Assembly (NCBI RefSeq): GCF_000177235.2
Contig: NC_014829.1
Coordinates: 1,240,001-1,304,000, forward strand
Reading direction: 5' to 3'
DNA: 64,000 nt
Source of the DNA: Evansella cellulosilytica DSM 2522
Lineage (GTDB): Bacteria > Bacillota > Bacilli > Bacillales > Salisediminibacteriaceae
The translations under genes were made by a program, and so were the position numbers. Below, in pieces: positions 1 through 64,000 of the stretch (positions are counted from its first letter, which is position 1; each line of letters opens with the position of its first letter). The notes beneath the pieces were generated by a model. It saw only the letters and a program-made list of their open reading frames with translations, was not told where the DNA came from and searched no databases.

Positions 1-2
1 CT

Positions 3-899
3 AGAGTTACAGAAAATGAACATGTTTCAGGTGGTAAGCTTGTTACGGATATAGGAGTAAGTGAAGAGAATGGGTTAACGCTTACAGTGAATGTCGATGA
101 AGCAGGGGCTTATAAGCTTTCAATGGATTACATCAATAATGAGCCTGCACCGGTCATGTATACCGATAGACACCCAGACGGATATATTCACCCTTATAAC
201 AAGGATTTGGTTGAACGTTATGCACAAGTTGTGGTGAACGATCAAACGCCACAAACAGTTTATTTTATCAATACACTTTCATGGGATTCGGTAAGAAATC
301 ACGTCATTGATATTGAATTAGAGGCTGGAGAAAATACGATTACGTTATATAATGATAATTCTTATCGATTTAATGATGTTATTCAATACGCGCCTCACTT
401 TGACAAATTTGAAATTGCCAAGGCGTCCATCTCGAGTATTGATAAAACTGAATTAGGAAATGTCATTGCTATTGCAGAAGAATTAGAGGAAGAGGACTAT
501 ACTAGTCTTTCATGGGAAAACGTAATCGATGCATTACTTCATGCAAAATCAGTGTTTGAAAATGGCTCAGCAACTCAAGCGGAGATTGATGCTGCAAAAG
601 AAGCGTTGGAAGAGTCACTTGAAGGGTTAGTATTCAGCACGACTGGTTTACACAAAATAATTGATCAAGCAGAAGCTGCAGGAGATTTGTCTGAACCACT
701 CCTACCTCAGCTTCGCAATAGATTAAATCAAGCAGAACATCATGATGAAAACGGAAGAATAAAGCAGGCGATAAAACAATTATCAGATTTTGTTAAGCAT
801 ATTAATAATCAAGCGCTTGCGAAGCATGTAGAAGAAGAGACAAAAGCTAGATTAATTGAAGAAGTAGAAAAATTAATGATGGAATGGGAAAATCTATAA
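3..899 (+). CDS. C-terminal part of a secreted carbohydrate-binding / glycoside hydrolase-type protein (partial)
   Basis: The reading frame is open from the left edge of the window, so this is the 3' end of a longer gene. The first ~130 residues form a beta-rich segment resembling a CBM6/35-type carbohydrate-binding module. It is followed by a FIVAR helical repeat (around the motif ALEESLEGLV) and a C-terminal helical bundle resembling the FIMAH domain of Bacillus surface enzymes. Such tails are usual on large extracellular polysaccharide-degrading enzymes, so the missing N-terminus probably carries a signal peptide and a catalytic domain; that is inference. An internal GTG at 87 is not a believable start, because the upstream codons continue the same fold. 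A strong terminator follows at 1018-1055. The alpha-galactosidase gene downstream fits a shared role in plant polysaccharide use. Confidence 0.75.
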   Translation, partial: RVTENEHVSGGKLVTDIGVSEENGLTLTVNVDEAGAYKLSMDYINNEPAPVMYTDRHPDGYIHPYNKDLVERYAQVVVNDQTPQTVYFINTLSWDSVRNHVIDIELEAGENTITLYNDNSYRFNDVIQYAPHFDKFEIAKASISSIDKTELGNVIAIAEELEEEDYTSLSWENVIDALLHAKSVFENGSATQAEIDAAKEALEESLEGLVFSTTGLHKIIDQAEAAGDLSEPLLPQLRNRLNQAEHHDENGRIKQAIKQLSDFVKHINNQALAKHVEEETKARLIEEVEKLMMEWENL

Positions 900-928
900 A
901 CACATGTAGTGATAACAAATGAAGAGAG

Positions 929-963
929 GTGGATTCCATATTAACAAATGATATGGAATCCAC
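929..963. repeat. Perfect 13-bp inverted repeat
   Basis: Arms 929-941 and 951-963 are exact reverse complements with a 9-nt loop. It follows the preceding stop codon but has no T-tract, so it is either an RNA-stabilising hairpin or a weak terminator acting with the hairpin at 1018-1055. Confidence 0.6.
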
Positions 964-1017
964 TTCTCCATGTATGCATGCCTATATAACCTGCTTGAAC
1001 CATCATCTAGTACTACG

Positions 1018-1055
1018 CTGATCTTCTGTGTTTGCAGATGTGATCAGTTTTTTTT
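1018..1055 (+). terminator. Rho-independent terminator
   Basis: CTGATC and GATCAG close a stem reinforced by CTG/GCAGA pairing, followed directly by eight T residues at 1048-1055. It separates the surface-protein gene from the alpha-galactosidase gene. Confidence 0.8.
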
Positions 1056-1101
1056 AAAAGAGAATGGATGGAGTTGTAAAAAGATAAGGGGGAGCTGATC
1101 T

Positions 1102-3216
1102 ATTATCGAACGAATTAACATTGAGGAAAACGGTCTTTATGTAGTATTGGAGATTAGTGATGAGAAAGATATAAGACTATTACATTTCGGAGCGCATCCT
1201 TTTCTAGAAGAGGATGGATGGGACGATCGTAAAAGGAGTAAGTTTAGATTAATCGAACTTCACGTCTCAGGTGAAAATCAACTAGATCATCATGGGTCAA
1301 AACATACTGGAACGAGTCCAGGGAACCGATTAAAGTATTGCAATCGGTATGATAGTAGGAATGATAGAGGGCGGAAAATAGAGATATACCTTACTGATAA
1401 GATAACTAATTTGGATGTGACTTGTCATATGCAATTTTATGACAATATTCCATTTATCAAAAGTTGGTCAGTAGTCTCAAATTCTGGCTCAGAGCCTGTA
1501 GGTTTGGAGTATATATCCTCGTTTGCATTGACGGGTATTGATAAAGAAGGATTACGTACGAGAGAAGATAAAGTTAACCTTCACATACCACATCATACGT
1601 GGTTTGGTGAAGCGCAGTGGAAGGAATATACATTACCGGAATTAGGGTTTCATTCCGTCAACGAGTTTTCCATGAAAAGAATCTCCTACAGTAGTACAGG
1701 TACATGGTCAACTTCTGAGTATGCCCCTACGGCAGTGTTTGAAAATAAGGAAGCTGGAACTTGTTTAGCTTGGCAAATTGAACATCACGGATCATGGCAC
1801 TGGGAAATAAGTGATAGGAACGAGTTGTTGTATTTACAAGTAAGTGGACCAACCGAAGTGGAAAACCAATGGTGGAAGTCTCTTCATCCTGGGGAAAAAT
1901 TTGAAACAGTTCCAGTTGCAATTGGTTCTGTTGAAGGGGATTTTGAAGAAGTGATCAACGCGATGAATCAGTATCGGAGGAGTATACGTCGCGAGAATAG
2001 AGACAATGAATCTCTTCCTGTTATTTTCAATGATTATATGAATTGTTTATTTGGTGATCCGACGACGAAGAAGCTTATGCCATTAATTGATGCAGCAGCT
2101 CGTGCTGGCTGTGAAATCTATTGTATTGATTGTGGATGGTACTCTGATGGAGAATGGTGGGATGGTGTAGGGGAATGGCTACCTTCAAAAGCACGTTTCC
2201 CTCATGGTATAGAGGAAGTCATGGCGCATATAAGGCGAAAAGGGATGATTCCAGGTTTGTGGCTGGAATTAGAGGTTATGGGGATAAACTGTAATATAGC
2301 TTCAAAAGTACCAGATGACTGGTTTTTTCTCCTCCATGGAAAAAGGGTGATAGATCACTCAAGATATCAGTTAGATTATAGAAACTCTGAAGTTGTGGCG
2401 TATGCAAATAGAGTGATAGATCGTTTAGTCTCCGAATACGGCGTTGGCTATATTAAAATGGATTATAATATAAACGCAGGTGTCGGAACAGAATTAAATG
2501 CGGATAGTTTTGGTGACGGATTGTTAGAGCATAATCGGGCATATTTACGTTGGCTAGATCAAATCTTTATGAAATACCCAGATTTAATTATTGAAAACTG
2601 TAGCAGTGGTGGAATGAGAATGGATTATGCTCTATTAAGCAGACATAGCATACAGTCAACAAGTGATCAAACAGATTACGTGAAAAATGGAGTAATAGCT
2701 GCAGCTTCATCTTCATTAGTTACTCCCGAACAGTGCGCTGTTTGGTCGTATCCATTAAAAGATGGTGATGATGAAGAAGTGATTTTTAATATGGTGAATG
2801 CGATTTTGCTACGCATCCACCAAAGTGGCCATTTAAGTGAGATAACAGAAGACAGGTTTAAGCTCGTTGCAGAAGCTATTAAATATTATAAATCGATTCG
2901 TGAATACATTCCTAAATCTAAATCTATCTGGCCTTTAGGCATCCCATCCTTTTATTCTGAATGGAATGCATTTGGACTCGTTCATCACAATCATTATTTC
3001 ATGGCAGTCTGGAGAATGAATAGTGACAGTAATGTTATTTCAATCCCACTAAAGGACTTGAAGGGAGAAGACGTCAAGGTAGAAGTGGCATACCCTAAAA
3101 ATAATAATACAAAGTGGCGTTGGAATAAATTGAAAGGTGAACTAACCGTTAGGATGACAGAAACATATAGTGCAAGATTATTTGAGATAAGGAAATGTGA
3201 AGCATTAGTTGAGTGA
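1102..3216 (+). CDS. Alpha-galactosidase, GH36 family (melibiase)
   Basis: This intracellular-type enzyme (no signal peptide) should release terminal alpha-linked galactose from melibiose- or raffinose-type sugars. The N-terminal beta-sandwich is followed by the TIM barrel. The nucleophile motif KMDYN has Asp454, and the acid/base motif SDQTD lies at 521-525, 68-71 residues later as expected for GH36. ENCSSGG lies between them. The length of about 704 residues is normal. Start choice is unusual: AAGGGGGAG at 1086-1094 points to ATT 1102 (or ATC 1105), and the family N-terminus is encoded from there. The first standard start, TTG 1147, would lose about 15 residues and has no ribosome site. The gene stands alone between a terminator and a large hairpin. 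Confidence 0.88.
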   Translation: MIERINIEENGLYVVLEISDEKDIRLLHFGAHPFLEEDGWDDRKRSKFRLIELHVSGENQLDHHGSKHTGTSPGNRLKYCNRYDSRNDRGRKIEIYLTDKITNLDVTCHMQFYDNIPFIKSWSVVSNSGSEPVGLEYISSFALTGIDKEGLRTREDKVNLHIPHHTWFGEAQWKEYTLPELGFHSVNEFSMKRISYSSTGTWSTSEYAPTAVFENKEAGTCLAWQIEHHGSWHWEISDRNELLYLQVSGPTEVENQWWKSLHPGEKFETVPVAIGSVEGDFEEVINAMNQYRRSIRRENRDNESLPVIFNDYMNCLFGDPTTKKLMPLIDAAARAGCEIYCIDCGWYSDGEWWDGVGEWLPSKARFPHGIEEVMAHIRRKGMIPGLWLELEVMGINCNIASKVPDDWFFLLHGKRVIDHSRYQLDYRNSEVVAYANRVIDRLVSEYGVGYIKMDYNINAGVGTELNADSFGDGLLEHNRAYLRWLDQIFMKYPDLIIENCSSGGMRMDYALLSRHSIQSTSDQTDYVKNGVIAAASSSLVTPEQCAVWSYPLKDGDDEEVIFNMVNAILLRIHQSGHLSEITEDRFKLVAEAIKYYKSIREYIPKSKSIWPLGIPSFYSEWNAFGLVHHNHYFMAVWRMNSDSNVISIPLKDLKGEDVKVEVAYPKNNNTKWRWNKLKGELTVRMTETYSARLFEIRKCEALVE

Positions 3217-3265
3217 GGGGAGGGGGGAGATAGAGATTGGTAGGGGAGTGAAAGTGATAGAGGGT

Positions 3266-3310
3266 GAGGTTGACTCAAAAGGTAGAATTTTTACCTTTTG
3301 AGTCAACCTC
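3266..3310 (+). terminator. Long palindromic hairpin after the alpha-galactosidase gene
   Basis: Arms 3266-3284 and 3292-3310 are perfect 19-bp reverse complements (GAGGTTGACTCAAAAGGTA) around a 7-nt loop. There is no T-tract on the plus strand, so it may be an intergenic repeat acting as a bidirectional transcript end. Confidence 0.6.
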
Positions 3311-3591
3311 TAAGTAATGTACGGAACCGGCGCAAGCTTTCTTGATATTAACTCTCCTTTTTCAACTTCGAACTTTCCTTAACACTACTTCTTGTTAATT
3401 GAAAGGCTGTAGCAATCTTATTTCCTATTCCTTTTCCAACATTTTAAAATTGTCTCATCAAATAATCTTCTTCGTATGCCATATCATTCACCTTGCCAAA
3501 CCTCATGCGTAAAAGCTAATTTCAAGGTAATTACTGAGGTTCAACTCAATATGAAAATGTATTGAGGAGTATGTTTTTTTCAACTAATATA
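3311..3591. other. Intergenic stretch without a recognisable gene
   Basis: No convincing open frame, RNA gene or repeat was seen. The sequence is AT-rich with scattered stops in every frame. Confidence 0.5.
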
Positions 3592-3613
3592 AATATAACA
3601 ACTTTGTTATATT
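3592..3613 (+). promoter_or_regulatory. Operator-like dyad upstream of the CBS gene
   Basis: AATATAACA, four bases, TGTTATATT is a perfect 9-bp dyad 66 bases before the start at 3679. Its position and AT-rich symmetry fit a repressor site overlapping a promoter. No binding protein can be named. Confidence 0.4.
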
Positions 3614-3678
3614 CTGTAACGGGATACTCGCACCTATAATACTTAATTCTAGCTTTTTACAAATGAGGAGGGAAAACC

Positions 3679-4380
3679 ATGGAAAACGCAGACCGTTTTC
3701 TAGAAGCCTTTAATAGAATTGACAAGCTATTAAGAGGAATTCTCAAAATTAGTGGTGATAGACATGTCGATTTTGTAGAACTTGTTAAAAAGAGCAGTGA
3801 ATCAAATTCTATTGTACGGAGGTTTAAGGAAGATTTGCTTCTCTTTAGCAAGCTAAGGAACGTCATTGTCCATGATAAAACGCAACCGAACATTTTTATA
3901 GCTGAACCACATGAAACAACTGTAGAAAAAATTAAAAAAATCGAGATGGAGATTAAAGATCCCAAGAAGGTGATTCCAGAGTATCAGAGAAATGTAGTTA
4001 TTTTTAACCTTGATAACACATTAACAGATGTATTACTAGCTGTTAAAGAATACGGATATTCTCAGTTTCCTGTATATCATAATGAAGAATTTAAAGGGCT
4101 GCTCACGGAAAACGGGATTACTGCATTTTTGGCAAGGGAAGTGAACGAGGAATTAATCATGTTACCCGAAAGGTTAGTAGAGGAAGTATTGTCATTAGAA
4201 GAATCAAATACTAATTATAAATTCATATCTAGAGAAGCAAGTATATATGAAGCAAAGGAGCTATTTAAGAGTAGTGTCGATACAGATAGACTTGACGCTC
4301 TCCTCGTTACACACAGTGGAAAATCTACCGAATCTTTACTTGGAATAATAACGCTTTGGGATGTCGTTCAAGTTTCCTAA
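3679..4380 (+). CDS. CBS-domain protein with HEPN-like N-terminus
   Basis: A 233-residue soluble protein. The N-terminal ~90 residues are all-helical and end with RNVIVH (Arg60-x4-His65), the R-x4-6-H signature of HEPN-type domains. The remainder is a tandem CBS pair (roughly 95-232), which usually senses adenine nucleotides. GAGGAGGG at 3664-3671 sets the ATG start with good spacing. The stop overlaps the longest frame of the AraC gene, so the two are probably co-transcribed. CBS pairing is clear; the HEPN assignment rests on one motif and helical content and may only be structural. Function is unknown. Confidence 0.7.
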   Translation: MENADRFLEAFNRIDKLLRGILKISGDRHVDFVELVKKSSESNSIVRRFKEDLLLFSKLRNVIVHDKTQPNIFIAEPHETTVEKIKKIEMEIKDPKKVIPEYQRNVVIFNLDNTLTDVLLAVKEYGYSQFPVYHNEEFKGLLTENGITAFLAREVNEELIMLPERLVEEVLSLEESNTNYKFISREASIYEAKELFKSSVDTDRLDALLVTHSGKSTESLLGIITLWDVVQVS

Positions 4381-4417
4381 TAAGTTAACGATTCGTGAAC
4401 TGGGGGTGACCTTTAGA

Positions 4418-5323
4418 TTGGACTATTTGGAGAAGATTCAAGATTTCAGTGATTATGTAGAAGCACATATCGAGGAAGACATGAACATCAACGCCATCAT
4501 TAACCAACTTTATTATTCAAAATTTCACTTCTATCGAGTATTTAAGGCTGTTGTTGGATTGTCAGTTCATGAATATGTAAAGAGGAGAAAGTTAGCAAGG
4601 GCAGCGGATTGTCTTCTACATACAAAGGATAGTATTCTCACCATTGCCTTGCAGTTTGGTTTTCAATCACAAGAGGTGTTTATCCGAAACTTCAAAAAAA
4701 TCTATGGTGTACCTCCTGGCAAATTTCGAAAAGTCCAAATACCAATGAGAAGTAACAATAGAATAAATGTGGAATCTATTAGGCTAAATATGAAGTTGGC
4801 TAAAGGAAAGGCTATAGTAAATGAGCACCTTGAAACGATAAATGATTTAATGTTGGTCGGAGTCATTCACCGTGTGAGTGATTCAAATCCATTGTCAATT
4901 ATCGAGAGAATGACAAATTTTTTCACCAAAGCTCATCTCGTTCCAAACCAATTGAATGGAAACGTCTACCGTGTCTGCTTAGATTTTGATACTAACAATG
5001 AAGCGGCTTCTTTCCAAGAACTTATTGCTATTGAAGTCAGTAATCTGAGTCAAATTCCTGATGGTATGGTTGGTAAAGTAATCGACAATGTCCATGTAGT
5101 TACATATACTCACCAAGGGAAGCTGTTTACAGAAGAGGAAGGGAAGATAATAGATACTTATCATTTCATTTATCAATATCGAATTCCACTTCTGAAAGCA
5201 ACATTAACGAGTGACTATATCATCGAAAAGTATGGAAAGGACTTTAAAGGCCCGTATGAGGATGATGCACATATGAACATATCCTTGTCTATCATTCCTG
5301 AAGGTAGCAACCAGAATCAATAA
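4418..5323 (+). CDS. AraC-family transcriptional regulator with C-terminal effector domain
   Basis: Two AraC helix-turn-helix motifs occupy roughly the first 105 residues (the second around GFQSQEVFIRNFKK). The C-terminal ~150 residues resemble a GyrI-like/effector-binding domain that binds small molecules. A longer frame opens at 4361, but GGGGGTGA at 4402-4409 is ideally placed for TTG 4418, giving a start MDYLEKIQ typical of the family and about 301 residues. It follows the CBS gene closely and precedes an acylase, so it could control either. The ligand is not predictable. Confidence 0.82.
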   Translation: MDYLEKIQDFSDYVEAHIEEDMNINAIINQLYYSKFHFYRVFKAVVGLSVHEYVKRRKLARAADCLLHTKDSILTIALQFGFQSQEVFIRNFKKIYGVPPGKFRKVQIPMRSNNRINVESIRLNMKLAKGKAIVNEHLETINDLMLVGVIHRVSDSNPLSIIERMTNFFTKAHLVPNQLNGNVYRVCLDFDTNNEAASFQELIAIEVSNLSQIPDGMVGKVIDNVHVVTYTHQGKLFTEEEGKIIDTYHFIYQYRIPLLKATLTSDYIIEKYGKDFKGPYEDDAHMNISLSIIPEGSNQNQ

Positions 5324-5398
5324 ATTTTATGCGATGCCAAGTATAGTGATTGTAGGAAGTGGAGCTAGCATAGAAAACTTGGTGGAGGGATGAAGAGA

Positions 5399-6436
5399 AT
5401 GTGTACAACATTTACATTTCAAAGGGATAAGTCATTTGTTTTAGCGCAAAATTATGATTTCTACTACGGGCACGGTCTTATTGTGGTAAGTCCGAGGGGG
5501 CTGATGAAACAATCTTTAACGAAGGATGCTGCTCAAAAGGTCACCTGGGTATCAAACTACGGTACTGTGACATTCACACAATTTGGCAGAGAGCTTCCAA
5601 TGAGTGGGATGAACGAAAAGGGATTAACAATTGCCATGATGCATCAGGAAGATGGCCAGTTTCCAGCAGAGGATGATCGTCCTGGATTGAACGAGCTACA
5701 ATGGATTCAATATCAGCTTGATCAGTTCAAGTCAGTTGAGGAAGTGATAGAGCATGTAGAGGATTTTAGGTTGGAAAAATCAGTTTATGAACTTCATTAT
5801 ACGATTGCTGACTCAACAGGGAGGACGGCACTGATCGATTTTATTGATGGTGTATGTCATGTGACAGAGCATGCTGAATGCTACACGATGACAAATACAA
5901 GTTATGAAAAATCAATTGCGCATGCCAAAAAGTTTGAGAAATCTCCGTTAGAGAACTTTTCAAATAAAACGACTTCTCTCGACCGTTTTTGTTTAGTGAA
6001 TCGGTTAGTAAAAGACGTTCAAAGTCAATCTACACTTGAAAATCCAATTCAAAAATCATTTGAACTACTGGAGAAAGTAGCAGCAAAACCATCGGACCAA
6101 ACCCAATGGGAATGGGTAGGTAACGGGGTGCCACCAACCTTTACGTATTGGAGTATTGTATTCGATATCTACAGTCAAACCATTTATTATAGGGATCTAC
6201 AAAATCATGAAATTCGTTCTATTCATCTTGACGACTTTCATTTTAGTAATGAGGTAATGGCATTGGCATTAGATAATAAAGCTTCTGGGAGGATTTCTAG
6301 TCAGTTTCAACCATACGAAACAAAAGATAATGAGCGGATTATCTTGTTAAGTTATGAGCCAATGAGTGATATTTTTCCTCTGAATGAACAGAGGGAGCTT
6401 ATAAACTATCCTGATTCAATCAAGAGAGTTTTATAG
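5399..6436 (+). CDS. Linear amide C-N hydrolase, choloylglycine hydrolase / penicillin V acylase family
   Basis: An Ntn hydrolase. The second residue is Cys (Met-Cys-Thr-Thr), which becomes the N-terminal nucleophile once Met is removed, and the early NYDF segment matches the substrate pocket of the family. GGAGGG at 5384-5389 is nine bases before ATG 5399; ATG 5390 lies directly against the ribosome site and would bury the nucleophile behind extra residues, so 5399 is chosen. The length of about 345 residues is normal. No signal peptide, so a cytoplasmic amidase. The natural substrate may be a bile-salt-like amide, an acyl-homoserine lactone or a penicillin V-type amide, and sequence alone does not choose. 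Confidence 0.85.
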   Translation: MCTTFTFQRDKSFVLAQNYDFYYGHGLIVVSPRGLMKQSLTKDAAQKVTWVSNYGTVTFTQFGRELPMSGMNEKGLTIAMMHQEDGQFPAEDDRPGLNELQWIQYQLDQFKSVEEVIEHVEDFRLEKSVYELHYTIADSTGRTALIDFIDGVCHVTEHAECYTMTNTSYEKSIAHAKKFEKSPLENFSNKTTSLDRFCLVNRLVKDVQSQSTLENPIQKSFELLEKVAAKPSDQTQWEWVGNGVPPTFTYWSIVFDIYSQTIYYRDLQNHEIRSIHLDDFHFSNEVMALALDNKASGRISSQFQPYETKDNERIILLSYEPMSDIFPLNEQRELINYPDSIKRVL

Positions 6437-6461
6437 AGGAGAGTTAAGAAAGTCGTTAGAT

Positions 6462-6527
6462 TTCAGGGACCTGGTTCCACACAATTCGTGAACGTTCACA
6501 GAATTGTCGGAGACCAGGTCCCTGAAC
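6462..6527 (+). terminator. Large hairpin with TTCAGGGACCTGGT ends
   Basis: The outer arms (TTCAGGGACCTGGT at 6462-6475 and its complement ending at 6527) and an inner ACAATTC/GAATTGT pair fold into one long stem capped by GTGAACGTTCAC. A short T-run follows. A smaller relative with the same CAGGGA ends lies at 16976-16998. Confidence 0.65.
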
Positions 6528-6546
6528 TTTTTATGATGGCTTTATT

Positions 6547-6573
6547 GGCTAATGAGAACCGTCCCTGTTTGCC
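6547..6573 (+). repeat. 27-bp dispersed repeat, copy 1
   Basis: GGCTAATGAGAACCGTCCCT followed by GTTTGCC. It is one of eight same-orientation copies between 6.5 and 20.3 kb (see the finding on this family). Confidence 0.85.
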
Positions 6574-6582
6574 TGTTTGCCT

Positions 6583-7467
6583 TTAGGAGGGCTTTAGTGG
6601 GCGGCGCTTATTATCAAAGGTAAAGCCTTCTCCAGATACTTCTTTCACATCGTTGATGGAGAAGAAGGCATATGGATCGACTTCATGTATGAGGTTTTTT
6701 AGTTGGATAAGCTCGCTTCGGTTGACGACACAGTATAAAATTTCCCGTTCGTCTGCAGTAAAGCTTCCTCTACCTGTTAACACCGTTGATCCACGACTCA
6801 TTCGTTCAATAATCGCCTTAGATAGTTCTTCTGTTTTTGAAGATATAATCATGGTAGATTTTGCTGCACTTGCCCCTTCTATTATGAAATCGATCACGCG
6901 ACTAGCGATAAACACGGTGATGAGTGTGTACATAGCGTTTGTAAGCGTGATTTGAATGAGGGAAATAGTTATGACAAAGGCATCAAAGCCAAACATAAAT
7001 TTCCCGAGACTCATTCCAAAATATTTTTCTGCTAAACGGGCAAGAATATCAACGCCCCCAGTCGTTCCACCAGCGCGAAGAATCATTCCGAGTCCGGTCC
7101 CAGCGAATACTCCTGCAAAAACGGATACGAGAATCATATCATCTTGTAACGGCAGGTGAGTGACAGGGTACAGTTCGAACAATCGCAAGGACACCGACAG
7201 GGAAAAGGTTCCTATCAAACTATAAATCAACATTAATCTCCCAAATAACTTATATCCTATTAAAAATAATGGAATGTTTAGTAATAGATTTGAAAGGGAC
7301 GGCTCGATCGTAAATAAATAATAAAGTAAAAGAGTAATACCAGTAAATCCACCGTGAGCCAGGCCATTTTCTAAGTTAAAGTGTATGATTCCAAATGCAA
7401 AAACTAACGTTCCAATTAAAATAATGAAGATGGGTTTTAAACGAATCCCTTCAAATAGCTTCGACAC
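6583..7467 (-). CDS. YitT family membrane protein (DUF161 + DUF2179)
   Basis: 294 residues with five to six hydrophobic segments in the first ~190 residues, including the glycine-rich loop AGGTTGGVD typical of the family. A soluble C-terminal DUF2179 domain (about 210-285) follows. A perfect AAAGGAGG precedes GTG 7467. YitT proteins are common integral membrane proteins of Bacillus with no settled function. The gene is monocistronic, and its 3' end lies 10 bases from a dispersed repeat copy. Confidence 0.9.
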   Translation of the reverse strand: MSKLFEGIRLKPIFIILIGTLVFAFGIIHFNLENGLAHGGFTGITLLLYYLFTIEPSLSNLLLNIPLFLIGYKLFGRLMLIYSLIGTFSLSVSLRLFELYPVTHLPLQDDMILVSVFAGVFAGTGLGMILRAGGTTGGVDILARLAEKYFGMSLGKFMFGFDAFVITISLIQITLTNAMYTLITVFIASRVIDFIIEGASAAKSTMIISSKTEELSKAIIERMSRGSTVLTGRGSFTADEREILYCVVNRSELIQLKNLIHEVDPYAFFSINDVKEVSGEGFTFDNKRRPLKPS

Positions 7468-7783
7468 TGCGCTACCTCCTTTTTAAAAAGATTGATATAT
7501 TGGTTAAATCATAAATTAGCTCGGTTTATTTTTGTGGTGAATAAATGACCCAAAGTCCGTGCCTAAAATATTCAATCAGACGAAAGTATAACACAGCTTT
7601 AATCCCCTACCCAATAGGCTTGAGCGCTTTTCGTAAAAGATTATATATTCAGACATTTGAAAACGATTTCGGGTAAGGGAGATTCTCGAATTACTTTCTC
7701 TAACAAGCAAATTTCACATGGATAAAAGGCCCGGGAACCGAATCGTCCCGAACCTTCTCCAATATCCTCTCACTATTGTTTTC
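7468..7783. other. Intergenic region between two minus-strand genes
   Basis: Besides the ribosome site of the YitT gene and presumably its promoter, no gene, repeat or RNA was recognised. Confidence 0.5.
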
Positions 7784-10456
7784 TTATTTCCAAACGCTAA
7801 TTCGTTCAGAACGACTTACAAATTTACTGGACATCGCTCGCATTCTTGCTTTCAACAATAATTTGCGTCCTTCTGGTGTCCGTGTGAAAACTAGTTCAGC
7901 TTTTCCTACTTTCTTTTGCCAGTAGTTTAGTAGGATTTCAGCACTTTCTTTTTTACGTCCGATCTCGTGAGGCACTGCATGGTAATCGTGACGCACCCAA
8001 AATCTCTTCCCAGACTGCCGGTGAATGATATATCGTGGATTATCGATTGGATCCACGACTTCTTGAAGACTTTGAAAAAACAGTATTTGTTCATGCGTGC
8101 TACCGTGTTCAAGAGAACATTTTAGGAATCCCCCTGGCATCTCATGGACATGAATGATATTTTGAGATGGGGGAGTACTTATCATTCCAGTATCATAGAG
8201 GGAATGATAGATGGCAATCCCTACTTGTTTCATACTAGATTCGATTGACTTATTAAACCAGATAATTCGGAGCGCCCTCCACCAGAATGGGGAAGATAAG
8301 ACGACCCCTATACTGAGCACAATCAGTAAGGCCAACCCCAATTGACTCAAATTAGAATAACGCGGCCCTTCACCAATCGCTCGCAAACTATCGGCCATAA
8401 TTAAAAGAGTGATAATGAGTAATGACTTTACAGTGTTGTGAAAAACAAAGGGACGTGGAATAAAGGATTTGTCTACCTGAACCTCTTCTCGTTTCGCTTT
8501 TCCTTGTTGAACAGCCTCTTGCCATCGGTCCATCAGACGGCTTCGATTCGATGCCCTTCTTGCCATTTCCTGATTATTCAATTCGATCGCGTTTTGATCA
8601 AAACGAGAATCTGGAAATCTTAATCGATTGATTCCCGTACTGATGAGAGGCAATTCTTCATCAAGCCCTTTCAAGGAACGAAATCGCCGTATTAACGAAT
8701 AGTAATCATGACCACCATCTCCAGTATTTGAGTCTACACAGACTAAATGCCAAATATTTGCCGCTTTCTCAGGGTTACCTTGTTCCGTGCGAATAGCACG
8801 CCCCCGCATCTGGTTCGTTAGCATAAATGTACCAACATATGAAGCGAGAATGAGGGTATTCACGCTAGGAGCGTCCCAGCCTTCTCCAAGTAGCGCTGTT
8901 GTCCCTATTAACACATCCACCTTTCCTTGTGAAAAAATATCAGTGACGATACTGACTATATTTTGTCTTGAAGCACCACGGATTGTCACTTTCACATAAC
9001 GATCATCATGGGGAAGTACTTCTGTGTTAAAGTTTACATGCTTTTCATTTAAAATCGGAACAACATCCTGAGGTAAGATAACAACTGATCCTGTTAAAAC
9101 GCCTAGGCGACACTGTTCACCGAGTTCCCTTCTGATTTTTTCAAAAACAGGTATAACCCCGAGGCGAATCAGAGGTCTATTATCCGATGGATCTTTCGGC
9201 AGATCATCTGCATAGATGTAATCGGCTAATACAACTAAACGAAGAGATTCCTGTTTTGATTGTTTCTCAAGTGAAACGATACTTGTAATACTGTCTAACT
9301 TCGATACACTATGTAACAACGTACGTTCCATCGCTCGCGTCGCAATTAACTTTACTCTGCGTCGTTCCAATGCACCGATCGTTGATAGCTGCTTCCGGAT
9401 ACTTTTCATTGGTTCCTCTTTTGGATCGATCCACTTATCCCGGTAAAGCATGTTCGTTAAAAGCTCTTCTGTCCACTCCATATCAAAGTTAGGTAAGTTT
9501 TTCGCTTTTTCATTGAGAAGCTGGAATGGTTGTTCCCAGGCCTCACTTCCAATTTCCTTTAAATAAAGGATCATGCTCGTAAAATACCCGTGATTGGAGA
9601 GCTTTTCATCTACGTACTCCTCGGATTGTATCCATGGGTGTGACTCTATTAACTTCTGAAAATCGTGATTTTCGAGTAAACGCTTTTTGAGTTCTTCTGC
9701 TTCTTGATGGAATGTATCAATCGGTTCCTTTTCTTTCTTTGACGGTTCAGACATCCAAACATAATCTTGATGTGGACATAAATCTCCTTCTTTTACTAAT
9801 GCAGCGACTTCAATTTCTTCATCGATGGGGCCGCATAACTCCATATACTTATCCCACTCTGATTTTCCAACATCATACGGAGGCGTGGCAGTTAAGGAAA
9901 CGACGGTTGGATCATGGAGTTTATTACGAAATGATAACGTCGTTCTCCACCAGCTTGTGCGCAAATGATGTGCTTCATCAAGAATCAGTGTTTGAAATTG
10001 CTCGTCAATCAGTTTTTGCTGCGCTAACTCTTTGTCAGTCGGATCAACTTCACTTGAAGACTCATCCATTTCCTCATCATCAATCACATCTTGACTTGTT
10101 TCTTTTTCCCCTTTTTTCTGAAAAATGGAGTGGAGTCCTTGATAGGTGGTTACTGTAATAAACTTTGGGTTTCTCAAATCTGTTGAAATCCAGGTTGGCT
10201 GTTCATTTGCTTGTAAAAACAGTTCCACAAATCGACTCACCCATTGATTTCTGATCGCTAGTGTAGGGGCGACGATTAAGGTTGGCTTTCCTAAGCGAAG
10301 CATGACCTCAAGTCCAAGTACCGTTTTACCAGATCCAGGCGGGGCAACAAGGTGAAGATGCTTATTTGCAAGGTGGTGATCTAGATGATCGAGGACCTCT
10401 TGCTGATAACTTCGCCAAGGATGACAAAACTGAATGTTGCCGGGGAATTCTTTCAT
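7784..10456 (-). CDS. DEAD/DEAH-box helicase family protein with C-terminal membrane segments
   Basis: A superfamily 2 helicase of about 890 residues. Walker A is APPGSGKT (38-45), the DEAH box is at 160-163, and a helicase C-terminal domain holds TALLGEGWDAP and the arginine-finger region QMRGRAIRTEQG. An acidic insertion (DDEEMDESSSE, ~125-136) sits between motifs I and II. Unusually, two hydrophobic stretches near 690-750 look like a transmembrane hairpin, followed by a basic C-terminal domain. GAGGTG with six-base spacing supports ATG 10456 over GTG 10465. The ResIII-like fold suggests DNA translocation; a membrane-linked role is inferred. Confidence 0.85.
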   Translation of the reverse strand: MKEFPGNIQFCHPWRSYQQEVLDHLDHHLANKHLHLVAPPGSGKTVLGLEVMLRLGKPTLIVAPTLAIRNQWVSRFVELFLQANEQPTWISTDLRNPKFITVTTYQGLHSIFQKKGEKETSQDVIDDEEMDESSSEVDPTDKELAQQKLIDEQFQTLILDEAHHLRTSWWRTTLSFRNKLHDPTVVSLTATPPYDVGKSEWDKYMELCGPIDEEIEVAALVKEGDLCPHQDYVWMSEPSKKEKEPIDTFHQEAEELKKRLLENHDFQKLIESHPWIQSEEYVDEKLSNHGYFTSMILYLKEIGSEAWEQPFQLLNEKAKNLPNFDMEWTEELLTNMLYRDKWIDPKEEPMKSIRKQLSTIGALERRRVKLIATRAMERTLLHSVSKLDSITSIVSLEKQSKQESLRLVVLADYIYADDLPKDPSDNRPLIRLGVIPVFEKIRRELGEQCRLGVLTGSVVILPQDVVPILNEKHVNFNTEVLPHDDRYVKVTIRGASRQNIVSIVTDIFSQGKVDVLIGTTALLGEGWDAPSVNTLILASYVGTFMLTNQMRGRAIRTEQGNPEKAANIWHLVCVDSNTGDGGHDYYSLIRRFRSLKGLDEELPLISTGINRLRFPDSRFDQNAIELNNQEMARRASNRSRLMDRWQEAVQQGKAKREEVQVDKSFIPRPFVFHNTVKSLLIITLLIMADSLRAIGEGPRYSNLSQLGLALLIVLSIGVVLSSPFWWRALRIIWFNKSIESSMKQVGIAIYHSLYDTGMISTPPSQNIIHVHEMPGGFLKCSLEHGSTHEQILFFQSLQEVVDPIDNPRYIIHRQSGKRFWVRHDYHAVPHEIGRKKESAEILLNYWQKKVGKAELVFTRTPEGRKLLLKARMRAMSSKFVSRSERISVWK

Positions 10457-10610
10457 ATATATCACCTCGATAAATTGAACTTTGATATAAAAAGAGAAAT
10501 TTTACAAAATATAACATATCTATAATAGCATAAGAGTTGTGGTAATGTTGGTAATATTAGGAATTCAAGGGGCGTGCTGATGAAGGAGGGGGAGGTGTAA
10601 GTGAGGAAAG
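10457..10610. other. Intergenic region upstream of the helicase gene
   Basis: AT-rich sequence that should hold the helicase promoter on the minus strand. Nothing else was recognised. Confidence 0.4.
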
Positions 10611-10628
10611 GGCTAATGAGAACCGCCC
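10611..10628 (+). repeat. 27-bp dispersed repeat, truncated copy 2
   Basis: GGCTAATGAGAACCGCCC matches the left two thirds of the repeat with one change, and the right end is lost. Confidence 0.6.
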
Positions 10629-10689
10629 GAGACCAATGGAAAAGTAGAAATCTTGATATTTTATTGTATTAATATTCAATATATCTAAT

Positions 10690-10918
10690 TATAGAAAAGG
10701 TTGATGAGACCGGAGCAAGCGAGGTAACTGTCTCTTCCTCTACAAGCATATGCTTTGGAGCGTATCCGTCGAGACAACTCGAAGCATAAGGCGACGAAGT
10801 AACGCTCGTTCCTGCGGGAAGCAAAGGCAGGGGTGAGACTACGTAGATGCAAAGCATGAAGGTGGCTCACCAGCCGCCCGCGGAAAGCGAGTTTGCACAG
10901 GTCTCATCAACTTCTATA
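10690..10918. repeat. 229-bp intergenic element with terminal inverted repeats
   Basis: Ends TATAGAA..GTTGATGAGACC and GGTCTCATCAAC..TTCTATA are inverted repeats. The GC-rich interior has further local dyads (around GTGAGAC/GGTGGCTCACC). Its sequence style (GTGAGAC.., GCCCGCGGAAAGCGAG) is that of a non-coding repeat widespread in Bacillaceae genomes. No protein is encoded; short frames across it are artefacts. It could be a MITE or a structured RNA. Confidence 0.65.
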
Positions 10919-10970
10919 TTCAAACAACCTTATATTTATTAGTCTATACTTAAAGGATAAGTACTTTTTC

Positions 10971-10997
10971 GCTGGTTCCGAACCGTCCCTGTTAGCC
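10971..10997 (+). repeat. 27-bp dispersed repeat, diverged copy 3
   Basis: The right part GAACCGTCCCTGTTAGCC is exact; the left part is altered to GCTGGTTCC. Confidence 0.65.
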
Positions 10998-11009
10998 CGG
11001 ATTTAACAT

Positions 11010-11387
11010 TCACTTTCGATGAAACCATAATAGTTCTTTGTCATCGACATCACCATTATAATTGATGAATATTTCATCTCCTGCTTTAATGTCTGTGTAG
11101 GCATAGTAATCAAATGTGTGCTTGTCAAAGTTAATTTCATATGTGGCATTTGGCTCATATGCATGGTTAAAAAGCATGCCGTAACCTAAGATTATAGCGC
11201 AGTGGTTTTCCCCGTATTCGAATACATAATCTGCAAGAACTGTATGTTCTATTAATTGATGCTGCTCATTTGGATAAGGAAGAACTGGCGCTTCATGGAT
11301 GAGTGTCCCTTTTGCTATATCGTGTGTTGCAAATACACCTCTATTAAATTCACCTTCACTAGTGGGGGATTTTTTTATCTCAATCAT
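11010..11387 (-). CDS. SET domain protein
   Basis: 125 residues, essentially a single minimal SET fold. An N-terminal RGVFATHDIAKGTLI segment, the central GMLFNHAYEPN (the NHxxxPN cofactor motif) and the C-terminal GDEIFINYNG are all present. Eukaryotic relatives methylate lysine; small bacterial members are poorly characterised. AGGTG six bases before ATG 11387 supports that start over GTG 11396. It is a single gene with no obvious partner. Confidence 0.85.
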   Translation of the reverse strand: MIEIKKSPTSEGEFNRGVFATHDIAKGTLIHEAPVLPYPNEQHQLIEHTVLADYVFEYGENHCAIILGYGMLFNHAYEPNATYEINFDKHTFDYYAYTDIKAGDEIFINYNGDVDDKELLWFHRK

Positions 11388-11527
11388 TTGTTTCACCTGC
11401 AGTTTTCATTTATTTGACTGCCGAATCATAGCAGTTTATTTATTATACTATTTTTAACGAAAGAAGGGGATTATACGCACCTCATCTATCACTATTATGA
11501 ACATACTCATTTTATATAATAAAAAAT

Positions 11528-11796
11528 GCTGTGGAACGAAGCCAGGAAATATTGAATGGAATTCAACCGACGCTTAGCGGAATTCTAGATCAGTTTATTG
11601 ATACATGCCAATACCAAACCAATGCTCCTGAGTTAGGGCTATTATCGCCACGGTTAAGAGGACACACTGAAAACTAGTAACAGATGCGATAAACCCTATC
11701 ATGTAAAGGGAGAAATGAGGCACTTGTATATCCATAATAGGTCAAAGGCAAAATTGCATTTGTAAATTTGGCTAATGAGAACCGTCCCTGTTAGCC
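11528..11796 (+). repeat. Duplicated ~250-bp segment, copy A
   Basis: This stretch closely resembles 17060-17311, sharing long blocks such as AATGCTCCTGAGTTAGGG and AAGGGAGAAATGAGGCACTT, and both copies end in the 27-bp repeat. Here a frame without stops runs 11528-11677 (about 49 codons, no start codon) and is broken in copy B, which suggests a decayed gene fragment that was duplicated. The parent gene is not recognised. Confidence 0.7.
11770..11796 (+). repeat. 27-bp dispersed repeat, copy 4 (canonical)
   Basis: GGCTAA and TTAGCC form inverted ends around TGAGAACCGTCCCTG. It marks the right end of duplicated segment A. Confidence 0.9.
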
Positions 11797-11882
11797 GTAT
11801 GATACACTTGGTACATCCAATATCGAATTATGAGAAATGAGATATCGTTATTCTAATAAAAATATATAGGAGGAAGTACACA

Positions 11883-12176
11883 TTGCTTTTATCACTTTTT
11901 TTAGGTGCTTTCATGATATTATACGCCATTAGTCATGCAATGAAATCGACCTTTTTGTTAGGGAAACGAGCTAAAAAGATGGACACAGATGCACGCCATA
12001 AATATCAAAAAGGATTGGTGGCTCCCTTTTTAGCGTTAGGTATAATATTTATATGCATAGCGTTTGCAACAGAGGCACAAATAATTGGAACAACTTTGTT
12101 TGTGGTATTATTCATTGTTTTAGTTTTACCAATTGTAATTTGGATTTTTGTTTATGACAAAAAACACGTAGGTTAA
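11883..12176 (+). CDS. Small membrane protein of unknown function
   Basis: 97 residues with three predicted membrane segments: residues ~1-20, ~45-63 and ~67-90. The loop RAKKMDTDARHKYQKG is basic. AGGAGGA is seven bases before the TTG start. No family is recognised. A tiny lipoprotein-like frame follows, and both end at the terminator at 12289. Confidence 0.65.
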   Translation: MLLSLFLGAFMILYAISHAMKSTFLLGKRAKKMDTDARHKYQKGLVAPFLALGIIFICIAFATEAQIIGTTLFVVLFIVLVLPIVIWIFVYDKKHVG

Positions 12177-12204
12177 AGATAATGTAAACAACAGGAAAAG
12201 AAAT

Positions 12205-12276
12205 ATGAAAAATTTACTATGTGTATGTTCACTCTTTATTGTTGTAACCTTATTCGGTTGCGACAGCAAGACATAA
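12205..12276 (+). CDS. 23-residue lipoprotein-signal-like peptide
   Basis: ATG 12205 to TAA 12276. The peptide is a short basic start, a hydrophobic core and a lipobox-like LFGC, with only four residues (DSKT) after the Cys. GGAAAAG lies just upstream and a terminator 13 bases downstream. It is either a very short lipopeptide similar in size to lysis or entericidin-type lipoproteins, or the head of a truncated lipoprotein gene. Confidence 0.4.
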   Translation: MKNLLCVCSLFIVVTLFGCDSKT

Positions 12277-12288
12277 CTACACTTTTAG

Positions 12289-12321
12289 GACTTCCATAAT
12301 TATGGAAGTCTGTGTTTTTTT
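12289..12321 (+). terminator. Rho-independent terminator
   Basis: GACTTCCATA and its complement TATGGAAGTC form a compact stem at 12289-12310, followed by a T-rich tail. Confidence 0.8.
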
Positions 12322-12360
12322 ATATATAATCAACACCAAACACTAACACATCTTATTTAA

Positions 12361-12396
12361 TAAAAAATGCTGGCTTACCTCTGTTGGAATGCCAGC
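12361..12396 (-). terminator. Terminator of the minus-strand sugar transporter operon
   Basis: GCTGGC (12369-12374) pairs with GCCAGC (12391-12396). Read on the minus strand, the stem is followed by ATTTTTTATT, placing it after the DUF624 gene. Confidence 0.6.
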
Positions 12397-12477
12397 TTAT
12401 TATGGAGCATTAGGCTCTACTCAATTGTAATGGAATGATCTAAAAGGTCCTGTACTTTCTAATAAAAATCATTTTGA

Positions 12478-13137
12478 TTAGGGCGATCTTTCGGCTAATG
12501 AGAACCGTCCCTGTTTGCCTTCATCTAACTTGTTTAACACGGTCATTGTAATCCATGTCCAGCACACACCAATCATGCTAAACATGAAAAATGGGATGAT
12601 CCCTGGCAGTTCTAACGAAATATATACAATGAAGAACAATAACACCCAGATGGATAGTGTGTAATGCAACTTTCCAATTCCAATGATAAGGGCGTTTTTT
12701 AAATGCTGCTTCAGCCCGCCTTCATAATGACAATATAAAGGAAATACCCAAACAGCCATCATTGAAAATAAAAACACAATGAGATAAAAGGCAAATGGAA
12801 CGAGGAAAAAGACCTCATCACCTAAACTAACGAGAATAGTGTAGTTTAAATATAGGAGTGCTCCAACAGTGGCAATGATCCATCCAGCCATATTTGAAAC
12901 GAAGAAACTTCCAGAATAAAACCTCTTAAAGGTTTTCCAAACAGAGAAATCCGTGTCTCCTAACAACCATTTCCTGGCCACACTTATTGTAGCCATGGTA
13001 GCTGGGGACAAGCCAGCTACCACGAGTCCCATCAAAGTGAACAGTATCCAAAGCACATTTAAATAGACAATTCTCGTGATCCATGTGAAGAATACTTCAA
13101 CGATATTTACAACTTTACTGCCATTCATTTTTTCCAC
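12478..13137 (-). CDS. YesL-like DUF624 membrane protein
   Basis: 219 residues with about five hydrophobic helices and the family motif LSPATMATISVARKW near residue 43. DUF624/YesL proteins are routinely encoded beside sugar ABC permeases in Bacillus and are thought to assist them. Here it is the last gene of the transporter operon. Its C-terminus is odd: the last ~14 residues (KQGRFSLAERSP and neighbours) are encoded by a 27-bp dispersed repeat copy at 12493-12519, so the native stop has probably been replaced. Confidence 0.82.
   Translation of the reverse strand: MEKMNGSKVVNIVEVFFTWITRIVYLNVLWILFTLMGLVVAGLSPATMATISVARKWLLGDTDFSVWKTFKRFYSGSFFVSNMAGWIIATVGALLYLNYTILVSLGDEVFFLVPFAFYLIVFLFSMMAVWVFPLYCHYEGGLKQHLKNALIIGIGKLHYTLSIWVLLFFIVYISLELPGIIPFFMFSMIGVCWTWITMTVLNKLDEGKQGRFSLAERSP
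12493..12519 (+). repeat. 27-bp dispersed repeat, copy 5, inside a coding end
   Basis: GGCTAATGAGAACCGTCCCT then GTTTGCC. It overlaps the 3' end of the DUF624 gene and supplies its final codons. Confidence 0.9.
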
Positions 13138-13263
13138 CTACTCCTATTAACCTACAATTAATATACCGACAGATCCTATGCAGACCTCACTTGAAAAATG
13201 TGTAACTAACTGCATCAGCCAAAACTAGCTACTAACATATCTAACCTTCGAATCGCTCAAACC

Positions 13264-14100
13264 TTACCCTTTCACACCACCTGTCGTTAAGCCGGCAACA
13301 AAGTATCGTTGGAAAAAGATAAACAGGATAACGATTGGGATGACCGTCAAGACGGATCCTGCAATCAAGATATCATAGTTGTTTCCGTAAGGCGTCAAGA
13401 GAGAGGCTAAACCAATTGGCAATGTAAACATATCGTTAGACCGGACTACTAAAAGCGGCCATAAGAAGTTATTCCAGCTCGTTAATCCTTGTAGAATAGC
13501 CATTGCAGCAAAGGAAGGGAGCATTAAAGGCATCATGATTCTGAAGAATATGCCGTATTCCGTACAACCGTCTATTCTCGCAGCATCCATTAATTCTTTA
13601 GGTAGGCCAAGTGCATATTGTCTGAAGAAAAATACAGCAATGGGTGCAACAATTAATGGGAGGAGGATACTCGTATACGTATTGATTAGCTGTAAATCAA
13701 CCATTAATTGATAGAGTGGTAGCATTAAGATTTCAAATGGAACCATGATAATGAACAGTACAAATAAAAAGATTAAGTTTCTTCCTTTGAAATTGTATAC
13801 TGCTAATGCATAGCCGACAATGGAGGAGAAGAATAACGATAACACGATTGTTAAACCTGAAATAATCAAACTGTTCATATACCATTGCCAATATTCAGGT
13901 GCTTGGACAAAAATATAGTTATAGTTTGCAAGAGAAAAATCGCTAATATTTACGTTAAAAGTGATACCCCTTCTAATCAATTCTGACGACGGTCGAAAAG
14001 AGGAGATAATTAAACTGATTAATGGAAATAATGCAATGAGACATACAATGGTAAGGGATAGATTTATGAGCCATTTATAAACTTTATGGTCTTTATACAT
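13264..14100 (-). CDS. Carbohydrate ABC transporter permease (MalG-like)
   Basis: 278 residues, six membrane segments. The EAA loop (DAARIDGCTEYGIFFRIMMP) is placed before the last two helices, and the protein ends in GLTTGGVKG as is typical of MalG-type CUT1 permeases. It pairs with the upstream permease, whose stop overlaps this start by one base (14100). The operon lacks its own ATPase, which is normal for CUT1 systems sharing an MsmX-type ATPase encoded elsewhere. Confidence 0.93.
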   Translation of the reverse strand: MYKDHKVYKWLINLSLTIVCLIALFPLISLIISSFRPSSELIRRGITFNVNISDFSLANYNYIFVQAPEYWQWYMNSLIISGLTIVLSLFFSSIVGYALAVYNFKGRNLIFLFVLFIIMVPFEILMLPLYQLMVDLQLINTYTSILLPLIVAPIAVFFFRQYALGLPKELMDAARIDGCTEYGIFFRIMMPLMLPSFAAMAILQGLTSWNNFLWPLLVVRSNDMFTLPIGLASLLTPYGNNYDILIAGSVLTVIPIVILFIFFQRYFVAGLTTGGVKG

Positions 14101-15026
14101 TACACATCACTCCTCTTAAACGCGCCTGTCAGCAGCAACTGAATCAAACTTACGACAAATACGATAATCAAGATCACGACACCTATTGCAGCACCGAATC
14201 CCATATCATTTTGTTGAATCCCTTGCTGATATAAATACCCGACGAGCGTTAAACCGATATTACCTGGCGAGCTCGTTTCCCAGAAAACATAGCTTTCTTC
14301 AAACATTCTGAAGCCAGCGATAATACTAATTGTAGAAACAAAGATAATGATTGGTTTTAAAAAAGGTAATGTTATATTCTTAAATTTATGAAAAACATTT
14401 GCCCCATCAATTTCAGCTGATTCGTATAACTCCTTAGGAATATTTTGCAGTCCAGCTAAAAAGTATAATACGTTAACGCCCATCCAACGCCATGAAGCTA
14501 ACGTGACCATTAAGAACATGGCAGACCAACTGTTATATCGCCAATTGACTGGATCGACACCAAAGAATCCTAATACTTGGTTTGCTACTGCTGTGTCTGA
14601 TTCAGCAAATACTAGTCTGAAGATAACCCCGGCCACAATAACGGATGTCAGGGATGGAATGAATAGAGCAGAGCGAAAAATAGTTTTAAACTTCGTTATT
14701 TTTGAATCTAATAAAATAGCTAAAAGGATTGGAACGGAAACTAGAATGAAAACCGTTAATATCATATAAATAGTTGTATTTTGCAATGCTTTATAAAAAG
14801 TAGGGTTAAATATTCGATCGTAGTTTGACAATCCAACGAAGGTGACTTGACCTGGCAGTATAGTTTGAAAACTCATGATGAACGCTTGTATTGTTGGATA
14901 TAAAGTCAAAACTAAAAACGATAATATGAATGGAGATACAAGCACATAAGGAACGACTTTCTTTGAATTCAGGAATTTCAGTATTTTGTTTTGTTTGTTC
15001 TTACTCGTTGCGGATGTATCAGACAT
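14100..15026 (-). CDS. Carbohydrate ABC transporter permease (MalF-like)
   Basis: About 308 residues, six membrane segments, EAA loop ESAEIDGANVFHKFKNITLP around residue 205. AGGTG with seven-base spacing supports ATG 15026; the longer start at 15041 is inside the ribosome site region. It forms the heteromeric channel with the MalG-like protein. The substrate is unknown; given the alpha-galactosidase upstream in the window, an alpha-galactoside or plant oligosaccharide is plausible but unproven. Confidence 0.93.
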   Translation of the reverse strand: MSDTSATSKNKQNKILKFLNSKKVVPYVLVSPFILSFLVLTLYPTIQAFIMSFQTILPGQVTFVGLSNYDRIFNPTFYKALQNTTIYMILTVFILVSVPILLAILLDSKITKFKTIFRSALFIPSLTSVIVAGVIFRLVFAESDTAVANQVLGFFGVDPVNWRYNSWSAMFLMVTLASWRWMGVNVLYFLAGLQNIPKELYESAEIDGANVFHKFKNITLPFLKPIIIFVSTISIIAGFRMFEESYVFWETSSPGNIGLTLVGYLYQQGIQQNDMGFGAAIGVVILIIVFVVSLIQLLLTGAFKRSDV

Positions 15027-15245
15027 ATGATCACACCTCATGCGAATTATTTAAAACCTTTTTGTGATTTTTTATAACCCTCGGTTTTGTTACGTTTTTG
15101 TGACTGAAAACCAAGGTGCTTGCGCTTTCTATGAAGGAAGGACAAGTATTAACATACCTGTCCCTCGCCATTCATTCTTTGAAAAATAGCAATGTGTCAG
15201 TATTTCACGGGAGAACAAATCTAGGCATAAGCGTTTTTAAAAAAA
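15027..15245. other. Gap inside the transporter operon
   Basis: About 220 bases between the binding protein and permease genes, with no gene. Such gaps often carry attenuating hairpins that lower permease expression; no strong stem was identified here. Confidence 0.4.
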
Positions 15246-16580
15246 TTAATCCATTGAAGATCTCACTCTTTCAGCGGCTTCCCGAAGTGCTTCCTCTGGA
15301 GTTTTAGACTGTTCACGGATAGCATTGTGCATGATGTTCGTATCGATCTCGTCGAGTACATCTGGTGTGTGTTCTGTAATGTTGACACTTGCCACATCAT
15401 CGCGAATGTCTAGTAAAATATCAAAAATGTCATCGTGGAAGAATTGATAGTAAATATTATCCTCCCTTACTTCAGGTGCATCCCATACGTCCCAGCGTGG
15501 TGGGTCGAAACCGAGCTCCGTCCATAGGTGGATATTCCCTTCCTCGGATAGTTTCGCAAAGTATAGAAAGTCTTTTGCGAGCTCAATGTTTTCAGATTGG
15601 TTTGTAACAGCTGTACCAGTACCACCCATACCTACAGTTCTAGCATCAGAATCGTCCCAAATTGGCATCGGTCTAATCTCTATTTTTCCATCTAAATCTT
15701 CCATGTAGGTAGTAAAGTCTTTCATGTAAAACATCGGGATCACTAATGATGCTTGACCTCCGTCATTCATAAAGCCATAAAATTCTTCTGAATGATAGTT
15801 TCCTCCTGGTGTCATTTCAGCAATACCATCTTCATTCACCATTTGATTAATGAATTCTAATGTTTGAATATTGATATCGTTATCTAAAATTAATTCCCCA
15901 TTTTCATCAAAGAAGTCGGAGTGTCTTTGCGTGACATAAGGCCAGAATCCATACCAGCCATCAGCGATTGTTGTCATTGGAATCCCTGTCGCATCGACGA
16001 CTTGTTTCCCTGCTTCCATATAGTCGTCCCATGTCACGATGGAGTCAATATCTACACCTGCTTCATCCATAATCTCTGTGTTGTAATAGACAACCGTTGC
16101 CCCAAGGTGAGTTGGTGCCCCGTAATAGGTGCCGTCTTTTCCGTAAATATCTAATCTTTCCGTGATGAATTTATCTAGTTCACCTTCAATTAAGTCATTT
16201 AAAGGCTCTAACTGTATATCCCCTTGCAAAAAGTTAGGGAACCTTGCTATCTCAATATCAACCATGTCTGGAGCTCCTGAGCCAGACTGTAATGCTAGCA
16301 ACAGGTTGTTATGCATTTGATCAAAAGGATATGTTTCAGCAGTAAAGGCAATTGCCCGATCTGGATACTCTTCGTTCCAACGCTCTGCTGCGCTTGTAAA
16401 GAAATCAGCGTGTGTCCCTGCAAATGTCCAGAACGTTAATTCCGTTGCATCTTCTAAATCAGTACCTACAGTATCTACTTCGTCTGCTTCTCCACCTGCA
16501 GTGTCATCGCTATCACCACCACATGCGGCTAAAACAACAATAAGGAAAGCTACTAAACTAAGAAACAATAACTTCTTCAT
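15246..16580 (-). CDS. Extracellular sugar-binding lipoprotein of an ABC transporter
   Basis: About 444 residues. The signal peptide ends in the lipobox LAAC with Cys20 as lipid anchor. A Gly/Asp/Glu-rich linker follows, then a family 1 solute-binding fold (ELTFWTFAGTH near the start, QASLVIPMFYMK centrally). The mature protein is strongly acidic, as often seen in salt- or alkali-adapted bacilli. GGGGG seven bases before ATG 16580 fixes the start; upstream in-frame codons to 16601 belong to the leader. It is the first gene of the operon, so it is likely made in excess over the permeases. Confidence 0.93.
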   Translation of the reverse strand: MKKLLFLSLVAFLIVVLAACGGDSDDTAGGEADEVDTVGTDLEDATELTFWTFAGTHADFFTSAAERWNEEYPDRAIAFTAETYPFDQMHNNLLLALQSGSGAPDMVDIEIARFPNFLQGDIQLEPLNDLIEGELDKFITERLDIYGKDGTYYGAPTHLGATVVYYNTEIMDEAGVDIDSIVTWDDYMEAGKQVVDATGIPMTTIADGWYGFWPYVTQRHSDFFDENGELILDNDINIQTLEFINQMVNEDGIAEMTPGGNYHSEEFYGFMNDGGQASLVIPMFYMKDFTTYMEDLDGKIEIRPMPIWDDSDARTVGMGGTGTAVTNQSENIELAKDFLYFAKLSEEGNIHLWTELGFDPPRWDVWDAPEVREDNIYYQFFHDDIFDILLDIRDDVASVNITEHTPDVLDEIDTNIMHNAIREQSKTPEEALREAAERVRSSMD

Positions 16581-16642
16581 TTCTTTTCCCCCTATTTTCA
16601 CTTTTCGGATTTGTTACATTAGTAAAATCTTGTTGATGATGA

Positions 16643-16696
16643 ATTGTAAAACGGGTCCATATTCTTCAAGCGATTCTTTAGTTAAGCGGTTACATT
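16643..16696 (-). promoter_or_regulatory. Probable promoter/operator of the sugar transporter operon
   Basis: On the minus strand TTGAAG and TACAAT are spaced 15 bases as a possible weak promoter. It is preceded by ATGTAACCGCTTAAC, which matches a catabolite-repression (cre) consensus with one mismatch, and CGCTTRA occurs twice (complements of 16681-16688 and 16666-16672). Control by CcpA or a LacI/AraC regulator is inferred. Confidence 0.35.
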
Positions 16697-16975
16697 TTTC
16701 ATCGAACACCTCCCAATTACTACTAAAATATTGAAAACATGAACTTATACGAATGTACATGTTAGTTTATGAGATTGAAGTGGCTATTTATACGTATGAG
16801 TTATTGGGTGAGTTATGTTAAATTCATTCAAGAAATTTAAGTGATTTTTGAAATGAAAACATTAATATAACGTATGTCGTGGGTATTATTACCTGTAATG
16901 ATGGTGCTGTACTTATTTGTAAAATTGTATTAAATAACTTAAATTGTTAGAACTCATACGAACAAATAAATAATA

Positions 16976-16998
16976 GTTCAGGGATCTAGTCCCTGAAC
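16976..16998 (+). repeat. Small GTTCAGGGA hairpin
   Basis: Perfect 9-bp stem GTTCAGGGA/TCCCTGAAC with a 5-nt loop. It is a short relative of the hairpin at 6462-6527. The surrounding 16697-17059 holds no gene. Confidence 0.6.
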
Positions 16999-17059
16999 TT
17001 TAGAAGGTTACAGATGAGAGATTTAAGCAGATGGATAGTGATTAATAACATGGTAGATG

Positions 17060-17311
17060 CTGGAGAACGAAGGCAGACAATATTGAATGAAAGTCTAGCC
17101 TAGTTTATTAATAAATTGATACATACGAAACCAATGCTCCTGAGTTAGGGTTATTTTCGCTACGGTTATGAGAGCACACTGAAAACGATTTGTAACAGAT
17201 GCGATAAATCCTATCATGTAAAGGGAGAAATGAGGCACTTGTATGTCCATAAAAGGCCAAAGGAAAAATTGCATTTGTAAGTTTGGCTAATGAGAACCGT
17301 CCCTGTTAGTC
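17060..17311 (+). repeat. Duplicated ~250-bp segment, copy B
   Basis: Imperfect direct copy of 11528-11796, about 5.5 kb away, ending in repeat copy 6. Small indels break the frame that is open in copy A. Confidence 0.7.
17285..17311 (+). repeat. 27-bp dispersed repeat, copy 6
   Basis: GGCTAATGAGAACCGTCCCT then GTTAGTC, one base from the canonical form. Confidence 0.9.
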
Positions 17312-17432
17312 AGGTACAGTGTTGTAGTAGTTTTATATCAGAAGGTATAAATTTTTTTGGGGATTTATACCCAATTTCTTTCTTTTTTTCGATATACTAG
17401 AATGGTATATAAAAAATGTTGGAGGTTACTTA

Positions 17433-18515
17433 ATGAAATTATTTTTTCCCACTATTACATTATTCTCTATGCTGTTGCTACTTGGTGGATGCAATGAGGA
17501 TACAGCAACGACTAATACCCCCGAGGTAAACGAAGCTAGTATTATCTCTACAGATGAAATGACAGCCGAGGAATTTGTAAATCATTTTTATACTCACTAT
17601 TTAGATCAAGATTATAAAATGGTAAAGGAGTACTTATCACCTACTTATCTAGAGCGGCATGGTGTCACCGCAAATGATTTCGTTTCAGCGCTTGAGGACC
17701 GCGATTTTCGTTCCAATATTGAATTCCTTGAATATCGAATCGCAAATTCTCGTGAGATAGATGACCATAATATGTTTTTCAGGGTATCTGTAAAAAGTAA
17801 CTATAATGGAAACGAACAAGTAGACGATGATGAACTAGTTGTGTTTCGAGAGGATGGAGATTGGTTAATCGATCCAGATGGTTTCTCTTCTTTTGACACT
17901 TTCGATAACACGATAGCTACGGAACAACTGTCTTTTGAAGACTTTGAAATTCATACGAGAAATCGAGTTTACGGACAAGACGTACATATTTTCTTTAATT
18001 GGGAGATAAACCTTCCAAATGTTAGTCTTTTTTATATGGCAGATAGTGCAGTATCTGTTTTAACGGATACAGGTGAAGTTTATACTAGTACTCGTTCAAT
18101 TGACCTTCATTCTATTTTTGAGCCTAATAGGGTGCATGAAATAGCGTTGGAGTTTGAGGATGTTGAAGGGACTCCTACTCAATTACTGTTTGAAAACCTT
18201 GTACTCCAAGATGAAAATGGTGATCCTATGATTATTCCACGAGAAACTCTTGAAATTATTGTTGATTTAGACGAAGAGTTTATCTCTACTTCTTTGCCAT
18301 TAGAAGGTGTTTCGGAAGACATCATTATGGAAGCGTTCGAAAATGAGAGGGAGCGCTTGAATCAGCATAATCCAGAACTTTATCAATTGGAAAGTGTTAC
18401 TTACTTAGATAATGGATACTGGAAAGGTGAGTACTTACAGACAGCTAGTGGCTCAACAACATCAACTCTTGTTAATATTTTTAATGGGACAACACGTATG
18501 AACAAGCATTATTGA
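17433..18515 (+). CDS. Lipoprotein with NTF2-like domain, unknown function
   Basis: 360 residues. The signal peptide ends in lipobox LGGC (Cys20). A Thr-rich spacer is followed by an NTF2-like (DUF4878-type) segment, about residues 45-145, with EMTAEEFVNHFYTHYL and a VFREDGDWLID strand pair. The C-terminal part is beta-rich and unassigned. GGAGG is well placed before ATG 17433. It is a single gene ending in a good terminator and is anchored outside the membrane. Confidence 0.75.
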   Translation: MKLFFPTITLFSMLLLLGGCNEDTATTNTPEVNEASIISTDEMTAEEFVNHFYTHYLDQDYKMVKEYLSPTYLERHGVTANDFVSALEDRDFRSNIEFLEYRIANSREIDDHNMFFRVSVKSNYNGNEQVDDDELVVFREDGDWLIDPDGFSSFDTFDNTIATEQLSFEDFEIHTRNRVYGQDVHIFFNWEINLPNVSLFYMADSAVSVLTDTGEVYTSTRSIDLHSIFEPNRVHEIALEFEDVEGTPTQLLFENLVLQDENGDPMIIPRETLEIIVDLDEEFISTSLPLEGVSEDIIMEAFENERERLNQHNPELYQLESVTYLDNGYWKGEYLQTASGSTTSTLVNIFNGTTRMNKHY

Positions 18516-18530
18516 TAATCATTATTTAAA

Positions 18531-18566
18531 GCCGACAAGCCTAAGAGGTTGTCGGTTTATTTTTTA
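18531..18566 (+). terminator. Rho-independent terminator
   Basis: CCGACAA (18532-18538) pairs with TTGTCGG (18549-18555), followed by a T-rich run. Confidence 0.85.
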
Positions 18567-18687
18567 GTCGTTGATGCTTTCTTGGCTGCGATATACAAAG
18601 TAGTGCCATTCCATTCAGTTAAATTGAAGCCATTGACGAATACTTAGAAGTTAAAGAACATCGATAAAATGTAGAATATCATGAAAG

Positions 18688-18714
18688 GGCTAACGAGAAC
18701 CGTCCCTGTTAGCC
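18688..18714 (+). repeat. 27-bp dispersed repeat, copy 7
   Basis: GGCTAACGAGAACCGTCCCT then GTTAGCC. Inverted ends are intact, with one T-to-C change. Confidence 0.9.
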
Positions 18715-18876
18715 GGGGGTATCTCTTATTTTTATAAAGGAAGTAGTAGAATATTGTAGAATATGTAAAGAACTACAGAGATAAAAGGGATCCTTGTTAT
18801 GTAGTTTTATTACAATTCGACCATGTGGTCATTGTAGCAAGGTCAAACTTTGGAGATATTATCGGAGGTGTACTTG

Positions 18877-19995
18877 TTGAACGATACGATAGATGAAAGT
18901 GAAGAAGGTGCTACTCTTGTTCATTTCGTTGAGGGATTAGCGGGTGTTTCAGATTTTATCATGATTATTTTAGCGATTTCTACAGGACTGCTAACTTTAG
19001 TTGGGTTAATCTCTATTTATATTTCTATTAACCTTCAACACCGAATTGAGAAAGCGCAAGAGCTCCTGTGGGATTTAAATGAATTGTCATATCCTATAAA
19101 ACCTAAAGAATACCTTGGATATACAATCATTCAAAGATTAACGACATATAGGCAAATTCGCGATAAGCAAGATGACATTACTTTAAAGATTGCAAAATTA
19201 GCGAGAAACTCTATTTATTCTGTTTCTAGTATATGGGCATTTATCATTTTATTTTCATACCTTTTACTCGATGTTAAGCTTTGGTTATTCCTTATTGTAC
19301 TTGGTGGTATAGTGATATTCTTTATGATTAAATATGCGGAAACGTTAAATATGTTTAAGGGAATTTTTAATAAAGTTAAAAGAAAAGAAATACCTACATA
19401 TGATGATTTATTAAATGTTGATATTGACACAGACCTTTTTACCCTAGGGCTTGCGAGTAATAATCTAGAATTGTGTGTAGAGAAGAAAGGTTCAACCTAT
19501 TATTTTTACTTGGAATTACCACTAGACTTTAAAAATATCATTTTAAGTAAATTTACTATTTATGAATATGATCAAAGGTTCAAAGAGGACAAGTTAGTTT
19601 ACGAAGAACATGATAGGCAATTAAATCAATCTGCTCTTAACATACGGAAATATCGTCATACGATAGTGAAAGATGTTTCTTTAACGAAAAAACGGTTAGA
19701 AGTAAACCTCATTATTAGTAATAATAAAGAAAGCATCGCCGTTGTTTATAAAGAAGTGGAGAAGGGATTAGTGAAAACGAACAGCTTTGATCCAACAGAA
19801 TACACAAGGATATTACCATCCACTGTCACTCAAAGGCCTACAAGATTTGAAGTGAAAAAAGAAGAAACAGTACAAAAACAACAAAACACGGAGCATAGGT
19901 GTCACAGTTGTGGTGCTTTGTTTGAGGATTTAGAAAGTTGTCCGTATTGTGGTTGGATAGATGTAAATCAATTAAAAAAAGTTAGGAAGAGATGA
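18877..19995 (+). CDS. Membrane protein with C-terminal zinc ribbon
   Basis: About 372 residues. One membrane helix lies near residues 23-45 and a helical pair near 115-155. A cytoplasmic beta-rich domain follows. The C-terminus is a CxxC-x10-CxxC zinc ribbon (CHSCG..CPYCGW). GGAGGT at 18864-18869 is seven bases before TTG 18877, so the earlier in-frame TTG at 18850 is discounted. No known family was recognised. The small gene at 20035 follows after about 40 bases and may be co-transcribed. Confidence 0.7.
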   Translation: MNDTIDESEEGATLVHFVEGLAGVSDFIMIILAISTGLLTLVGLISIYISINLQHRIEKAQELLWDLNELSYPIKPKEYLGYTIIQRLTTYRQIRDKQDDITLKIAKLARNSIYSVSSIWAFIILFSYLLLDVKLWLFLIVLGGIVIFFMIKYAETLNMFKGIFNKVKRKEIPTYDDLLNVDIDTDLFTLGLASNNLELCVEKKGSTYYFYLELPLDFKNIILSKFTIYEYDQRFKEDKLVYEEHDRQLNQSALNIRKYRHTIVKDVSLTKKRLEVNLIISNNKESIAVVYKEVEKGLVKTNSFDPTEYTRILPSTVTQRPTRFEVKKEETVQKQQNTEHRCHSCGALFEDLESCPYCGWIDVNQLKKVRKR

Positions 19996-20034
19996 AACGG
20001 TGGGGCCAAAACATTACCGAAGGGGACTCAGCCT

Positions 20035-20232
20035 ATGAATATGCAACGACCTAAATTTATAGATAGCGAATACTTCTACTGGAACGAAGATGGTAAGACG
20101 ATAAGGGAGCGCATGAAACTACTACCTAATGCGCCTGCTGTAATTGAAAAGGAATACGAAGACTACGTGAGTGAGTACGAAGAGTGGGAGCGACAATGGA
20201 GTGAAGGACTTAACGGTAGAATAGAAAACTAA
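20035..20232 (+). CDS. Small acidic hypothetical protein
   Basis: 65 residues, rich in Glu, Tyr and Trp (EYEDYVSEYEEWERQW), soluble, with no recognisable domain. AAGGGG lies upstream of ATG 20035 and a terminator directly follows the stop. Its link to the zinc-ribbon protein upstream is positional only. Confidence 0.55.
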   Translation: MNMQRPKFIDSEYFYWNEDGKTIRERMKLLPNAPAVIEKEYEDYVSEYEEWERQWSEGLNGRIEN

Positions 20233-20238
20233 GAGTGA

Positions 20239-20263
20239 GAGCGCATTTATAGGCGCTCTTTTT
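20239..20263 (+). terminator. Rho-independent terminator
   Basis: GAGCGC pairs with GCGCTC around an 8-nt loop, followed by TTTTT. Confidence 0.85.
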
Positions 20264-20296
20264 ATGTGTAAATGGATGTGAACCTATACGCAGGAC

Positions 20297-20323
20297 GGCT
20301 AACGAGAACCGTCCCTGTTAGTC
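20297..20323 (+). repeat. 27-bp dispersed repeat, copy 8
   Basis: GGCTAACGAGAACCGTCCCT then GTTAGTC. It is the rightmost copy; none was seen inside the defence island. Confidence 0.9.
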
Positions 20324-20489
20324 ACTCAAAATATAACAATTTGTGATTTTATGAATGTTGAAAAATTAACTTTCTCAAGAAATAAAGATTTACGTTACAT
20401 ACAATAGTTTTTTGATAAAATATTTTAAGTAGGCAGTAGAAGGAAGGGGACGGCTCTTCTGCTTCCAAGTTCTATAAAAGGGTGGGGCT

Positions 20490-21446
20490 ATGGTGAAAAT
20501 GAATTCGATTGAGGAGTTACTAGATTGGGAGGATGACTGGCTTGAGCGTGATGGCTTAGATGTGGGGGAAGAGCGAAATGCTTGGTTAGAGGAAGGTGTG
20601 GAGCTGTACAAAAAGTTTATTGAGATTGATAAGAAGGAACCGCGCTATTCTATTACTCTCTCTGAGCTTTATTTAGAAGTAGGTCGTGAAGAGAAGATAA
20701 AAAAGGGAAACCAAATTAAAGCGTATCAAACATTGAGATCTGCAACACTTTATGCACCTAAAAAACCGGATGCGTTTTATCATTTGTCGTTTATTTTAGC
20801 TAAAGAAAAAAGAAAGTGGGAAGCTGTTCTGTTTTACGGAAATGAAGCTTTGGAAAAGGGGGTAACGGGCAGCAGACGGATTAAACTGCTTTGCAATTTG
20901 GCACTTGGTTATGCGCGGCTTGGGTATATTGTGAAATCACTTGAATTGTTTGAAGAAGCTAAGGCATTAGATGAGCAGATGGAACATGAGTGGTTTATTG
21001 AATTATATTCTGATCGAATGAAAGAGAACCGTCGAGAACCGATTTTATTAAAAGAGACAAATGAAAAAAGAAAAGCTGTTTCAAAAGAAGATTATAATCA
21101 TATTTTAGAAGATGCAATGGATGGGAAATGTGTTGTATTAGATTTAACGAAGGAAAATAAATTTTTTCGTGGTATTAAAGATGATATTCGTTTGGAACGA
21201 AAAGAAGCAGAAGTTCTCGGTTACTTGATCGATCATTCGATGACATCTTGTCCAAAAAAGCGAATTGAAGAATCGATATGGGATGATTGTAAAGTAAGTG
21301 CTTCCGCAGTAAAGCGTTATATCACAAGTATTCGAAGGAAGCTATCCGAAGCAATGGGGCGGGAAGATATAGCAGCGGCAGTATTAGTTACAACAAATGA
21401 TGGTTACGAATGGAAGTCTGAAATTCCATCCGTTGTCCTCCGTTAG
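20490..21446 (+). CDS. TPR protein with OmpR/PhoB-type winged-helix DNA-binding domain
   Basis: 318 residues. The N-terminal ~190 residues are tetratricopeptide-like helices. The C-terminal ~100 residues are a winged helix (LERKEAEVLGYLIDH, then SASAVKRYITSIRRKL as the recognition region, then a TNDGYEW wing). There is no receiver domain. This layout suggests a transcription factor controlled by protein binding to the TPR part. Several starts (20490, 20493, 20499) are possible; GGTGGGG at 20481-20487 does not clearly decide. A terminator overlaps the stop. Confidence 0.75.
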   Translation: MVKMNSIEELLDWEDDWLERDGLDVGEERNAWLEEGVELYKKFIEIDKKEPRYSITLSELYLEVGREEKIKKGNQIKAYQTLRSATLYAPKKPDAFYHLSFILAKEKRKWEAVLFYGNEALEKGVTGSRRIKLLCNLALGYARLGYIVKSLELFEEAKALDEQMEHEWFIELYSDRMKENRREPILLKETNEKRKAVSKEDYNHILEDAMDGKCVVLDLTKENKFFRGIKDDIRLERKEAEVLGYLIDHSMTSCPKKRIEESIWDDCKVSASAVKRYITSIRRKLSEAMGREDIAAAVLVTTNDGYEWKSEIPSVVLR

Positions 21447-21447
21447 G

Positions 21448-21478
21448 CTGGTTACTAAAAAGTAACCGGTCTTTATTT
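21448..21478 (+). terminator. Rho-independent terminator
   Basis: GGTTACT pairs with AGTAACC around AAAA, with a T-rich tail. Confidence 0.8.
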
Positions 21479-21515
21479 ATACTTAGGGTACAAAGAAAAC
21501 AGGAGGATGATGACA

Positions 21516-22301
21516 ATGAACTTAATGAAATTAGAAATGATGAATGGAACAGAGCGTGTAGCAGAGGCATTACAAATGAGAGGATTGTTTATTGAAGTGA
21601 AAAACGACATCATTGTATTAACGAAGGAAAATACAGCACAGGATATCGAAATGGTACCTCAGTTACTAAGCAGTTTGAACATCCCTACATTCTGGGTTGC
21701 AGGTGATCAATTCCAAGTATTGGTGAACCGGTTACCGATAGCAACGATGAAAAAAATAATGAATGTTCGTGGTCATGAGTTTCCAGTGAGGATGGAAGCT
21801 TACCATTACCGCTGGAGAGCATTTGCCCAAAGACGATTTGGTATTAAAGTAAATGCATTAAACTTAGATCCACAAGTAGCAATGATGGTGAAAGTATTAA
21901 ACTTAGCAGGAATAACGACATTAGCTGGCTGTAACGGTCACCATAGATATTCACCAAATTTCCAATTATCCGGTGTTTTCCAGGGCGCGTGGTTTGAGAT
22001 TATTCAAGAAAAATATTTAAGTAAATGTGATCTTCATTATAAATGGAGCGTCCACTATGGCAATCAATCTGGCGCAAGTATTATCGCAGATAAACATTCA
22101 AGCGACAGTTGGGATATGAATAAAATTTATCAAGATACCGTACAAATAGCCACAACGCTACTGAAGGATTCAGAAGAAATTCGCCAACTGAAAAAACAAA
22201 TCTTCAAGCGAGATGGAGAAATGAAGCAAATGGCGGAACGGTTTGTTTTGGAGAAGGATTATAAAGGGTTAGTAGATTGGATGAGAGGGCTTGTTGCGTG
22301 A
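21516..22301 (+). CDS. Hypothetical protein with conserved-looking GCNGHH segment
   Basis: About 261 residues, soluble. A notable AGCNGHHRYSPNFQLSG stretch lies mid-protein (about residue 140), with Cys and His that could bind metal, and the C-terminus is a charged coiled helix. AGGAGG at 21501-21506 favours the third ATG (21516) over 21507 and 21510, which are too close. No family was recognised. It is the last ordinary gene before the defence island. Confidence 0.6.
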   Translation: MNLMKLEMMNGTERVAEALQMRGLFIEVKNDIIVLTKENTAQDIEMVPQLLSSLNIPTFWVAGDQFQVLVNRLPIATMKKIMNVRGHEFPVRMEAYHYRWRAFAQRRFGIKVNALNLDPQVAMMVKVLNLAGITTLAGCNGHHRYSPNFQLSGVFQGAWFEIIQEKYLSKCDLHYKWSVHYGNQSGASIIADKHSSDSWDMNKIYQDTVQIATTLLKDSEEIRQLKKQIFKRDGEMKQMAERFVLEKDYKGLVDWMRGLVA

Positions 22302-22638
22302 AAAATAAAGTGATGCCCTAATTTTCAAGTGATTTGCGGTGTGCCTGACTCTTGTTGAGCATAAAACGTTAACGTATTACGAGCAGATACCTCTTATAAA
22401 TAATTTTCGGTGTAGTGAAAAAAAGAAATGCTACATGGTAAAATATAACTGTAGTTCATAATATATTTTTTAATAGAAGTCGGAACGATCGTCCTGCTTT
22501 TTCTTAACTAAATGCAGTAGGATTTCTTTGAAAGAAAACCGTGCCCTATTGTTGGATTATTTGTTGCTAAATTCGAGTTGTTAAAAGTTATTTGATCTGT
22601 AAATTATATCTAATGTATGCGATGAAAGGAGACAAGTA
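22302..22638. other. Intergenic region, no gene seen
   Basis: AT-rich, with stops in all frames and no repeat or strong hairpin recognised. Confidence 0.4.
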
Positions 22639-22725
22639 ATGAGATATTATGATGAATTATTAGGTAGAAAGAAAAACGGAGAAAATATAAGTTTGGACGA
22701 ATTAACTTCTAAAAATTTAACATAA
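22639..22725 (+). pseudogene. 28-codon N-terminal gene fragment
   Basis: AAAGGAG seven bases upstream and ATG 22639 look like a real gene start, but the frame stops after 28 codons (MRYYDELLGRKKNGENISL..). The following 160 bases hold only stops, so this is likely the head of a deleted gene, perhaps the one whose tail is at 22886-23110. Confidence 0.4.
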
Positions 22726-22885
22726 TATCTCAAAAACTGCAAAAGCAATTACTCATTTTACTTTTCGAAACGGTCCGATAGAAAGATATGCATACTAATA
22801 AAACTAAAAATATAACTAACCGAGATATGAAAATTCTTAACTAATATATGTTAAATAGAATAGCGTATATATTTATTTTAGATAA

Positions 22886-23110
22886 AGAAGAGCGTTGGTT
22901 GGAATAAGTTTTACTGATTTTGTTATTTATAACAAGCTAGACAAAATGCCGTTACTAGTGGTTGAAGTAGACGGTCATGCGTATCATGCAAATAATCCTG
23001 TTCAACTAAAACGAGATAAAATGAAGGATTCTATTTTAGAGAAGTACAATATTCCAGTTATGCGGCCCAGTACAACAGATAGTAGGGAAATGATATTTAT
23101 TCGATTTTAG
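22886..23110 (+). pseudogene. DUF2726-type nuclease domain remnant
   Basis: In-frame stop at 22883, then residues TDFVIYNKLDKMPLLVVEVD and AYHANNPVQLKRDKMKDSIL, which match the DUF2726 / Vsr-like nuclease fold usually found at the C-terminus of large superfamily 1 helicases. Everything upstream of this domain is missing and no ribosome site is present, so it is a gene tail left by a deletion. Confidence 0.6.
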
Positions 23111-23157
23111 TTTCAATGGCAAAAGAATTAGGGAGAATGCGATGGAGGGATTCTCTA

Positions 23158-24024
23158 ATGATGGAAAATGAGTTAATAGACAAAATAACCAATCTAAGCA
23201 TATGGAAAAAAGGTGACCAGCGCGCACCTCATAAGCCGTTGTTGATCCTTTATGCCCTTGCTAGATTGCAGAGCTCTCAAGAACGTCTACTCTCCTATTC
23301 AGAAGCAAGAGGAAAGTTGACGGAACTATTGGTGGAGTTTGGACCACAGAGAAGGTCCTATCATCCAGAGCAACCGTTTGTTCGATTACAAAGAGATGGG
23401 ATTTGGGAACTGGATAAATTAGAAATGGAACCTAATAACCGAAAGCTGTTAAAAAATGAAGTAAGTGGCGGTTTTTCTGAACAAGTATATAATCTTCTTC
23501 TTAACAATAACAATCTAATTAGAAAAGTGACAGATATTATTCTTAATAACCACTTCCCTGAAACCATTCACGATGACATCCTCATGCATGTTGGCCTGGA
23601 TATCGATTTCAAAGGAAAACGTTCAAGGGACCCTAATTTTAGAAATAAAATATTACGTGCCTACGAATACAGTTGTGCCATTTGCGGTTATAATGTCCGT
23701 TTAGGAAATAATCTTGTGGGTATTGAAGCTGCACATATTAAATGGCATCAAGCAGGTGGTCCTGACAATGAGGAGAATGGAATCGCTTTATGCTCTTTGC
23801 ACCATAAATTATTTGATCGCGGTGTGTTTACATTAACAGAGACAAACATCCTATTAGTTGCGGAAGAGGCACATGGTACAAATGGCTTTAACAAATGGTT
23901 AATGAAATTTCACGGAGAAACAATTCGTAGACCAATACATCCAGATTATCATCCAGAGAAACAGTTCCTGAACTGGCATGTGAGAGAGGTATTTAAAGGA
24001 CCTTCTAGGTATTATGATGTGTAG
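23158..24024 (+). CDS. Sulfur-binding-domain HNH endonuclease (type IV, phosphorothioate-DNA directed)
   Basis: About 288 residues. The N-terminal ~140 residues carry APHKPLLILYALAR (23-36) and the SYSEARGKLTELLVEFGP helix typical of the ScoMcrA-like sulfur-binding domain. The C-terminal HNH_2 nuclease has CAICG, AAHIKWH (His193) and LHHKLFDRG (His215/His216). Proteins of this design recognise phosphorothioate-modified DNA and cut nearby. GGAGGG at 23144-23149 sets ATG 23158; the frame is open back to 23116 but without a ribosome site. No dnd modification genes are in the window, so it most likely acts against foreign modified DNA. Confidence 0.82.
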   Translation: MMENELIDKITNLSIWKKGDQRAPHKPLLILYALARLQSSQERLLSYSEARGKLTELLVEFGPQRRSYHPEQPFVRLQRDGIWELDKLEMEPNNRKLLKNEVSGGFSEQVYNLLLNNNNLIRKVTDIILNNHFPETIHDDILMHVGLDIDFKGKRSRDPNFRNKILRAYEYSCAICGYNVRLGNNLVGIEAAHIKWHQAGGPDNEENGIALCSLHHKLFDRGVFTLTETNILLVAEEAHGTNGFNKWLMKFHGETIRRPIHPDYHPEKQFLNWHVREVFKGPSRYYDV

Positions 24025-24736
24025 TATTGGACGGTGAGGTGGGCTGCAAATTCTGCGCTTGATTATGCTTTTCATTCCTTCAGTGGGAGAAGGAAATGGT
24101 ATTAGGGTATTTCATAATTTGTAATTTTACTTATACCTAAAAAAATACTATATGTAAGAGTCTTTTTTCAAATTGTAGAGTCAATCTTTACTAGAGCTAT
24201 AGTGGATACGAATTACGAGCAATTTGGAAAAAAGAAGTGTCTAATTGTGACACCTTTGTGTAACAGGGTTTTGATGTAGAGCCCTTTCAAAACATCATTA
24301 TCTATCCAACTTTTCATTGTGAAAGTTCAATTGAGATAGTGGTAGATATGATACCGAAAACAAGAATTACAGGTAAATTAACTGTGAAAATAAATTCTAT
24401 AGAAGTAGTGTTGGAAGCAGCTAAAAATAAAGAAAAAGGATAGATGAAGACTGCCCAAAGAGAATCAGTAGGATGTAGGATTGTATAAAAGACTGTTCTA
24501 GTATATTAAGTAACCGGGAAGGAAATAGAAATTTTCGAATGCGTGGAAAACAAAACTCACTTATTTACTAAATCCGAATATTACCTTTAATCGTTCCTGT
24601 GCTTCGTAATGGTCAGTATGATAAAATACGATATATATAAGGACAAATTAAAATCTACCTTTATTCTAGCGAACTTAAAATTAGATTATTTGATGATGAA
24701 TAAAAATTATTAAATGAGTTATTTAGGAGGATTTAA
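24025..24736. other. Gap with one small decayed frame
   Basis: A stop-free stretch 24264-24443 (59 codons, no start codon or ribosome site) reads QGFDVEPFQNIII.. and ends in AAKNKEKG. It looks like a gene remnant of unknown origin. The rest is AT-rich without recognisable features. The promoter of the following operon should lie in 24600-24720. Confidence 0.4.
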
Positions 24737-25516
24737 ATGCTTAAACTAATTGGTTGGAGTAACCCGGGTAGAAGTATAAGTGATACTACACATAGACAAA
24801 TGTTTGGGATTATGTCCTATTTAAAAGATAAAGATAAGGTTGGTCAGGATGTTTGGAACTCTGAACTTCAAGCAAAAATCGGAAAAACAATAGATGTTAA
24901 TAAACCAAGTACGCTTCGTCACATAGTTGGATTTATGAAGAGTATTGGAATAATTTACGGAGATTCCTTGCAAGGTGGGAAAGTACCCGATAGTAGACAT
25001 CTAGTAACGCAGAGTGGCGAGGTTCTATATCAGCTAATTGAAATGGAACAACTCGCGAAAGAACAGAAAAAAAAAGAAGTTATTGAGCAAGTCGGTACTA
25101 TGTATAAGCATTTCTATGCGAACGCTTTTATTTATTGGTATGTAAGAGGTACAGATATCCATGTTGTGAGAACGGTTTTAAAGACACTTGATAAATTTGA
25201 CTCGCTAGATAAAATGGAATGGTTTATTATGAATACCTTTATTACGGCTACCGATAATGCGGTACAAGAAGAAATAGTAGAAAAATATATTGAGCAATAC
25301 CGTAATAAAGAGCTTACCTTAACAAAAGATAGTATTGTTGAAAATGTAAATGCTTATGGTTTTTGGGCTTCACTTCTTAACTATACAGGACTTATTAGAA
25401 AAGAAGGAAGTAAAATATACAAGGGGAATTTACACCCCGAATTGACTAATGCAATATTAGAAGATGATTTTTTACAACATTTTGATATAGAGGAACGATA
25501 TAATTTACGAATGTAA
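24737..25516 (+). CDS. Restriction-cluster subunit of unknown fold (YdiR-position protein)
   Basis: 259 residues, soluble, mostly helical, with no recognised catalytic motif. The N-terminal half has a winged-helix-like look (STLRHIVGFMKSIGIIYGD). AGGAGG is seven bases before ATG 24737, and the McrB-like gene begins 15 bases after the stop. In B. subtilis the BsuMI system has three restriction subunits (YdiR, YdiS, YdjA) plus two C5 methyltransferases. The gene content here is the same, so this is proposed as the YdiR-equivalent by position; sequence kinship was not tested. A DNA-recognition role is possible. Confidence 0.55.
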   Translation: MLKLIGWSNPGRSISDTTHRQMFGIMSYLKDKDKVGQDVWNSELQAKIGKTIDVNKPSTLRHIVGFMKSIGIIYGDSLQGGKVPDSRHLVTQSGEVLYQLIEMEQLAKEQKKKEVIEQVGTMYKHFYANAFIYWYVRGTDIHVVRTVLKTLDKFDSLDKMEWFIMNTFITATDNAVQEEIVEKYIEQYRNKELTLTKDSIVENVNAYGFWASLLNYTGLIRKEGSKIYKGNLHPELTNAILEDDFLQHFDIEERYNLRM

Positions 25517-25531
25517 AAGGGAGTATGCCAT

Positions 25532-26608
25532 TTGAGTAACGAGAATTCATACAAAAAAGCAAATGCAATAACAAAACAGGGTTTTAAAGATCAGGTGAGT
25601 AAAATGGCTGAACTTGTGGGTGCTACTATCCCGAAGGATGCGGATTTTACAAGGGAAAAAAGAGGGGTATATAACCAGTCTATCTCATTAGATACAGTAA
25701 AAGAATTTATAAGTAATAGGGGAATGAGAATCTCAGATAGAATGATTAGAAGGTATCACTTATCTCTTATAAATAAAGGGTTTGTTATTCTATCAGGGAT
25801 TAGTGGTACTGGGAAAACTTGGTTAGCTGAACTTTATGCGGAAGCCATTGGAGCTAAGAAATTAGTTGTACCAGTTGCTCCAAACTGGACGTCTAATGAG
25901 GACTTATTGGGGTTTTATAATCCACTGGATAACGAATATAAGCACACTGAATTCAGCAAATTTCTTATGGAAGCACAAGATGAGTATGTAGCTTCACTAC
26001 AAGAAAAGCGACAGCCAGTACCATATCATATTATCTTAGATGAGATGAACTTGGCTCGTGTGGAATACTATTTTGCAAAATTTTTATCCCTTCTAGAAGT
26101 AAAAGGTAGAAATGAAGAAGTATACATTGATATTCCTCCAAAAGACAGAATTATATTAACTCCTAATCTATTTTTTATCGGGACTATTAATGTAGATGAA
26201 ACAACACAAAGTTTTGCTGATAAAGTGTACGATCGTGCTCAACTTATAGAAGTGGAAATTAGTAGAGAGGAAATTAAAGCTGCACTAGGCGCTGAAGAAT
26301 ATAGTGATGTTATCATGGAGATATGGGACACAGTATTTGAGGTTGCCCCTTTTGCTTATCGTGTAATTGGAGACTTAAAAAAGTATATAGAAGATGCAGA
26401 GAAAGTTGGACAAAGCTGGAATGTTGCATTAGATGAACAAGTATTACAGAAAATATTGCCGAAGATAAAGGGTACTGATCTAGAAATTGGAGGCAAACTA
26501 GAAGAATTAAAAATTATTCTTGATAGAGCTAATTTAGAATTAAGCACTGAAAAAGTAAACAAAATGTTAGAGAGGTATGCTAGATATGGAGTTGCAAGCT
26601 ACTTTTGA
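25532..26608 (+). CDS. McrB-like AAA+ ATPase of a restriction system
   Basis: 358 residues. Walker A is GISGTGKT (89-96), Walker B IILDEMNLARVE (Asp170-Glu171), and the sensor region FIGTINVDET is followed by DKVYDRAQLIEVE, all typical of the AAA_5/McrB branch. Unlike E. coli McrB there is no obvious N-terminal methyl-cytosine-binding domain, only a short helical region. GGGAG precedes TTG 25532. The last 23 bases overlap the DUF2357 gene, implying translational coupling as in McrBC pairs. Inferred role: NTP-driven translocation motor that activates the downstream nuclease. Confidence 0.85.
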   Translation: MSNENSYKKANAITKQGFKDQVSKMAELVGATIPKDADFTREKRGVYNQSISLDTVKEFISNRGMRISDRMIRRYHLSLINKGFVILSGISGTGKTWLAELYAEAIGAKKLVVPVAPNWTSNEDLLGFYNPLDNEYKHTEFSKFLMEAQDEYVASLQEKRQPVPYHIILDEMNLARVEYYFAKFLSLLEVKGRNEEVYIDIPPKDRIILTPNLFFIGTINVDETTQSFADKVYDRAQLIEVEISREEIKAALGAEEYSDVIMEIWDTVFEVAPFAYRVIGDLKKYIEDAEKVGQSWNVALDEQVLQKILPKIKGTDLEIGGKLEELKIILDRANLELSTEKVNKMLERYARYGVASYF

Positions 26609-28184
26609 TTTAAACTTTTATTGCGAGCAACAAAGAGGCTACATCCAAGAACCAAAAGAATGGCAATCCGTAATTTTGGAAATAGCTGTTGATATAGATA
26701 GGTGGGATTATTACGAACTATCCATAAATAATCAACCTGTAGAGCTTTTTCTAAAAATAATAGGTGCTAGTAAGCGATTAGTGACCAAAAGTTTCCGATT
26801 TTCCGCTGGACACTATAAATTGAAGTTATTTTATGACAAAGCTAATCGATATAGAAATTTTACAGTAGTTCCTTCCAAAATTAGTAAAGATGCTCATGTA
26901 GTTATGCTGGAAGAGTTAATTTATAAGCTTCCTGTGGATATATCAGTCAGCTTAAACCGATTAGGGGCGTTTACTGGAATAAGGTTTGTTCCAACTACGC
27001 ATTCAACTGTTGCTCAAGAGCTTCTTCGAATTCAAAGAGCTATCTTAGGTACGAATAAGAAAATGGGATTAGTAAAAGTATTAGATATATTGACTAAAGC
27101 TCCTCATCGAATCTTGAAGACGCAAGATGTATGGGTAAGATCAGAATATGTTAGACGTCCCAATGCTACTAAAATTGCCTATTCGCTTGTGCAACCAAAT
27201 AATCTTAGTTCGCAAAGTCTACCAGTAAGGCTTATGGACAGTAGGGTAGAGCATTCTTATAATATATATGAAAATCAGTTACTACAGTTATATATACATC
27301 AGGTAAACACCCAGCTTCGGAAGTTGAAGAAGATATTGCTAGCTCTTAACAATCAATCTTTATATGAGCAGGTTATACTGTTAGAAACAAAAATGGAACG
27401 AGCTACTAAAAGTGCGACTTTTCTTCATGAAGTCGATGTCCCAAACCACATAAGTTTAAAAATAACGATGGTTTTGTTAAATGTTCCTGCATATCGTGCG
27501 GTTTTAGATGGGTTTCAAGAGTTTCGCAAGGTGATGATATCAAATATAAATGAGAGAGAAATGGATTCACCATTAGAGAATACGCCGGAATTATATCAAA
27601 AGTGGGGGACACTTAAGATATTAGCTATTTTGTTAGATGAAGCTCTTAAAGCGGGATATGTTGTGAAAATGCAAAGATTATTGACCCCAATTCTTGGTAG
27701 TAATACGGTAAAGGTCCTGTCGGATGGGAAACCAGCTATTATTCTTGAGAATCCTATTACGAATAACATAGTAAGGTTTATTCCAGAGAGGTCATTTACA
27801 TCGAAAGGGAAGAGCTTAAGAAGTATTAGTTATATCCAAAGACCAGATATAGCGATTGAAGTTTCTAAACCAAATGGGAAAACCTCTATATTCTTATTTG
27901 ACCCCAAATATAAATTGCAAAGTGAAGATGAAATTTTTGATAATGCACTTAATCATAATAATAAAGGGAAACCTCAGAAAGTTGATATTGATAAGATGCA
28001 CGCTTATCGTGATGCTATTAGAGATGAAAAAGGTGGTCAAGTTGTAGAGCACGCTTCAATTTTATACCCAGGGGAAACGGTAGAATACATTAACGGGTTA
28101 AGTGCAATACAAGCCTATCCTTCTATGGACAAAGAATTAATAGAGCCCGTTGAGAAAGTGATCAATGCAGCGTTAGAAGGATGA
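26586..28184 (+). CDS. DUF2357 / McrC-like PD-(D/E)XK nuclease subunit
   Basis: About 532 residues. The long N-terminal DUF2357 region interacts with AAA partners in related systems. The C-terminal nuclease core has RPDIAIEV (Asp421) and FDPKYK (Asp439-x-Lys441), the D..D-x-K pattern of McrC-type nucleases. ATG 26586 is favoured over 26577 because GAGAGG sits at 26568-26573. It overlaps the AAA+ gene by 23 bases. A terminator at 28192 ends the restriction operon before the modification operon. Confidence 0.82.
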   Translation: MELQATFDLNFYCEQQRGYIQEPKEWQSVILEIAVDIDRWDYYELSINNQPVELFLKIIGASKRLVTKSFRFSAGHYKLKLFYDKANRYRNFTVVPSKISKDAHVVMLEELIYKLPVDISVSLNRLGAFTGIRFVPTTHSTVAQELLRIQRAILGTNKKMGLVKVLDILTKAPHRILKTQDVWVRSEYVRRPNATKIAYSLVQPNNLSSQSLPVRLMDSRVEHSYNIYENQLLQLYIHQVNTQLRKLKKILLALNNQSLYEQVILLETKMERATKSATFLHEVDVPNHISLKITMVLLNVPAYRAVLDGFQEFRKVMISNINEREMDSPLENTPELYQKWGTLKILAILLDEALKAGYVVKMQRLLTPILGSNTVKVLSDGKPAIILENPITNNIVRFIPERSFTSKGKSLRSISYIQRPDIAIEVSKPNGKTSIFLFDPKYKLQSEDEIFDNALNHNNKGKPQKVDIDKMHAYRDAIRDEKGGQVVEHASILYPGETVEYINGLSAIQAYPSMDKELIEPVEKVINAALEG

Positions 28185-28191
28185 TAAAAAT

Positions 28192-28217
28192 AGCTATCTT
28201 TTAAGGTAGCTTTTTAT
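28192..28217 (+). terminator. Rho-independent terminator between restriction and modification operons
   Basis: AGCTATCTT pairs with AAGGTAGCT (one G-U pair), followed by TTTTT. Confidence 0.8.
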
Positions 28218-28260
28218 TATGTAGTGAATAAATATTTTTTAAAAAAGCAAACATATATTC

Positions 28261-28290
28261 TTGCCATTAGACTTCATTTTAGTCTATAAT
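28261..28290 (+). promoter_or_regulatory. Sigma-A promoter of the modification operon with internal dyad
   Basis: TTGCCA (28261-28266) and TATAAT (28285-28290) are 18 bases apart. Between them, TAGACT (28268-28273) and AGTCTA (28281-28286) form a dyad that reaches into the -10 box, as expected for an operator. Confidence 0.65.
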
Positions 28291-28291
28291 G

Positions 28292-28331
28292 AATACAGCA
28301 AAATAATAGAATTTATATTTTTTGCTGTATT
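28292..28331 (+). promoter_or_regulatory. Perfect 12-bp inverted repeat in the methyltransferase leader
   Basis: AATACAGCAAAA (28292-28303) and TTTTGCTGTATT (28320-28331) are exact complements separated by 16 bases, just downstream of the -10 box and 8 bases before the ribosome site. It could be an operator or an RNA hairpin affecting translation of the first gene. Confidence 0.55.
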
Positions 28332-28352
28332 GGTGTATTGGAGGTGGTAGTC

Positions 28353-28913
28353 ATGAATCTTGTAGAACCAATTAAGTCTGAGAAAGATATTGAAAAATTA
28401 AAGGCAGTATTAAAAAGCCAAAACTATAGAGACTATTTATTGTTTGTACTTGGTATTAATACAGGTATGAAAATTTGTGATATCCTTTTTTTAAAATTTC
28501 AAGACGTCTTTCATCAAGGTGAAATTGTGTCTTCTATACATATCAGTGGAGATAACTACCCTATAAATTCTGGTGTCAAGGAATGTCTTTTGTTATTTGT
28601 GGAACAGCAAAAAAGGGAAGAAGAATTTCTATTGTCACGCTACATTTTTGAAAGTAGGAAAGGTAGAGAACCTATTGACCGGTCCCACGCTTATCGTATT
28701 TTAAATGATGCTTCTATTAAAATTGGACTCAAAGCTAATGTAGGAACAAATACGATGAGAAAGACATTTGGGTATCATCATTATAAAAAATTTAAAGATA
28801 TTAACTATCTTCAAAAGTTATTTCACCATTCGTCTAGTAAGAAGACGCTGAAGTATATCGGATTCAATAGTGCTCCCGATAATAAAGATAGTATAAACGA
28901 GTTTATTTTATAG
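28353..28913 (+). CDS. Tyrosine-recombinase-like protein with substituted catalytic residues
   Basis: About 186 residues, only the catalytic-domain fold with no N-terminal core-binding domain. GGAGGTGG sets ATG 28353. The usual first Arg (TGxRxxD) is Lys40 (TGMKICD). The HxxR box reads NTMRKTF, so the His is Asn133 while Arg136 remains. LFHHSS and the nucleophile Tyr (KYIGF) are kept. Two of the catalytic residues are therefore altered and DNA strand exchange is doubtful. It is the first gene of the modification operon and ends 21 bases before a methyltransferase start. A DNA-binding regulator derived from an integrase is a reasonable alternative. Confidence 0.75.
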   Translation: MNLVEPIKSEKDIEKLKAVLKSQNYRDYLLFVLGINTGMKICDILFLKFQDVFHQGEIVSSIHISGDNYPINSGVKECLLLFVEQQKREEEFLLSRYIFESRKGREPIDRSHAYRILNDASIKIGLKANVGTNTMRKTFGYHHYKKFKDINYLQKLFHHSSSKKTLKYIGFNSAPDNKDSINEFIL

Positions 28914-28934
28914 ATTTTTGGAAGGTGAATTTAA

Positions 28935-30017
28935 ATGATTCCTAGAGTAATAGATTTATTTAGTGGTTGTGGTGGAATTAGTGAGGGTTTTCGGTTAGCC
29001 GGATTTGATATTTTAGGTGGACTTGATTTTAATCCAGATGCAGTGGAAACTTTTCATCAAAACTTTTTAAACTCTCGTGCAATTTGTGCGGATATCCAAG
29101 AGATAAAGAATGATGAAATTACTTATATGTTTGATTTAACTGGAGACATAGATGTAATCGTTGGTGGACCACCTTGTCAAGGTTTTTCTTCTGCGAATCG
29201 TTGGCAAAAAGAAATGGCAGACCCGAGAAATAAATTGTTTTATGAATACATTCGATTTGTAGAAGTTTTTATGCCTAAAGTAGTACTTATAGAGAACGTA
29301 CGTGGTATTCTAACACGAGACAACGGATACGCCCGGAAAAAAATATATTCTATTCTAGAAAATCTCGGTTATATAGTTGATAGTGCAGTTCTTGATGCCT
29401 CTGAATTCGGAGTGCCGCAAAAACGATTAAGAGCATTCTTTATCGCAACAAGGAAAGATATTCCTCAAATTACTTTTGATAAATTAAAGAAAAAACCAAT
29501 TGTGTTAGTTAAAGATGCGCTAGGAGAATTATATGAATTAGAAGAGCAAATGGGAAAAAATCGTTCGAACTACTTTTTATCTTCTAAACCAGATTCTTCA
29601 TATAGAAAATATTTAAGAAATTCTAAAAATAGTATAGAAAATCATGAAATCCGTTATCCAGCTAAAATTCAGCAAGACAGGATTGCTTGTGTTCCACAAG
29701 GAGGAAATTGGCGCGATATTCCAGAAAGTTACTTTCCAAATAACCGTAAGAATCGCCACTCTTCAGCCTACAAGCGTCTAGATGAAGAAGATGTCTCTGT
29801 AACAATAGATACAGGAAATGCACATAGTAATTATTTTCACACTATATTTCATAGAATTCCTACAGTTAGAGAGGCCGCAAGACTCCAATCTTTTAATGAT
29901 GACTTTATTTTTTATGGATCTAGGACAAGCCAGTATAGACAAGTAGGAAATGCTGTACCCCCATTATTAGCAAAGGCAGTTGCAGTTGCAATCAAGGAGG
30001 GATTAACAAATGAGTAA
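28935..30017 (+). CDS. DNA cytosine-5 methyltransferase (first of tandem pair)
   Basis: 360 residues with C5-MTase motifs in order: I DLFSGCGG (7-14), IV GGPPCQGF with catalytic Cys81, VI ENVRG, VIII VPQKRLRAFF, and X RQVGNAVPP near the C-terminus. The target-recognition region lies between VIII and X (about 190-290). The gene overlaps the next methyltransferase by 8 bases. By analogy with BsuMI, which uses two MTases (YdiO and YdiP), the pair should protect host sites from the AAA+/DUF2357 nuclease upstream. The target sequence is unknown. Confidence 0.93.
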   Translation: MIPRVIDLFSGCGGISEGFRLAGFDILGGLDFNPDAVETFHQNFLNSRAICADIQEIKNDEITYMFDLTGDIDVIVGGPPCQGFSSANRWQKEMADPRNKLFYEYIRFVEVFMPKVVLIENVRGILTRDNGYARKKIYSILENLGYIVDSAVLDASEFGVPQKRLRAFFIATRKDIPQITFDKLKKKPIVLVKDALGELYELEEQMGKNRSNYFLSSKPDSSYRKYLRNSKNSIENHEIRYPAKIQQDRIACVPQGGNWRDIPESYFPNNRKNRHSSAYKRLDEEDVSVTIDTGNAHSNYFHTIFHRIPTVREAARLQSFNDDFIFYGSRTSQYRQVGNAVPPLLAKAVAVAIKEGLTNE

Positions 30018-31101
30018 ATCAAAAATTATTGATTTGTTTAGTGGTGTTGGCGGCTTCAGTCTAGGCTTTGAGATGGCTGGTTATGAAACTGTTCTAGCTA
30101 TCGATTTCTGGAAAGATGCTATCGAGACATATAATCATAACAGAGAAAACAAGGTTGCAGAAGTAATGAGTATTCATGATCTTTCAAAAGAAAGGTTGGA
30201 AAAGTTGAAAAGTGATCATACAATTGAAGGGATTATTGGCGGACCTCCGTGTCAGGGGTTTAGCACAGTTGGTACAAGAGATATAAATGATGAGAGGAAC
30301 CACCTCTATTTAGAGTATTTTCGAGTTGTTAAAGAAGTTATGCCGAAATTTTTTGTGATTGAAAATGTTAAAGGTCTTTTAACTTTAAATAAAGGCATGT
30401 TCAAAGAAGATATAATGGATCGATTTGGGAATTTAGGTTATCGTATATCTGAACCACAAGTATTAAATGCAGCTGATTATGGTGTTCCTCAGCATCGACA
30501 CCGAGTATTCTTTGTGGGCGTACTGGACGGAGCTTTTGAGTTCCCTAGAAAAAAAAATGAGGTAATTTCTACTAAGGATGCGTTATCCGATTTACCATCA
30601 TTAGAAAAATTTGAAGGTTCAGATGTCGAGTTCGAATATCATGTAAAACCTCAGAATCTTTATCAAACATTTATGAGAGAAAATTCTGATATTATCCTTA
30701 ATCATAACAAGACGAACCATACCGATCAAACGATTGACATAATTTCGATGGTAGGGGATGGGGGGTCAATTAAAGACCTGCCACCAGAATACTGGAATAT
30801 TAGAAAATATAACAAAGCGTTTCAGAGAATGAACAGTAATTTACCTTCTCATACGATAGATACAGGTCATAGAAATTACTTCCACTATGAAGAAAACCGT
30901 GTACCTTCAGTCCGCGAGTGTGCTAGAATACAATCCTTTCCAGATGACTTTGTGTTTTTAGGCACTAAGTCAAGTCAATATAAACAAGTAGGGAATGCTG
31001 TACCGCCACTACTTGGATATGAAATAGCTCTAGAACTACAAAAAAGATACAAGAAAAGTAATAGCAAAAATTCTATAGAACAGCTTACTTTAATTCCATA
31101 A
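30010..31101 (+). CDS. DNA cytosine-5 methyltransferase (second of tandem pair)
   Basis: 363 residues. Motif I is DLFSGVGG, motif IV GGPPCQGF with Cys81, motif VI ENVKG, motif VIII VPQHRHRVFF, motif X KQVGNAVPP. It resembles the upstream MTase in layout but differs in the recognition region, so the two may act on different strands of an asymmetric site or on overlapping sites. AAGGAGG precedes ATG 30010 inside the end of the upstream gene, indicating coupling. A hairpin follows at 31106. Confidence 0.93.
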   Translation: MSKSKIIDLFSGVGGFSLGFEMAGYETVLAIDFWKDAIETYNHNRENKVAEVMSIHDLSKERLEKLKSDHTIEGIIGGPPCQGFSTVGTRDINDERNHLYLEYFRVVKEVMPKFFVIENVKGLLTLNKGMFKEDIMDRFGNLGYRISEPQVLNAADYGVPQHRHRVFFVGVLDGAFEFPRKKNEVISTKDALSDLPSLEKFEGSDVEFEYHVKPQNLYQTFMRENSDIILNHNKTNHTDQTIDIISMVGDGGSIKDLPPEYWNIRKYNKAFQRMNSNLPSHTIDTGHRNYFHYEENRVPSVRECARIQSFPDDFVFLGTKSSQYKQVGNAVPPLLGYEIALELQKRYKKSNSKNSIEQLTLIP

Positions 31102-31105
31102 TAGG

Positions 31106-31147
31106 AAACCCTTATTTAGTTAAGTGAAAAAAGCTAAATAAGGGTTT
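31106..31147 (+). terminator. Hairpin ending the tandem methyltransferase operon
   Basis: AAACCCTTATTTAG (31106-31119) pairs perfectly with CTAAATAAGGGTTT (31134-31147). Strong 14-bp stem with a weak T tail. Confidence 0.75.
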
Positions 31148-32118
31148 ATTGAATTTGACCTTACTTAGTCAATTATATAAAAATGGAAAAGTGTACATGG
31201 TCGATCTTATACAGTGATTACAAATAATCGATAAGAACTTAGTAAGGATCTTTTAAAATGCCATATTTTTTAAATGTTATTAATTACTGAGAAAAATACC
31301 ATGTGAGTTTAAATTTTTCCGATATAAATAACGAGTATATCAGAGTTGCATTATTATTTGATCTTCTTACTTCCCCTATTCCTGTGAATGTTATTTGTTG
31401 GTAATCACTAATATATTTTCAGATACTTTGAATATGAATATGATGCCTTTAACTTTCAATTTGAATGTCTGGTAAGTCATGAATCCCCTTTTAAATGGAA
31501 TGGAAAACAAAAGGGGAACGAGTATATAAGCGATACACTTGCAAGGCTTACGGTATTTGCGGTCAAAAAGTAGTCTTGTACTTATGCCAAGAACCGAAGG
31601 TCGGTAACTAGGTTTACAGATGAAGGAGTGATTGAACAGACTTCCAAAACTACGGGAAATTAAATAAATATTTATAAACAAAGAGCGACAATTCGTTGTG
31701 TACCCTTTTCAGGATTATGAAACAAAACCTCGGCTATTTATTCTTTTTAACACAAGGGTTTGAATCAATGGCATGAGGCCAACCTAATTTGTCTTGTTAT
31801 AGTCTCAAGAGACTGTTCAAAAAAAATGCAGTTAAGGAGCTCTTAGATATCTACAGAGAACTAGCTTCTTCAAGATTTGATATGCACAACACTTCTTTAA
31901 GCAAAAGTGGATAATTCCATGCTTTCAAGTGTACTGCGAATTCAATTATTAGACAGTCTGTTATACGGTGGTGTGAGAGGTCGGGGGCTAATCGCCCCCT
32001 CCTACTCGTTTGGTATTCTTTTAAATTTGTATATTTTTGTAGATTCTTAGTATCTCATATTATGTTATACTTCTACTTATAAACAAATCTGTATACTTGA
32101 TTTTGAAGGGGATTTACA
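31148..32118. other. Seam between the two restriction-modification clusters
   Basis: Nearly 1 kb with no intact gene. It contains a decayed transposase (31427-31663) and a GC-rich hairpin GGGGGC/GCCCCC at 31983-31999. The upstream region of the third methyltransferase follows, with a TATACT box at 32066 and a GAAGGGG ribosome site. Confidence 0.6.
31427..31663 (+). pseudogene. Decayed IS1182-like transposase fragment
   Basis: Read in one frame with one in-frame TAG near 31570, the products FEYEYDAFNF, GNEYISDT and SCTYAKNRRSVTRF align in order with the C-terminal zinc-ribbon-like region of IS1182-family transposases (Y.YDxF.C, GYxxY.SDP, CT.SKN...VTR). No ends or inverted repeats of the element were recognised. 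Confidence 0.4.
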
Positions 32119-33813
32119 ATGGGCAAACTCAAAGTAATTGATTTATTTGCAGGTGCAGGTGGATTGAGTGCTGGATTTGAGCAAACAGATTCATTTGAAG
32201 TCATTGCAGCAATCGAAAATAATAAAAATGCCAGAAAAACATTTAGAAGAAATCATAAAAGCTTAAGGAAAGAATTTTTTTTTAGAGATATAAAAGATCT
32301 TAAATATGAGCAAATTAATGAATTAAAAAAAATAGGAATAGATATTGTAATAGGTGGTCCACCATGTCAGGGCTTTTCAAATGCTAATCGTCAAAAGAAT
32401 ACACTTATATCCATAAATAACCAACTTGTAAAAGATTATATAAATGTGATTGAAAACCTAAATCCAAAAGCATTTTTAATGGAAAATGTAAATACGATGC
32501 GATCGGAAAAGCATAAGTTCTTTAAAGCAAATCATGAAAAAGAAGAGCTTGAAAGATTGGATATAAAGCTAGTGAATGAAACAATTGTAATTGGGAAAAA
32601 AATGAAATTAACTCTTTTGCTCATTGAGTTTCTAAATCAACAAGATATTAATTTTAGTGAATTTTTATTAGATGAAGAAATTTTTTCAAAATTAAACGCA
32701 ATTCAACGAAAAAACAATATAAAAGAATACTTTAACAAAGATAATAATTCACGCTATTTCAAAAAAATATTAACAAAATGGAACGAATTACACAATTATT
32801 GGTGTGATGACTATAAAGAAAATTGGAAAAAGTTAAGAGAGGAACTAGCAGATATTTTGTTGTCGGGGATAGAAAGCGGTGGATTTCTAGATAGGTTAAA
32901 AGAAATTGTAGAAGTACAAAGGATATTAATGAAGTATAGGGAAATTAAAGATAATGATATATTCTATAAAAATATAACGATAGTTAATGAGAATATTACT
33001 GTTGAAGTACAAACGTATAATGTATTTGAGTATGTAAAGAAAAGGTTGAAAAAATTAAGGTATAAGATTAACGAAGATGATAAATATATTTTAAATGCAG
33101 CAAATTATGGGGTCCCACAACAAAGAAGACGTCTATTTATAATTGGAGTTCGGGAAGATTTAGTAAAAAAAGGACGAAGGGTAACATTACCTGAACCAAT
33201 ATTAACTAATGAAGAAGAGTTTTTTAATATTTCGATTGCGATAAGTGACTTGGAAACCCTCCCTACTAGTACGATGATAGATTCACCACCAGTTCCTATT
33301 AAGAAACAGAATTTAATAAGTAGAAATTCATTAGTAAATTATTATCGCGAAAATAATAATGGATACTTGTATAACCATGTAAGAACTGAAACTCGTGAAA
33401 CTGCCTTAAAGCGTTTTCGTTCGTTGCAACCCGGACAAAATTTTCATGACTTAACAGATGAACTGAAATCTACCTATACTGATTATAGTAGAACGCAAAA
33501 TACAGTTTATAAAAGACTAGATTATGAAGAAATTGCAGGGACAGTTTTGAATGTAAGGAAATCTATGTGGATACATCCAAGCCTTGATCGTGCAGTGACA
33601 ATTAGGGAGGCTGCCAGATTACAATCATTTCAAGATAACTTTATATTTGAAGGTACAAAAGATGCACAATATCAACAAGTGGGAAATGCTGTACCACCAT
33701 TATTAGCTAGATTTATTGCAGAAAGTCTATTAAATGCACTAGGGGAAAATCCAAAAGTTGAGGCAGTTGATATGCTAAATATAAACAATAAACTGGAGGA
33801 AATTGTTATTTGA
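32119..33813 (+). CDS. DNA cytosine-5 methyltransferase with large internal insertion
   Basis: 564 residues. Motif I is DLFAGAGG, motif IV GGPPCQGF with Cys83, motif VI MENV (121-124), motif VIII VPQQRRRLF (332-340) and motif X QQVGNAVPP. In ordinary family members VI and VIII are about 45 residues apart; here they are about 210 apart, so some 165-170 mostly helical, Lys/Glu/Asn-rich residues are inserted. GAAGGGG precedes ATG 32119, and a terminator at 33839 separates it from the GHKL gene. It is the likely modification partner of the GHKL-Z1-DUF4420-AIPR genes downstream. Confidence 0.92.
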   Translation: MGKLKVIDLFAGAGGLSAGFEQTDSFEVIAAIENNKNARKTFRRNHKSLRKEFFFRDIKDLKYEQINELKKIGIDIVIGGPPCQGFSNANRQKNTLISINNQLVKDYINVIENLNPKAFLMENVNTMRSEKHKFFKANHEKEELERLDIKLVNETIVIGKKMKLTLLLIEFLNQQDINFSEFLLDEEIFSKLNAIQRKNNIKEYFNKDNNSRYFKKILTKWNELHNYWCDDYKENWKKLREELADILLSGIESGGFLDRLKEIVEVQRILMKYREIKDNDIFYKNITIVNENITVEVQTYNVFEYVKKRLKKLRYKINEDDKYILNAANYGVPQQRRRLFIIGVREDLVKKGRRVTLPEPILTNEEEFFNISIAISDLETLPTSTMIDSPPVPIKKQNLISRNSLVNYYRENNNGYLYNHVRTETRETALKRFRSLQPGQNFHDLTDELKSTYTDYSRTQNTVYKRLDYEEIAGTVLNVRKSMWIHPSLDRAVTIREAARLQSFQDNFIFEGTKDAQYQQVGNAVPPLLARFIAESLLNALGENPKVEAVDMLNINNKLEEIVI

Positions 33814-33838
33814 AAATATAGACAAATAAATGGAAAAA

Positions 33839-33863
33839 AGGGGGCTAATAGTCCTCTTTTTTT
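33839..33863 (+). terminator. Rho-independent terminator
   Basis: AGGGGGCT pairs with AGTCCTCT (two G-U pairs) around AAT, followed by a run of T. Confidence 0.75.
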
Positions 33864-33972
33864 GTATAATTAAATTAGAGACTAAAATGAGATAAAATTT
33901 ATAGGATATTATGGTATTAATTATTCATTTGTTGTTATAAAAAACTATTTAATAAAAGTTGGTGAAGAAATA

Positions 33973-35406
33973 ATGCATACAGAAGTTGTAAAGCCAATAG
34001 TATCTAATTTTATTAAATCCTTAAGAGATATTGGATATTCATTTGAAGTTGCAGTAGCGGATGTACTAGATAATAGTATTACTGCAAAAGCAAAAAATAT
34101 TCAGATAGTTTGTATTCCGAACCCCAATACAGTGTTTACAATATTGGATGATGGCAATGGCATGTCTAATGATGAGCTTATAGATGCCATGCGTTTAGCT
34201 ACAAATGATCCTGACTCAACCAGAGAAGAAACTGACTTAGGTCGTTTTGGGCTAGGGTTAAAAACGGCTTCATTTTCCCAATGTACTGACTTAACTGTTA
34301 TCTCAAAAAAAGATGGAATAGTTTCTATTAAGCAGTGGGATTTGAATTTTATCTCGCGAGAAAACGAATGGCTCCTCATCACTCCTGATATTAAGCAATT
34401 TGAAAAGATACCTTTATTCGATGTTTTTATGAAACAAGATTGTGGAACTTTAGTCGTTTGGCGGGGTATAGATACTTTTACTGAAGCTAATATACCGAGT
34501 AAGGTGGATATACTAAGAAACCATCTGTCATTAGTATTTCATTGTTTTTTAGAAGGAATTGTGCCAGGCAAGAAAGCATTAAGTATTTCTGTAAATGGTC
34601 ATCAACTTGAACCGTTTAATCCGTTTAATCCAAAACATATAGCAACTCAACAATTAACGCCTGAAAAAATAAAGTATATGGATGGAGAAATTATAATACA
34701 GCCATATATTTTACCACACCATTCTAAACTGTCACAGGAACAATTTGAAAAGTATGCTACGAAAGATGGTTATACAAAGTCTCAAGGTTTTTATTTATAC
34801 AGAGCCCACAGATTACTTATATATGGTACCTGGTGGGGGATGCACAGGGCAAACGATGCCCATAAACTTGTTAGAATCAAAATAGATATTCCTAATAACC
34901 AAGATACTGCTTGGGGTATTGATATTAAGAAATCTTTTGCTAATCCTGATACTGAACTTAAAAACGACTTAAAGCGTATTATCCAACAAGTAACAGTAAA
35001 AGGTTCACGACCCTATACAGGTAGAGGGAAAAAAATCGAAGATAAATCAACAACGCGCTTTTGGGAGTTGATGGCCGATAATAAAGAAATAAAATTTGCA
35101 ATTAATAGATTACATCCAATTATCAAAAGCCTTGAGAACACGTTAGATGATGACCAACAACACTTGTTAAACGTTATTTTGATGGGAGTAGAAGGTTACC
35201 TTCCTTTGGATGCTATAGTAGCACAATTAAATACCAACCCATTGAATGTAAAACAAGATTCATTAATAGATGAGGTACAAATAAAAGCCCTTGTGGAAAA
35301 TTGGCGTGCCGGCGGTATTAGTGAGGATTTTATTAAGCAATTGTTAAGAACGGAAGTATATAAAAATAGGGAGGATTATTTTAAATATGCCAGCAACGGG
35401 AGATAA
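33973..35406 (+). CDS. MORC-like GHKL ATPase of a restriction-modification-type operon
   Basis: 477 residues. The Bergerat-fold N-terminus has ADVLDNSI (N-box, Asn34), DDGNGM (59-64) and GRFGLGLKTA (90-99). A transducer-like middle domain and a C-terminal part without kinase motifs follow. Comparative studies of MutL/MORC-like ATPases in bacterial restriction-modification operons describe exactly this partner set: C5 methyltransferase, Z1 helicase-like protein, PD-(D/E)XK protein and AIPR protein. The ATPase probably forms an ATP-gated clamp on DNA. Its end overlaps the Z1 gene by 20 bases. Confidence 0.88.
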   Translation: MHTEVVKPIVSNFIKSLRDIGYSFEVAVADVLDNSITAKAKNIQIVCIPNPNTVFTILDDGNGMSNDELIDAMRLATNDPDSTREETDLGRFGLGLKTASFSQCTDLTVISKKDGIVSIKQWDLNFISRENEWLLITPDIKQFEKIPLFDVFMKQDCGTLVVWRGIDTFTEANIPSKVDILRNHLSLVFHCFLEGIVPGKKALSISVNGHQLEPFNPFNPKHIATQQLTPEKIKYMDGEIIIQPYILPHHSKLSQEQFEKYATKDGYTKSQGFYLYRAHRLLIYGTWWGMHRANDAHKLVRIKIDIPNNQDTAWGIDIKKSFANPDTELKNDLKRIIQQVTVKGSRPYTGRGKKIEDKSTTRFWELMADNKEIKFAINRLHPIIKSLENTLDDDQQHLLNVILMGVEGYLPLDAIVAQLNTNPLNVKQDSLIDEVQIKALVENWRAGGISEDFIKQLLRTEVYKNREDYFKYASNGR

Positions 35407-38095
35407 AAATAATATGTATGATCAAGTTAAAGAAAAAATTACAGATAATCTTACAAAACAAAGTACTTTGAAAGAAGATACCATAGAAAAATTAATAGAG
35501 GAATGGAAAGGGGTTATAGAAAATACTCCCCAAAATCTATTGAAAATCATCCTTGGACTTGAAGATGAGCAGCATATACGATCTTTAAGTGGAGAGGATT
35601 GGAATTACCTTAAGAATGAACTAGAGCAATCTTTTATTGTTAAGATCGAGTCTGGAATTTTGGTAACCGGAGAAAATCAAAAAGCAAGAGATACAACATG
35701 GTGGACAAGTAAAAAACAGCTAGAAATTGATAATTATTATTCTTCAAATTACATGAACTATATGAAACGGAATTTGCCAACCGATGTATTGAATACAATA
35801 GATGAAGATACAGATGCAGTAATGAATAATTTAGCTGATCCAGATTTAGGTGATTTTTCAATATACGGTATGGTTGTTGGACATGTGCAATCTGGAAAAA
35901 CATCCAATTATGCTTCTTTGATTTGTAAGGCTGCAGATGCAGGATATAGGTTTATTGTTGTTATTGCTGGGGCGTTAAATAATCTAAGAGATCAGACGCA
36001 AAAGAGACTAGACGAAGTTTTTATAGGTGCAAATTATCAAGGTGTTGGTCAATTACCTGGATTTAAAAGAGAAAAAATGCCAGACAGTCTCACTAATGCT
36101 GACAATGACTTTAAACTCGAAACAGCAAAAGCCAGAGGAACAACAAACTTCGAAAACATGCAATTACCCATTCTAGTTGTAATAAAGAAGCATACGAAGT
36201 CATTATCAAATTTATTAGAATGGTTAGAAAAACATTATAAGAACCAAATTGAAAAAGCTATGTTGGTAATTGACGACGAGTCAGACTATGCATCCATAAA
36301 TACAAAAGAGGAAGAAGATCCAACGGTAATTAATGAAAAAATACGTCTACTATTAAGGAAATTTAAGAAAAGTGCGTATGTTGCTTATACAGCAACACCA
36401 TATGCCAATATTTTTATAGATCATGAAGCCAAAAACGAAGAAATAGGTAAAGATTTATTCCCGGAAGATTTCATTTATGCATTAGAAGCGCCTTCCAATT
36501 ATTTTGGAGCCGAAAAAATATTCGGTAGTGAAGATAAAAAGTTTGTAGTGGAAATACCGGACGAAGATGCAGTTTATGAGTTAGACGATACCCCTTATCC
36601 ACCAGGAAAAATACCATTTATAATTAAACACAAAAAAGACTATGCTGAAGAACTTAATGTCTTGCCGGATACTCTAAAGGACGCAATTCATTTATTTCTA
36701 TTAAATATAGCCATTCGAAATTTACGTAATCAAAGGAAGCATAATAGTATGCTTATTCATATTTCCAGATTTACGAATGTCCATATTAAAGTTAAAAAAC
36801 TTGTTAAAGAGTATTTTGAAATAGTAAAGGATAATATTTTAGCATATGGTAATCTTGATAATCCCGATAATTATTCTGTAACTATTCAGTTAATGAGAAG
36901 TACTTTCGACACGAGATTAGAAGATATAGAATTCAGTTTTGAAACTATTTTAAGAGAGTTAGCAGAGGTTATTGAACTTGTAATTATACGTGATGCGCAT
37001 CAAAAAGCTAAGGACCGTTTAGTGTACAGAGATGATATTCAAACGAATGTAATAGTTATTGGTGGATTAAGCTTATCAAGGGGATATACATTAGAAGGAT
37101 TAAGTGTTAGTTACTTTTTAAGAACCACTGTTTTTTATGATACATTAATGCAAATGGGACGTTGGTTTGGGTATCGCATTGGATACGAGGACCTTTGTCG
37201 TATCTATCTCACGGATGACCTTTATAGAAAGTTTGGTTTTATAATTGAGGCTACAAATGATTTAATTAATAGATTAAAGGATATGAAGCAAGACAATTTA
37301 ACACCTAGGGATTTTGGTTTAGCTGTTAAGTTGCACCCTGATAGCCTTGTACAAATTACAGCGAGAAATAAATCCAAACATACAGAAGATATGTATTTGC
37401 AGATGAATCTAGATGGTTCAATGAAGGAAACTGGATGGTTAAATGATGGAGAAAAAGATATCTCTAAAAATGAAATTCTCTTAAGAGAAACAATGAATAG
37501 TTTACTGACTGGCGGATATGAGCATGTCTCTAAGGAAAGCTATGTTTGGAAAAACGTGGACAAGTCTATAGTCGAAACATTTGTAAAGAACTATCAATTA
37601 TATAAAAATGACCCACTCGGATTAAGGTCGAGAATGCCCATAGATTTTATAAGAAAATATATTCAAGCAAGTGAATCTAATTGGGATGTAGTGTTATTTA
37701 ATGGTAAAGGAACCGAGAGCTTTGTTTATGACTCAATTACAGTTAAACGTCAAAAGAGAAAAGTAAAACATAAGGAGGGATATTTCGAAGTCACAAACAG
37801 ACAACTTTCCCGAGCTAATCCTGAGAGAATTGTTATGCCTAAAGAATTCAGTAATTTAAGTTCAAGTGAGATGCGTACAAAACTGGACAAACCTTTACTT
37901 ATGCTTCATGCACTTGAGCTTAGAGGTCAGAACGATGAATTTATCACTAATGCTATTGGTTTTGGGATAAGTTTTCCTATCTCAGGAAGACCACAAGATA
38001 ATATGTTTAAAGTTCGTATCAATAATGTATATAAGAGACAACTCGAAGAAGCATTAAAAGTTGAGAATGATGAAATTGGTGACTATGATGAATAA
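35387..38095 (+). CDS. Z1 domain helicase-like ATPase
   Basis: 902 residues. P-loop GHVQSGKT (165-172), Walker B IDDESDY (from 295), motif III-like AYTATPYAN, a LSRGYTLEGLSVSYF segment, and the QMGRWFGYR arginine region (Arg592) together define the Z1 family of superfamily 2-like motors. There is no nuclease motif of its own; the DUF4420 gene next door supplies one. GGGAGG is 12 bases before ATG 35387, longer than ideal, so reinitiation after the overlapping GHKL gene is likely. Proposed role: DNA-translocating motor of the restriction complex. Confidence 0.88.
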   Translation: MPATGDKNNMYDQVKEKITDNLTKQSTLKEDTIEKLIEEWKGVIENTPQNLLKIILGLEDEQHIRSLSGEDWNYLKNELEQSFIVKIESGILVTGENQKARDTTWWTSKKQLEIDNYYSSNYMNYMKRNLPTDVLNTIDEDTDAVMNNLADPDLGDFSIYGMVVGHVQSGKTSNYASLICKAADAGYRFIVVIAGALNNLRDQTQKRLDEVFIGANYQGVGQLPGFKREKMPDSLTNADNDFKLETAKARGTTNFENMQLPILVVIKKHTKSLSNLLEWLEKHYKNQIEKAMLVIDDESDYASINTKEEEDPTVINEKIRLLLRKFKKSAYVAYTATPYANIFIDHEAKNEEIGKDLFPEDFIYALEAPSNYFGAEKIFGSEDKKFVVEIPDEDAVYELDDTPYPPGKIPFIIKHKKDYAEELNVLPDTLKDAIHLFLLNIAIRNLRNQRKHNSMLIHISRFTNVHIKVKKLVKEYFEIVKDNILAYGNLDNPDNYSVTIQLMRSTFDTRLEDIEFSFETILRELAEVIELVIIRDAHQKAKDRLVYRDDIQTNVIVIGGLSLSRGYTLEGLSVSYFLRTTVFYDTLMQMGRWFGYRIGYEDLCRIYLTDDLYRKFGFIIEATNDLINRLKDMKQDNLTPRDFGLAVKLHPDSLVQITARNKSKHTEDMYLQMNLDGSMKETGWLNDGEKDISKNEILLRETMNSLLTGGYEHVSKESYVWKNVDKSIVETFVKNYQLYKNDPLGLRSRMPIDFIRKYIQASESNWDVVLFNGKGTESFVYDSITVKRQKRKVKHKEGYFEVTNRQLSRANPERIVMPKEFSNLSSSEMRTKLDKPLLMLHALELRGQNDEFITNAIGFGISFPISGRPQDNMFKVRINNVYKRQLEEALKVENDEIGDYDE

Positions 38096-39011
38096 TCCTT
38101 GGACGGAATTAAATTATTTAAATAAAATCAGGGTTAAAGAGTCTATCAAGTACAATGCTTTTTGGATCAGAGATGCTTTAAATAAATATGGCTTATTAAT
38201 ACAATGTGATGAAAACTTTATTCTTCCGAAAAGAGAAATTAAGTTAAAGGGCATTGAGGTTAAACTTGATAATACATCTACACCCAACCAGCTAATTCTA
38301 CTATTAAAGGAATCAAAGGATTGGGAAATTTTTTTAGTGCTATGCAATGATTTGATTAATGTCATGAAGCAAAACGAAAAAGAAATAATTGTAAAAGTTA
38401 TGAAACGTTTAGTTAGATGGCAAAAGTTACTTCAAAGAACTACTTTGAACTTACTATCAAAAGAAGAACAGATGGGATTATTCAGTGAATTAAAGATATT
38501 AAAAGACTACTTAATCCCTAGATATGGTTACAGTAGGAGTATAAATAGCTGGGTAGGAGCTTTAGGAGATAAGCAGGATTTTTTACTAGAAAATTTAGCA
38601 ATAGAGATAAAATCGTATAGAATAACATCCGGTAATTCTGTATGGATTTCTTCAAAAGAGCAGTTAAATTCAGAAAAAAATCCATTATATCTGGTTGCAT
38701 GTGCAATTAATGAAATATACAAAGGGGAGACAATCGTAGATTTAGTTAACTCAATAACCGGAGCGATAGACGATAATAATTTACTAGAGGAGTTTATGGA
38801 GAAAGTAGAACTATATGGCTATATTCCGGAGATTCAGAAAGATTCTTTATCAAAATTCTCTATGGAACAAATAAATGTTTTTGAAGTTAGAGAGGAGTTC
38901 CCTAAAATACACTATGATCATGTTTCACCACTAATTACTAACTTGAAGTATAGAATTGATTTGTCGGGTTGTTCACAATTCAAGGTTAAAGTAGATGAAA
39001 TTTTAATATAA
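38088..39011 (+). CDS. DUF4420 PD-(D/E)XK nuclease-like protein
   Basis: About 307 residues. The motif Asp164-x8-Glu173-Ile-Lys175 (KQDFLL..IEIKS) is a clean PD-(D/E)XK active site, preceded by SWVGALGDK as in the family. The start at ATG 38088 gives the family-typical MNNPWTEL; the frame is open to 38061 but without a ribosome site. It overlaps the Z1 stop by eight bases, so production is coupled. This is the probable DNA-cutting subunit of the system. Confidence 0.85.
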   Translation: MNNPWTELNYLNKIRVKESIKYNAFWIRDALNKYGLLIQCDENFILPKREIKLKGIEVKLDNTSTPNQLILLLKESKDWEIFLVLCNDLINVMKQNEKEIIVKVMKRLVRWQKLLQRTTLNLLSKEEQMGLFSELKILKDYLIPRYGYSRSINSWVGALGDKQDFLLENLAIEIKSYRITSGNSVWISSKEQLNSEKNPLYLVACAINEIYKGETIVDLVNSITGAIDDNNLLEEFMEKVELYGYIPEIQKDSLSKFSMEQINVFEVREEFPKIHYDHVSPLITNLKYRIDLSGCSQFKVKVDEILI

Positions 39012-39025
39012 TAGAGGTGTAGAAC

Positions 39026-41080
39026 ATGATAACAATGGAAGAGTTCCATTCAGATTTCTTACAATCAATATTTTCTGACTCCGAAAGTCGGGGATTAATG
39101 AAGGCTCAGTCATTTTTTGAATTAGTCTGTGAAGATTTGATGCAAGTTGGCGATTTAACCAATAATTACGAGGCTGCAGAATTTATAAAAACTGGTTGTG
39201 AGGTATATGGGTACGATTTTGATGAAGAAAGAAAGACATTTTCATTAATAAATTTTCAGTTTTTTCAAGATGATACAATCGATACATTAACGAAGCAACA
39301 AGTAACTACAAAGTTTAAACGATTAAAAAAGTTCGGAGAATTAAGTATGCAAGGTCTTCATTATGACTTAGAGGAAACTTCTGATGCTTATTCGCTAGCA
39401 TTTACAATAAATCGAAATGTGCAAAATAATTTGATAGATAAATTTCGATTAATCGTTTTAACAGATGGAAAAATGACTAAAACAATATCTAGCATACCAA
39501 ATGATTTAGTAAACAATATTCCATGCGAACATAAAATTATTGATATAAACTATTTATATGCTATTTATAAATCTGAGAACACTTCAGGTTCTTACGATAT
39601 TGACTTAAAAGTTCCTTATATAGTGGTGCCAAGTAATTCAGATGAGTATCAATCTTATTTAGGGATTTTAGATGGGAACCAATTATTTGATATTTATGAC
39701 GTATATGGTCAAAAATTGTTAGAGCAAAATGTTCGTACTTTTTTACAATTTAGAGGCGGAGTTAATAAAGGTATACGTAATACTATTCAATTTAAACCAG
39801 ATATGTTTTTCGCATATAACAATGGAATTACAGCTACTGCTACTCATGTTGAAACTAAAGACGGGTATATCACAAAAATTACAGATTTCCAAATTGTGAA
39901 TGGTGGTCAAACGACTTCCGCTATCTATGCAGCAAAAAAGAACGCGAAGTTGGACATTTCTAAAGTGTCAGTTCAAATGAAATTATCAGTAGTAAATAAT
40001 ATTGAGAAAAAAAGTGAGTTTGTATCGAATGTATCTCAATTTGCAAATACCCAGAACAAAGTAAACAAATCAGACTTCTTCTCAAATAGTCCATTCCATA
40101 AGGAAATGAAGGATTACTCAAAACGTATATGGGTAGCTACTCGTGAAGGCTCTCAAAAGCGTACACATTGGTTTTATGAAAGAGTACGTGGAGAATATTT
40201 AAATGAGCAAGCTTACTTAACTCCAGCAAAGAGAAGACAGTTTCAAATTGAAAATCCGAAGCATCAGCTTATTGATAAGACTTTCTTAGCAAAAAGTGAA
40301 AATTCTTGGGATCGAAAACCCCATGTTGTTTCAAAGGGTGCACAGTATAGTTTCGAAGAATTTGCAAACTCTGTTACAGATACACTTGAAAAGAATCAAA
40401 TGGCGATAACAGAAAAATATTTTAAGGATGCGATATCTAGGGTAATTTTGTTCCGTACGACCGAAAAGATTGTGTCAAAAGCTCCATGGTATGAGAATGC
40501 TTTTAGGGCGCAAACAGTTACCTATTCAATTGCATTACTTTCCCACATGCTTCACAAAAAGAAATTGTTTTTAGATTTTGGTAAAGTGTGGGATGAACAA
40601 AGACTACCAATTGAGTTAGCAGAATTAATGAAAGTTATAACCAGGATGGTTTATGAAAATATTACAAATCCACCACCAGGTTCAGCGAATATATCACAGT
40701 GGTGTAAGAAAGAATTATGCTGGAAGGATATTTGTAATATTGAATTAGATTTATCACCACTAAGAAATTTAGTGATTACAACAGAAGAAGAAAAATTTGA
40801 AATTAAATCTGAGAAGCAGCAAAAAGAATTAGATAGTGGGATTGAAATACAGACATTCGTAGTAAAAACTAATTTTGAAGTGTGGTCTCAACTATTAAGC
40901 TATTACATTAGTACAAAAAGCCTTGGTACACTAACAATTACTCAGAGAGATATTTTAAAAAAATATACAGAAGGCAAAATTCCATTACCATCTGAAAAAC
41001 AGGCAAAAGTGCTTTATGCTTTGTATCAGAGAGCTCTGAAAGAAGGGTGGGAAGTTGTGGATGACAAGTCAATAACATAA
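39026..41080 (+). CDS. AIPR family protein
   Basis: 684 residues. The AIPR (abortive infection phage resistance) domain is marked by RTFLQFRGGVNKGIRNTI, FFAYNNGITATA and IVNGGQTTSAIY (about residues 240-310). GAGGTG with good spacing sets ATG 39026, 14 bases after the nuclease gene. AIPR proteins occur in abortive infection loci and in these MORC/Z1 operons; their biochemical activity is not established. It is the last gene of the operon. Confidence 0.88.
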   Translation: MITMEEFHSDFLQSIFSDSESRGLMKAQSFFELVCEDLMQVGDLTNNYEAAEFIKTGCEVYGYDFDEERKTFSLINFQFFQDDTIDTLTKQQVTTKFKRLKKFGELSMQGLHYDLEETSDAYSLAFTINRNVQNNLIDKFRLIVLTDGKMTKTISSIPNDLVNNIPCEHKIIDINYLYAIYKSENTSGSYDIDLKVPYIVVPSNSDEYQSYLGILDGNQLFDIYDVYGQKLLEQNVRTFLQFRGGVNKGIRNTIQFKPDMFFAYNNGITATATHVETKDGYITKITDFQIVNGGQTTSAIYAAKKNAKLDISKVSVQMKLSVVNNIEKKSEFVSNVSQFANTQNKVNKSDFFSNSPFHKEMKDYSKRIWVATREGSQKRTHWFYERVRGEYLNEQAYLTPAKRRQFQIENPKHQLIDKTFLAKSENSWDRKPHVVSKGAQYSFEEFANSVTDTLEKNQMAITEKYFKDAISRVILFRTTEKIVSKAPWYENAFRAQTVTYSIALLSHMLHKKKLFLDFGKVWDEQRLPIELAELMKVITRMVYENITNPPPGSANISQWCKKELCWKDICNIELDLSPLRNLVITTEEEKFEIKSEKQQKELDSGIEIQTFVVKTNFEVWSQLLSYYISTKSLGTLTITQRDILKKYTEGKIPLPSEKQAKVLYALYQRALKEGWEVVDDKSIT

Positions 41081-41790
41081 AGGAAATAATTATATTTTAC
41101 TAGGGACATAGAAAGGATGTTAGTGAGAGGATAGTGAATGACTAGTCACAATACTTTACATTTTGTTAAACGACTTAAAAAGATCTAAAATATAGAAAAC
41201 AAAATCTATCATTTCAATCAGATAGATATCAGCTAAAAGATCTATCTTGTAAAACCACTATCTGATAAAAATACTACATTGATGGTGTGAATTATTTAAG
41301 AAAATTATTAAATCCATTCTAAGGATATTACCAATTTTCTAAGGTGTTTCCATCTGAAACACAACTTCTTTTAATTTATGTGTTTTATTCAAGCATTATC
41401 ATTTTGGAATTTTATATTATTTTATAAAACAATATTTCAAATTGTTGAATTAGAAACGATCCCACTGGAAAGAACTAGTGGGATTTAATTATCAATATTA
41501 AATAGTAACTAGCAATAAAGCACCAGTTATTGATGTTGTTAAATATACCAAGAAGTTAGGGTACAACGCATTTATCGTCCTGATTATAACAATTGTAAAA
41601 ATAATAAAGTAGATAAAGTTTTAAAATTAAACTTTCTTTTTTCTTCTATATCTTCTATTTCCTTTCATCATCCTTCAAAGTGTTTCTAGTGTTGAAAATA
41701 GATGTAAGTAAAATCATTATTTTTTTGAATATAGGACTTCTACCAATCTCAGTCAGTAACGTTTCATATAACAACTTTTAATATGCAAGT
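41081..41790. other. 700-bp AT-rich gap
   Basis: No gene was recognised. A hairpin ATCCCACT/AGTGGGAT at 41459-41484 followed by TTAATT could be a terminator, and AGATAGATATC/AAGATCTATCTT near 41220-41250 is a weaker dyad. Confidence 0.45.
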
Positions 41791-41799
41791 GTGTTTTGT

Positions 41800-41838
41800 A
41801 ACCTTTTTGTTAAAAATATCCAAGCTATAAGATATAAT
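41800..41838 (+). promoter_or_regulatory. Likely promoter of the DUF2075 gene
   Basis: TTGTTA (41808-41813) and TATAAT (41833-41838) are 19 bases apart. The block AACCTTTTTGT at 41800 also occurs in the promoter at 58098, and both -10 boxes are part of GATATAAT. Confidence 0.45.
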
Positions 41839-41865
41839 GAAATAAAACACTCAAAGGGTGAGACG

Positions 41866-43812
41866 ATGATCGTATACGAGGCGACGAAGAATGAGTTCTT
41901 GAATGATGTGTTTGATGATGAGCTTGTTAACAATATATGCAGTAACTTTGAACAGAAGGTTGGTCGCATTAATAAGGCTGAGGTGCGGTCTTGGGATAAC
42001 TCGATGCAGTATATGTATCGGGTGCTTAGTGATCGTGAAATTCCTGACAATGCGGGTGTTGCGATTGAGTTTCGGATTCCACATACATCAAAGCGCGTGG
42101 ACTTTCTTATTACTGGGTCGGATCAGGAGTCTCGTCAATCGATTGTTGTCGTTGAGTTAAAGCAATGGGAAAAGGTAGAAAAGATTGCAGGGAAGGAAGC
42201 GATTGTTAAAACAGCGATGAATAGAGGACTAGTGGAAACAACACATCCTTCCTATCAAGCTTGGTCGTATGCTGCGCTTATCAAAGACTACAATGAAAAT
42301 GCACAGAAAGAGGACATGAACCTGTACCCTTGTGCTTACTTACATAACTATCTGAATGCGGGAGAAGAGGATCCGTTAACGGATTCGATATACGATTATT
42401 ACATAGAGCAAGCTCCAGTTTTTATTAAAGGGGATTCTGGTAAGCTACGGGACTTTATTAAGCGAAATATCAAGTATGGAGATAGTAAAGAGATTTTGTA
42501 TAAGATAGAAAAAGGTCGTATTCGTCCTTCTAAATCGTTGCAGGATGCTCTAAATAATATGCTTCAAGGAAATCGCGAGTTTATCATGATCGATGACCAA
42601 AAGGTTGTCTATGAAACCGCACTTCAATTAGCTAATGATGCCGTTCGAAAGAATACAAAGCAGGTACTAGTTGTTGAAGGGGGACCTGGTACGGGGAAAT
42701 CGGTTCTTGCTATTAACTTACTAGTTGAAGCAACGAATCGTAGTCTTGTTTCTCAATATGTCACGAAAAATGCTGCACCAAGAAACATTTATGCGACAAA
42801 GTTAAAGCAAAACTTCCGTAAAGGACATATCGATAATCTTTTTACCGGCTCTGGAAGCTTTATCAATGCTCCAGAAAACGAATTCGATGTATTAATCGTT
42901 GATGAAGCACACCGTTTAAATGAAAAATCAGGCTTGTTTAGTAATCTAGGGGAAAATCAAATGAAAGAAATTATAAAGGCTTCGAAGCTGGCGATTTTCT
43001 TTATTGATGAACGGCAACGAGTTACTCTGAAAGATGCTGGAAGTATTGATGCAATAGAACAATTTTCCAAAGAACTAGGTGCACCAATTACGAGAGTGAA
43101 TCTAGAATCCCAGTTCCGCTGCAATGGGTCGGACGGTTATTTAAGCTGGATTGATGATGTCCTTCAAATACGTGAAACAGCTAATGCGAACTATTTAGGG
43201 ACAAGCTATGATTTCCGCATATATTCTGACCCAACGGAATTGCGTAAAGAAATAGAAAAATTAAATAAACAAAATAATAAAGCGAGGCTAGTGGCCGGTT
43301 ACTGTTGGAACTGGATCAAGGAAGGGAAGGCTGATACAAATTTCCACGACATTGAAATCCCAGAATTTGATTTTTCCATGAGCTGGAACCTCAATAACTC
43401 AGATACATGGGCCATTGATGAGACATCGGTTAATGAAATTGGCTGTATCCATACATGCCAAGGACTTGAGTTCGATTACGTCGGGGTAATTATTGGAGAC
43501 GATCTCATCTATCGCGATGGTGACGTCATCACTGATCACACAAAACGAGCCAAAAAAGATAATTCATTAAAGGGATTAAAGAAAATGCTAAAGGAAGATC
43601 GGATGAAGGGAGAAAAGCTCGCGGACGAAATTATCCGAAACACCTACAGAACTCTCATGACAAGAGGACAGAAGGGCTGCTTTATTTACTGTACAGATAA
43701 GGAACTTGAGAACTACTTTAGAGAAAGAATTGCTGATATTCAATATAACTACCAAGAAAATGAGTTTTTTAGACCGACATCGCAGGTGGCGGAGGATGGG
43801 GAGAGGTATTGA
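41866..43812 (+). CDS. DUF2075 (Schlafen-like) helicase with N-terminal PD-(D/E)XK-like domain
   Basis: About 648 residues. The N-terminus has RVDFLITG (Asp79) and VVVELKQW (Glu97-x-Lys99), a PD-(D/E)XK-type site. The helicase part has Walker A EGGPGTGKS (271-279) and VDEAHRLN (Asp346), plus an HTCQGLEFDYVGVI motif V-like region and a C-terminal RTLMTRGQKGC motif. AAGGGTGAG sets ATG 41866, not the earlier in-frame ATG at 41791. The gene has its own promoter and no partner overlap. A stand-alone nuclease-helicase with a probable anti-phage or RNA/DNA surveillance role. Confidence 0.86.
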   Translation: MIVYEATKNEFLNDVFDDELVNNICSNFEQKVGRINKAEVRSWDNSMQYMYRVLSDREIPDNAGVAIEFRIPHTSKRVDFLITGSDQESRQSIVVVELKQWEKVEKIAGKEAIVKTAMNRGLVETTHPSYQAWSYAALIKDYNENAQKEDMNLYPCAYLHNYLNAGEEDPLTDSIYDYYIEQAPVFIKGDSGKLRDFIKRNIKYGDSKEILYKIEKGRIRPSKSLQDALNNMLQGNREFIMIDDQKVVYETALQLANDAVRKNTKQVLVVEGGPGTGKSVLAINLLVEATNRSLVSQYVTKNAAPRNIYATKLKQNFRKGHIDNLFTGSGSFINAPENEFDVLIVDEAHRLNEKSGLFSNLGENQMKEIIKASKLAIFFIDERQRVTLKDAGSIDAIEQFSKELGAPITRVNLESQFRCNGSDGYLSWIDDVLQIRETANANYLGTSYDFRIYSDPTELRKEIEKLNKQNNKARLVAGYCWNWIKEGKADTNFHDIEIPEFDFSMSWNLNNSDTWAIDETSVNEIGCIHTCQGLEFDYVGVIIGDDLIYRDGDVITDHTKRAKKDNSLKGLKKMLKEDRMKGEKLADEIIRNTYRTLMTRGQKGCFIYCTDKELENYFRERIADIQYNYQENEFFRPTSQVAEDGERY

Positions 43813-44013
43813 ATATGAATATATACGTAAAAGAGTTGATTTATTTACATTCGCCCACTTATAATGTTTCTATTTTCTTTGTATTATGTTTTAAAATCAA
43901 AGAACAAATTAATAAAATGAGAGATTGAAAATGAGCTTTGTTTATCAGAAGGGACTTTGAGTGTTACAGATAATGATTATGTACAACAGAATTTTGTGAA
44001 TGGGGAGAATTTG

Positions 44014-44568
44014 ATGAGTGTTACTGAATGGGTATTATATAGATACAACTCTGACGATAATGGATTGGAGGAAGCTAAAAATTTTGTCTTTATTTGGGGG
44101 TTATTTGAGAGTCAATTAAAAAATGTAATTGGTAATTTAAATACTTTAGATTTTAAGTCGTGGGGAACTTCTTTAGAAATAACCCAAGAAACGATTGGAA
44201 TTGTTATAACAGAACCTCGCACTGAAAATTGTATAAATGGTAAATTAGTTGATGATATAAACAAGGCTTTTAATCATTTTTATCAATTATATATAAACGA
44301 TGCTCACAAATTTATAAATCACCTTTATAATCAAGCAGATAACAATACTCAAAAAGCCAAAGCAAGATTTTTAGATTTTGCAATGACATTTAACAAAAGA
44401 GATATTAGGGATAAAATCGTCTTTTTATTTCACATTGCGAAAAGAATGCGTAATAAATTTTTCCATGGCATTAAAAATATTGGGGAAATTTTAAATGAAC
44501 AAAAAGAATTTAGCAAAATAAATGTATATTTAATAGCTATTCTTTCATTAATTGAACAATATAATTAA
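44014..44568 (+). CDS. HEPN-like protein, possible RNase
   Basis: About 184 residues, all-helical. The C-terminal helix carries RMRNKFFHGI, i.e. Arg146-x4-His151, the HEPN ribonuclease signature. GGGGAG at 44001-44006 supports ATG 44014; an earlier TTG at 43957 in frame has poor spacing. There is no adjacent nucleotidyltransferase or antitoxin-like gene. It lies between the DUF2075 helicase and a candidate restriction gene. HEPN kinship is inferred from the motif and predicted helices; RNase activity is not shown. Confidence 0.55.
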   Translation: MSVTEWVLYRYNSDDNGLEEAKNFVFIWGLFESQLKNVIGNLNTLDFKSWGTSLEITQETIGIVITEPRTENCINGKLVDDINKAFNHFYQLYINDAHKFINHLYNQADNNTQKAKARFLDFAMTFNKRDIRDKIVFLFHIAKRMRNKFFHGIKNIGEILNEQKEFSKINVYLIAILSLIEQYN

Positions 44569-44909
44569 CAATGTGTGTATTTATCTGCTCGTTGTGCCAT
44601 TATCTATCTTATTAATAATTACAATTAGGGAGCATTAGCGTCCGAAAGCTTCTCAAAACGTTATTGAAAGTAACCATAATACTGTTTAGTTTAACAATTG
44701 ATAGAATTGCTATATATAAACTGTCATTCTAAAGTGTTTAAGAAAAAGAGGGGGACTGACGGATTCTGATTCCTGGAAATATAGGATGTCATGGAAGGAG
44801 GGAACTATTTTTAACAGTTTGTCAGTTTTTTTAGAAATAAACGGAAGTGGTTATCTAATTTCTTGTAAATGGACAGAATATCATTAAAAGTATTGGAGTG
44901 GTGGTAATT
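44569..44909. other. 340-bp gap
   Basis: No gene. ACTGAC near 44755 and GTCAGTTTTTTT near 44820 could close a long-range terminator-like stem with a ~60-nt loop; this is uncertain. Confidence 0.35.
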
Positions 44910-46079
44910 ATGTCCAAGGCAAAAGCATTTTTGCAAGAAAGAGTTATATATGAGTATTTGGAATATAGGACTAAACAGGAGAAATTATATTTAATTCAGA
45001 TATTTAAGCGAGGAAAACGAGTATTGAGTAGGAAGATGTTTAAGGTAAATATGATAAAACCTATAGAAACAACTTTTCCAGATATTAATGAAATGTTGAT
45101 AGAAGGGAGTAATATGATACGTTCAGTTGAAGTGAAATTTCTCACTTCTTTATTTGATTACCATAAATCTAAGAATTATAAAAAACAGTATAAAAAGTTT
45201 AGAGAAGAAAATGGTTGTATTATTGTCCTTAAACACGACCTTTTACCAAAAGGATTAATAAATGAGTTTGATCTAGATATATATGAAATCGATATCGAAG
45301 ACTTTAGGGCTTTTGTGATAGAAAACTTTAATAGGCTCTTGCAAAAACAACTTCAGAATCGGGAGAATAGTTTTCAAAGAATTTGGGTTACCAGTCAGGT
45401 TAAAAATTTTTACTATGAGTACAAAACTTACCCTGTAAAGCCTGCTAAAAAAAGTGGGATATGGTGCCCAACGAATAATTTAACGAGTTTTGACTTAGCA
45501 AAAGATGACAAAATTATTTTCATTAAGTTTGGTGGAGAATATCAAATAAAACAGCGAATAAATAATCATTGGAAAAACCATAACTTAATTTATCCAAAGT
45601 GGAAGTTGCAAGGATTATTTATTGGTAGGATAACGCGCCCAATTATGAGCCGAGAAGAATACTGTAGTATGTTTGATATAGATTTAAACGAACCACTGTG
45701 GAATGATGAATATAAGCATGGTAAACCAAAATGGGACAGAGTGTTTTGTTTTGAAAAGGAAAGAGAAATTATATTACAAATGGGCAATAATGGTATTTCT
45801 ATTGCTGATGCATATAGTGAGTTAGAAGATATCATCTATCCTATACTTTTTGACGTATATACTCAACAAAACACTCGTGAATTAACAGCAAGTCAGTATT
45901 ATTCACTCTTGGAGTATGTGTCAAGTCAGGTTAGTAATGAATTGGATTCAAGTCGAATGTTAAAGGATAGAATAATGACCCTAATGAATACAATGAGAGA
46001 AAATTCCTCAGATATAAGTGAGCACAGTATTGATCTCGAAAATGAATTAATGGGTATTGAAAAAAAGTATCTACAATGA
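44910..46079 (+). CDS. Probable type II restriction endonuclease (PD-EVK motif)
   Basis: About 389 residues. Pro57-Asp58 and Glu74-Val-Lys76 (VEVKF) have the spacing and hydrophobic context of a PD-(D/E)XK active site. The rest is unlike any family recognised, as is usual for restriction enzymes. GGAGTGG sets ATG 44910. Its 3' end overlaps by nine bases with a convergent methyltransferase gene. Convergent REase/MTase arrangement plus the motif make it the likely cutting partner. The cut site is unknown. Confidence 0.6.
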   Translation: MSKAKAFLQERVIYEYLEYRTKQEKLYLIQIFKRGKRVLSRKMFKVNMIKPIETTFPDINEMLIEGSNMIRSVEVKFLTSLFDYHKSKNYKKQYKKFREENGCIIVLKHDLLPKGLINEFDLDIYEIDIEDFRAFVIENFNRLLQKQLQNRENSFQRIWVTSQVKNFYYEYKTYPVKPAKKSGIWCPTNNLTSFDLAKDDKIIFIKFGGEYQIKQRINNHWKNHNLIYPKWKLQGLFIGRITRPIMSREEYCSMFDIDLNEPLWNDEYKHGKPKWDRVFCFEKEREIILQMGNNGISIADAYSELEDIIYPILFDVYTQQNTRELTASQYYSLLEYVSSQVSNELDSSRMLKDRIMTLMNTMRENSSDISEHSIDLENELMGIEKKYLQ

Positions 46080-46907
46080 TAAATATTTATAACCAAGTGA
46101 TAAGTTAATATTACTTTTTATAATATCAATGTATTTCGGGTTTATTTCGTATCCATATGCATTTCTGCCTAAATTTAGAGCATTAATTAGTGTAGTACCA
46201 GTACCAGCAAAAGGGTCCAGTACTTTGTCATCTTTTAAACTAAAAAGTAATATTAATCTTTTGCACAATTCATCCGGAAAAGTCGCAGGATGTTTAGAGT
46301 TATGAGGAGAATGTATTTTCCACACTGGATTCAACCATTCAACCAATTCCTCTTTCATAAGTATATTCTCTTTATGGGAAAGCCGTTCAGCTATAGAACC
46401 TCTACTTCTTTTTCCTGGCTTTCTAAAAACTAAAATATGCTCCATTATTAAATCGGAATAGAGAAGAGGTCCAACGGCTTTATCTTTATTTTTACCGGTG
46501 CCTACAGAACCATATATATTGGGGCCATTACCTTTTTTGACTCCAAATTTTTCCCATATGAAATGTTGAAACAAATCAAAATCCATTTCCTCAGTAAAAT
46601 ATTCAATCAGACTAGATTGTAATGAATAAATTCTAGGGCGTCCATTTTGTTTATACTCACCTGTTCTGACATCTCCAACCACGATACATATAAATGCATC
46701 TTCCTTTAGGACTCTCATGCATTCAAACAAATTTTTCTTTATTTTTTTCATAAACATTTTATAAGATAAACCTTTCCCCAATTGGTCAGGATGACTGTAG
46801 TCAATAAGATTCCAATATGGTGGACTTGTTACAATTAAGTCAATGGTTCCTGTTTGTATTTCATTCATATCAACTGTTGAATCTTTGTTGTATAATTTAA
46901 GATCCAC
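46071..46907 (-). CDS. Site-specific DNA methyltransferase (N4-cytosine or N6-adenine, beta-type order)
   Basis: 278 residues. The catalytic TSPPYW (27-32) near the N-terminus and the AdoMet-binding DPFAGTGTT (FAGTG 233-237) near the C-terminus give the beta-class circular order. Ser-Pro-Pro-Tyr rather than Asp-Pro-Pro-Tyr favours N4-cytosine methylation. The recognition region lies in the middle (about 110-200). GGGG precedes ATG 46907 on the minus strand. It is convergent with, and overlaps, the probable restriction gene. Confidence 0.9.
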   Translation of the reverse strand: MDLKLYNKDSTVDMNEIQTGTIDLIVTSPPYWNLIDYSHPDQLGKGLSYKMFMKKIKKNLFECMRVLKEDAFICIVVGDVRTGEYKQNGRPRIYSLQSSLIEYFTEEMDFDLFQHFIWEKFGVKKGNGPNIYGSVGTGKNKDKAVGPLLYSDLIMEHILVFRKPGKRSRGSIAERLSHKENILMKEELVEWLNPVWKIHSPHNSKHPATFPDELCKRLILLFSLKDDKVLDPFAGTGTTLINALNLGRNAYGYEINPKYIDIIKSNINLSLGYKYLSL

Positions 46908-47411
46908 GTTTTATCCCCCTATATCATATTTACTATTATAATTATGATTTACTTGGTATGTCCTATTCTGCCAATACTTAAAATATTTAAATTAAAGGTT
47001 AAACCCAAAAAATTCTAAATTATATATCGAGAAAAAAGATACAAACATACAGAAAGCATAGAAAAGAAGCGAAGGGACGGAGCGGGACCAGTGATTATTA
47101 CCAGTTTATTTTAATTGCCTAAATTATGAATTTGCGGTGCCAGACCCCAAGTACTCTATTAAAACTTTATATAATTTTTTTCATAGGTAATGTATAATTT
47201 CCAGGACCATCTCAAAAGTTTCACTTTTGCTTATTTAAAGTACCATATAAATGGTATAATATAGAAAAAGTGTACAACTATGCCGAACAATTATATATTA
47301 TGACATCAGGGGTATGCCTTATTTAGGGTATGCTTTTTTGTATGAAATAGAGTTATTTTTAATAAGAACTTTTAACATATACAATCTTTTAAATTTTATT
47401 GGAGGTGTAAG
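46908..47411. other. 500-bp gap with half a terminator repeat
   Basis: It holds the divergent upstream region of the methyltransferase and, at 47137-47160, a left half-copy of the GTGCCAGACCCC hairpin family. No gene was recognised. Confidence 0.5.
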
Positions 47412-47822
47412 ATGGGTAATCAGAAATGGTATCTTTCAACTTGGTTTATTAGTATTTGGTTTGCTCTCTCAATATTGATTGTTCCTTTTGTTGTTGGTGT
47501 AATTTTACTTATTTTATCTTTGATTGAAGATAAGAAGGTAAAAGAAGAATGGGAAGCAAGTGGTTTTGGTGATGTTGTGAAAGCTAGGGAACAGCAAGAC
47601 AAACTATTAAAACATAGTGAAAAGCTAGAAAAAGAAATTACAACGAAAGAGTCAACAATCAGTCATTTGAAAAAAGAAATTGAAGATAAAAAAAGGGAAG
47701 TTATTATTTTAGATGATGAATCATTATATCAGTCATTTGGGTTTTATGAGCCTAAATATGGCTTTGAAAATTCTGAGGAGTATAAGAATCAATTAGACTT
47801 AATAAGAGAGAAAAGAAAATGA
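47412..47822 (+). CDS. N-terminal half of a split DUF4041-type protein
   Basis: 136 residues. Two membrane segments lie near the N-terminus (about 10-20 and 20-42), followed by a coiled coil (about 62-100) and a motif SLYQSFGFYEPKYGF that normally sits directly before the DUF4041 domain. GGAGGTG is five bases before ATG 47412. The frame closes in ATGA, with the next gene starting at 47819. In relatives these two parts are one protein, so this is either a natural split with coupled translation or a recent single-base frameshift. Confidence 0.75.
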   Translation: MGNQKWYLSTWFISIWFALSILIVPFVVGVILLILSLIEDKKVKEEWEASGFGDVVKAREQQDKLLKHSEKLEKEITTKESTISHLKKEIEDKKREVIILDDESLYQSFGFYEPKYGFENSEEYKNQLDLIREKRK

Positions 47823-48772
47823 TGGCAACTAAGAAGATAGCTACGAATCACTCCAATAATTGGACTGTCGATGGAAGTAAGAAAAAGGGTGAGGCTTTGA
47901 ACAACGATAATATTAAAATGGTTGTTCGAGCATTTAATAATGAATGTGATGCAGCAATTATAAAAGTTAAATTCAATAATGTTGAAGCGATTGAAAAAAG
48001 GATTCGAAGTGCATTTAAACAGTTAAATAAGCTAAATAAAAGGAACAGAATTGAAGTTAAAGAAGAATATTTAAGTTCAAAGCTTGATGAATTGTATCTT
48101 GCTTATGAATATCAGGTGAAAAAAGAAGAAGAGAAGGAAGAACAGCGAAGATTAAAGGAGCAGATAAAAGAAGAGAAACGTGTACAAATGGAAATTGAGC
48201 GAGAAAAGAAAAAGCTAGAAAAGGATGAACAACACTTTAATAATGCGATAGAGCAATATAAGAACCAACTAGTCGATGCTTCGGAAGAATTAAGAGCGGA
48301 AATAGAAGAGAAAATGACTGAGATTAATGAGAAACTAGCACATATCCAAGAAGAAAAGAAAGCTGTAGATTTTAGAGAGCAAAATGCAAAGGCCGGTTAT
48401 GTTTATATTATTTCCAATATAGGCTCCTTTGGGGAGGAGGTTTATAAAATAGGAATGACTCGTCGTTTAGAGCCACTTGATCGAGTAAACGAACTAGGTA
48501 ATGCATCAGTGCCATTCACTTTTGATGTACACGCAATGATTTTTTCAGAGGATGCCCCGAAATTAGAAGGTGCGCTTCATAAAGTATTTGAACATGCACA
48601 AGTAAATAAAGTTAACCCAAGGAAAGAATTCTTCCATGTATCATTAGATGAAATTGCAAAGACAGTGAAGGATAACCACAATAAAACGGTTGAATTTACT
48701 AAACTAGCAGAAGCGGAAGAGTATAGAAAATCGCTACAGTTGAAAAAGCAACTAGATATACAGACTGCCTAA
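47819..48772 (+). CDS. DUF4041 + GIY-YIG (Mug113/T5orf172-like) C-terminal half
   Basis: 317 residues. The DUF4041 segment includes NWTVDGSKKKGEA and RAFNNECDAAIIKVKFNN. A long charged coiled coil (about 85-190) and a C-terminal GIY-YIG-like nuclease follow, with AGYVYIISN, GEEVYKIGMTRRLEPLDRV and ALHKVFEHAQVN. It starts within ATGA overlapping the upstream stop; there is no ribosome site of its own, so it depends on translation of the upstream half. Members occur in phage and defence loci; the exact role is unknown. Confidence 0.8.
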   Translation: MMATKKIATNHSNNWTVDGSKKKGEALNNDNIKMVVRAFNNECDAAIIKVKFNNVEAIEKRIRSAFKQLNKLNKRNRIEVKEEYLSSKLDELYLAYEYQVKKEEEKEEQRRLKEQIKEEKRVQMEIEREKKKLEKDEQHFNNAIEQYKNQLVDASEELRAEIEEKMTEINEKLAHIQEEKKAVDFREQNAKAGYVYIISNIGSFGEEVYKIGMTRRLEPLDRVNELGNASVPFTFDVHAMIFSEDAPKLEGALHKVFEHAQVNKVNPRKEFFHVSLDEIAKTVKDNHNKTVEFTKLAEAEEYRKSLQLKKQLDIQTA

Positions 48773-48799
48773 GTATATTTAAGATATTCTTAAATTTGA

Positions 48800-48852
48800 G
48801 GTACCTGACCCTCAGTGCTGTATAACTTTGCAGTACAGTGGGCACTTTTTTC
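48800..48852 (+). terminator. Terminator-like hairpin, family GTGCCAGACCCCC, diverged copy
   Basis: GTACCTGACCCTCAGTGCTG and CAGTACAGTGGGCAC fold imperfectly, followed by TTTTTT. It is related to copies at 47137, 49506 and 57852. Confidence 0.6.
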
Positions 48853-48941
48853 ACGTATCCTAATGGATGCTAGTTTACATTATGTATAAGGAGGGAAAAG
48901 CTTCCTTTTGTCGAAATGAGAAGATAAAAGGAGCGAGATTT

Positions 48942-49493
48942 ATGAAAGAGATTATAAAGGGGTTATTAGGGTTTGGGATTATAGGACTAATACTTTATGC
49001 GGGGTATTCCCTTGTTACATGGATAATATATACAATAGACCCTCAGATAGCCGCAGCTATTCTAACTGGGGGATTTACTATATTATTATCCGCTATTACT
49101 ATAGTAATTTCCAGGAATTATGAGAGTAAGCAAAAAATTAAAGAAGAGAACAGAATGAAAAAAATACCAGTGTATGATGAGTTTTTGAAATTCATGTTTA
49201 GAGTTTTAGATCCGAATGATAACGTAAAGGATATAGAAATAAAGAAATTTGCAAAAAAATTCAATCCTGATTTATTGATTTGGGGCTCATCAGATGTTGT
49301 TCAAAAATATAGTGAATACAGATATGCAGCAGTTTCAAATTTAAAAAATGAAAATAGAGATAAAATTAATAAATTTAAAGAATTTGAAACTCTACTTTTA
49401 TCAATTAGGAAAGATTTAGGTCACAAAGATAAAAATGTTAGAGAAAATGATTTTTTAAGAGTATTTATAAATGATATTGATAAGGAAACATAA
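48942..49493 (+). CDS. Membrane protein with soluble C-terminal domain, unknown
   Basis: About 183 residues. Two membrane helices (about 5-27 and 38-58) are followed by a charged helical cytoplasmic domain with no recognised motif. AAAGGAG at 48927-48933 sets ATG 48942, well inside a longer open frame. The gene is flanked on both sides by copies of the same hairpin repeat, which makes it look like a movable cassette. Confidence 0.6.
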   Translation: MKEIIKGLLGFGIIGLILYAGYSLVTWIIYTIDPQIAAAILTGGFTILLSAITIVISRNYESKQKIKEENRMKKIPVYDEFLKFMFRVLDPNDNVKDIEIKKFAKKFNPDLLIWGSSDVVQKYSEYRYAAVSNLKNENRDKINKFKEFETLLLSIRKDLGHKDKNVRENDFLRVFINDIDKET

Positions 49494-49505
49494 TTAGAAT
49501 TTATG

Positions 49506-49559
49506 GTTCCTGATCCTCAGAGCTGTATAACTTCAGTACTGGGGGTTAGGAACTTTTTT
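49506..49559 (+). terminator. Terminator, family GTGCCAGACCCCC
   Basis: GTTCCTGATCCTCAG (49506-49520) and CTGGGGGTTAGGAAC (49539-49553) pair over 15 positions including G-U pairs, followed by six T. Confidence 0.85.
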
Positions 49560-49627
49560 CAATGCAGGAGTTTATGATGCTGATAAAGAATATAATTTTA
49601 TAATCATAAATGGTTAGGGGACCTGCT

Positions 49628-50617
49628 ATGGAGGCTTTATCTAATAGAAGACGGTTGTTGATGTTAATGGAGATTCTCAGAATGGAAACGGATGAGGAGC
49701 ATGAGTTATCTGTTCGACAATTGAAGGCTGCGTTTTGGGGGAAGACGGAGGCGGATTTAGGGGAGCGAGGTCTTCAGGATGACTTGAGGGAATTAGTTGA
49801 TTCAGATGTGTTTCCGGTGGTGATGAATCATAATGGAAATGGTTTTCCTAAATATTACAGTCATCAGGAGCGGTTATTTGAGGTGAATGAATTACGGCTC
49901 TTAGTTGATGCGGTTTCTTCGGCCAGGTTTATCAGCAGGTCGGATACGGAAAAGCTGATTGGAAAGATCAAGCAGTTAACGAGTAAGCATATGGCACGTC
50001 AGCTGAAGAATATGGTATTGGTTGATGAGGCAGTGAAAAGTGAAAATAATCATATTAAGTACTATATTAGTGATATTCACCAAGCGATTACGGAGCAGAA
50101 GGAAATCGCTTTTCAATATGGCAGATATAACACAAGGAAGCAATTTATTCTAAGCAGAAATGGAGATTCATATCAGGTGAAGCCGTATGCGTTGATCTGG
50201 AATAATGATTTTTATTATTTAATTGGTAAATACGGCGCTGCGGATGAGATACGACACTATCGTGTGGACCGTATGCGGCATGTCCTTAAAACAGAGGTAT
50301 CCTATGTGTATGACGAGACATTTCATCTTTCAGAATATGTTAATCAGCTTTTTCATATGTATTCGGGAGATGATCAGTATATTGAGATTGTGTTTGATAA
50401 TCACCTAATTAATGTGATTATTGATCGGTTTGGTCTGAATGTGGCTATTAAAAAGTATGATGAGAATTCATTTGTTTTGAGTACAAAGGCGGTTATTAGT
50501 GAAGGATTAGTCAGGTGGATTTTAACGTGGGGGAGTGATGCCAAGGTTTTGAAGCCTAAGTCGCTTGTCGCTAATATAGCTGTGGAAGCAGAGAAAATAT
50601 ATCGGAATTATCATTAG
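49628..50617 (+). CDS. WYL-domain transcriptional regulator
   Basis: About 329 residues. An N-terminal winged helix (NRRRLLMLMEIL.., residues ~5-70) is followed by a WYL domain (IAFQYGRY.., PYALIWNNDFYYLIGKY) and a WCX-like C-terminus. AGGGGA six bases before ATG 49628 decides the start over 49610. WYL proteins are frequent regulators of phage-defence islands, sensing nucleic-acid-like or nucleotide ligands. It has no operon partner, so it may act on distant genes in the island. Confidence 0.85.
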   Translation: MEALSNRRRLLMLMEILRMETDEEHELSVRQLKAAFWGKTEADLGERGLQDDLRELVDSDVFPVVMNHNGNGFPKYYSHQERLFEVNELRLLVDAVSSARFISRSDTEKLIGKIKQLTSKHMARQLKNMVLVDEAVKSENNHIKYYISDIHQAITEQKEIAFQYGRYNTRKQFILSRNGDSYQVKPYALIWNNDFYYLIGKYGAADEIRHYRVDRMRHVLKTEVSYVYDETFHLSEYVNQLFHMYSGDDQYIEIVFDNHLINVIIDRFGLNVAIKKYDENSFVLSTKAVISEGLVRWILTWGSDAKVLKPKSLVANIAVEAEKIYRNYH

Positions 50618-50835
50618 GGAGTTGTCATACAGACAGCTTTTTTTATTTTATGCAGGACTTTTTACACCTGTGTCATTTTTGAATGGGGGAAGTTGTTAAA
50701 AGTAAGTTATAGTAACAACAGAAACGCATTTCATTAGCCCCTCACATTATTGTAGGAGGTAAGTTGAGGGAAATGAGCTATAGTAGAAGTAGATAATGAA
50801 TGGAAAAATATTCAAGGTTTAGGGAGAGGAGTAGA

Positions 50836-51911
50836 ATGAGTTCAAATGTTAAATTAAGCTTTGCCCATCAGTACGAAAATGTCCCATGCAAGGGGAAAGA
50901 AGCAGCGTATCTCTTGGTCGAATTAACCGGCGCAAAGGTAAAGCATACGGAACGATCCCCAATCAACTTGTCCTTATTACTCGATAGGAGTGGATCAATG
51001 TCAGGAGAGCCCCTTCGTTATTGTAAAGAGGCATGTAATTTTGTTATTAATCAGTTGACGGATAAAGACATTTTAAGTGTTGTTGTATTCGACGATCAAG
51101 TTGAAACTATAATTGAACCTCAAAAAGTCACACACAAAGATCTACTAAAGGAGTACATTCAGAGAATTGAGACAAGAGGTATAACGAATTTGAGTGGTGG
51201 ACTTATCCAAGGCTGTCAGCACGTCTTAAAGCAAGAGGTGAAAAACTATGTCAATAGAGTTATATTGCTGTCCGATGGCCAGGCAAACGCTGGAATTACG
51301 GATAAAGAGGCACTTGTAAAATTAGCTGACGACTATCAATCTGCTGGTTTAGTAATTTCAACATTAGGTGTCAGTGAGCACTTTGATGAAGAACTCTTGG
51401 AAGGCGTCGCAGATAGTGGGAGGGGGAACTTTCATTTTATAAATGAAGTAGAAAATATCCCAAGTATTTTTGAACAGGAATTAGATGGGTTATTGAACGT
51501 AATAGGACAAAATATAACGCTAAATATCTTGCCAAAAAAAGGTGTGCGGATCACGAATGTGTTTGGTTATAACTATAATTCTGATGAAGATGCGGTAGAT
51601 TTAACTCTTGGTGATAGCTTTCAGATTTGGCAGATCCAAAAGTTGAAAGTCAACTACAAATTACTACCTCAGCAAAAGTGTTAGAACAAGCAATGCACCA
51701 TTTTGATAAAGGTCAATTTGGTAAAGGAAAGGATATGTTACAGCAACAGGCTTTGCACATGAGGGAAGTGGCAATGAGTATAGATAGTTCTGAGTTATTG
51801 ACAGAATCTGAAGAACTCTTCCAGCAATTAGATAACTTTAAATATTCAAAGAGGAAACGTAAGGAGTTAAATCAACAGAAGTATCGCCAAATGAAAAGGA
51901 GAAAAAAATAA
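50836..51911 (+). pseudogene. VWA-domain protein gene with internal deletion and frameshift
   Basis: The first part (50836 to about 51625) encodes a von Willebrand factor A domain with MIDAS residues LLDRSGSMSG and TNLSGG, continuing to VDLTLGDSF. The frame then changes. The C-terminal part of the same family, ADPKVESQLQITTSAKVLEQ through LDNFKYSKRKRKELNQQKY, is in another frame from about 51627 to 51911. The segment expected between them (roughly 100 residues in relatives) is absent. Deletion with an out-of-frame junction is the simplest reading. GGAGAGGA sets the ATG. A truncated VWA protein of about 280 residues may still be made. Confidence 0.75.
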
Positions 51912-51932
51912 CTTTTCCAGGAGGTGAGTACT

Positions 51933-52433
51933 ATGTGGATAGCAGTTGTTACGGGAGTTATATTCATTATAATTAAGCAGTTTGAAGAATATAATAGGAA
52001 TCGACCTAAAACAGGTATGGCTGAAATAGGGGATGAGAAAATTGAGGGGGGATACCTTTGGTGGAATGTGGGAGATCAATACGATAATGAGCATTGGCTT
52101 ATTCTTGACTATGTGGGACCAAATTATTACATTACTATAACGGAGATAGGAGAGAATGGATCAATTCCTCTCAAGTTCAAGGATGTTGCGGACTACCACC
52201 CAAGTGGTTATCCAGAAATCCATCTTAAGATTAATAATGAACCAAGTGATAACCCAGAGTATCATGTTGAGTGCGACGGAGAAAGAGGAGTAGAATTGGA
52301 GATTGATTTTTTAATGGGTTTTTATAGGAATCTAGGGAAAGTCGTCGTAGATCAACGCTATAAGGAGCTTATGGAATTGCACGAGCAGAAAACGAGAAGA
52401 ATGAAAGAATTAAAGAAAGAGTTAGAGTCTTAA
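51933..52433 (+). CDS. Small membrane-anchored hypothetical protein
   Basis: About 166 residues. An N-terminal membrane helix (MWIAVVTGVIFIII) is followed by a beta-rich acidic domain and a C-terminal charged coiled helix. AGGAGGTG at 51920-51927 sets ATG 51933. It begins 21 bases after the broken VWA gene and may have been co-transcribed with it. Unrecognised family. Confidence 0.6.
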   Translation: MWIAVVTGVIFIIIKQFEEYNRNRPKTGMAEIGDEKIEGGYLWWNVGDQYDNEHWLILDYVGPNYYITITEIGENGSIPLKFKDVADYHPSGYPEIHLKINNEPSDNPEYHVECDGERGVELEIDFLMGFYRNLGKVVVDQRYKELMELHEQKTRRMKELKKELES

Positions 52434-52580
52434 GAATTTGTATTGTTATATATGTATGAATCTATATATAATTCTGAAGGTCATTTTATAGAGTGAATGA
52501 AGATTGGAGATTCAGACATCTAGTAATTATGCTTTTAGATGTCTGAATTTTCCGAAAAAATATTGAAAGGTGGAAAGTAT

Positions 52581-53291
52581 ATGGAAAAGTTAGTTAGTAA
52601 AGGAGAGTTCTTGGCGGCAGATCAACTAAGAAAGGAATTTCAAGTCGAGGCAAGTTTTTATCAAACAAATATAGGCAAAAAAAAGTATCAGTGTAGAAAC
52701 CATGCCGTCATTATGAGGAAAGGATTTACAAGAAATGATCAAGCTGATGCAGTTATTTTGATGGCTAATCCTGGCAGCTGTAGTCCTAGTGATCGGTCAT
52801 ATGAGTTTCCAACCGTTCAAGGTATTGTTAAAAGTATTCCATATATTAGTGTTAATGATGATCCAACACAACGACAATTAATGCGGCTAATGAAGCTATT
52901 GGACTGGAATGTTATCTCCATCGTTAATTTGAGTGACTTTTGTTCAGGGTCTATGAAAAAATTCGGAGAAAACCTTAAACAAGCAGAAAAGTATAATTTC
53001 GATAATCACACCATTTTTGCTGAAGATAGGGTGAAAGAGTTGGAACTATTACTTAGTGGTCCGAAGACAAAATTAATATTAGCATGGGGAAAAAATACAA
53101 ATATTAGAAAATTGGCTAATAAGGTTCTCTGTAACTTACCAGTAGAGAAAATACTTTATGGACTTCGTTATAAGTCACCAAAATGGGGGTTTCGTCATCC
53201 ATATCCTATGATTCCAGATAAATGTAAAGCTTGGCTTGAAGATATGGATGAGCAACTAAACGATACTGATACAAACAATCGTGCATATTAA
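52581..53291 (+). CDS. DUF1643 family protein
   Basis: About 236 residues, soluble. The family segments AVILMANPGSCSPSD, DWNVISIVNLSDFCSGS, LILAWGKN and the C-terminal WGFRHPYPM are present. AAAGGTGG seven bases upstream sets ATG 52581. DUF1643 proteins are scattered in mobile and defence regions and are uncharacterised; the NPSxA-like and AWG motifs suggest a nucleotide- or nucleoside-processing fold, which is inference. A strong GC-rich terminator follows. Confidence 0.75.
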   Translation: MEKLVSKGEFLAADQLRKEFQVEASFYQTNIGKKKYQCRNHAVIMRKGFTRNDQADAVILMANPGSCSPSDRSYEFPTVQGIVKSIPYISVNDDPTQRQLMRLMKLLDWNVISIVNLSDFCSGSMKKFGENLKQAEKYNFDNHTIFAEDRVKELELLLSGPKTKLILAWGKNTNIRKLANKVLCNLPVEKILYGLRYKSPKWGFRHPYPMIPDKCKAWLEDMDEQLNDTDTNNRAY

Positions 53292-53297
53292 GTGTTT

Positions 53298-53341
53298 GCC
53301 CCCAGTACATGCTTTAATGGCGCCGGGGGGGGGCTTTTTTC
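53298..53341 (+). terminator. GC-rich terminator with G9 run
   Basis: GCCCCC pairs with part of GGGGGGGGGC, followed by TTTTTT. The left arm and AGTACATG resemble the GTGCCAGACCCCC family. Confidence 0.7.
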
Positions 53342-54210
53342 TTTAAGCTACCGTATAGTAGACGATTACTGCGCAGCAAAAGATTTCGTTTGAAAGAATT
53401 CACTTACATTAAAAGAAATACCTTTTATTTATAGGTGATTGTTTTCAACAAAATTGCCTAAATTGTGGAGGATAAAGTTTAGTTTTAATATTAGTGAACA
53501 GTACCATAAATAAATGAAAGGTTATTACATTCCGAAATTTATGTTGGTATATAATGTTAATTAGGGATGTTATTATTTAGTAAATTAAGTTAATATTTCT
53601 CGTATTATCATACATAAAGGTGGGGAGTGTGGCTGTGCAGTATTCTTCTTTAATAAATAAAATATATAAAATGAGCAACAATTTACTAAATGTGTTTACT
53701 GAAAAAAACAACTGGAAGACCTCCATCTATAGATGGTTTTGTCTTCAAGGATCTTTGGTTAAATTTTGGATTAAATGGGTCAGATTATGATACTAGCAAC
53801 GGGAAACCACAAAATGATAGTGTGTTACCACATACACTCTGGACATGTGGAATCCGGTAGTATTGTTAGTTTGTGTTTGGCAAGTATAAAACGGCAACCG
53901 ATTTATTGATAGAATTTTGCTAAACACATACCATTCGAAATATTAAGAAGGGATATTCCGGATTTGTAGTACCAAAATGTATTATTATATTGATGATACG
54001 GCTTTATTAAAGTATTTAGAAGAAAACCTAGAGCATACAGGCTTAGTTATAAGACATATACTGTTAAACTCAATCCTCCTTTGACATTTAACTGAAATGC
54101 AGCAGAGAAGACTGCTTATGTTGGCAAATGGTCTTTAGATGAGAGAAATTGCTGTAGTGAAGGGATTAAACATCACGCAGTAATGGAGTCCATTGAAGGA
54201 GGCAAAATGG
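53342..54210. other. Decayed coding region
   Basis: Short broken frames only. A GTG with GGGGAG at about 53630 opens 52 codons; a different frame, GLNGSDYDTSNGKPQNDSV (about 53761-53869), ends at TAG; KTYTVKLNPPLTFN stops, then NAAEKTAYVGKWSLDE continues near 54040-54150. The pattern is of one or more inactivated genes of unknown identity. Confidence 0.5.
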
Positions 54211-54432
54211 ATGAACTATGAAGATGTAGTAAAATCTTTTGAAGAGGCTGGATATACAAACATTACGGTAAATTTGGATTATGATATTATTACTGGTTGG
54301 CTAATCGATGAGGGTTAAGTAGAATCAATCATTATTGATAGCGAGAAGAAAATTAATTCTTACGATGATTTTCAGTTGTATGCAGAGGTTAAAATTACAT
54401 ATCACGATCATAGGAAGAACAAAAATAAGTGA
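54211..54432 (+). pseudogene. PASTA-like protein fragment with internal stop
   Basis: EDVVKSFEEAGYTNITVN then DIITGWLIDEG, stop TAA at 54316-54318, then VESIIIDSEKKINSYDDF and AEVKITYHDH in the same frame. Apart from the stop it matches the PASTA-type domain at the C-terminus of several Firmicute membrane proteins. The upstream part of the gene is missing or scrambled. Confidence 0.6.
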
Positions 54433-54449
54433 TAATGAGGTGTGTATAG

Positions 54450-55901
54450 GTGGGTGAGATACTTAGAGAAAATCAAAATAAAAAATTGTTGCTTGAGATG
54501 AGTGTTGTGGATGGTGAATATGACTTCACATCGTCTATTGTCGCAGCATTAAGTCAAGCAGAATTAGAAATACATAATTTAGATGAAACAATTGAGTCAA
54601 TTCAATGCTTAAAGCCTAATTGTGATAAATTGGATTATATATTAGCTGCGAGTTCAGGTGCATTGTGTGGCATCATTGATATTTTCTTGGTTGGTAAACC
54701 TGGAGAATCACCTCTCGGAGATATTACTGATAAGTGGTTTGCTAATCGAACAACTGATTTTGCTAAATTGTATGGATGGGAAGATAAAGGAGAGAACTCT
54801 TTGTCTTCAGCAATTCGTTTTCTTGAAAATAAATTTAAAATTCCATATGACCAGCGTGGAGCTGGTGACGCGGCAAGTTCTGTTTTTGATTTAAGTCCGA
54901 CAAATCATCATTTTAAATCACTCGCACATAATCCTAGTTTGCTTGGTTTGTTTTTTTCAATATTAGACCAGTTTACAAATTCTTCGCATTTTATTTCCGG
55001 TGGTGAACTTATATCTTTAGTTGATGCAGATGAGAAATTCGAGTTAAGAGGAAACAACATACCAAGCAAGTTATTCTGTGCATTTACTAATTGGTTTGGT
55101 CATTTAATATCTGATATGTCAGGCTCAGCAGGTAGCAAGGGCCGTGGAATGGGGATTCCTTCTCCTTTATGGACATGGACAAATGATATCATTGCATTAA
55201 AAAGGACTTTGAATATTCCTGTGTCACAGTTTGATAACTCAATAAACGAGCTAGCTGTAAATATATATAACAAAGGATATGATGCTCGATTCCAGTCGGC
55301 TCAAGCCATTCCAGTTTTTATAAACGAGATGTTAGTTCGACTTGTTTTTGCTATCAGAAGACTTATAAAATATTTTGCTAAAACCAATAAAGAAAATCGT
55401 TCGTTTTCACTTATGTGGAAAAAGTGTGAGCCTTTTTCAAATCCAACTGTTAAAAGAATGTTGACTGTAGCACATGGGACGTTTTGCCTTATAGATATAG
55501 GTGATGCTACTGTTCGTGGTTTTGTAACAGGTGCAGGATCTTTTAATCCGACTGAGTTTTTCTTACGTCTTAACATCGTAGGGGTTGGACGACTTACTAT
55601 TTCCTTATACGGTGAAGTTAAGCGTGAAATTGGCTTTCAAAAAGCAGAAAGAGAAATAATCTTCGCGAGAAAAGAAAAATTGGTTGTAGAAAATTATATT
55701 GAGGGACTTCAACTATTATCCCAATTATATGAAGATAAAAATCTTTTAAATTTTATAACTGATTTCAAGAATAGTGATATGTATATACACGCTTTTGAAA
55801 AATCTGTTTTGTTAGCTAGAAAGAGAAATGTGAAAAATAATGAAATATTAAAAAATAAGATGGAAATAGATTCTTATTTTTTGGGGGGAAATAAAGTGTG
55901 A
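54450..55901 (+). CDS. Unknown 483-residue protein, first gene of a two-gene module
   Basis: GAGGTG is seven bases before GTG 54450. The sequence is soluble and mostly helical, with a central glycine-rich SGSAGSKGRGMGIPSPLW stretch (about 230) and a basic C-terminal region. No known family or active-site motif was recognised. The stop overlaps the next start (GTGA at 55898-55901), so both proteins are probably made together and interact. Codon use is AT-rich like the rest of the island. Confidence 0.7.
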   Translation: MGEILRENQNKKLLLEMSVVDGEYDFTSSIVAALSQAELEIHNLDETIESIQCLKPNCDKLDYILAASSGALCGIIDIFLVGKPGESPLGDITDKWFANRTTDFAKLYGWEDKGENSLSSAIRFLENKFKIPYDQRGAGDAASSVFDLSPTNHHFKSLAHNPSLLGLFFSILDQFTNSSHFISGGELISLVDADEKFELRGNNIPSKLFCAFTNWFGHLISDMSGSAGSKGRGMGIPSPLWTWTNDIIALKRTLNIPVSQFDNSINELAVNIYNKGYDARFQSAQAIPVFINEMLVRLVFAIRRLIKYFAKTNKENRSFSLMWKKCEPFSNPTVKRMLTVAHGTFCLIDIGDATVRGFVTGAGSFNPTEFFLRLNIVGVGRLTISLYGEVKREIGFQKAEREIIFARKEKLVVENYIEGLQLLSQLYEDKNLLNFITDFKNSDMYIHAFEKSVLLARKRNVKNNEILKNKMEIDSYFLGGNKV

Positions 55902-56998
55902 GTAAGAAGAGATCAAATTTACAAATTGCTCAAGAACAAGTTGAATCTACCATCAAAAAGACAAATGATAAAATAGAGGAGCTTGGAAAATATACTAGCA
56001 ATCTTTATACTGCATTAAACGATATTCAGGAGCTATTTGATAAAATTAGAAACGTGCCAAGTCAGAAACACTTGGAATATAAAAAACTAAAAGAAGTACG
56101 TTTGTATTGGAAACAACAGGTTGAAAAAATCAAGTCAGATTATAAAAATGCTGTAGCCAAGAATGCTGGAAAAGGTGTAGCAGGTGTTGGCGCAGGTGTT
56201 GCAGTAGCCGCCCTTGGTCCAACTGCAGCAATGGGAATAGCGACAACTTTCGGTGTTGCATCAACAGGTACGGCTATATCCGCTCTGAGTGGTGCTGCAG
56301 CCACTAAAGCTGCATTAGCGTGGTTAGGTGGTGGAGCACTTGCGGCAGGTGGTGGCGGTATGGCAGCCGGAAATGCTTTCTTAGCTCTTGCTGGACCTGT
56401 TGGTTGGGCAATTGCAAGCATTGCAATTTTGGGTAGTGGACTTCTTTTTTGGAAGACTAAAAGTGATCGGAATCGACTTGAAAACATTTTTACATTGATA
56501 AGTAAGCGAGATAAAAAATCATATGAACTTGCAATTGTTGAGCTTAATGAACGCATATCTCGTATAAAAGACGAAAGTGTTAAACTCAACGATGCGATTG
56601 AAAAGATAGAATCATTTGGAGTGGATTATAATCAAATGACCGAAGTTCAGCAGTTTGAATTAGGAGCTTATGTAAATTTGATGTCAGCATCAACACAATT
56701 GCTTGTAAATCCGATATTAGGTTTGCAACCAAAGTATAATGAAGAAGACTTCAGTAAATTTATTTCTGAAGGTAACGGAAAAGCTAATGAAGTTTTATGT
56801 TCCTCACATAAAGATTTGATCATCGCATTATCAAATCTTTTATATAAAATTAAATTAGATGATAAGGATAAAAAACTTTTGTCGAAGTCCTTTAAAAAGA
56901 ACAAGAGGTTCTTATCATCAATGAATATCTCGAAGAAAGAGTTTGATGATATAATTCTTGATATAGTTTGCGAGGCTCTTTATTTTAAGCTCTGTTAA
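55898..56998 (+). CDS. Coiled-coil protein with long Gly/Ala-rich hydrophobic segment, second gene of module
   Basis: 366 residues. The N-terminal ~80 residues are coiled coil (QEQVESTIKKTNDKIEELGK). Residues about 88-190 form a Gly/Ala-rich hydrophobic stretch with repeated GxxxG-like spacing (GKGVAGVGAGVAVAALGP, GGGALAAGGGGMAAG) ending in IASIAILGSGLLFW. A second coiled coil and a charged C-terminus follow. The centre could insert in membranes as glycine-zipper helices, in the manner of pore-forming or membrane-remodelling proteins. GTG start within GTGA, GGGGGG upstream. Function unknown. Confidence 0.7.
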   Translation: MSKKRSNLQIAQEQVESTIKKTNDKIEELGKYTSNLYTALNDIQELFDKIRNVPSQKHLEYKKLKEVRLYWKQQVEKIKSDYKNAVAKNAGKGVAGVGAGVAVAALGPTAAMGIATTFGVASTGTAISALSGAAATKAALAWLGGGALAAGGGGMAAGNAFLALAGPVGWAIASIAILGSGLLFWKTKSDRNRLENIFTLISKRDKKSYELAIVELNERISRIKDESVKLNDAIEKIESFGVDYNQMTEVQQFELGAYVNLMSASTQLLVNPILGLQPKYNEEDFSKFISEGNGKANEVLCSSHKDLIIALSNLLYKIKLDDKDKKLLSKSFKKNKRFLSSMNISKKEFDDIILDIVCEALYFKLC

Positions 56999-57462
56999 AC
57001 GTTAATGTTGATATCCAGCAAAAAAACGAACATCTGCGGCAAATGGGGACGATTCGCACTTGCTAGTTTTGAAATAGATTCGTAATATATAGTGATTATA
57101 TAATCAAAATTAAAGAAAAAGCGAATACAATTTTCCTCATAAAAAATCTAGGAAGAGAACACTTTAGTGTAATAGTATTATTCTCCTTTTCCCCCTAAGA
57201 AATTATCTTTCTATTAATAAGATATTTATAGATATGGTGCTAGGAAAGCGGTGCGTAATGGTATCGTTAAAGATTGTCCATCAAATAATCTTTCTTGGAA
57301 TATTGAAAATCAAGAATTTTTTCTATTATTATTTAGATTGATCTTTGCTCTAAATGCCAAATACTACCCAAGCCAATGAATTTATAATAAAATTTAAAAA
57401 GCTGGGTCATGCATAATGTTCTCTGAATGGTCGACTATAATAGATAAACTGGAGGTACTAAT
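56999..57462. other. 460-bp gap
   Basis: AT-rich, no convincing frame or hairpin. AACTGGAGGT just before 57463 is the ribosome site of the next gene. Confidence 0.45.
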
Positions 57463-57747
57463 ATGAGTGAAGAACTGGATTTCGTGGCACTTAGAAAGGT
57501 TTCGAGGGAAGAATTTATGAGTCTAGCACAGGATGGTATGCGTGAATTGTTTGACCTGGAACAATACAAAGTGGTGGATAGTTCTAAAGAGAAAAGTATG
57601 TATCATTTTGTATATGACACTAGCACGCATGAGTGCTATTTAATTGATTTGCACATCTGCTACGAACTTTTGGCTGAATTTTTCAGTAAAGGAGATAAGC
57701 AGAAAGTACTTTCTTATTTAAATAAGATTACTGCATTTAAGGAATAA
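57463..57747 (+). CDS. Small hypothetical protein
   Basis: 94 residues, soluble, acidic, no recognised domain. GGAGGT is well placed before ATG 57463 and a perfect terminator follows 18 bases after the stop, so it is a self-contained gene. Context suggests a defence-island accessory or immunity protein, without direct evidence. Confidence 0.6.
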   Translation: MSEELDFVALRKVSREEFMSLAQDGMRELFDLEQYKVVDSSKEKSMYHFVYDTSTHECYLIDLHICYELLAEFFSKGDKQKVLSYLNKITAFKE

Positions 57748-57765
57748 ACAAGCTCTAGCAAAGCA

Positions 57766-57803
57766 GCCTCACGATTCTATAAAATAGACGTGAGGCAGTT
57801 TTT
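57766..57803 (+). terminator. Rho-independent terminator
   Basis: GCCTCACG (57766-57773) pairs with CGTGAGGC (57789-57796), followed by AGTTTTT. Confidence 0.9.
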
Positions 57804-57851
57804 ATGGATGAAATCGTTTAGTATTACGGGGACGGTTCCTTCTATCGTGTG

Positions 57852-57902
57852 GTGCCAGACCCCCAGTACTGTATAGTAATGGGGGTCTGGCACTTTTTTT
57901 TC
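57852..57902 (+). terminator. Terminator, family GTGCCAGACCCCC, best copy
   Basis: GTGCCAGACCCCCA (57852-57865) pairs perfectly with TGGGGGTCTGGCAC (57880-57893), followed by at least seven T. It serves as the reference for the repeat family. Confidence 0.9.
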
Positions 57903-58104
57903 TTGTGTCCGTATTCATCTCTTGAAAGATTTCCCCTATACCTTCTTGTTTTTTACAAATAAAAGGTTACGGTTCATCGTAAATAAAGAAAAAAGTAAGC
58001 GTGAGCCAATTAGTAGATCCACATATTTTTTTAAGATTTGGGTGTAACTATGATTGTTGGAAAATAATTAAAGTAATTAAAATAATCATATTTTTTAAAC
58101 CTTT

Positions 58105-58133
58105 TTGTAAGAAAAAAGGATTGATGATATAAT
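58105..58133 (+). promoter_or_regulatory. Sigma-A promoter of the SIR2 cassette
   Basis: TTGTAA (58105-58110), 17 bases, TATAAT (58128-58133). The preceding AACCTTTTTGT block is shared with the DUF2075 promoter region at 41800. Confidence 0.7.
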
Positions 58134-58176
58134 TTAGAAGATGTTGTAAAATTCTGTTATTTCAGGGGGGCGTTTG

Positions 58177-59439
58177 ATGACTGTTGAATCTATTTATCTA
58201 TTTAATGGTGAAAAGTTTCTAGAATATGTTGATGTAGAATTATTTAAAAAAACAGTTTGTGAGAAATTTGATTTGCCAGATAAGGGAGTTCAAAATTTCG
58301 CTGAATTTTATCAAGATATTATAGAGTTGCGTCCCAAAAGTATAATAAATAAACTACTTTTTGAACATATTTTATATGGGCAACTTAAACATGTATATGT
58401 TCATAAATTAAAAAGTGCAGAAGCTATTGAAATTAATAAATTAACTCCAAATTTAGAACTACTTATTGAAAAATATAAATCCGTTAATATATCAGTTCCT
58501 CTTCAAGAAGCTATGTCACCCAATGGATATAATTTACTTGATCAATTAAATATAAGAAAAAGTAATGTTTATTTTATTGCCGCAATTAATTATAGTGTTG
58601 TCGATGATAAAGTAGATAGGCTCCGATTATTAATTGGAAAAACATATAATGACTCGAAATTAAGGTATATGTTGGCTGGAATAGATATACATTATTCGAA
58701 GGGAGAATGCCTGGTACTAGTTCATAATTGCTCAACAGTTCCAAAAGATGAAGACGATGATGACCAAGTTAGTACCCCGACTAGCTTCCATAACTACATA
58801 GAAAAAAAGATTTTTCCTTATTTATTCATAAATAAATACGTGAATGTTAATTCCGATAGAGAAGCGATGTTTGATTTTTGTAAGGGATTATTAGATAGCA
58901 TGTTTTACGAATCCAGAGAAAAGTTAATGGAGACGATAGAAGAAGACACATTAGATTTTGTTGAAAAGGCAAAAATAAAGCTGGATAAAATTGGAGAGAT
59001 GTCGTCTGCCAGTCATATAAGTGATCTTAATAAAAATATTCAATCGTTACTATTAGGGATATATATGAGAAATAATATCCATGGTGAAAAATTAAGATCC
59101 AAAGCAAAAGAATTAAAGTTATTAGGGTATCCAACAAAAATAAATTATAAAAATGGTAGAGCTAACAATAGTTCTACTGGTTCTAATTCTGCAAAAAAAC
59201 CAATTTATGGTTCAGAGACACTATATAGTTTATATACAGATTTTAATAGTTCAAAGCGTTTAGAAGAGTGGTCAATGGCTTGGTTTACAGATTTTGAGGG
59301 AAGTGACTTAGATGTAATTCGAACAAGAATTATTTCAAAAACAAACTACTTCAAAGTATTATTTGCTCCTACAAGACATTTAGATGAAAGGACTGTATAC
59401 CATGTCGTTAGAGAACTTAATGAAAAGCGTAGCTTCTGA
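58177..59439 (+). CDS. Unknown partner protein of a SIR2 cassette
   Basis: About 420 residues, soluble. AGGGGGG is six bases before ATG 58177. An N-terminal alpha/beta region is followed by RLRLLIGKTYNDSKLRYMLA and GIDIHYSKGECLVLVHN, an acidic linker DEDDDD (~190), a helical part and a low-complexity NSSTGSNSAKK linker (about 325-335) before a C-terminal domain. No family or active site was recognised. The SIR2 gene starts within its last 38 bases. By analogy with other SIR2 defence pairs it may be the sensor that turns on the NAD-consuming effector. Confidence 0.75.
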   Translation: MTVESIYLFNGEKFLEYVDVELFKKTVCEKFDLPDKGVQNFAEFYQDIIELRPKSIINKLLFEHILYGQLKHVYVHKLKSAEAIEINKLTPNLELLIEKYKSVNISVPLQEAMSPNGYNLLDQLNIRKSNVYFIAAINYSVVDDKVDRLRLLIGKTYNDSKLRYMLAGIDIHYSKGECLVLVHNCSTVPKDEDDDDQVSTPTSFHNYIEKKIFPYLFINKYVNVNSDREAMFDFCKGLLDSMFYESREKLMETIEEDTLDFVEKAKIKLDKIGEMSSASHISDLNKNIQSLLLGIYMRNNIHGEKLRSKAKELKLLGYPTKINYKNGRANNSSTGSNSAKKPIYGSETLYSLYTDFNSSKRLEEWSMAWFTDFEGSDLDVIRTRIISKTNYFKVLFAPTRHLDERTVYHVVRELNEKRSF

Positions 59440-60649
59440 TTTACAATTATCAGACGAAGATGCGTTTTTTTTGATAGAGAATATGATAAATTGTATTGGG
59501 CGTGAGCAATTTACAAAGAGATTATTAATTGAAAATCTTACTGACGAGCAAATTTTGGTAATAATTAATTATATGGAACATGAAAAAATAATCACCACAG
59601 AAGTTTCATATGAATGTCCAGTTTTTAATGAATCAAGTGAAACAATACCTTCTGCTAATAAATGTGAATTTTGCGAAGGGAATTTAATGGGGGATATTGA
59701 CCACGAAGTGGAATTTATATACCATTTGAAAGATAATGCTTATAAAGATGTACTTAAGTGGTTGAAAGAAAAAGAAGAAGAAAGGTATTTTAAACACGAA
59801 TTTTTGGATAATCTAAAGAGATTGAAAGAGGCAAGTAACCGGATAATTCCATTCATAGGAGCTGGGTTATCCCTCCCTTTTGGTATACCAAATTGGAGGG
59901 GATTAATTGAAAGATTAAGTCCGTCGTTTGAAAAAAACTATCAAAATGAGATGTTTGACGATTTAATGGACTCTGGTGATTTTATGGAAGCTTTAGAATT
60001 AATAAAAGATAAGTCTTATTTGATTACAGGTGAAAAACAGCTTCAAACAAAAGTAGTTGAAATCATAAAAAATACTCAGTTATCTTATGTTGAAGAAAGA
60101 GAGCATAATTATTCAGATATAGTCAAATTAGAATCTAACTTCTATTTAACAACTAATTATGATTTAATTTTAAGTAAATATTTATCGAAATTTAATGAAT
60201 ATACATCCGCAATGAATTTTAATGAATTCGATGACTCCCAGGAATTACATATTGGGTCTAATCAAGTATTGCACCTTCATGGGAATATAAAACAAAAGGA
60301 AAGTATGGTAGTTTCTAAAAAGAGTTATGAAAAGTTTTATAGCGATAACGATAACAATTTTCGTTTTGTGTCTCTAATTGGTTCCAAACCTTTATTATTT
60401 TTAGGATTTTCTTTTAATGATGCTTTTTTTGAAGACTTATATAATAAGATTTATAACGTAATAAGTGGAAATCATTATATCGTGGTAGCAAACCCAAATT
60501 TTGATACCGCTAGAGAATTAGCAAAGAAAAATTTAAAAGTAATAGGGTTGAATATCAAAAAAAATAAAAATGATGGTACTGATTCACAGGATTATGTAAA
60601 GGCTTTAAAAGTACTCATAAGGTATTTAACAAATGATAATGGTACTTAA
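59402..60649 (+). CDS. SIR2-like NADase-type effector
   Basis: About 415 residues. The N-terminal ~130 residues are helical with a possible metal knuckle (ECPVF..KCEFCEGN). The SIR2_2 domain has FIGAGLS (Gly153-Ala-Gly155), TTNYD (Asn252, Asp254) and LHLHGN (catalytic-type His293). AAAGGA nine bases upstream favours ATG 59402; ATG 59384 is also possible. In Thoeris, DSR and SIR2-HerA systems this fold destroys NAD to stop phage growth; the same role is inferred here. Overlap with the upstream gene implies co-expression. Confidence 0.85.
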   Translation: MSLENLMKSVASDLQLSDEDAFFLIENMINCIGREQFTKRLLIENLTDEQILVIINYMEHEKIITTEVSYECPVFNESSETIPSANKCEFCEGNLMGDIDHEVEFIYHLKDNAYKDVLKWLKEKEEERYFKHEFLDNLKRLKEASNRIIPFIGAGLSLPFGIPNWRGLIERLSPSFEKNYQNEMFDDLMDSGDFMEALELIKDKSYLITGEKQLQTKVVEIIKNTQLSYVEEREHNYSDIVKLESNFYLTTNYDLILSKYLSKFNEYTSAMNFNEFDDSQELHIGSNQVLHLHGNIKQKESMVVSKKSYEKFYSDNDNNFRFVSLIGSKPLLFLGFSFNDAFFEDLYNKIYNVISGNHYIVVANPNFDTARELAKKNLKVIGLNIKKNKNDGTDSQDYVKALKVLIRYLTNDNGT

Positions 60650-61093
60650 AGTGTCGAATGTATTTGGTACAAAGTTCTAACCCTCTTTAATCAATGTTAG
60701 AAGCAAATAACATTAAAGTGGAATTGATGAGGCTAGTGTTAGGACTGGAGTGACATTATCAAGGAAGAGATGACTTTATTGTATATGCTAATTCTCCATT
60801 TTCTCCAATAAATTATTGTCATATTAACATAATATTTCTGGCTTTAGTGCTAGGCAATCAGTGTGAACGGCAACGAACTGAATGCCTAGCACTTTTTTAC
60901 GTGCGAAAAGTTGACTCTAGGGATAAATATCCTTCAAAGGCTTTTTCTCGTTTCTAGTAATCTCCAATAAATCCCTCTGTTTTCCTGAAAATGATCATTA
61001 TTTGTAAAAATGAGTAAATTTTCCTGTTATACTAGTATTAACTATATAGAACCAGATCAAATCATAGATGGATGGATGATGGAGGTGGTCGTT
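60650..61093. other. Gap between SIR2 cassette and helicase gene
   Basis: Contains the terminator at 60846-60898 and the ribosome site GGAGGTGG (61081-61088). No gene was recognised. Confidence 0.5.
60846..60898 (+). terminator. Rho-independent terminator
   Basis: AGTGCTAGGC and GCCTAGCACT form a perfect 10-bp lower stem, extended by TCAGT/ACTGA after one mismatch, followed by six T. Confidence 0.88.
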
Positions 61094-63520
61094 ATGAAGC
61101 TCAATATGGAGCAGAGGCGAATTGTTGAACTAGAGCCGAGTGGTCATATGATGATTAAAGGGGTTGCGGGATCGGGGAAGACAACGGTTTCGGTACGCCG
61201 TATTTCCTTTTTGCATGATCATTATTGTCCTGAAGAGGATGATAATATATTACTAGTTACCTATAACAAAACATTACTCAGTTATATTAAGCATCAATAT
61301 CAAAAGCTTAAGGAAGCGGAGCCTGAACTAGAGTCATTGTTTCAATCAACTAGTGAAATAAAAATAGTGACGATTGATAGTCTCATGTACAAGTACTTTA
61401 ATCAGTATCAACAGAGAGTGAAGACGAAATACGAAACACCAACAGCGCCTGTGGAAAACCAACTGATGATAAAGGCGATTCACCAGTTGAAGGAAAAGTA
61501 TCCTACAAATAGGATCCTGTCACCAAAGAACAGTCTTTTTCTTCGAGATGAAGTGACATGGATTAATGCATGCAATATTCCAGATGTGGAAACGTATCAA
61601 AACATCGACCGTATTGGACGAGCTACGGGTGGTAGTGGTACACCGCAGAAATTAACGAAAAATTCGGAACTAAGGGCTGCTATTTTTGAGTTAATGGAAA
61701 TATTTAATGCACTACTTGAAAACAATGGATACATAACGTTTAAGAAGATGAATCTTCTTGCCTTGCAAGAGGCGCAACAGATGAATCATGGGAAGTATAC
61801 TCATATTATTATTGATGAAAGCCAGGATTTAACGAAGGTTCAGCTAGAATTTTTAAAGTGTATTTACTCCGAAAAGCGCCATTCTTCGATTATGTTTGTG
61901 GCGGATAACACCCAGAGTATTTACTCTCAATCATGGTTAGGGAAGGGACGCCCCTATACAACGATTGGCTATGATATGAGTGGGAAGTCTCGCATGCTGA
62001 CGAAGAATTACCGCACAACAACGGAAATCTCAACTGCTGCTTATGGATTAATTGAGCATGATGTAAATATTAATAACAATGTGGATTTCGTGAAGCCATC
62101 CTTAATCGATAGACACGGTCACCCACCGATGTATCGTTTTTTCACAAGCAGTGCGATGCAATTAGATTTCTTAATCAGTGAGATTACTACATTATTAAAT
62201 GACTATAGGCATTCTGATATTTGTATTGTTGCCAAAGAGAAGCGTTTGATTGAAAGTGTGAGTGTCGGGTTAGAAAACGCAGAGATATTTAGTGAAATTT
62301 TAAATTCTACTAAGCCGGATTTTGATTCGAATAAAGTGAAACTAGTAACCATGCATTCAATAAAAGGGTTAGAATTTAAAGTTATTTTCCTCATTGATTT
62401 AAATGAAGGGGTCATACCAAATGATAGCCTTTATGATTTGGATGATGAGGCGACACTAGACTCGGAGGAGCGGAAGTTGCTTTATGTGGGGATGACGAGA
62501 GCGAATGATCTTTTATACATGTCTTCCGTCAGAAAACCATCTAAATTTATTAAGGAAATAACTAACGATCATTTACGGGTCAAACGGGACTGTACATTAA
62601 GACCGTTTCATTCGATTGGAATACAGGATTATCAGTTAACGAATCAACTGGTGGATATTAATGCTAAGGAAGAGGTTGTCCGTCAATGGCTACTGAAGGA
62701 ATTGGTGAATACGTATGGATATCCGTTAGAGCTTATTAAACTAGAGTTTCCTGTTCAGCAATTTTCAAAACGAGGGTATGTGGATATTGGCGTGAGTATT
62801 TTCGTGAACGGTGAGATGGTTCCTTATATTTTTGCAGAAATCAAGCGGTTTGGTGCAGGAATTGAGTCTGGTTTCGCGCAACTGACATCCTATATAGAGG
62901 CAGATGCCTCGGTTCGGTATGGAGTTGTAACTGATGGGTTGGAAATTAAATGTGTTGATCGACAAGGAGAAGTGCTTAACGATATTCCAAAATGTCGTCC
63001 TCAATTTTTACCTGAAACAAAAGAAAAAAGAATGTATCTAAATCTAAAGAACGGAAAGAAATACTCTTATGCAACAGAAATTGGTGATACAGAGAATATG
63101 GAAATAAGTGACTCGGCAAGTGGATTGTTCGTGGAATATGAAACGAAAACGAGGGTGCCTCTTATTGGAAATGTTGCGGCTGGTGTCCCAACCACGGCGG
63201 AAGAGCAATATGAAAGTGTGATTGTCCTGCCGAATGATTGGATAGCCTCTCCTAATGATACGTTTGCACTAACGGTGACGGGAGATAGTATGATCGGTGC
63301 CGGCATAGATAAAGGCGACCAGGTAATCGTCAATCGGCAAAACGTCGCATCCAATGGTGATATCGTCATTGCGATTATAGAAGAAGAAGCAACGATGAAG
63401 AAATTCATGCTGATGGGCGATTCCGTTCTACTAATCTCAGAAAATAGCAGCTACGAACCGATACAAATGAAAAGGGAAGATGTGTTGATTAATGGGAAGG
63501 TTATTGGGGTTTTGAAGTAG
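61094..63520 (+). CDS. UvrD-type helicase fused to HsdR-N-like nuclease and LexA-like peptidase
   Basis: About 808 residues in three parts. (1) Superfamily 1 helicase: Walker A GVAGSGKT (23-30), IIDESQDLTK, and the C-terminal HSIKGLEFKVIFLID and GMTRANDLLY motifs. (2) A type I restriction N-terminal-like nuclease with Asp564 (VDIGV) and Glu582-x-Lys584 (AEIKRFG). (3) A LexA/S24 peptidase with cleavage site Ala696-Gly697 (NVAAGVP), nucleophile Ser732 (TGDSMI) and Lys769 (ATMKKF). The Ser-Lys distance of 37 equals that of E. coli LexA (119 to 156). GGAGGTGG sets ATG 61094, so the open frame back to 61010 is not used. Confidence 0.88.
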   Translation: MKLNMEQRRIVELEPSGHMMIKGVAGSGKTTVSVRRISFLHDHYCPEEDDNILLVTYNKTLLSYIKHQYQKLKEAEPELESLFQSTSEIKIVTIDSLMYKYFNQYQQRVKTKYETPTAPVENQLMIKAIHQLKEKYPTNRILSPKNSLFLRDEVTWINACNIPDVETYQNIDRIGRATGGSGTPQKLTKNSELRAAIFELMEIFNALLENNGYITFKKMNLLALQEAQQMNHGKYTHIIIDESQDLTKVQLEFLKCIYSEKRHSSIMFVADNTQSIYSQSWLGKGRPYTTIGYDMSGKSRMLTKNYRTTTEISTAAYGLIEHDVNINNNVDFVKPSLIDRHGHPPMYRFFTSSAMQLDFLISEITTLLNDYRHSDICIVAKEKRLIESVSVGLENAEIFSEILNSTKPDFDSNKVKLVTMHSIKGLEFKVIFLIDLNEGVIPNDSLYDLDDEATLDSEERKLLYVGMTRANDLLYMSSVRKPSKFIKEITNDHLRVKRDCTLRPFHSIGIQDYQLTNQLVDINAKEEVVRQWLLKELVNTYGYPLELIKLEFPVQQFSKRGYVDIGVSIFVNGEMVPYIFAEIKRFGAGIESGFAQLTSYIEADASVRYGVVTDGLEIKCVDRQGEVLNDIPKCRPQFLPETKEKRMYLNLKNGKKYSYATEIGDTENMEISDSASGLFVEYETKTRVPLIGNVAAGVPTTAEEQYESVIVLPNDWIASPNDTFALTVTGDSMIGAGIDKGDQVIVNRQNVASNGDIVIAIIEEEATMKKFMLMGDSVLLISENSSYEPIQMKREDVLINGKVIGVLK

Positions 63521-63611
63521 GGAGAATTATTATTATTTCCAGAAAAATTAAGGATAATAGATATATAATACTAAGGAGACTTTTGTTCATTTGGAGGGGG
63601 AGCGGGATATA

Positions 63612-64000
63612 ATGGATAAAGAAATTAAGCTAGAGCAAAAGAAATTTGATGAGACTGTGAAAAAAATTAGCGATCGAAGTTATTATATAAGTGAAATAAT
63701 AAACAGAAAACGAAATTCTTTTAGAAAAAGAGAAAACAGTGTAGGGGATGAAATTGTATATTCTAGAGCAAAAATTGATGAACAAAATTTACTAAAAGCT
63801 AAAAAAGAGCCGTTCTTTGGCAAACTTGATATAGATGATGGAGATAGGGAGTCATTTTATATAGGGAAATATGGTGTTCGTGACTTAGATGAAAATTTAA
63901 TCGTCGTTGATTGGCGAATGCCGATGGCTTCTGTGTTTTATAATTTTACTCCAGGGGAATCACTACAAACTATTAGTTTTGAAGATAAATATGGTAGAAA
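63612..64000 (+). CDS. HelD-like UvrD-family helicase (partial, 5' end)
   Basis: ATG 63612 preceded by GGAGGGGG; the frame is open to the window edge (129 residues). The N-terminal coiled coil and the segments EPFFGKLDIDD, SFYIGKYGVRDLDENLIVV and DWRMPMASVFYNF match the N-terminal region of HelD, which recycles RNA polymerase in Firmicutes, and its paralogues. The helicase core lies beyond the window. Confidence 0.85.
   Translation, partial: MDKEIKLEQKKFDETVKKISDRSYYISEIINRKRNSFRKRENSVGDEIVYSRAKIDEQNLLKAKKEPFFGKLDIDDGDRESFYIGKYGVRDLDENLIVVDWRMPMASVFYNFTPGESLQTISFEDKYGR

Follow-up and report, generated by a model that had tools for sequence, protein, structure and literature searches.

The helicase-nuclease-S24 gene

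The window, that is, the whole stretch of 64,000 nucleotides of Evansella cellulosilytica DSM 2522 DNA considered here, contains at 61094..63520, on the forward strand as are all features below, the gene of an 808-residue helicase-nuclease-S24 protein, denoted P0001. It is a single open frame without internal stops, which starts with the ATG at 61094 and whose stop codon ends at 63520. A Shine-Dalgarno-like GGAGGTGG lies ahead of this ATG at 61081-61088, and five relatives have the same start methionine. A preceding sequence-only reading had proposed that the product joins a UvrD-type helicase, an HsdR-N-like PD-(D/E)XK nuclease and a LexA/S24 peptidase in one chain; Pfam confirms this, yielding the order UvrD-helicase, UvrD_C, HSDR_N_2, Peptidase_S24. 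The AlphaFold2 model of P0001 is confident (47 sequences, mean pLDDT 86.3, pTM 0.73).

The counts below refer to 76 distinct full-length proteins (the long form), the window protein included. They are what is left of 60 rows plus 19 from the Clostridium-type order once three identical pairs (L010/L047, L011/L041, L012/L042) are each counted as one, and some of them are still more than 95 percent alike. The 76 proteins come from the Bacillota and Fusobacteriota.

Residues 3-480 (61100..62533) form an SF1 helicase of the UvrD/PcrA type, as judged by Pfam, conservation and Foldseek. The Pfam matches cover residues 3-278 (UvrD-helicase, 6.4e-24) and 408-480 (UvrD_C, 3e-24). All marks of the superfamily are present: Walker A with K29 and T30, the DExQ motif II (D241-E242-S243-Q244), and the arginine-bearing motifs with R307 and, in motif VI, R469. 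K29, T30, D241, E242, Q244, R307 and R469 are each conserved in 76/76 long proteins. The fold agrees, since among the best 50 Foldseek matches of the model in the PDB, which involve the helicase part, PcrA/UvrD structures come first, with Rep, AddA, RecB and AdnAB also present. The scores with the NCBIfam equivalog models, 113.9 for pcrA (cut-off 911.2) and 102.5 for uvrD (cut-off 1144.45), are far below the cut-offs, hence P0001 is a relative of UvrD/PcrA rather than an equivalog. The helicase part also matches two kinds of PADLOC defence models, GajB (best 3.1e-33) and NERD+UvrD (6.6e-32). However, GajB to our knowledge has neither a nuclease nor an S24 part, and P0001 adds both; membership in Gabija was rejected, because the six neighbours scanned include no gene recognisable as that of the GajA OLD-type nuclease.

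The nuclease occupies residues 525-632 (62666..62989; Pfam HSDR_N_2, 1.5e-23). It has the D...ExK pattern of the HsdR-N-like PD-(D/E)XK enzymes, D564, E582 and K584, followed downstream by QxxxY, Q596 to Y600. D564, K584 and Q596 are found in 76/76 long proteins, E582 and Y600 in 75/76, the sole replacement of E582 being V in L077. The linkage of an HsdR-N-like nuclease (HSDR_N_2) to a helicase motor resembles HsdR of the type I systems. The HsdR motor is of the SF2 type, whereas that of P0001 is an SF1 motor of the UvrD type, and the nuclease follows the helicase. Membership in a type I system was rejected as well: neither HsdM nor HsdS is seen among the six neighbours scanned in 54450-63998, and no partner is shared by most related loci. 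The QxxxY motif is a feature of the RecB/AddA/AdnAB-type nucleases, and with these P0001 shares the order of an SF1 helicase and then a PD-(D/E)XK nuclease with QxxxY. It differs from them in being a single chain of 808 residues with a nuclease of the HsdR-N type and a LexA module at the end.

Between the nuclease and the peptidase lies a small beta module, residues 640-673 (63011..63112), common to the long proteins and to the short ones described below. Its strands are seen in the AlphaFold2 models of both P0001 and the short form L150, and a Y-x-[ND]-L-[KR]-like motif occurs in the majority of the segments examined (8 long, 12 short).

Distribution of the long form

The search for the three-domain order suggested by the sequence-only reading was successful: the same order recurs in other genomes, hence it is neither a chance fusion nor an assembly artefact. 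A scan of 84,980 genomes, one per species, with a six-sequence alignment confirmed 146 stretches, and the best 80 were retained. Of these best 80 of 146, 54 are full-length proteins with all three domains; among the remaining 26, 8 copies are interrupted, 5 are partial or truncated, 3 lack S24, 2 are short forms and 8 match in the helicase part alone.

The frequency varies. In a sample of the order to which E. cellulosilytica belongs, 5 of 299 genomes carry the gene (E up to 1e-60, its own genome counted). Planococcus, the genus of locus L031, has matches in 24 of the 46 genomes, three of which are partial or contain stops. With a threshold of E up to 1e-25, 107 of the 225 genomes in the order of locus L055 (Clostridium acidisoli) have a match; as short forms and a small number of plain LexA matches are among them, this is not a count of the three-domain protein itself. 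In this set 29 rows extend over the entire query, and two of these have an internal stop. One full-length copy resides on an Ilyobacter plasmid, where it is annotated as an S24 family peptidase. In two Bacteroidota relatives, L081 and L086, a reading of the C-terminal parts as HEPN was dropped, having no Pfam support.

We recognised no report of the helicase-nuclease-S24 architecture among the open-access literature matches listed, a scope outside which most subscription papers fall. The subject of Aravind et al. 2013 (PMC3765255) is SRAP and ImuB-C, and the sections of that paper examined do not deal with this fusion.

The S24 module

The predicted self-cleaving peptidase domain of the LexA type covers residues 685-808 (63146..63517) and is supported by Pfam, NCBIfam and a PDB sequence match. 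Pfam Peptidase_S24 matches residues 689-804 (1.6e-32), and NCBIfam lexA over residues 680-807 scores 123.2 bits, passing the curated cut-off of 110.95, whereas the NCBIfam UmuD/HumD matches fall below their cut-offs. The closest PDB sequence to the C-terminal part of P0001 is LexA 3k2z (3.1e-20), and the S24 domain is 48 percent identical to LexA of the host.

The residues named from the sequence alone are indeed in place. These are the predicted cleavage site Ala696-Gly697 (63179..63184), the predicted nucleophile Ser732 (63287..63289) and the predicted general base Lys769 (63398..63400). The Gly-Ser spacing of 35 and the Ser-Lys spacing of 37, which had been likened to those of LexA, are also correct; they recur in 71/76 and 68/76 long proteins, respectively, and both in all 40 distinct short proteins. 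Together with the fold, modelled for a short relative, the picture is that of a LexA-type S24 peptidase. The same reading had asked whether relatives retain these residues. The serine and the lysine are retained throughout, in 76/76 long and 40/40 short proteins; the expectation is thus mostly borne out, the exceptions being among the Ala-Gly sites, present in 40/40 short but 72/76 long proteins. The four deviants have S-G-D (L013), A-S-G (L120 and L121) or A-D (L134). With both classes pooled, Ser and Lys are found in 116/116 proteins and Ala-Gly in 112/116. As the cleavage residues are so conserved, the prediction that the enzyme carries a self-cleavable LexA module, the part of the earlier interpretation that matters most, is well supported.

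In LexA and UmuD', S24 domains form dimers, and the module might be dead in cleavage, serving as a platform for dimerisation or docking. The altered dipeptide of the four long proteins would fit such a role, but docking alone would not need the residues whose pooled counts are given above, and we consider this explanation very improbable.

The module resembles that of the LexA repressor in its S24 domain, its Ala-Gly, Ser and Lys residues and their nearly equal spacing. However, LexA has a helix-turn-helix at its N-terminus, and P0001 has the helicase and the nuclease instead; in agreement with the earlier claim that a helix-turn-helix is absent, Pfam reports none in P0001 at E up to 0.1. S24 self-cleavage is known for repressors and for UmuD. 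As in UmuD/HumD, an S24 module of the self-cleaving type is linked to an enzyme that processes DNA, but UmuD is a subunit of its own within polymerase V, whereas the S24 module of P0001 is covalently a part of the helicase-nuclease.

Upstream regions

The host encodes LexA, RecA and ClpX. No SOS box was found upstream of the 76 distinct long genes (0/76) or the 40 short ones (0/40), and the host lexA genes used as controls were positive in 16/16 cases; since the pattern had been sharpened after viewing the upstream regions of these controls, 16/16 shows sensitivity only. SOS regulation of the gene was rejected on two grounds: a scan for loose palindromes gave no excess over shuffled sequences, and the sharper pattern was found in 0/78 long rows and 0/40 short ones. 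Neither the N-terminal winged helix-turn-helix of the LexA repressor, sought in P0001, nor its SOS-box autoregulation, sought upstream of the long and short genes, has a counterpart here. Hence control of either the long or the short genes by LexA at the promoter appears unlikely, and control should be post-translational.

Short forms

The genomes of the Clostridium-type order contain short proteins of 461-547 residues that keep the N-terminal half of the helicase and the S24 domain, the C-terminal half of the helicase and the nuclease being gone. In the 40 distinct proteins of this class the Walker A lysine is present in 40/40, yet motif II is eroded, with E242 in 11/40 and Q244 in 14/40. The Ala-Gly, Ser and Lys residues are all intact in 40/40, which argues that selection preserves the chemistry of cleavage.

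The AlphaFold2 model of the short form L150 (mean pLDDT 85.0, pTM 0.62) matches both UvrD-type helicases and LexA. Its S24 part superimposes on LexA structure 1jhe_A with rmsd 2.0 and on the RecA-bound 8gms_A and 8s7g_A with 2.2 and 2.3. The fit is looser for other LexA chains, such as the nanobody-bound 7b5g (about 4), and for 8trg (4.6 and 9.5). As the latter is also RecA-bound, the model gives but a weak hint that the S24 part of the short form may have a cleavable-like loop.

In the FastTree tree of S24 domains (141 sequences including identical pairs) the long and short forms group together, with a weak support of 0.735, and a clade of LexA and LexA-like phage proteins lies next to them. 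Two groups of short forms, with 32 and 8 members, nest within the long forms of the clostridia. The simplest reading is a single fusion and, after it, at least one decay. The short proteins would be LexA-like sensors in which a helicase-derived domain, the dead half, stands in place of the helix-turn-helix. Clustering of the neighbours of 38 short-form loci gave no cluster in more than six loci.

The short forms also bear on the trigger. Since they keep both a Walker-A-bearing helicase half and the cleavage residues, the helicase part could itself be the sensor, and S24 self-cleavage might proceed without RecA, in response to DNA binding by the enzyme or to some other signal. A reported precedent for departing from the RecA rule is the LexA-like protein IrvR (PMC7101444). 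On the other hand, the same paper presents LexA-like proteins as RecA-controlled apart from such exceptions, and the S24 domain resembles the C-terminal domains of LexA, including that of the host at the identity noted above. We thus regard cleavage without RecA as quite unlikely and RecA filaments as a plausible trigger.

Relatives without the S24 module

Seven long relatives have no S24 module, and in six of them the intact nuclease is gone too. In L103, L104 and L178, E582 is replaced by K and K584 by N; in L105 the nuclease region is deleted; L179 and L180 end ahead of it. The exception, L016, retains the nuclease D, E and K. However, both its ends are replaced by other sequence with no run of N and its first 14 residues are missing, hence it looks like a remnant. 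As L103, L104, L105 and L178 are close relatives, the linked loss amounts to few events. It fits, without proving it, the suggestion that the S24 peptidase is there to keep the nuclease under control. A short form is also encoded in the genomes of the same four relatives.

This pattern would be expected if an uncontrolled nuclease is toxic, and as such it speaks for an arrangement in which the nuclease is kept inactive by the S24 module until cleavage, stimulated by RecA after phage-induced or other damage, frees an active helicase-nuclease. UmuD is a case of activation by cleavage. The neighbourhoods described below, with defence-like genes in the window and mREase_IV-like proteins among the neighbours of the long form and no such family among those of the short form, may be counted on the same side. 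However, activation has to face the 40/40 conservation of the cleavage residues in the short class, which has no nuclease to release, and also the sequence that cleavage would leave, considered in the last section.

Genomic neighbourhood

Upstream of P0001 in the window are two genes that resemble BnzB and PDC-M09A and a SIR2 gene with similarity to LmuA and ThsA; after it a HelD-like gene starts. The neighbours considered for the long form number 149 and come from 27 loci, among which L016, L032 and L067 hold truncated or interrupted copies. Among 25 of the 100 families that they match at E up to 1e-20 are mREase_IV (6), PbeA (3) and retron-type RT (2); the PbeA and mREase_IV matches overlap on both proteins rechecked. 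The 149 neighbours of 26 short-form loci match only the mad3 (4), M37B (3) and DolB (3) models.

A partial cassette recurs near the long forms, consisting of an HNH-protein cluster at 5 loci, a MazG-like one at 4 and a NUDIX one at 3; these names come from Pfam on one or two members of each cluster, and the MazG-like match is below the cut-off. The clustered HNH protein is at most three genes from the long gene in L009, L020, L052, L054 and L055. Proteins of the PLD-SF2 helicase-DUF3427 or mREase_IV type were verified only at L018, L052 and L054, and neighbour cluster 3 mixes unrelated SF2 helicases, so that its count of 9 overstates the link. The other neighbours are mixed, belonging to transport, chemotaxis and metabolic families. 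A fixed operon partner was sought and rejected: when the neighbours of 78 loci were clustered, no other cluster was present in more than 11 loci.

The suggested link to phage defence thus stands in part. It is supported by the defence-like neighbours in the window and by the type IV-like restriction proteins near long forms, with none in the control set; it is not supported by the Ilyobacter copy, which lies among metabolic genes, or by the neighbour clusters, none of which exceeds 11 of 78 loci. Judging from these gene contexts, the long form leans to restriction or defence surroundings in a part of its range, but since the neighbourhoods vary, a role in restriction is uncertain.

P0001 might instead be an enzyme of DNA repair, rather than of restriction or defence, with S24 cleavage adjusting how DNA ends are processed during SOS. 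This alternative concerns the role and is compatible with either direction of the switch. It would agree with the location of the Ilyobacter copy and the mixed neighbour families elsewhere, with the matches in 24/46 genomes of one genus (three being partial or with stops), and with a helicase fold nearest to PcrA/UvrD and having relatives in RecB and AddA. However, the spread is patchy, 5/299 sampled genomes of the own order, copies are interrupted at 8 of the best 80 loci, and defence-like genes lie nearby both in the window and at some further loci. On balance a repair role seems somewhat unlikely.

Direction of the proposed switch

The sequence-only reading had proposed cleavage triggered by RecA filaments and had left it undecided whether the enzyme is thereby turned on or off. 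The reading that we prefer is that P0001 is a stand-alone restriction-like helicase-nuclease with a LexA-type OFF switch, operating by self-cleavage and ClpXP; we would assign it a probability of roughly 0.45. The enzyme would be present before the damage, with its S24 module intact. RecA filaments on damaged cell DNA would stimulate the S24 module to cut itself at Ala696-Gly697, and the cut would separate the helicase-nuclease from the peptidase, which in LexA is the dimerising part. The helicase-nuclease fragment would then end with -NVAA, a LexA-like ClpXP degron, and ClpXP would probably destroy the cut enzyme during DNA repair.

The three residues preceding the cut (P3-P1) are VAA or IAA in 66/76 long proteins and IAA in 40/40 short ones. 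The same endings are a part of LexA's own cleavage consensus, hence they are not independent evidence for a degron and are suggestive only. According to PMC5742171, LexA-like proteins have buried ClpXP degrons beside the cleavage site, and their N-terminal part is degraded once they are cleaved. In PMC12203970, C. thermocellum ClpXP degraded in vitro seven RsgI fragments ending with VAA, IAA, SAA or SVA, and an RsgI fragment ending with FAA resisted it. Finally, in PMC11109961, restriction alleviation of EcoKI is degradation of HsdR by ClpXP, and plasmid-induced restriction alleviation in E. coli is described as independent of the SOS response. Because of this independence the analogy with P0001 is functional only; moreover, the proteolysis signal in P0001 would be self-generated, unlike that in HsdR.

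The VAA and IAA ends, the LexA-like degrons, the ClpXP data and the destruction of EcoKI HsdR together favour the OFF direction over ON. For activation by cleavage the difficulty is that the cut would mostly leave a VAA or IAA end, a degron of the ClpXP type, and that LexA-like proteins lose their N-terminal part after cleavage (PMC5742171). Even with the linked loss, the neighbours (mREase_IV-like in 6/149 for the long form) and the precedent of UmuD on its side, activation appears unlikely.

The OFF reading may be extended to the whole family. The long form would then embody built-in restriction alleviation by RecA-triggered self-cleavage and ClpXP, with no transcriptional SOS control, and decay in the clostridia would have turned it into LexA-like sensors with a dead helicase half. 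We put this forward tentatively, as a possible scenario.

In this family the predicted S24 self-cleavage is built into a DNA-degrading motor, and the cleavage residues are preserved across two phyla. The short proteins with a dead helicase half and an S24 domain constitute an additional class of candidate damage sensors, which occurs in Clostridium-type genomes and seems not to have been described. If the proposed switch is real, a nuclease would come under the direct control of DNA damage at the level of the protein itself, and this would account for the way in which a restriction-like enzyme that stands alone spares a chromosome under repair.

Genomic context of the helicase-nuclease-S24 gene

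The stretch directly upstream of the gene (61094–63520, plus strand), at 54450–60649, is defence-like. It encodes a BnzB-like protein (PADLOC, 1.9e-107), a PDC-M09A-like protein (PADLOC, 4.1e-71), a 421-residue protein (58174–59439) and an LmuA-like SIR2 protein (59384–60649; 7e-59), the genes of the latter two overlapping. Between the SIR2 gene and the helicase-nuclease-S24 gene lies an inverted repeat followed by a run of T (60840–60895), which by eye has the appearance of an intrinsic terminator. Given this apparent terminator, the helicase-nuclease-S24 gene probably forms a transcription unit by itself. Downstream, the window end cuts a gene for a HelD-like RNA polymerase recycling helicase, of which only the start (63591–63998) is present; in the genome, another match to the search query is situated directly past the window end, beyond this start.

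At seven loci of relatives (L009, L018, L020, L052–L055) the long gene has recurring types of neighbours in varying combinations, namely an HNH protein, a MazG-like protein, a NUDIX protein and a protein of the PLD-SF2 helicase-DUF3427 type.

Deviating and decayed relatives

Two Bacteroidota relatives of the helicase (L081:7989–10265 and L086:1167–3497) have another kind of C-terminal part, featuring an R-N-x-A-T-H motif close to its end; a Pfam search gave no support for HEPN in these C-terminal parts. Eight relatives (L032, L046, L065, L067, L072, L075, L080, L082) are broken into at least two frames, and this seems to reflect either frequent gene decay or sequencing errors. The copy in Evansella tamaricis (L016:8001–9872), 86 percent identical, is interrupted at both ends by unrelated sequence; it lacks S24, and the nuclease residues are still present.

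Short helicase–S24 proteins

Shortly before the S24 domain, the long and short forms share a small beta module (63011–63112, residues 640–673) marked by a Y-x-[ND]-L-[KR]-like motif. The short proteins, of 461–547 residues (L106–L112, L114, L143–L162, L164–L177, L182), are frequent in Clostridium-type genomes. In them, a LexA-type S24 module that keeps all the cleavage residues is fused to the N-terminal half of the helicase, whose motif II is eroded. This class is seemingly new to the literature.
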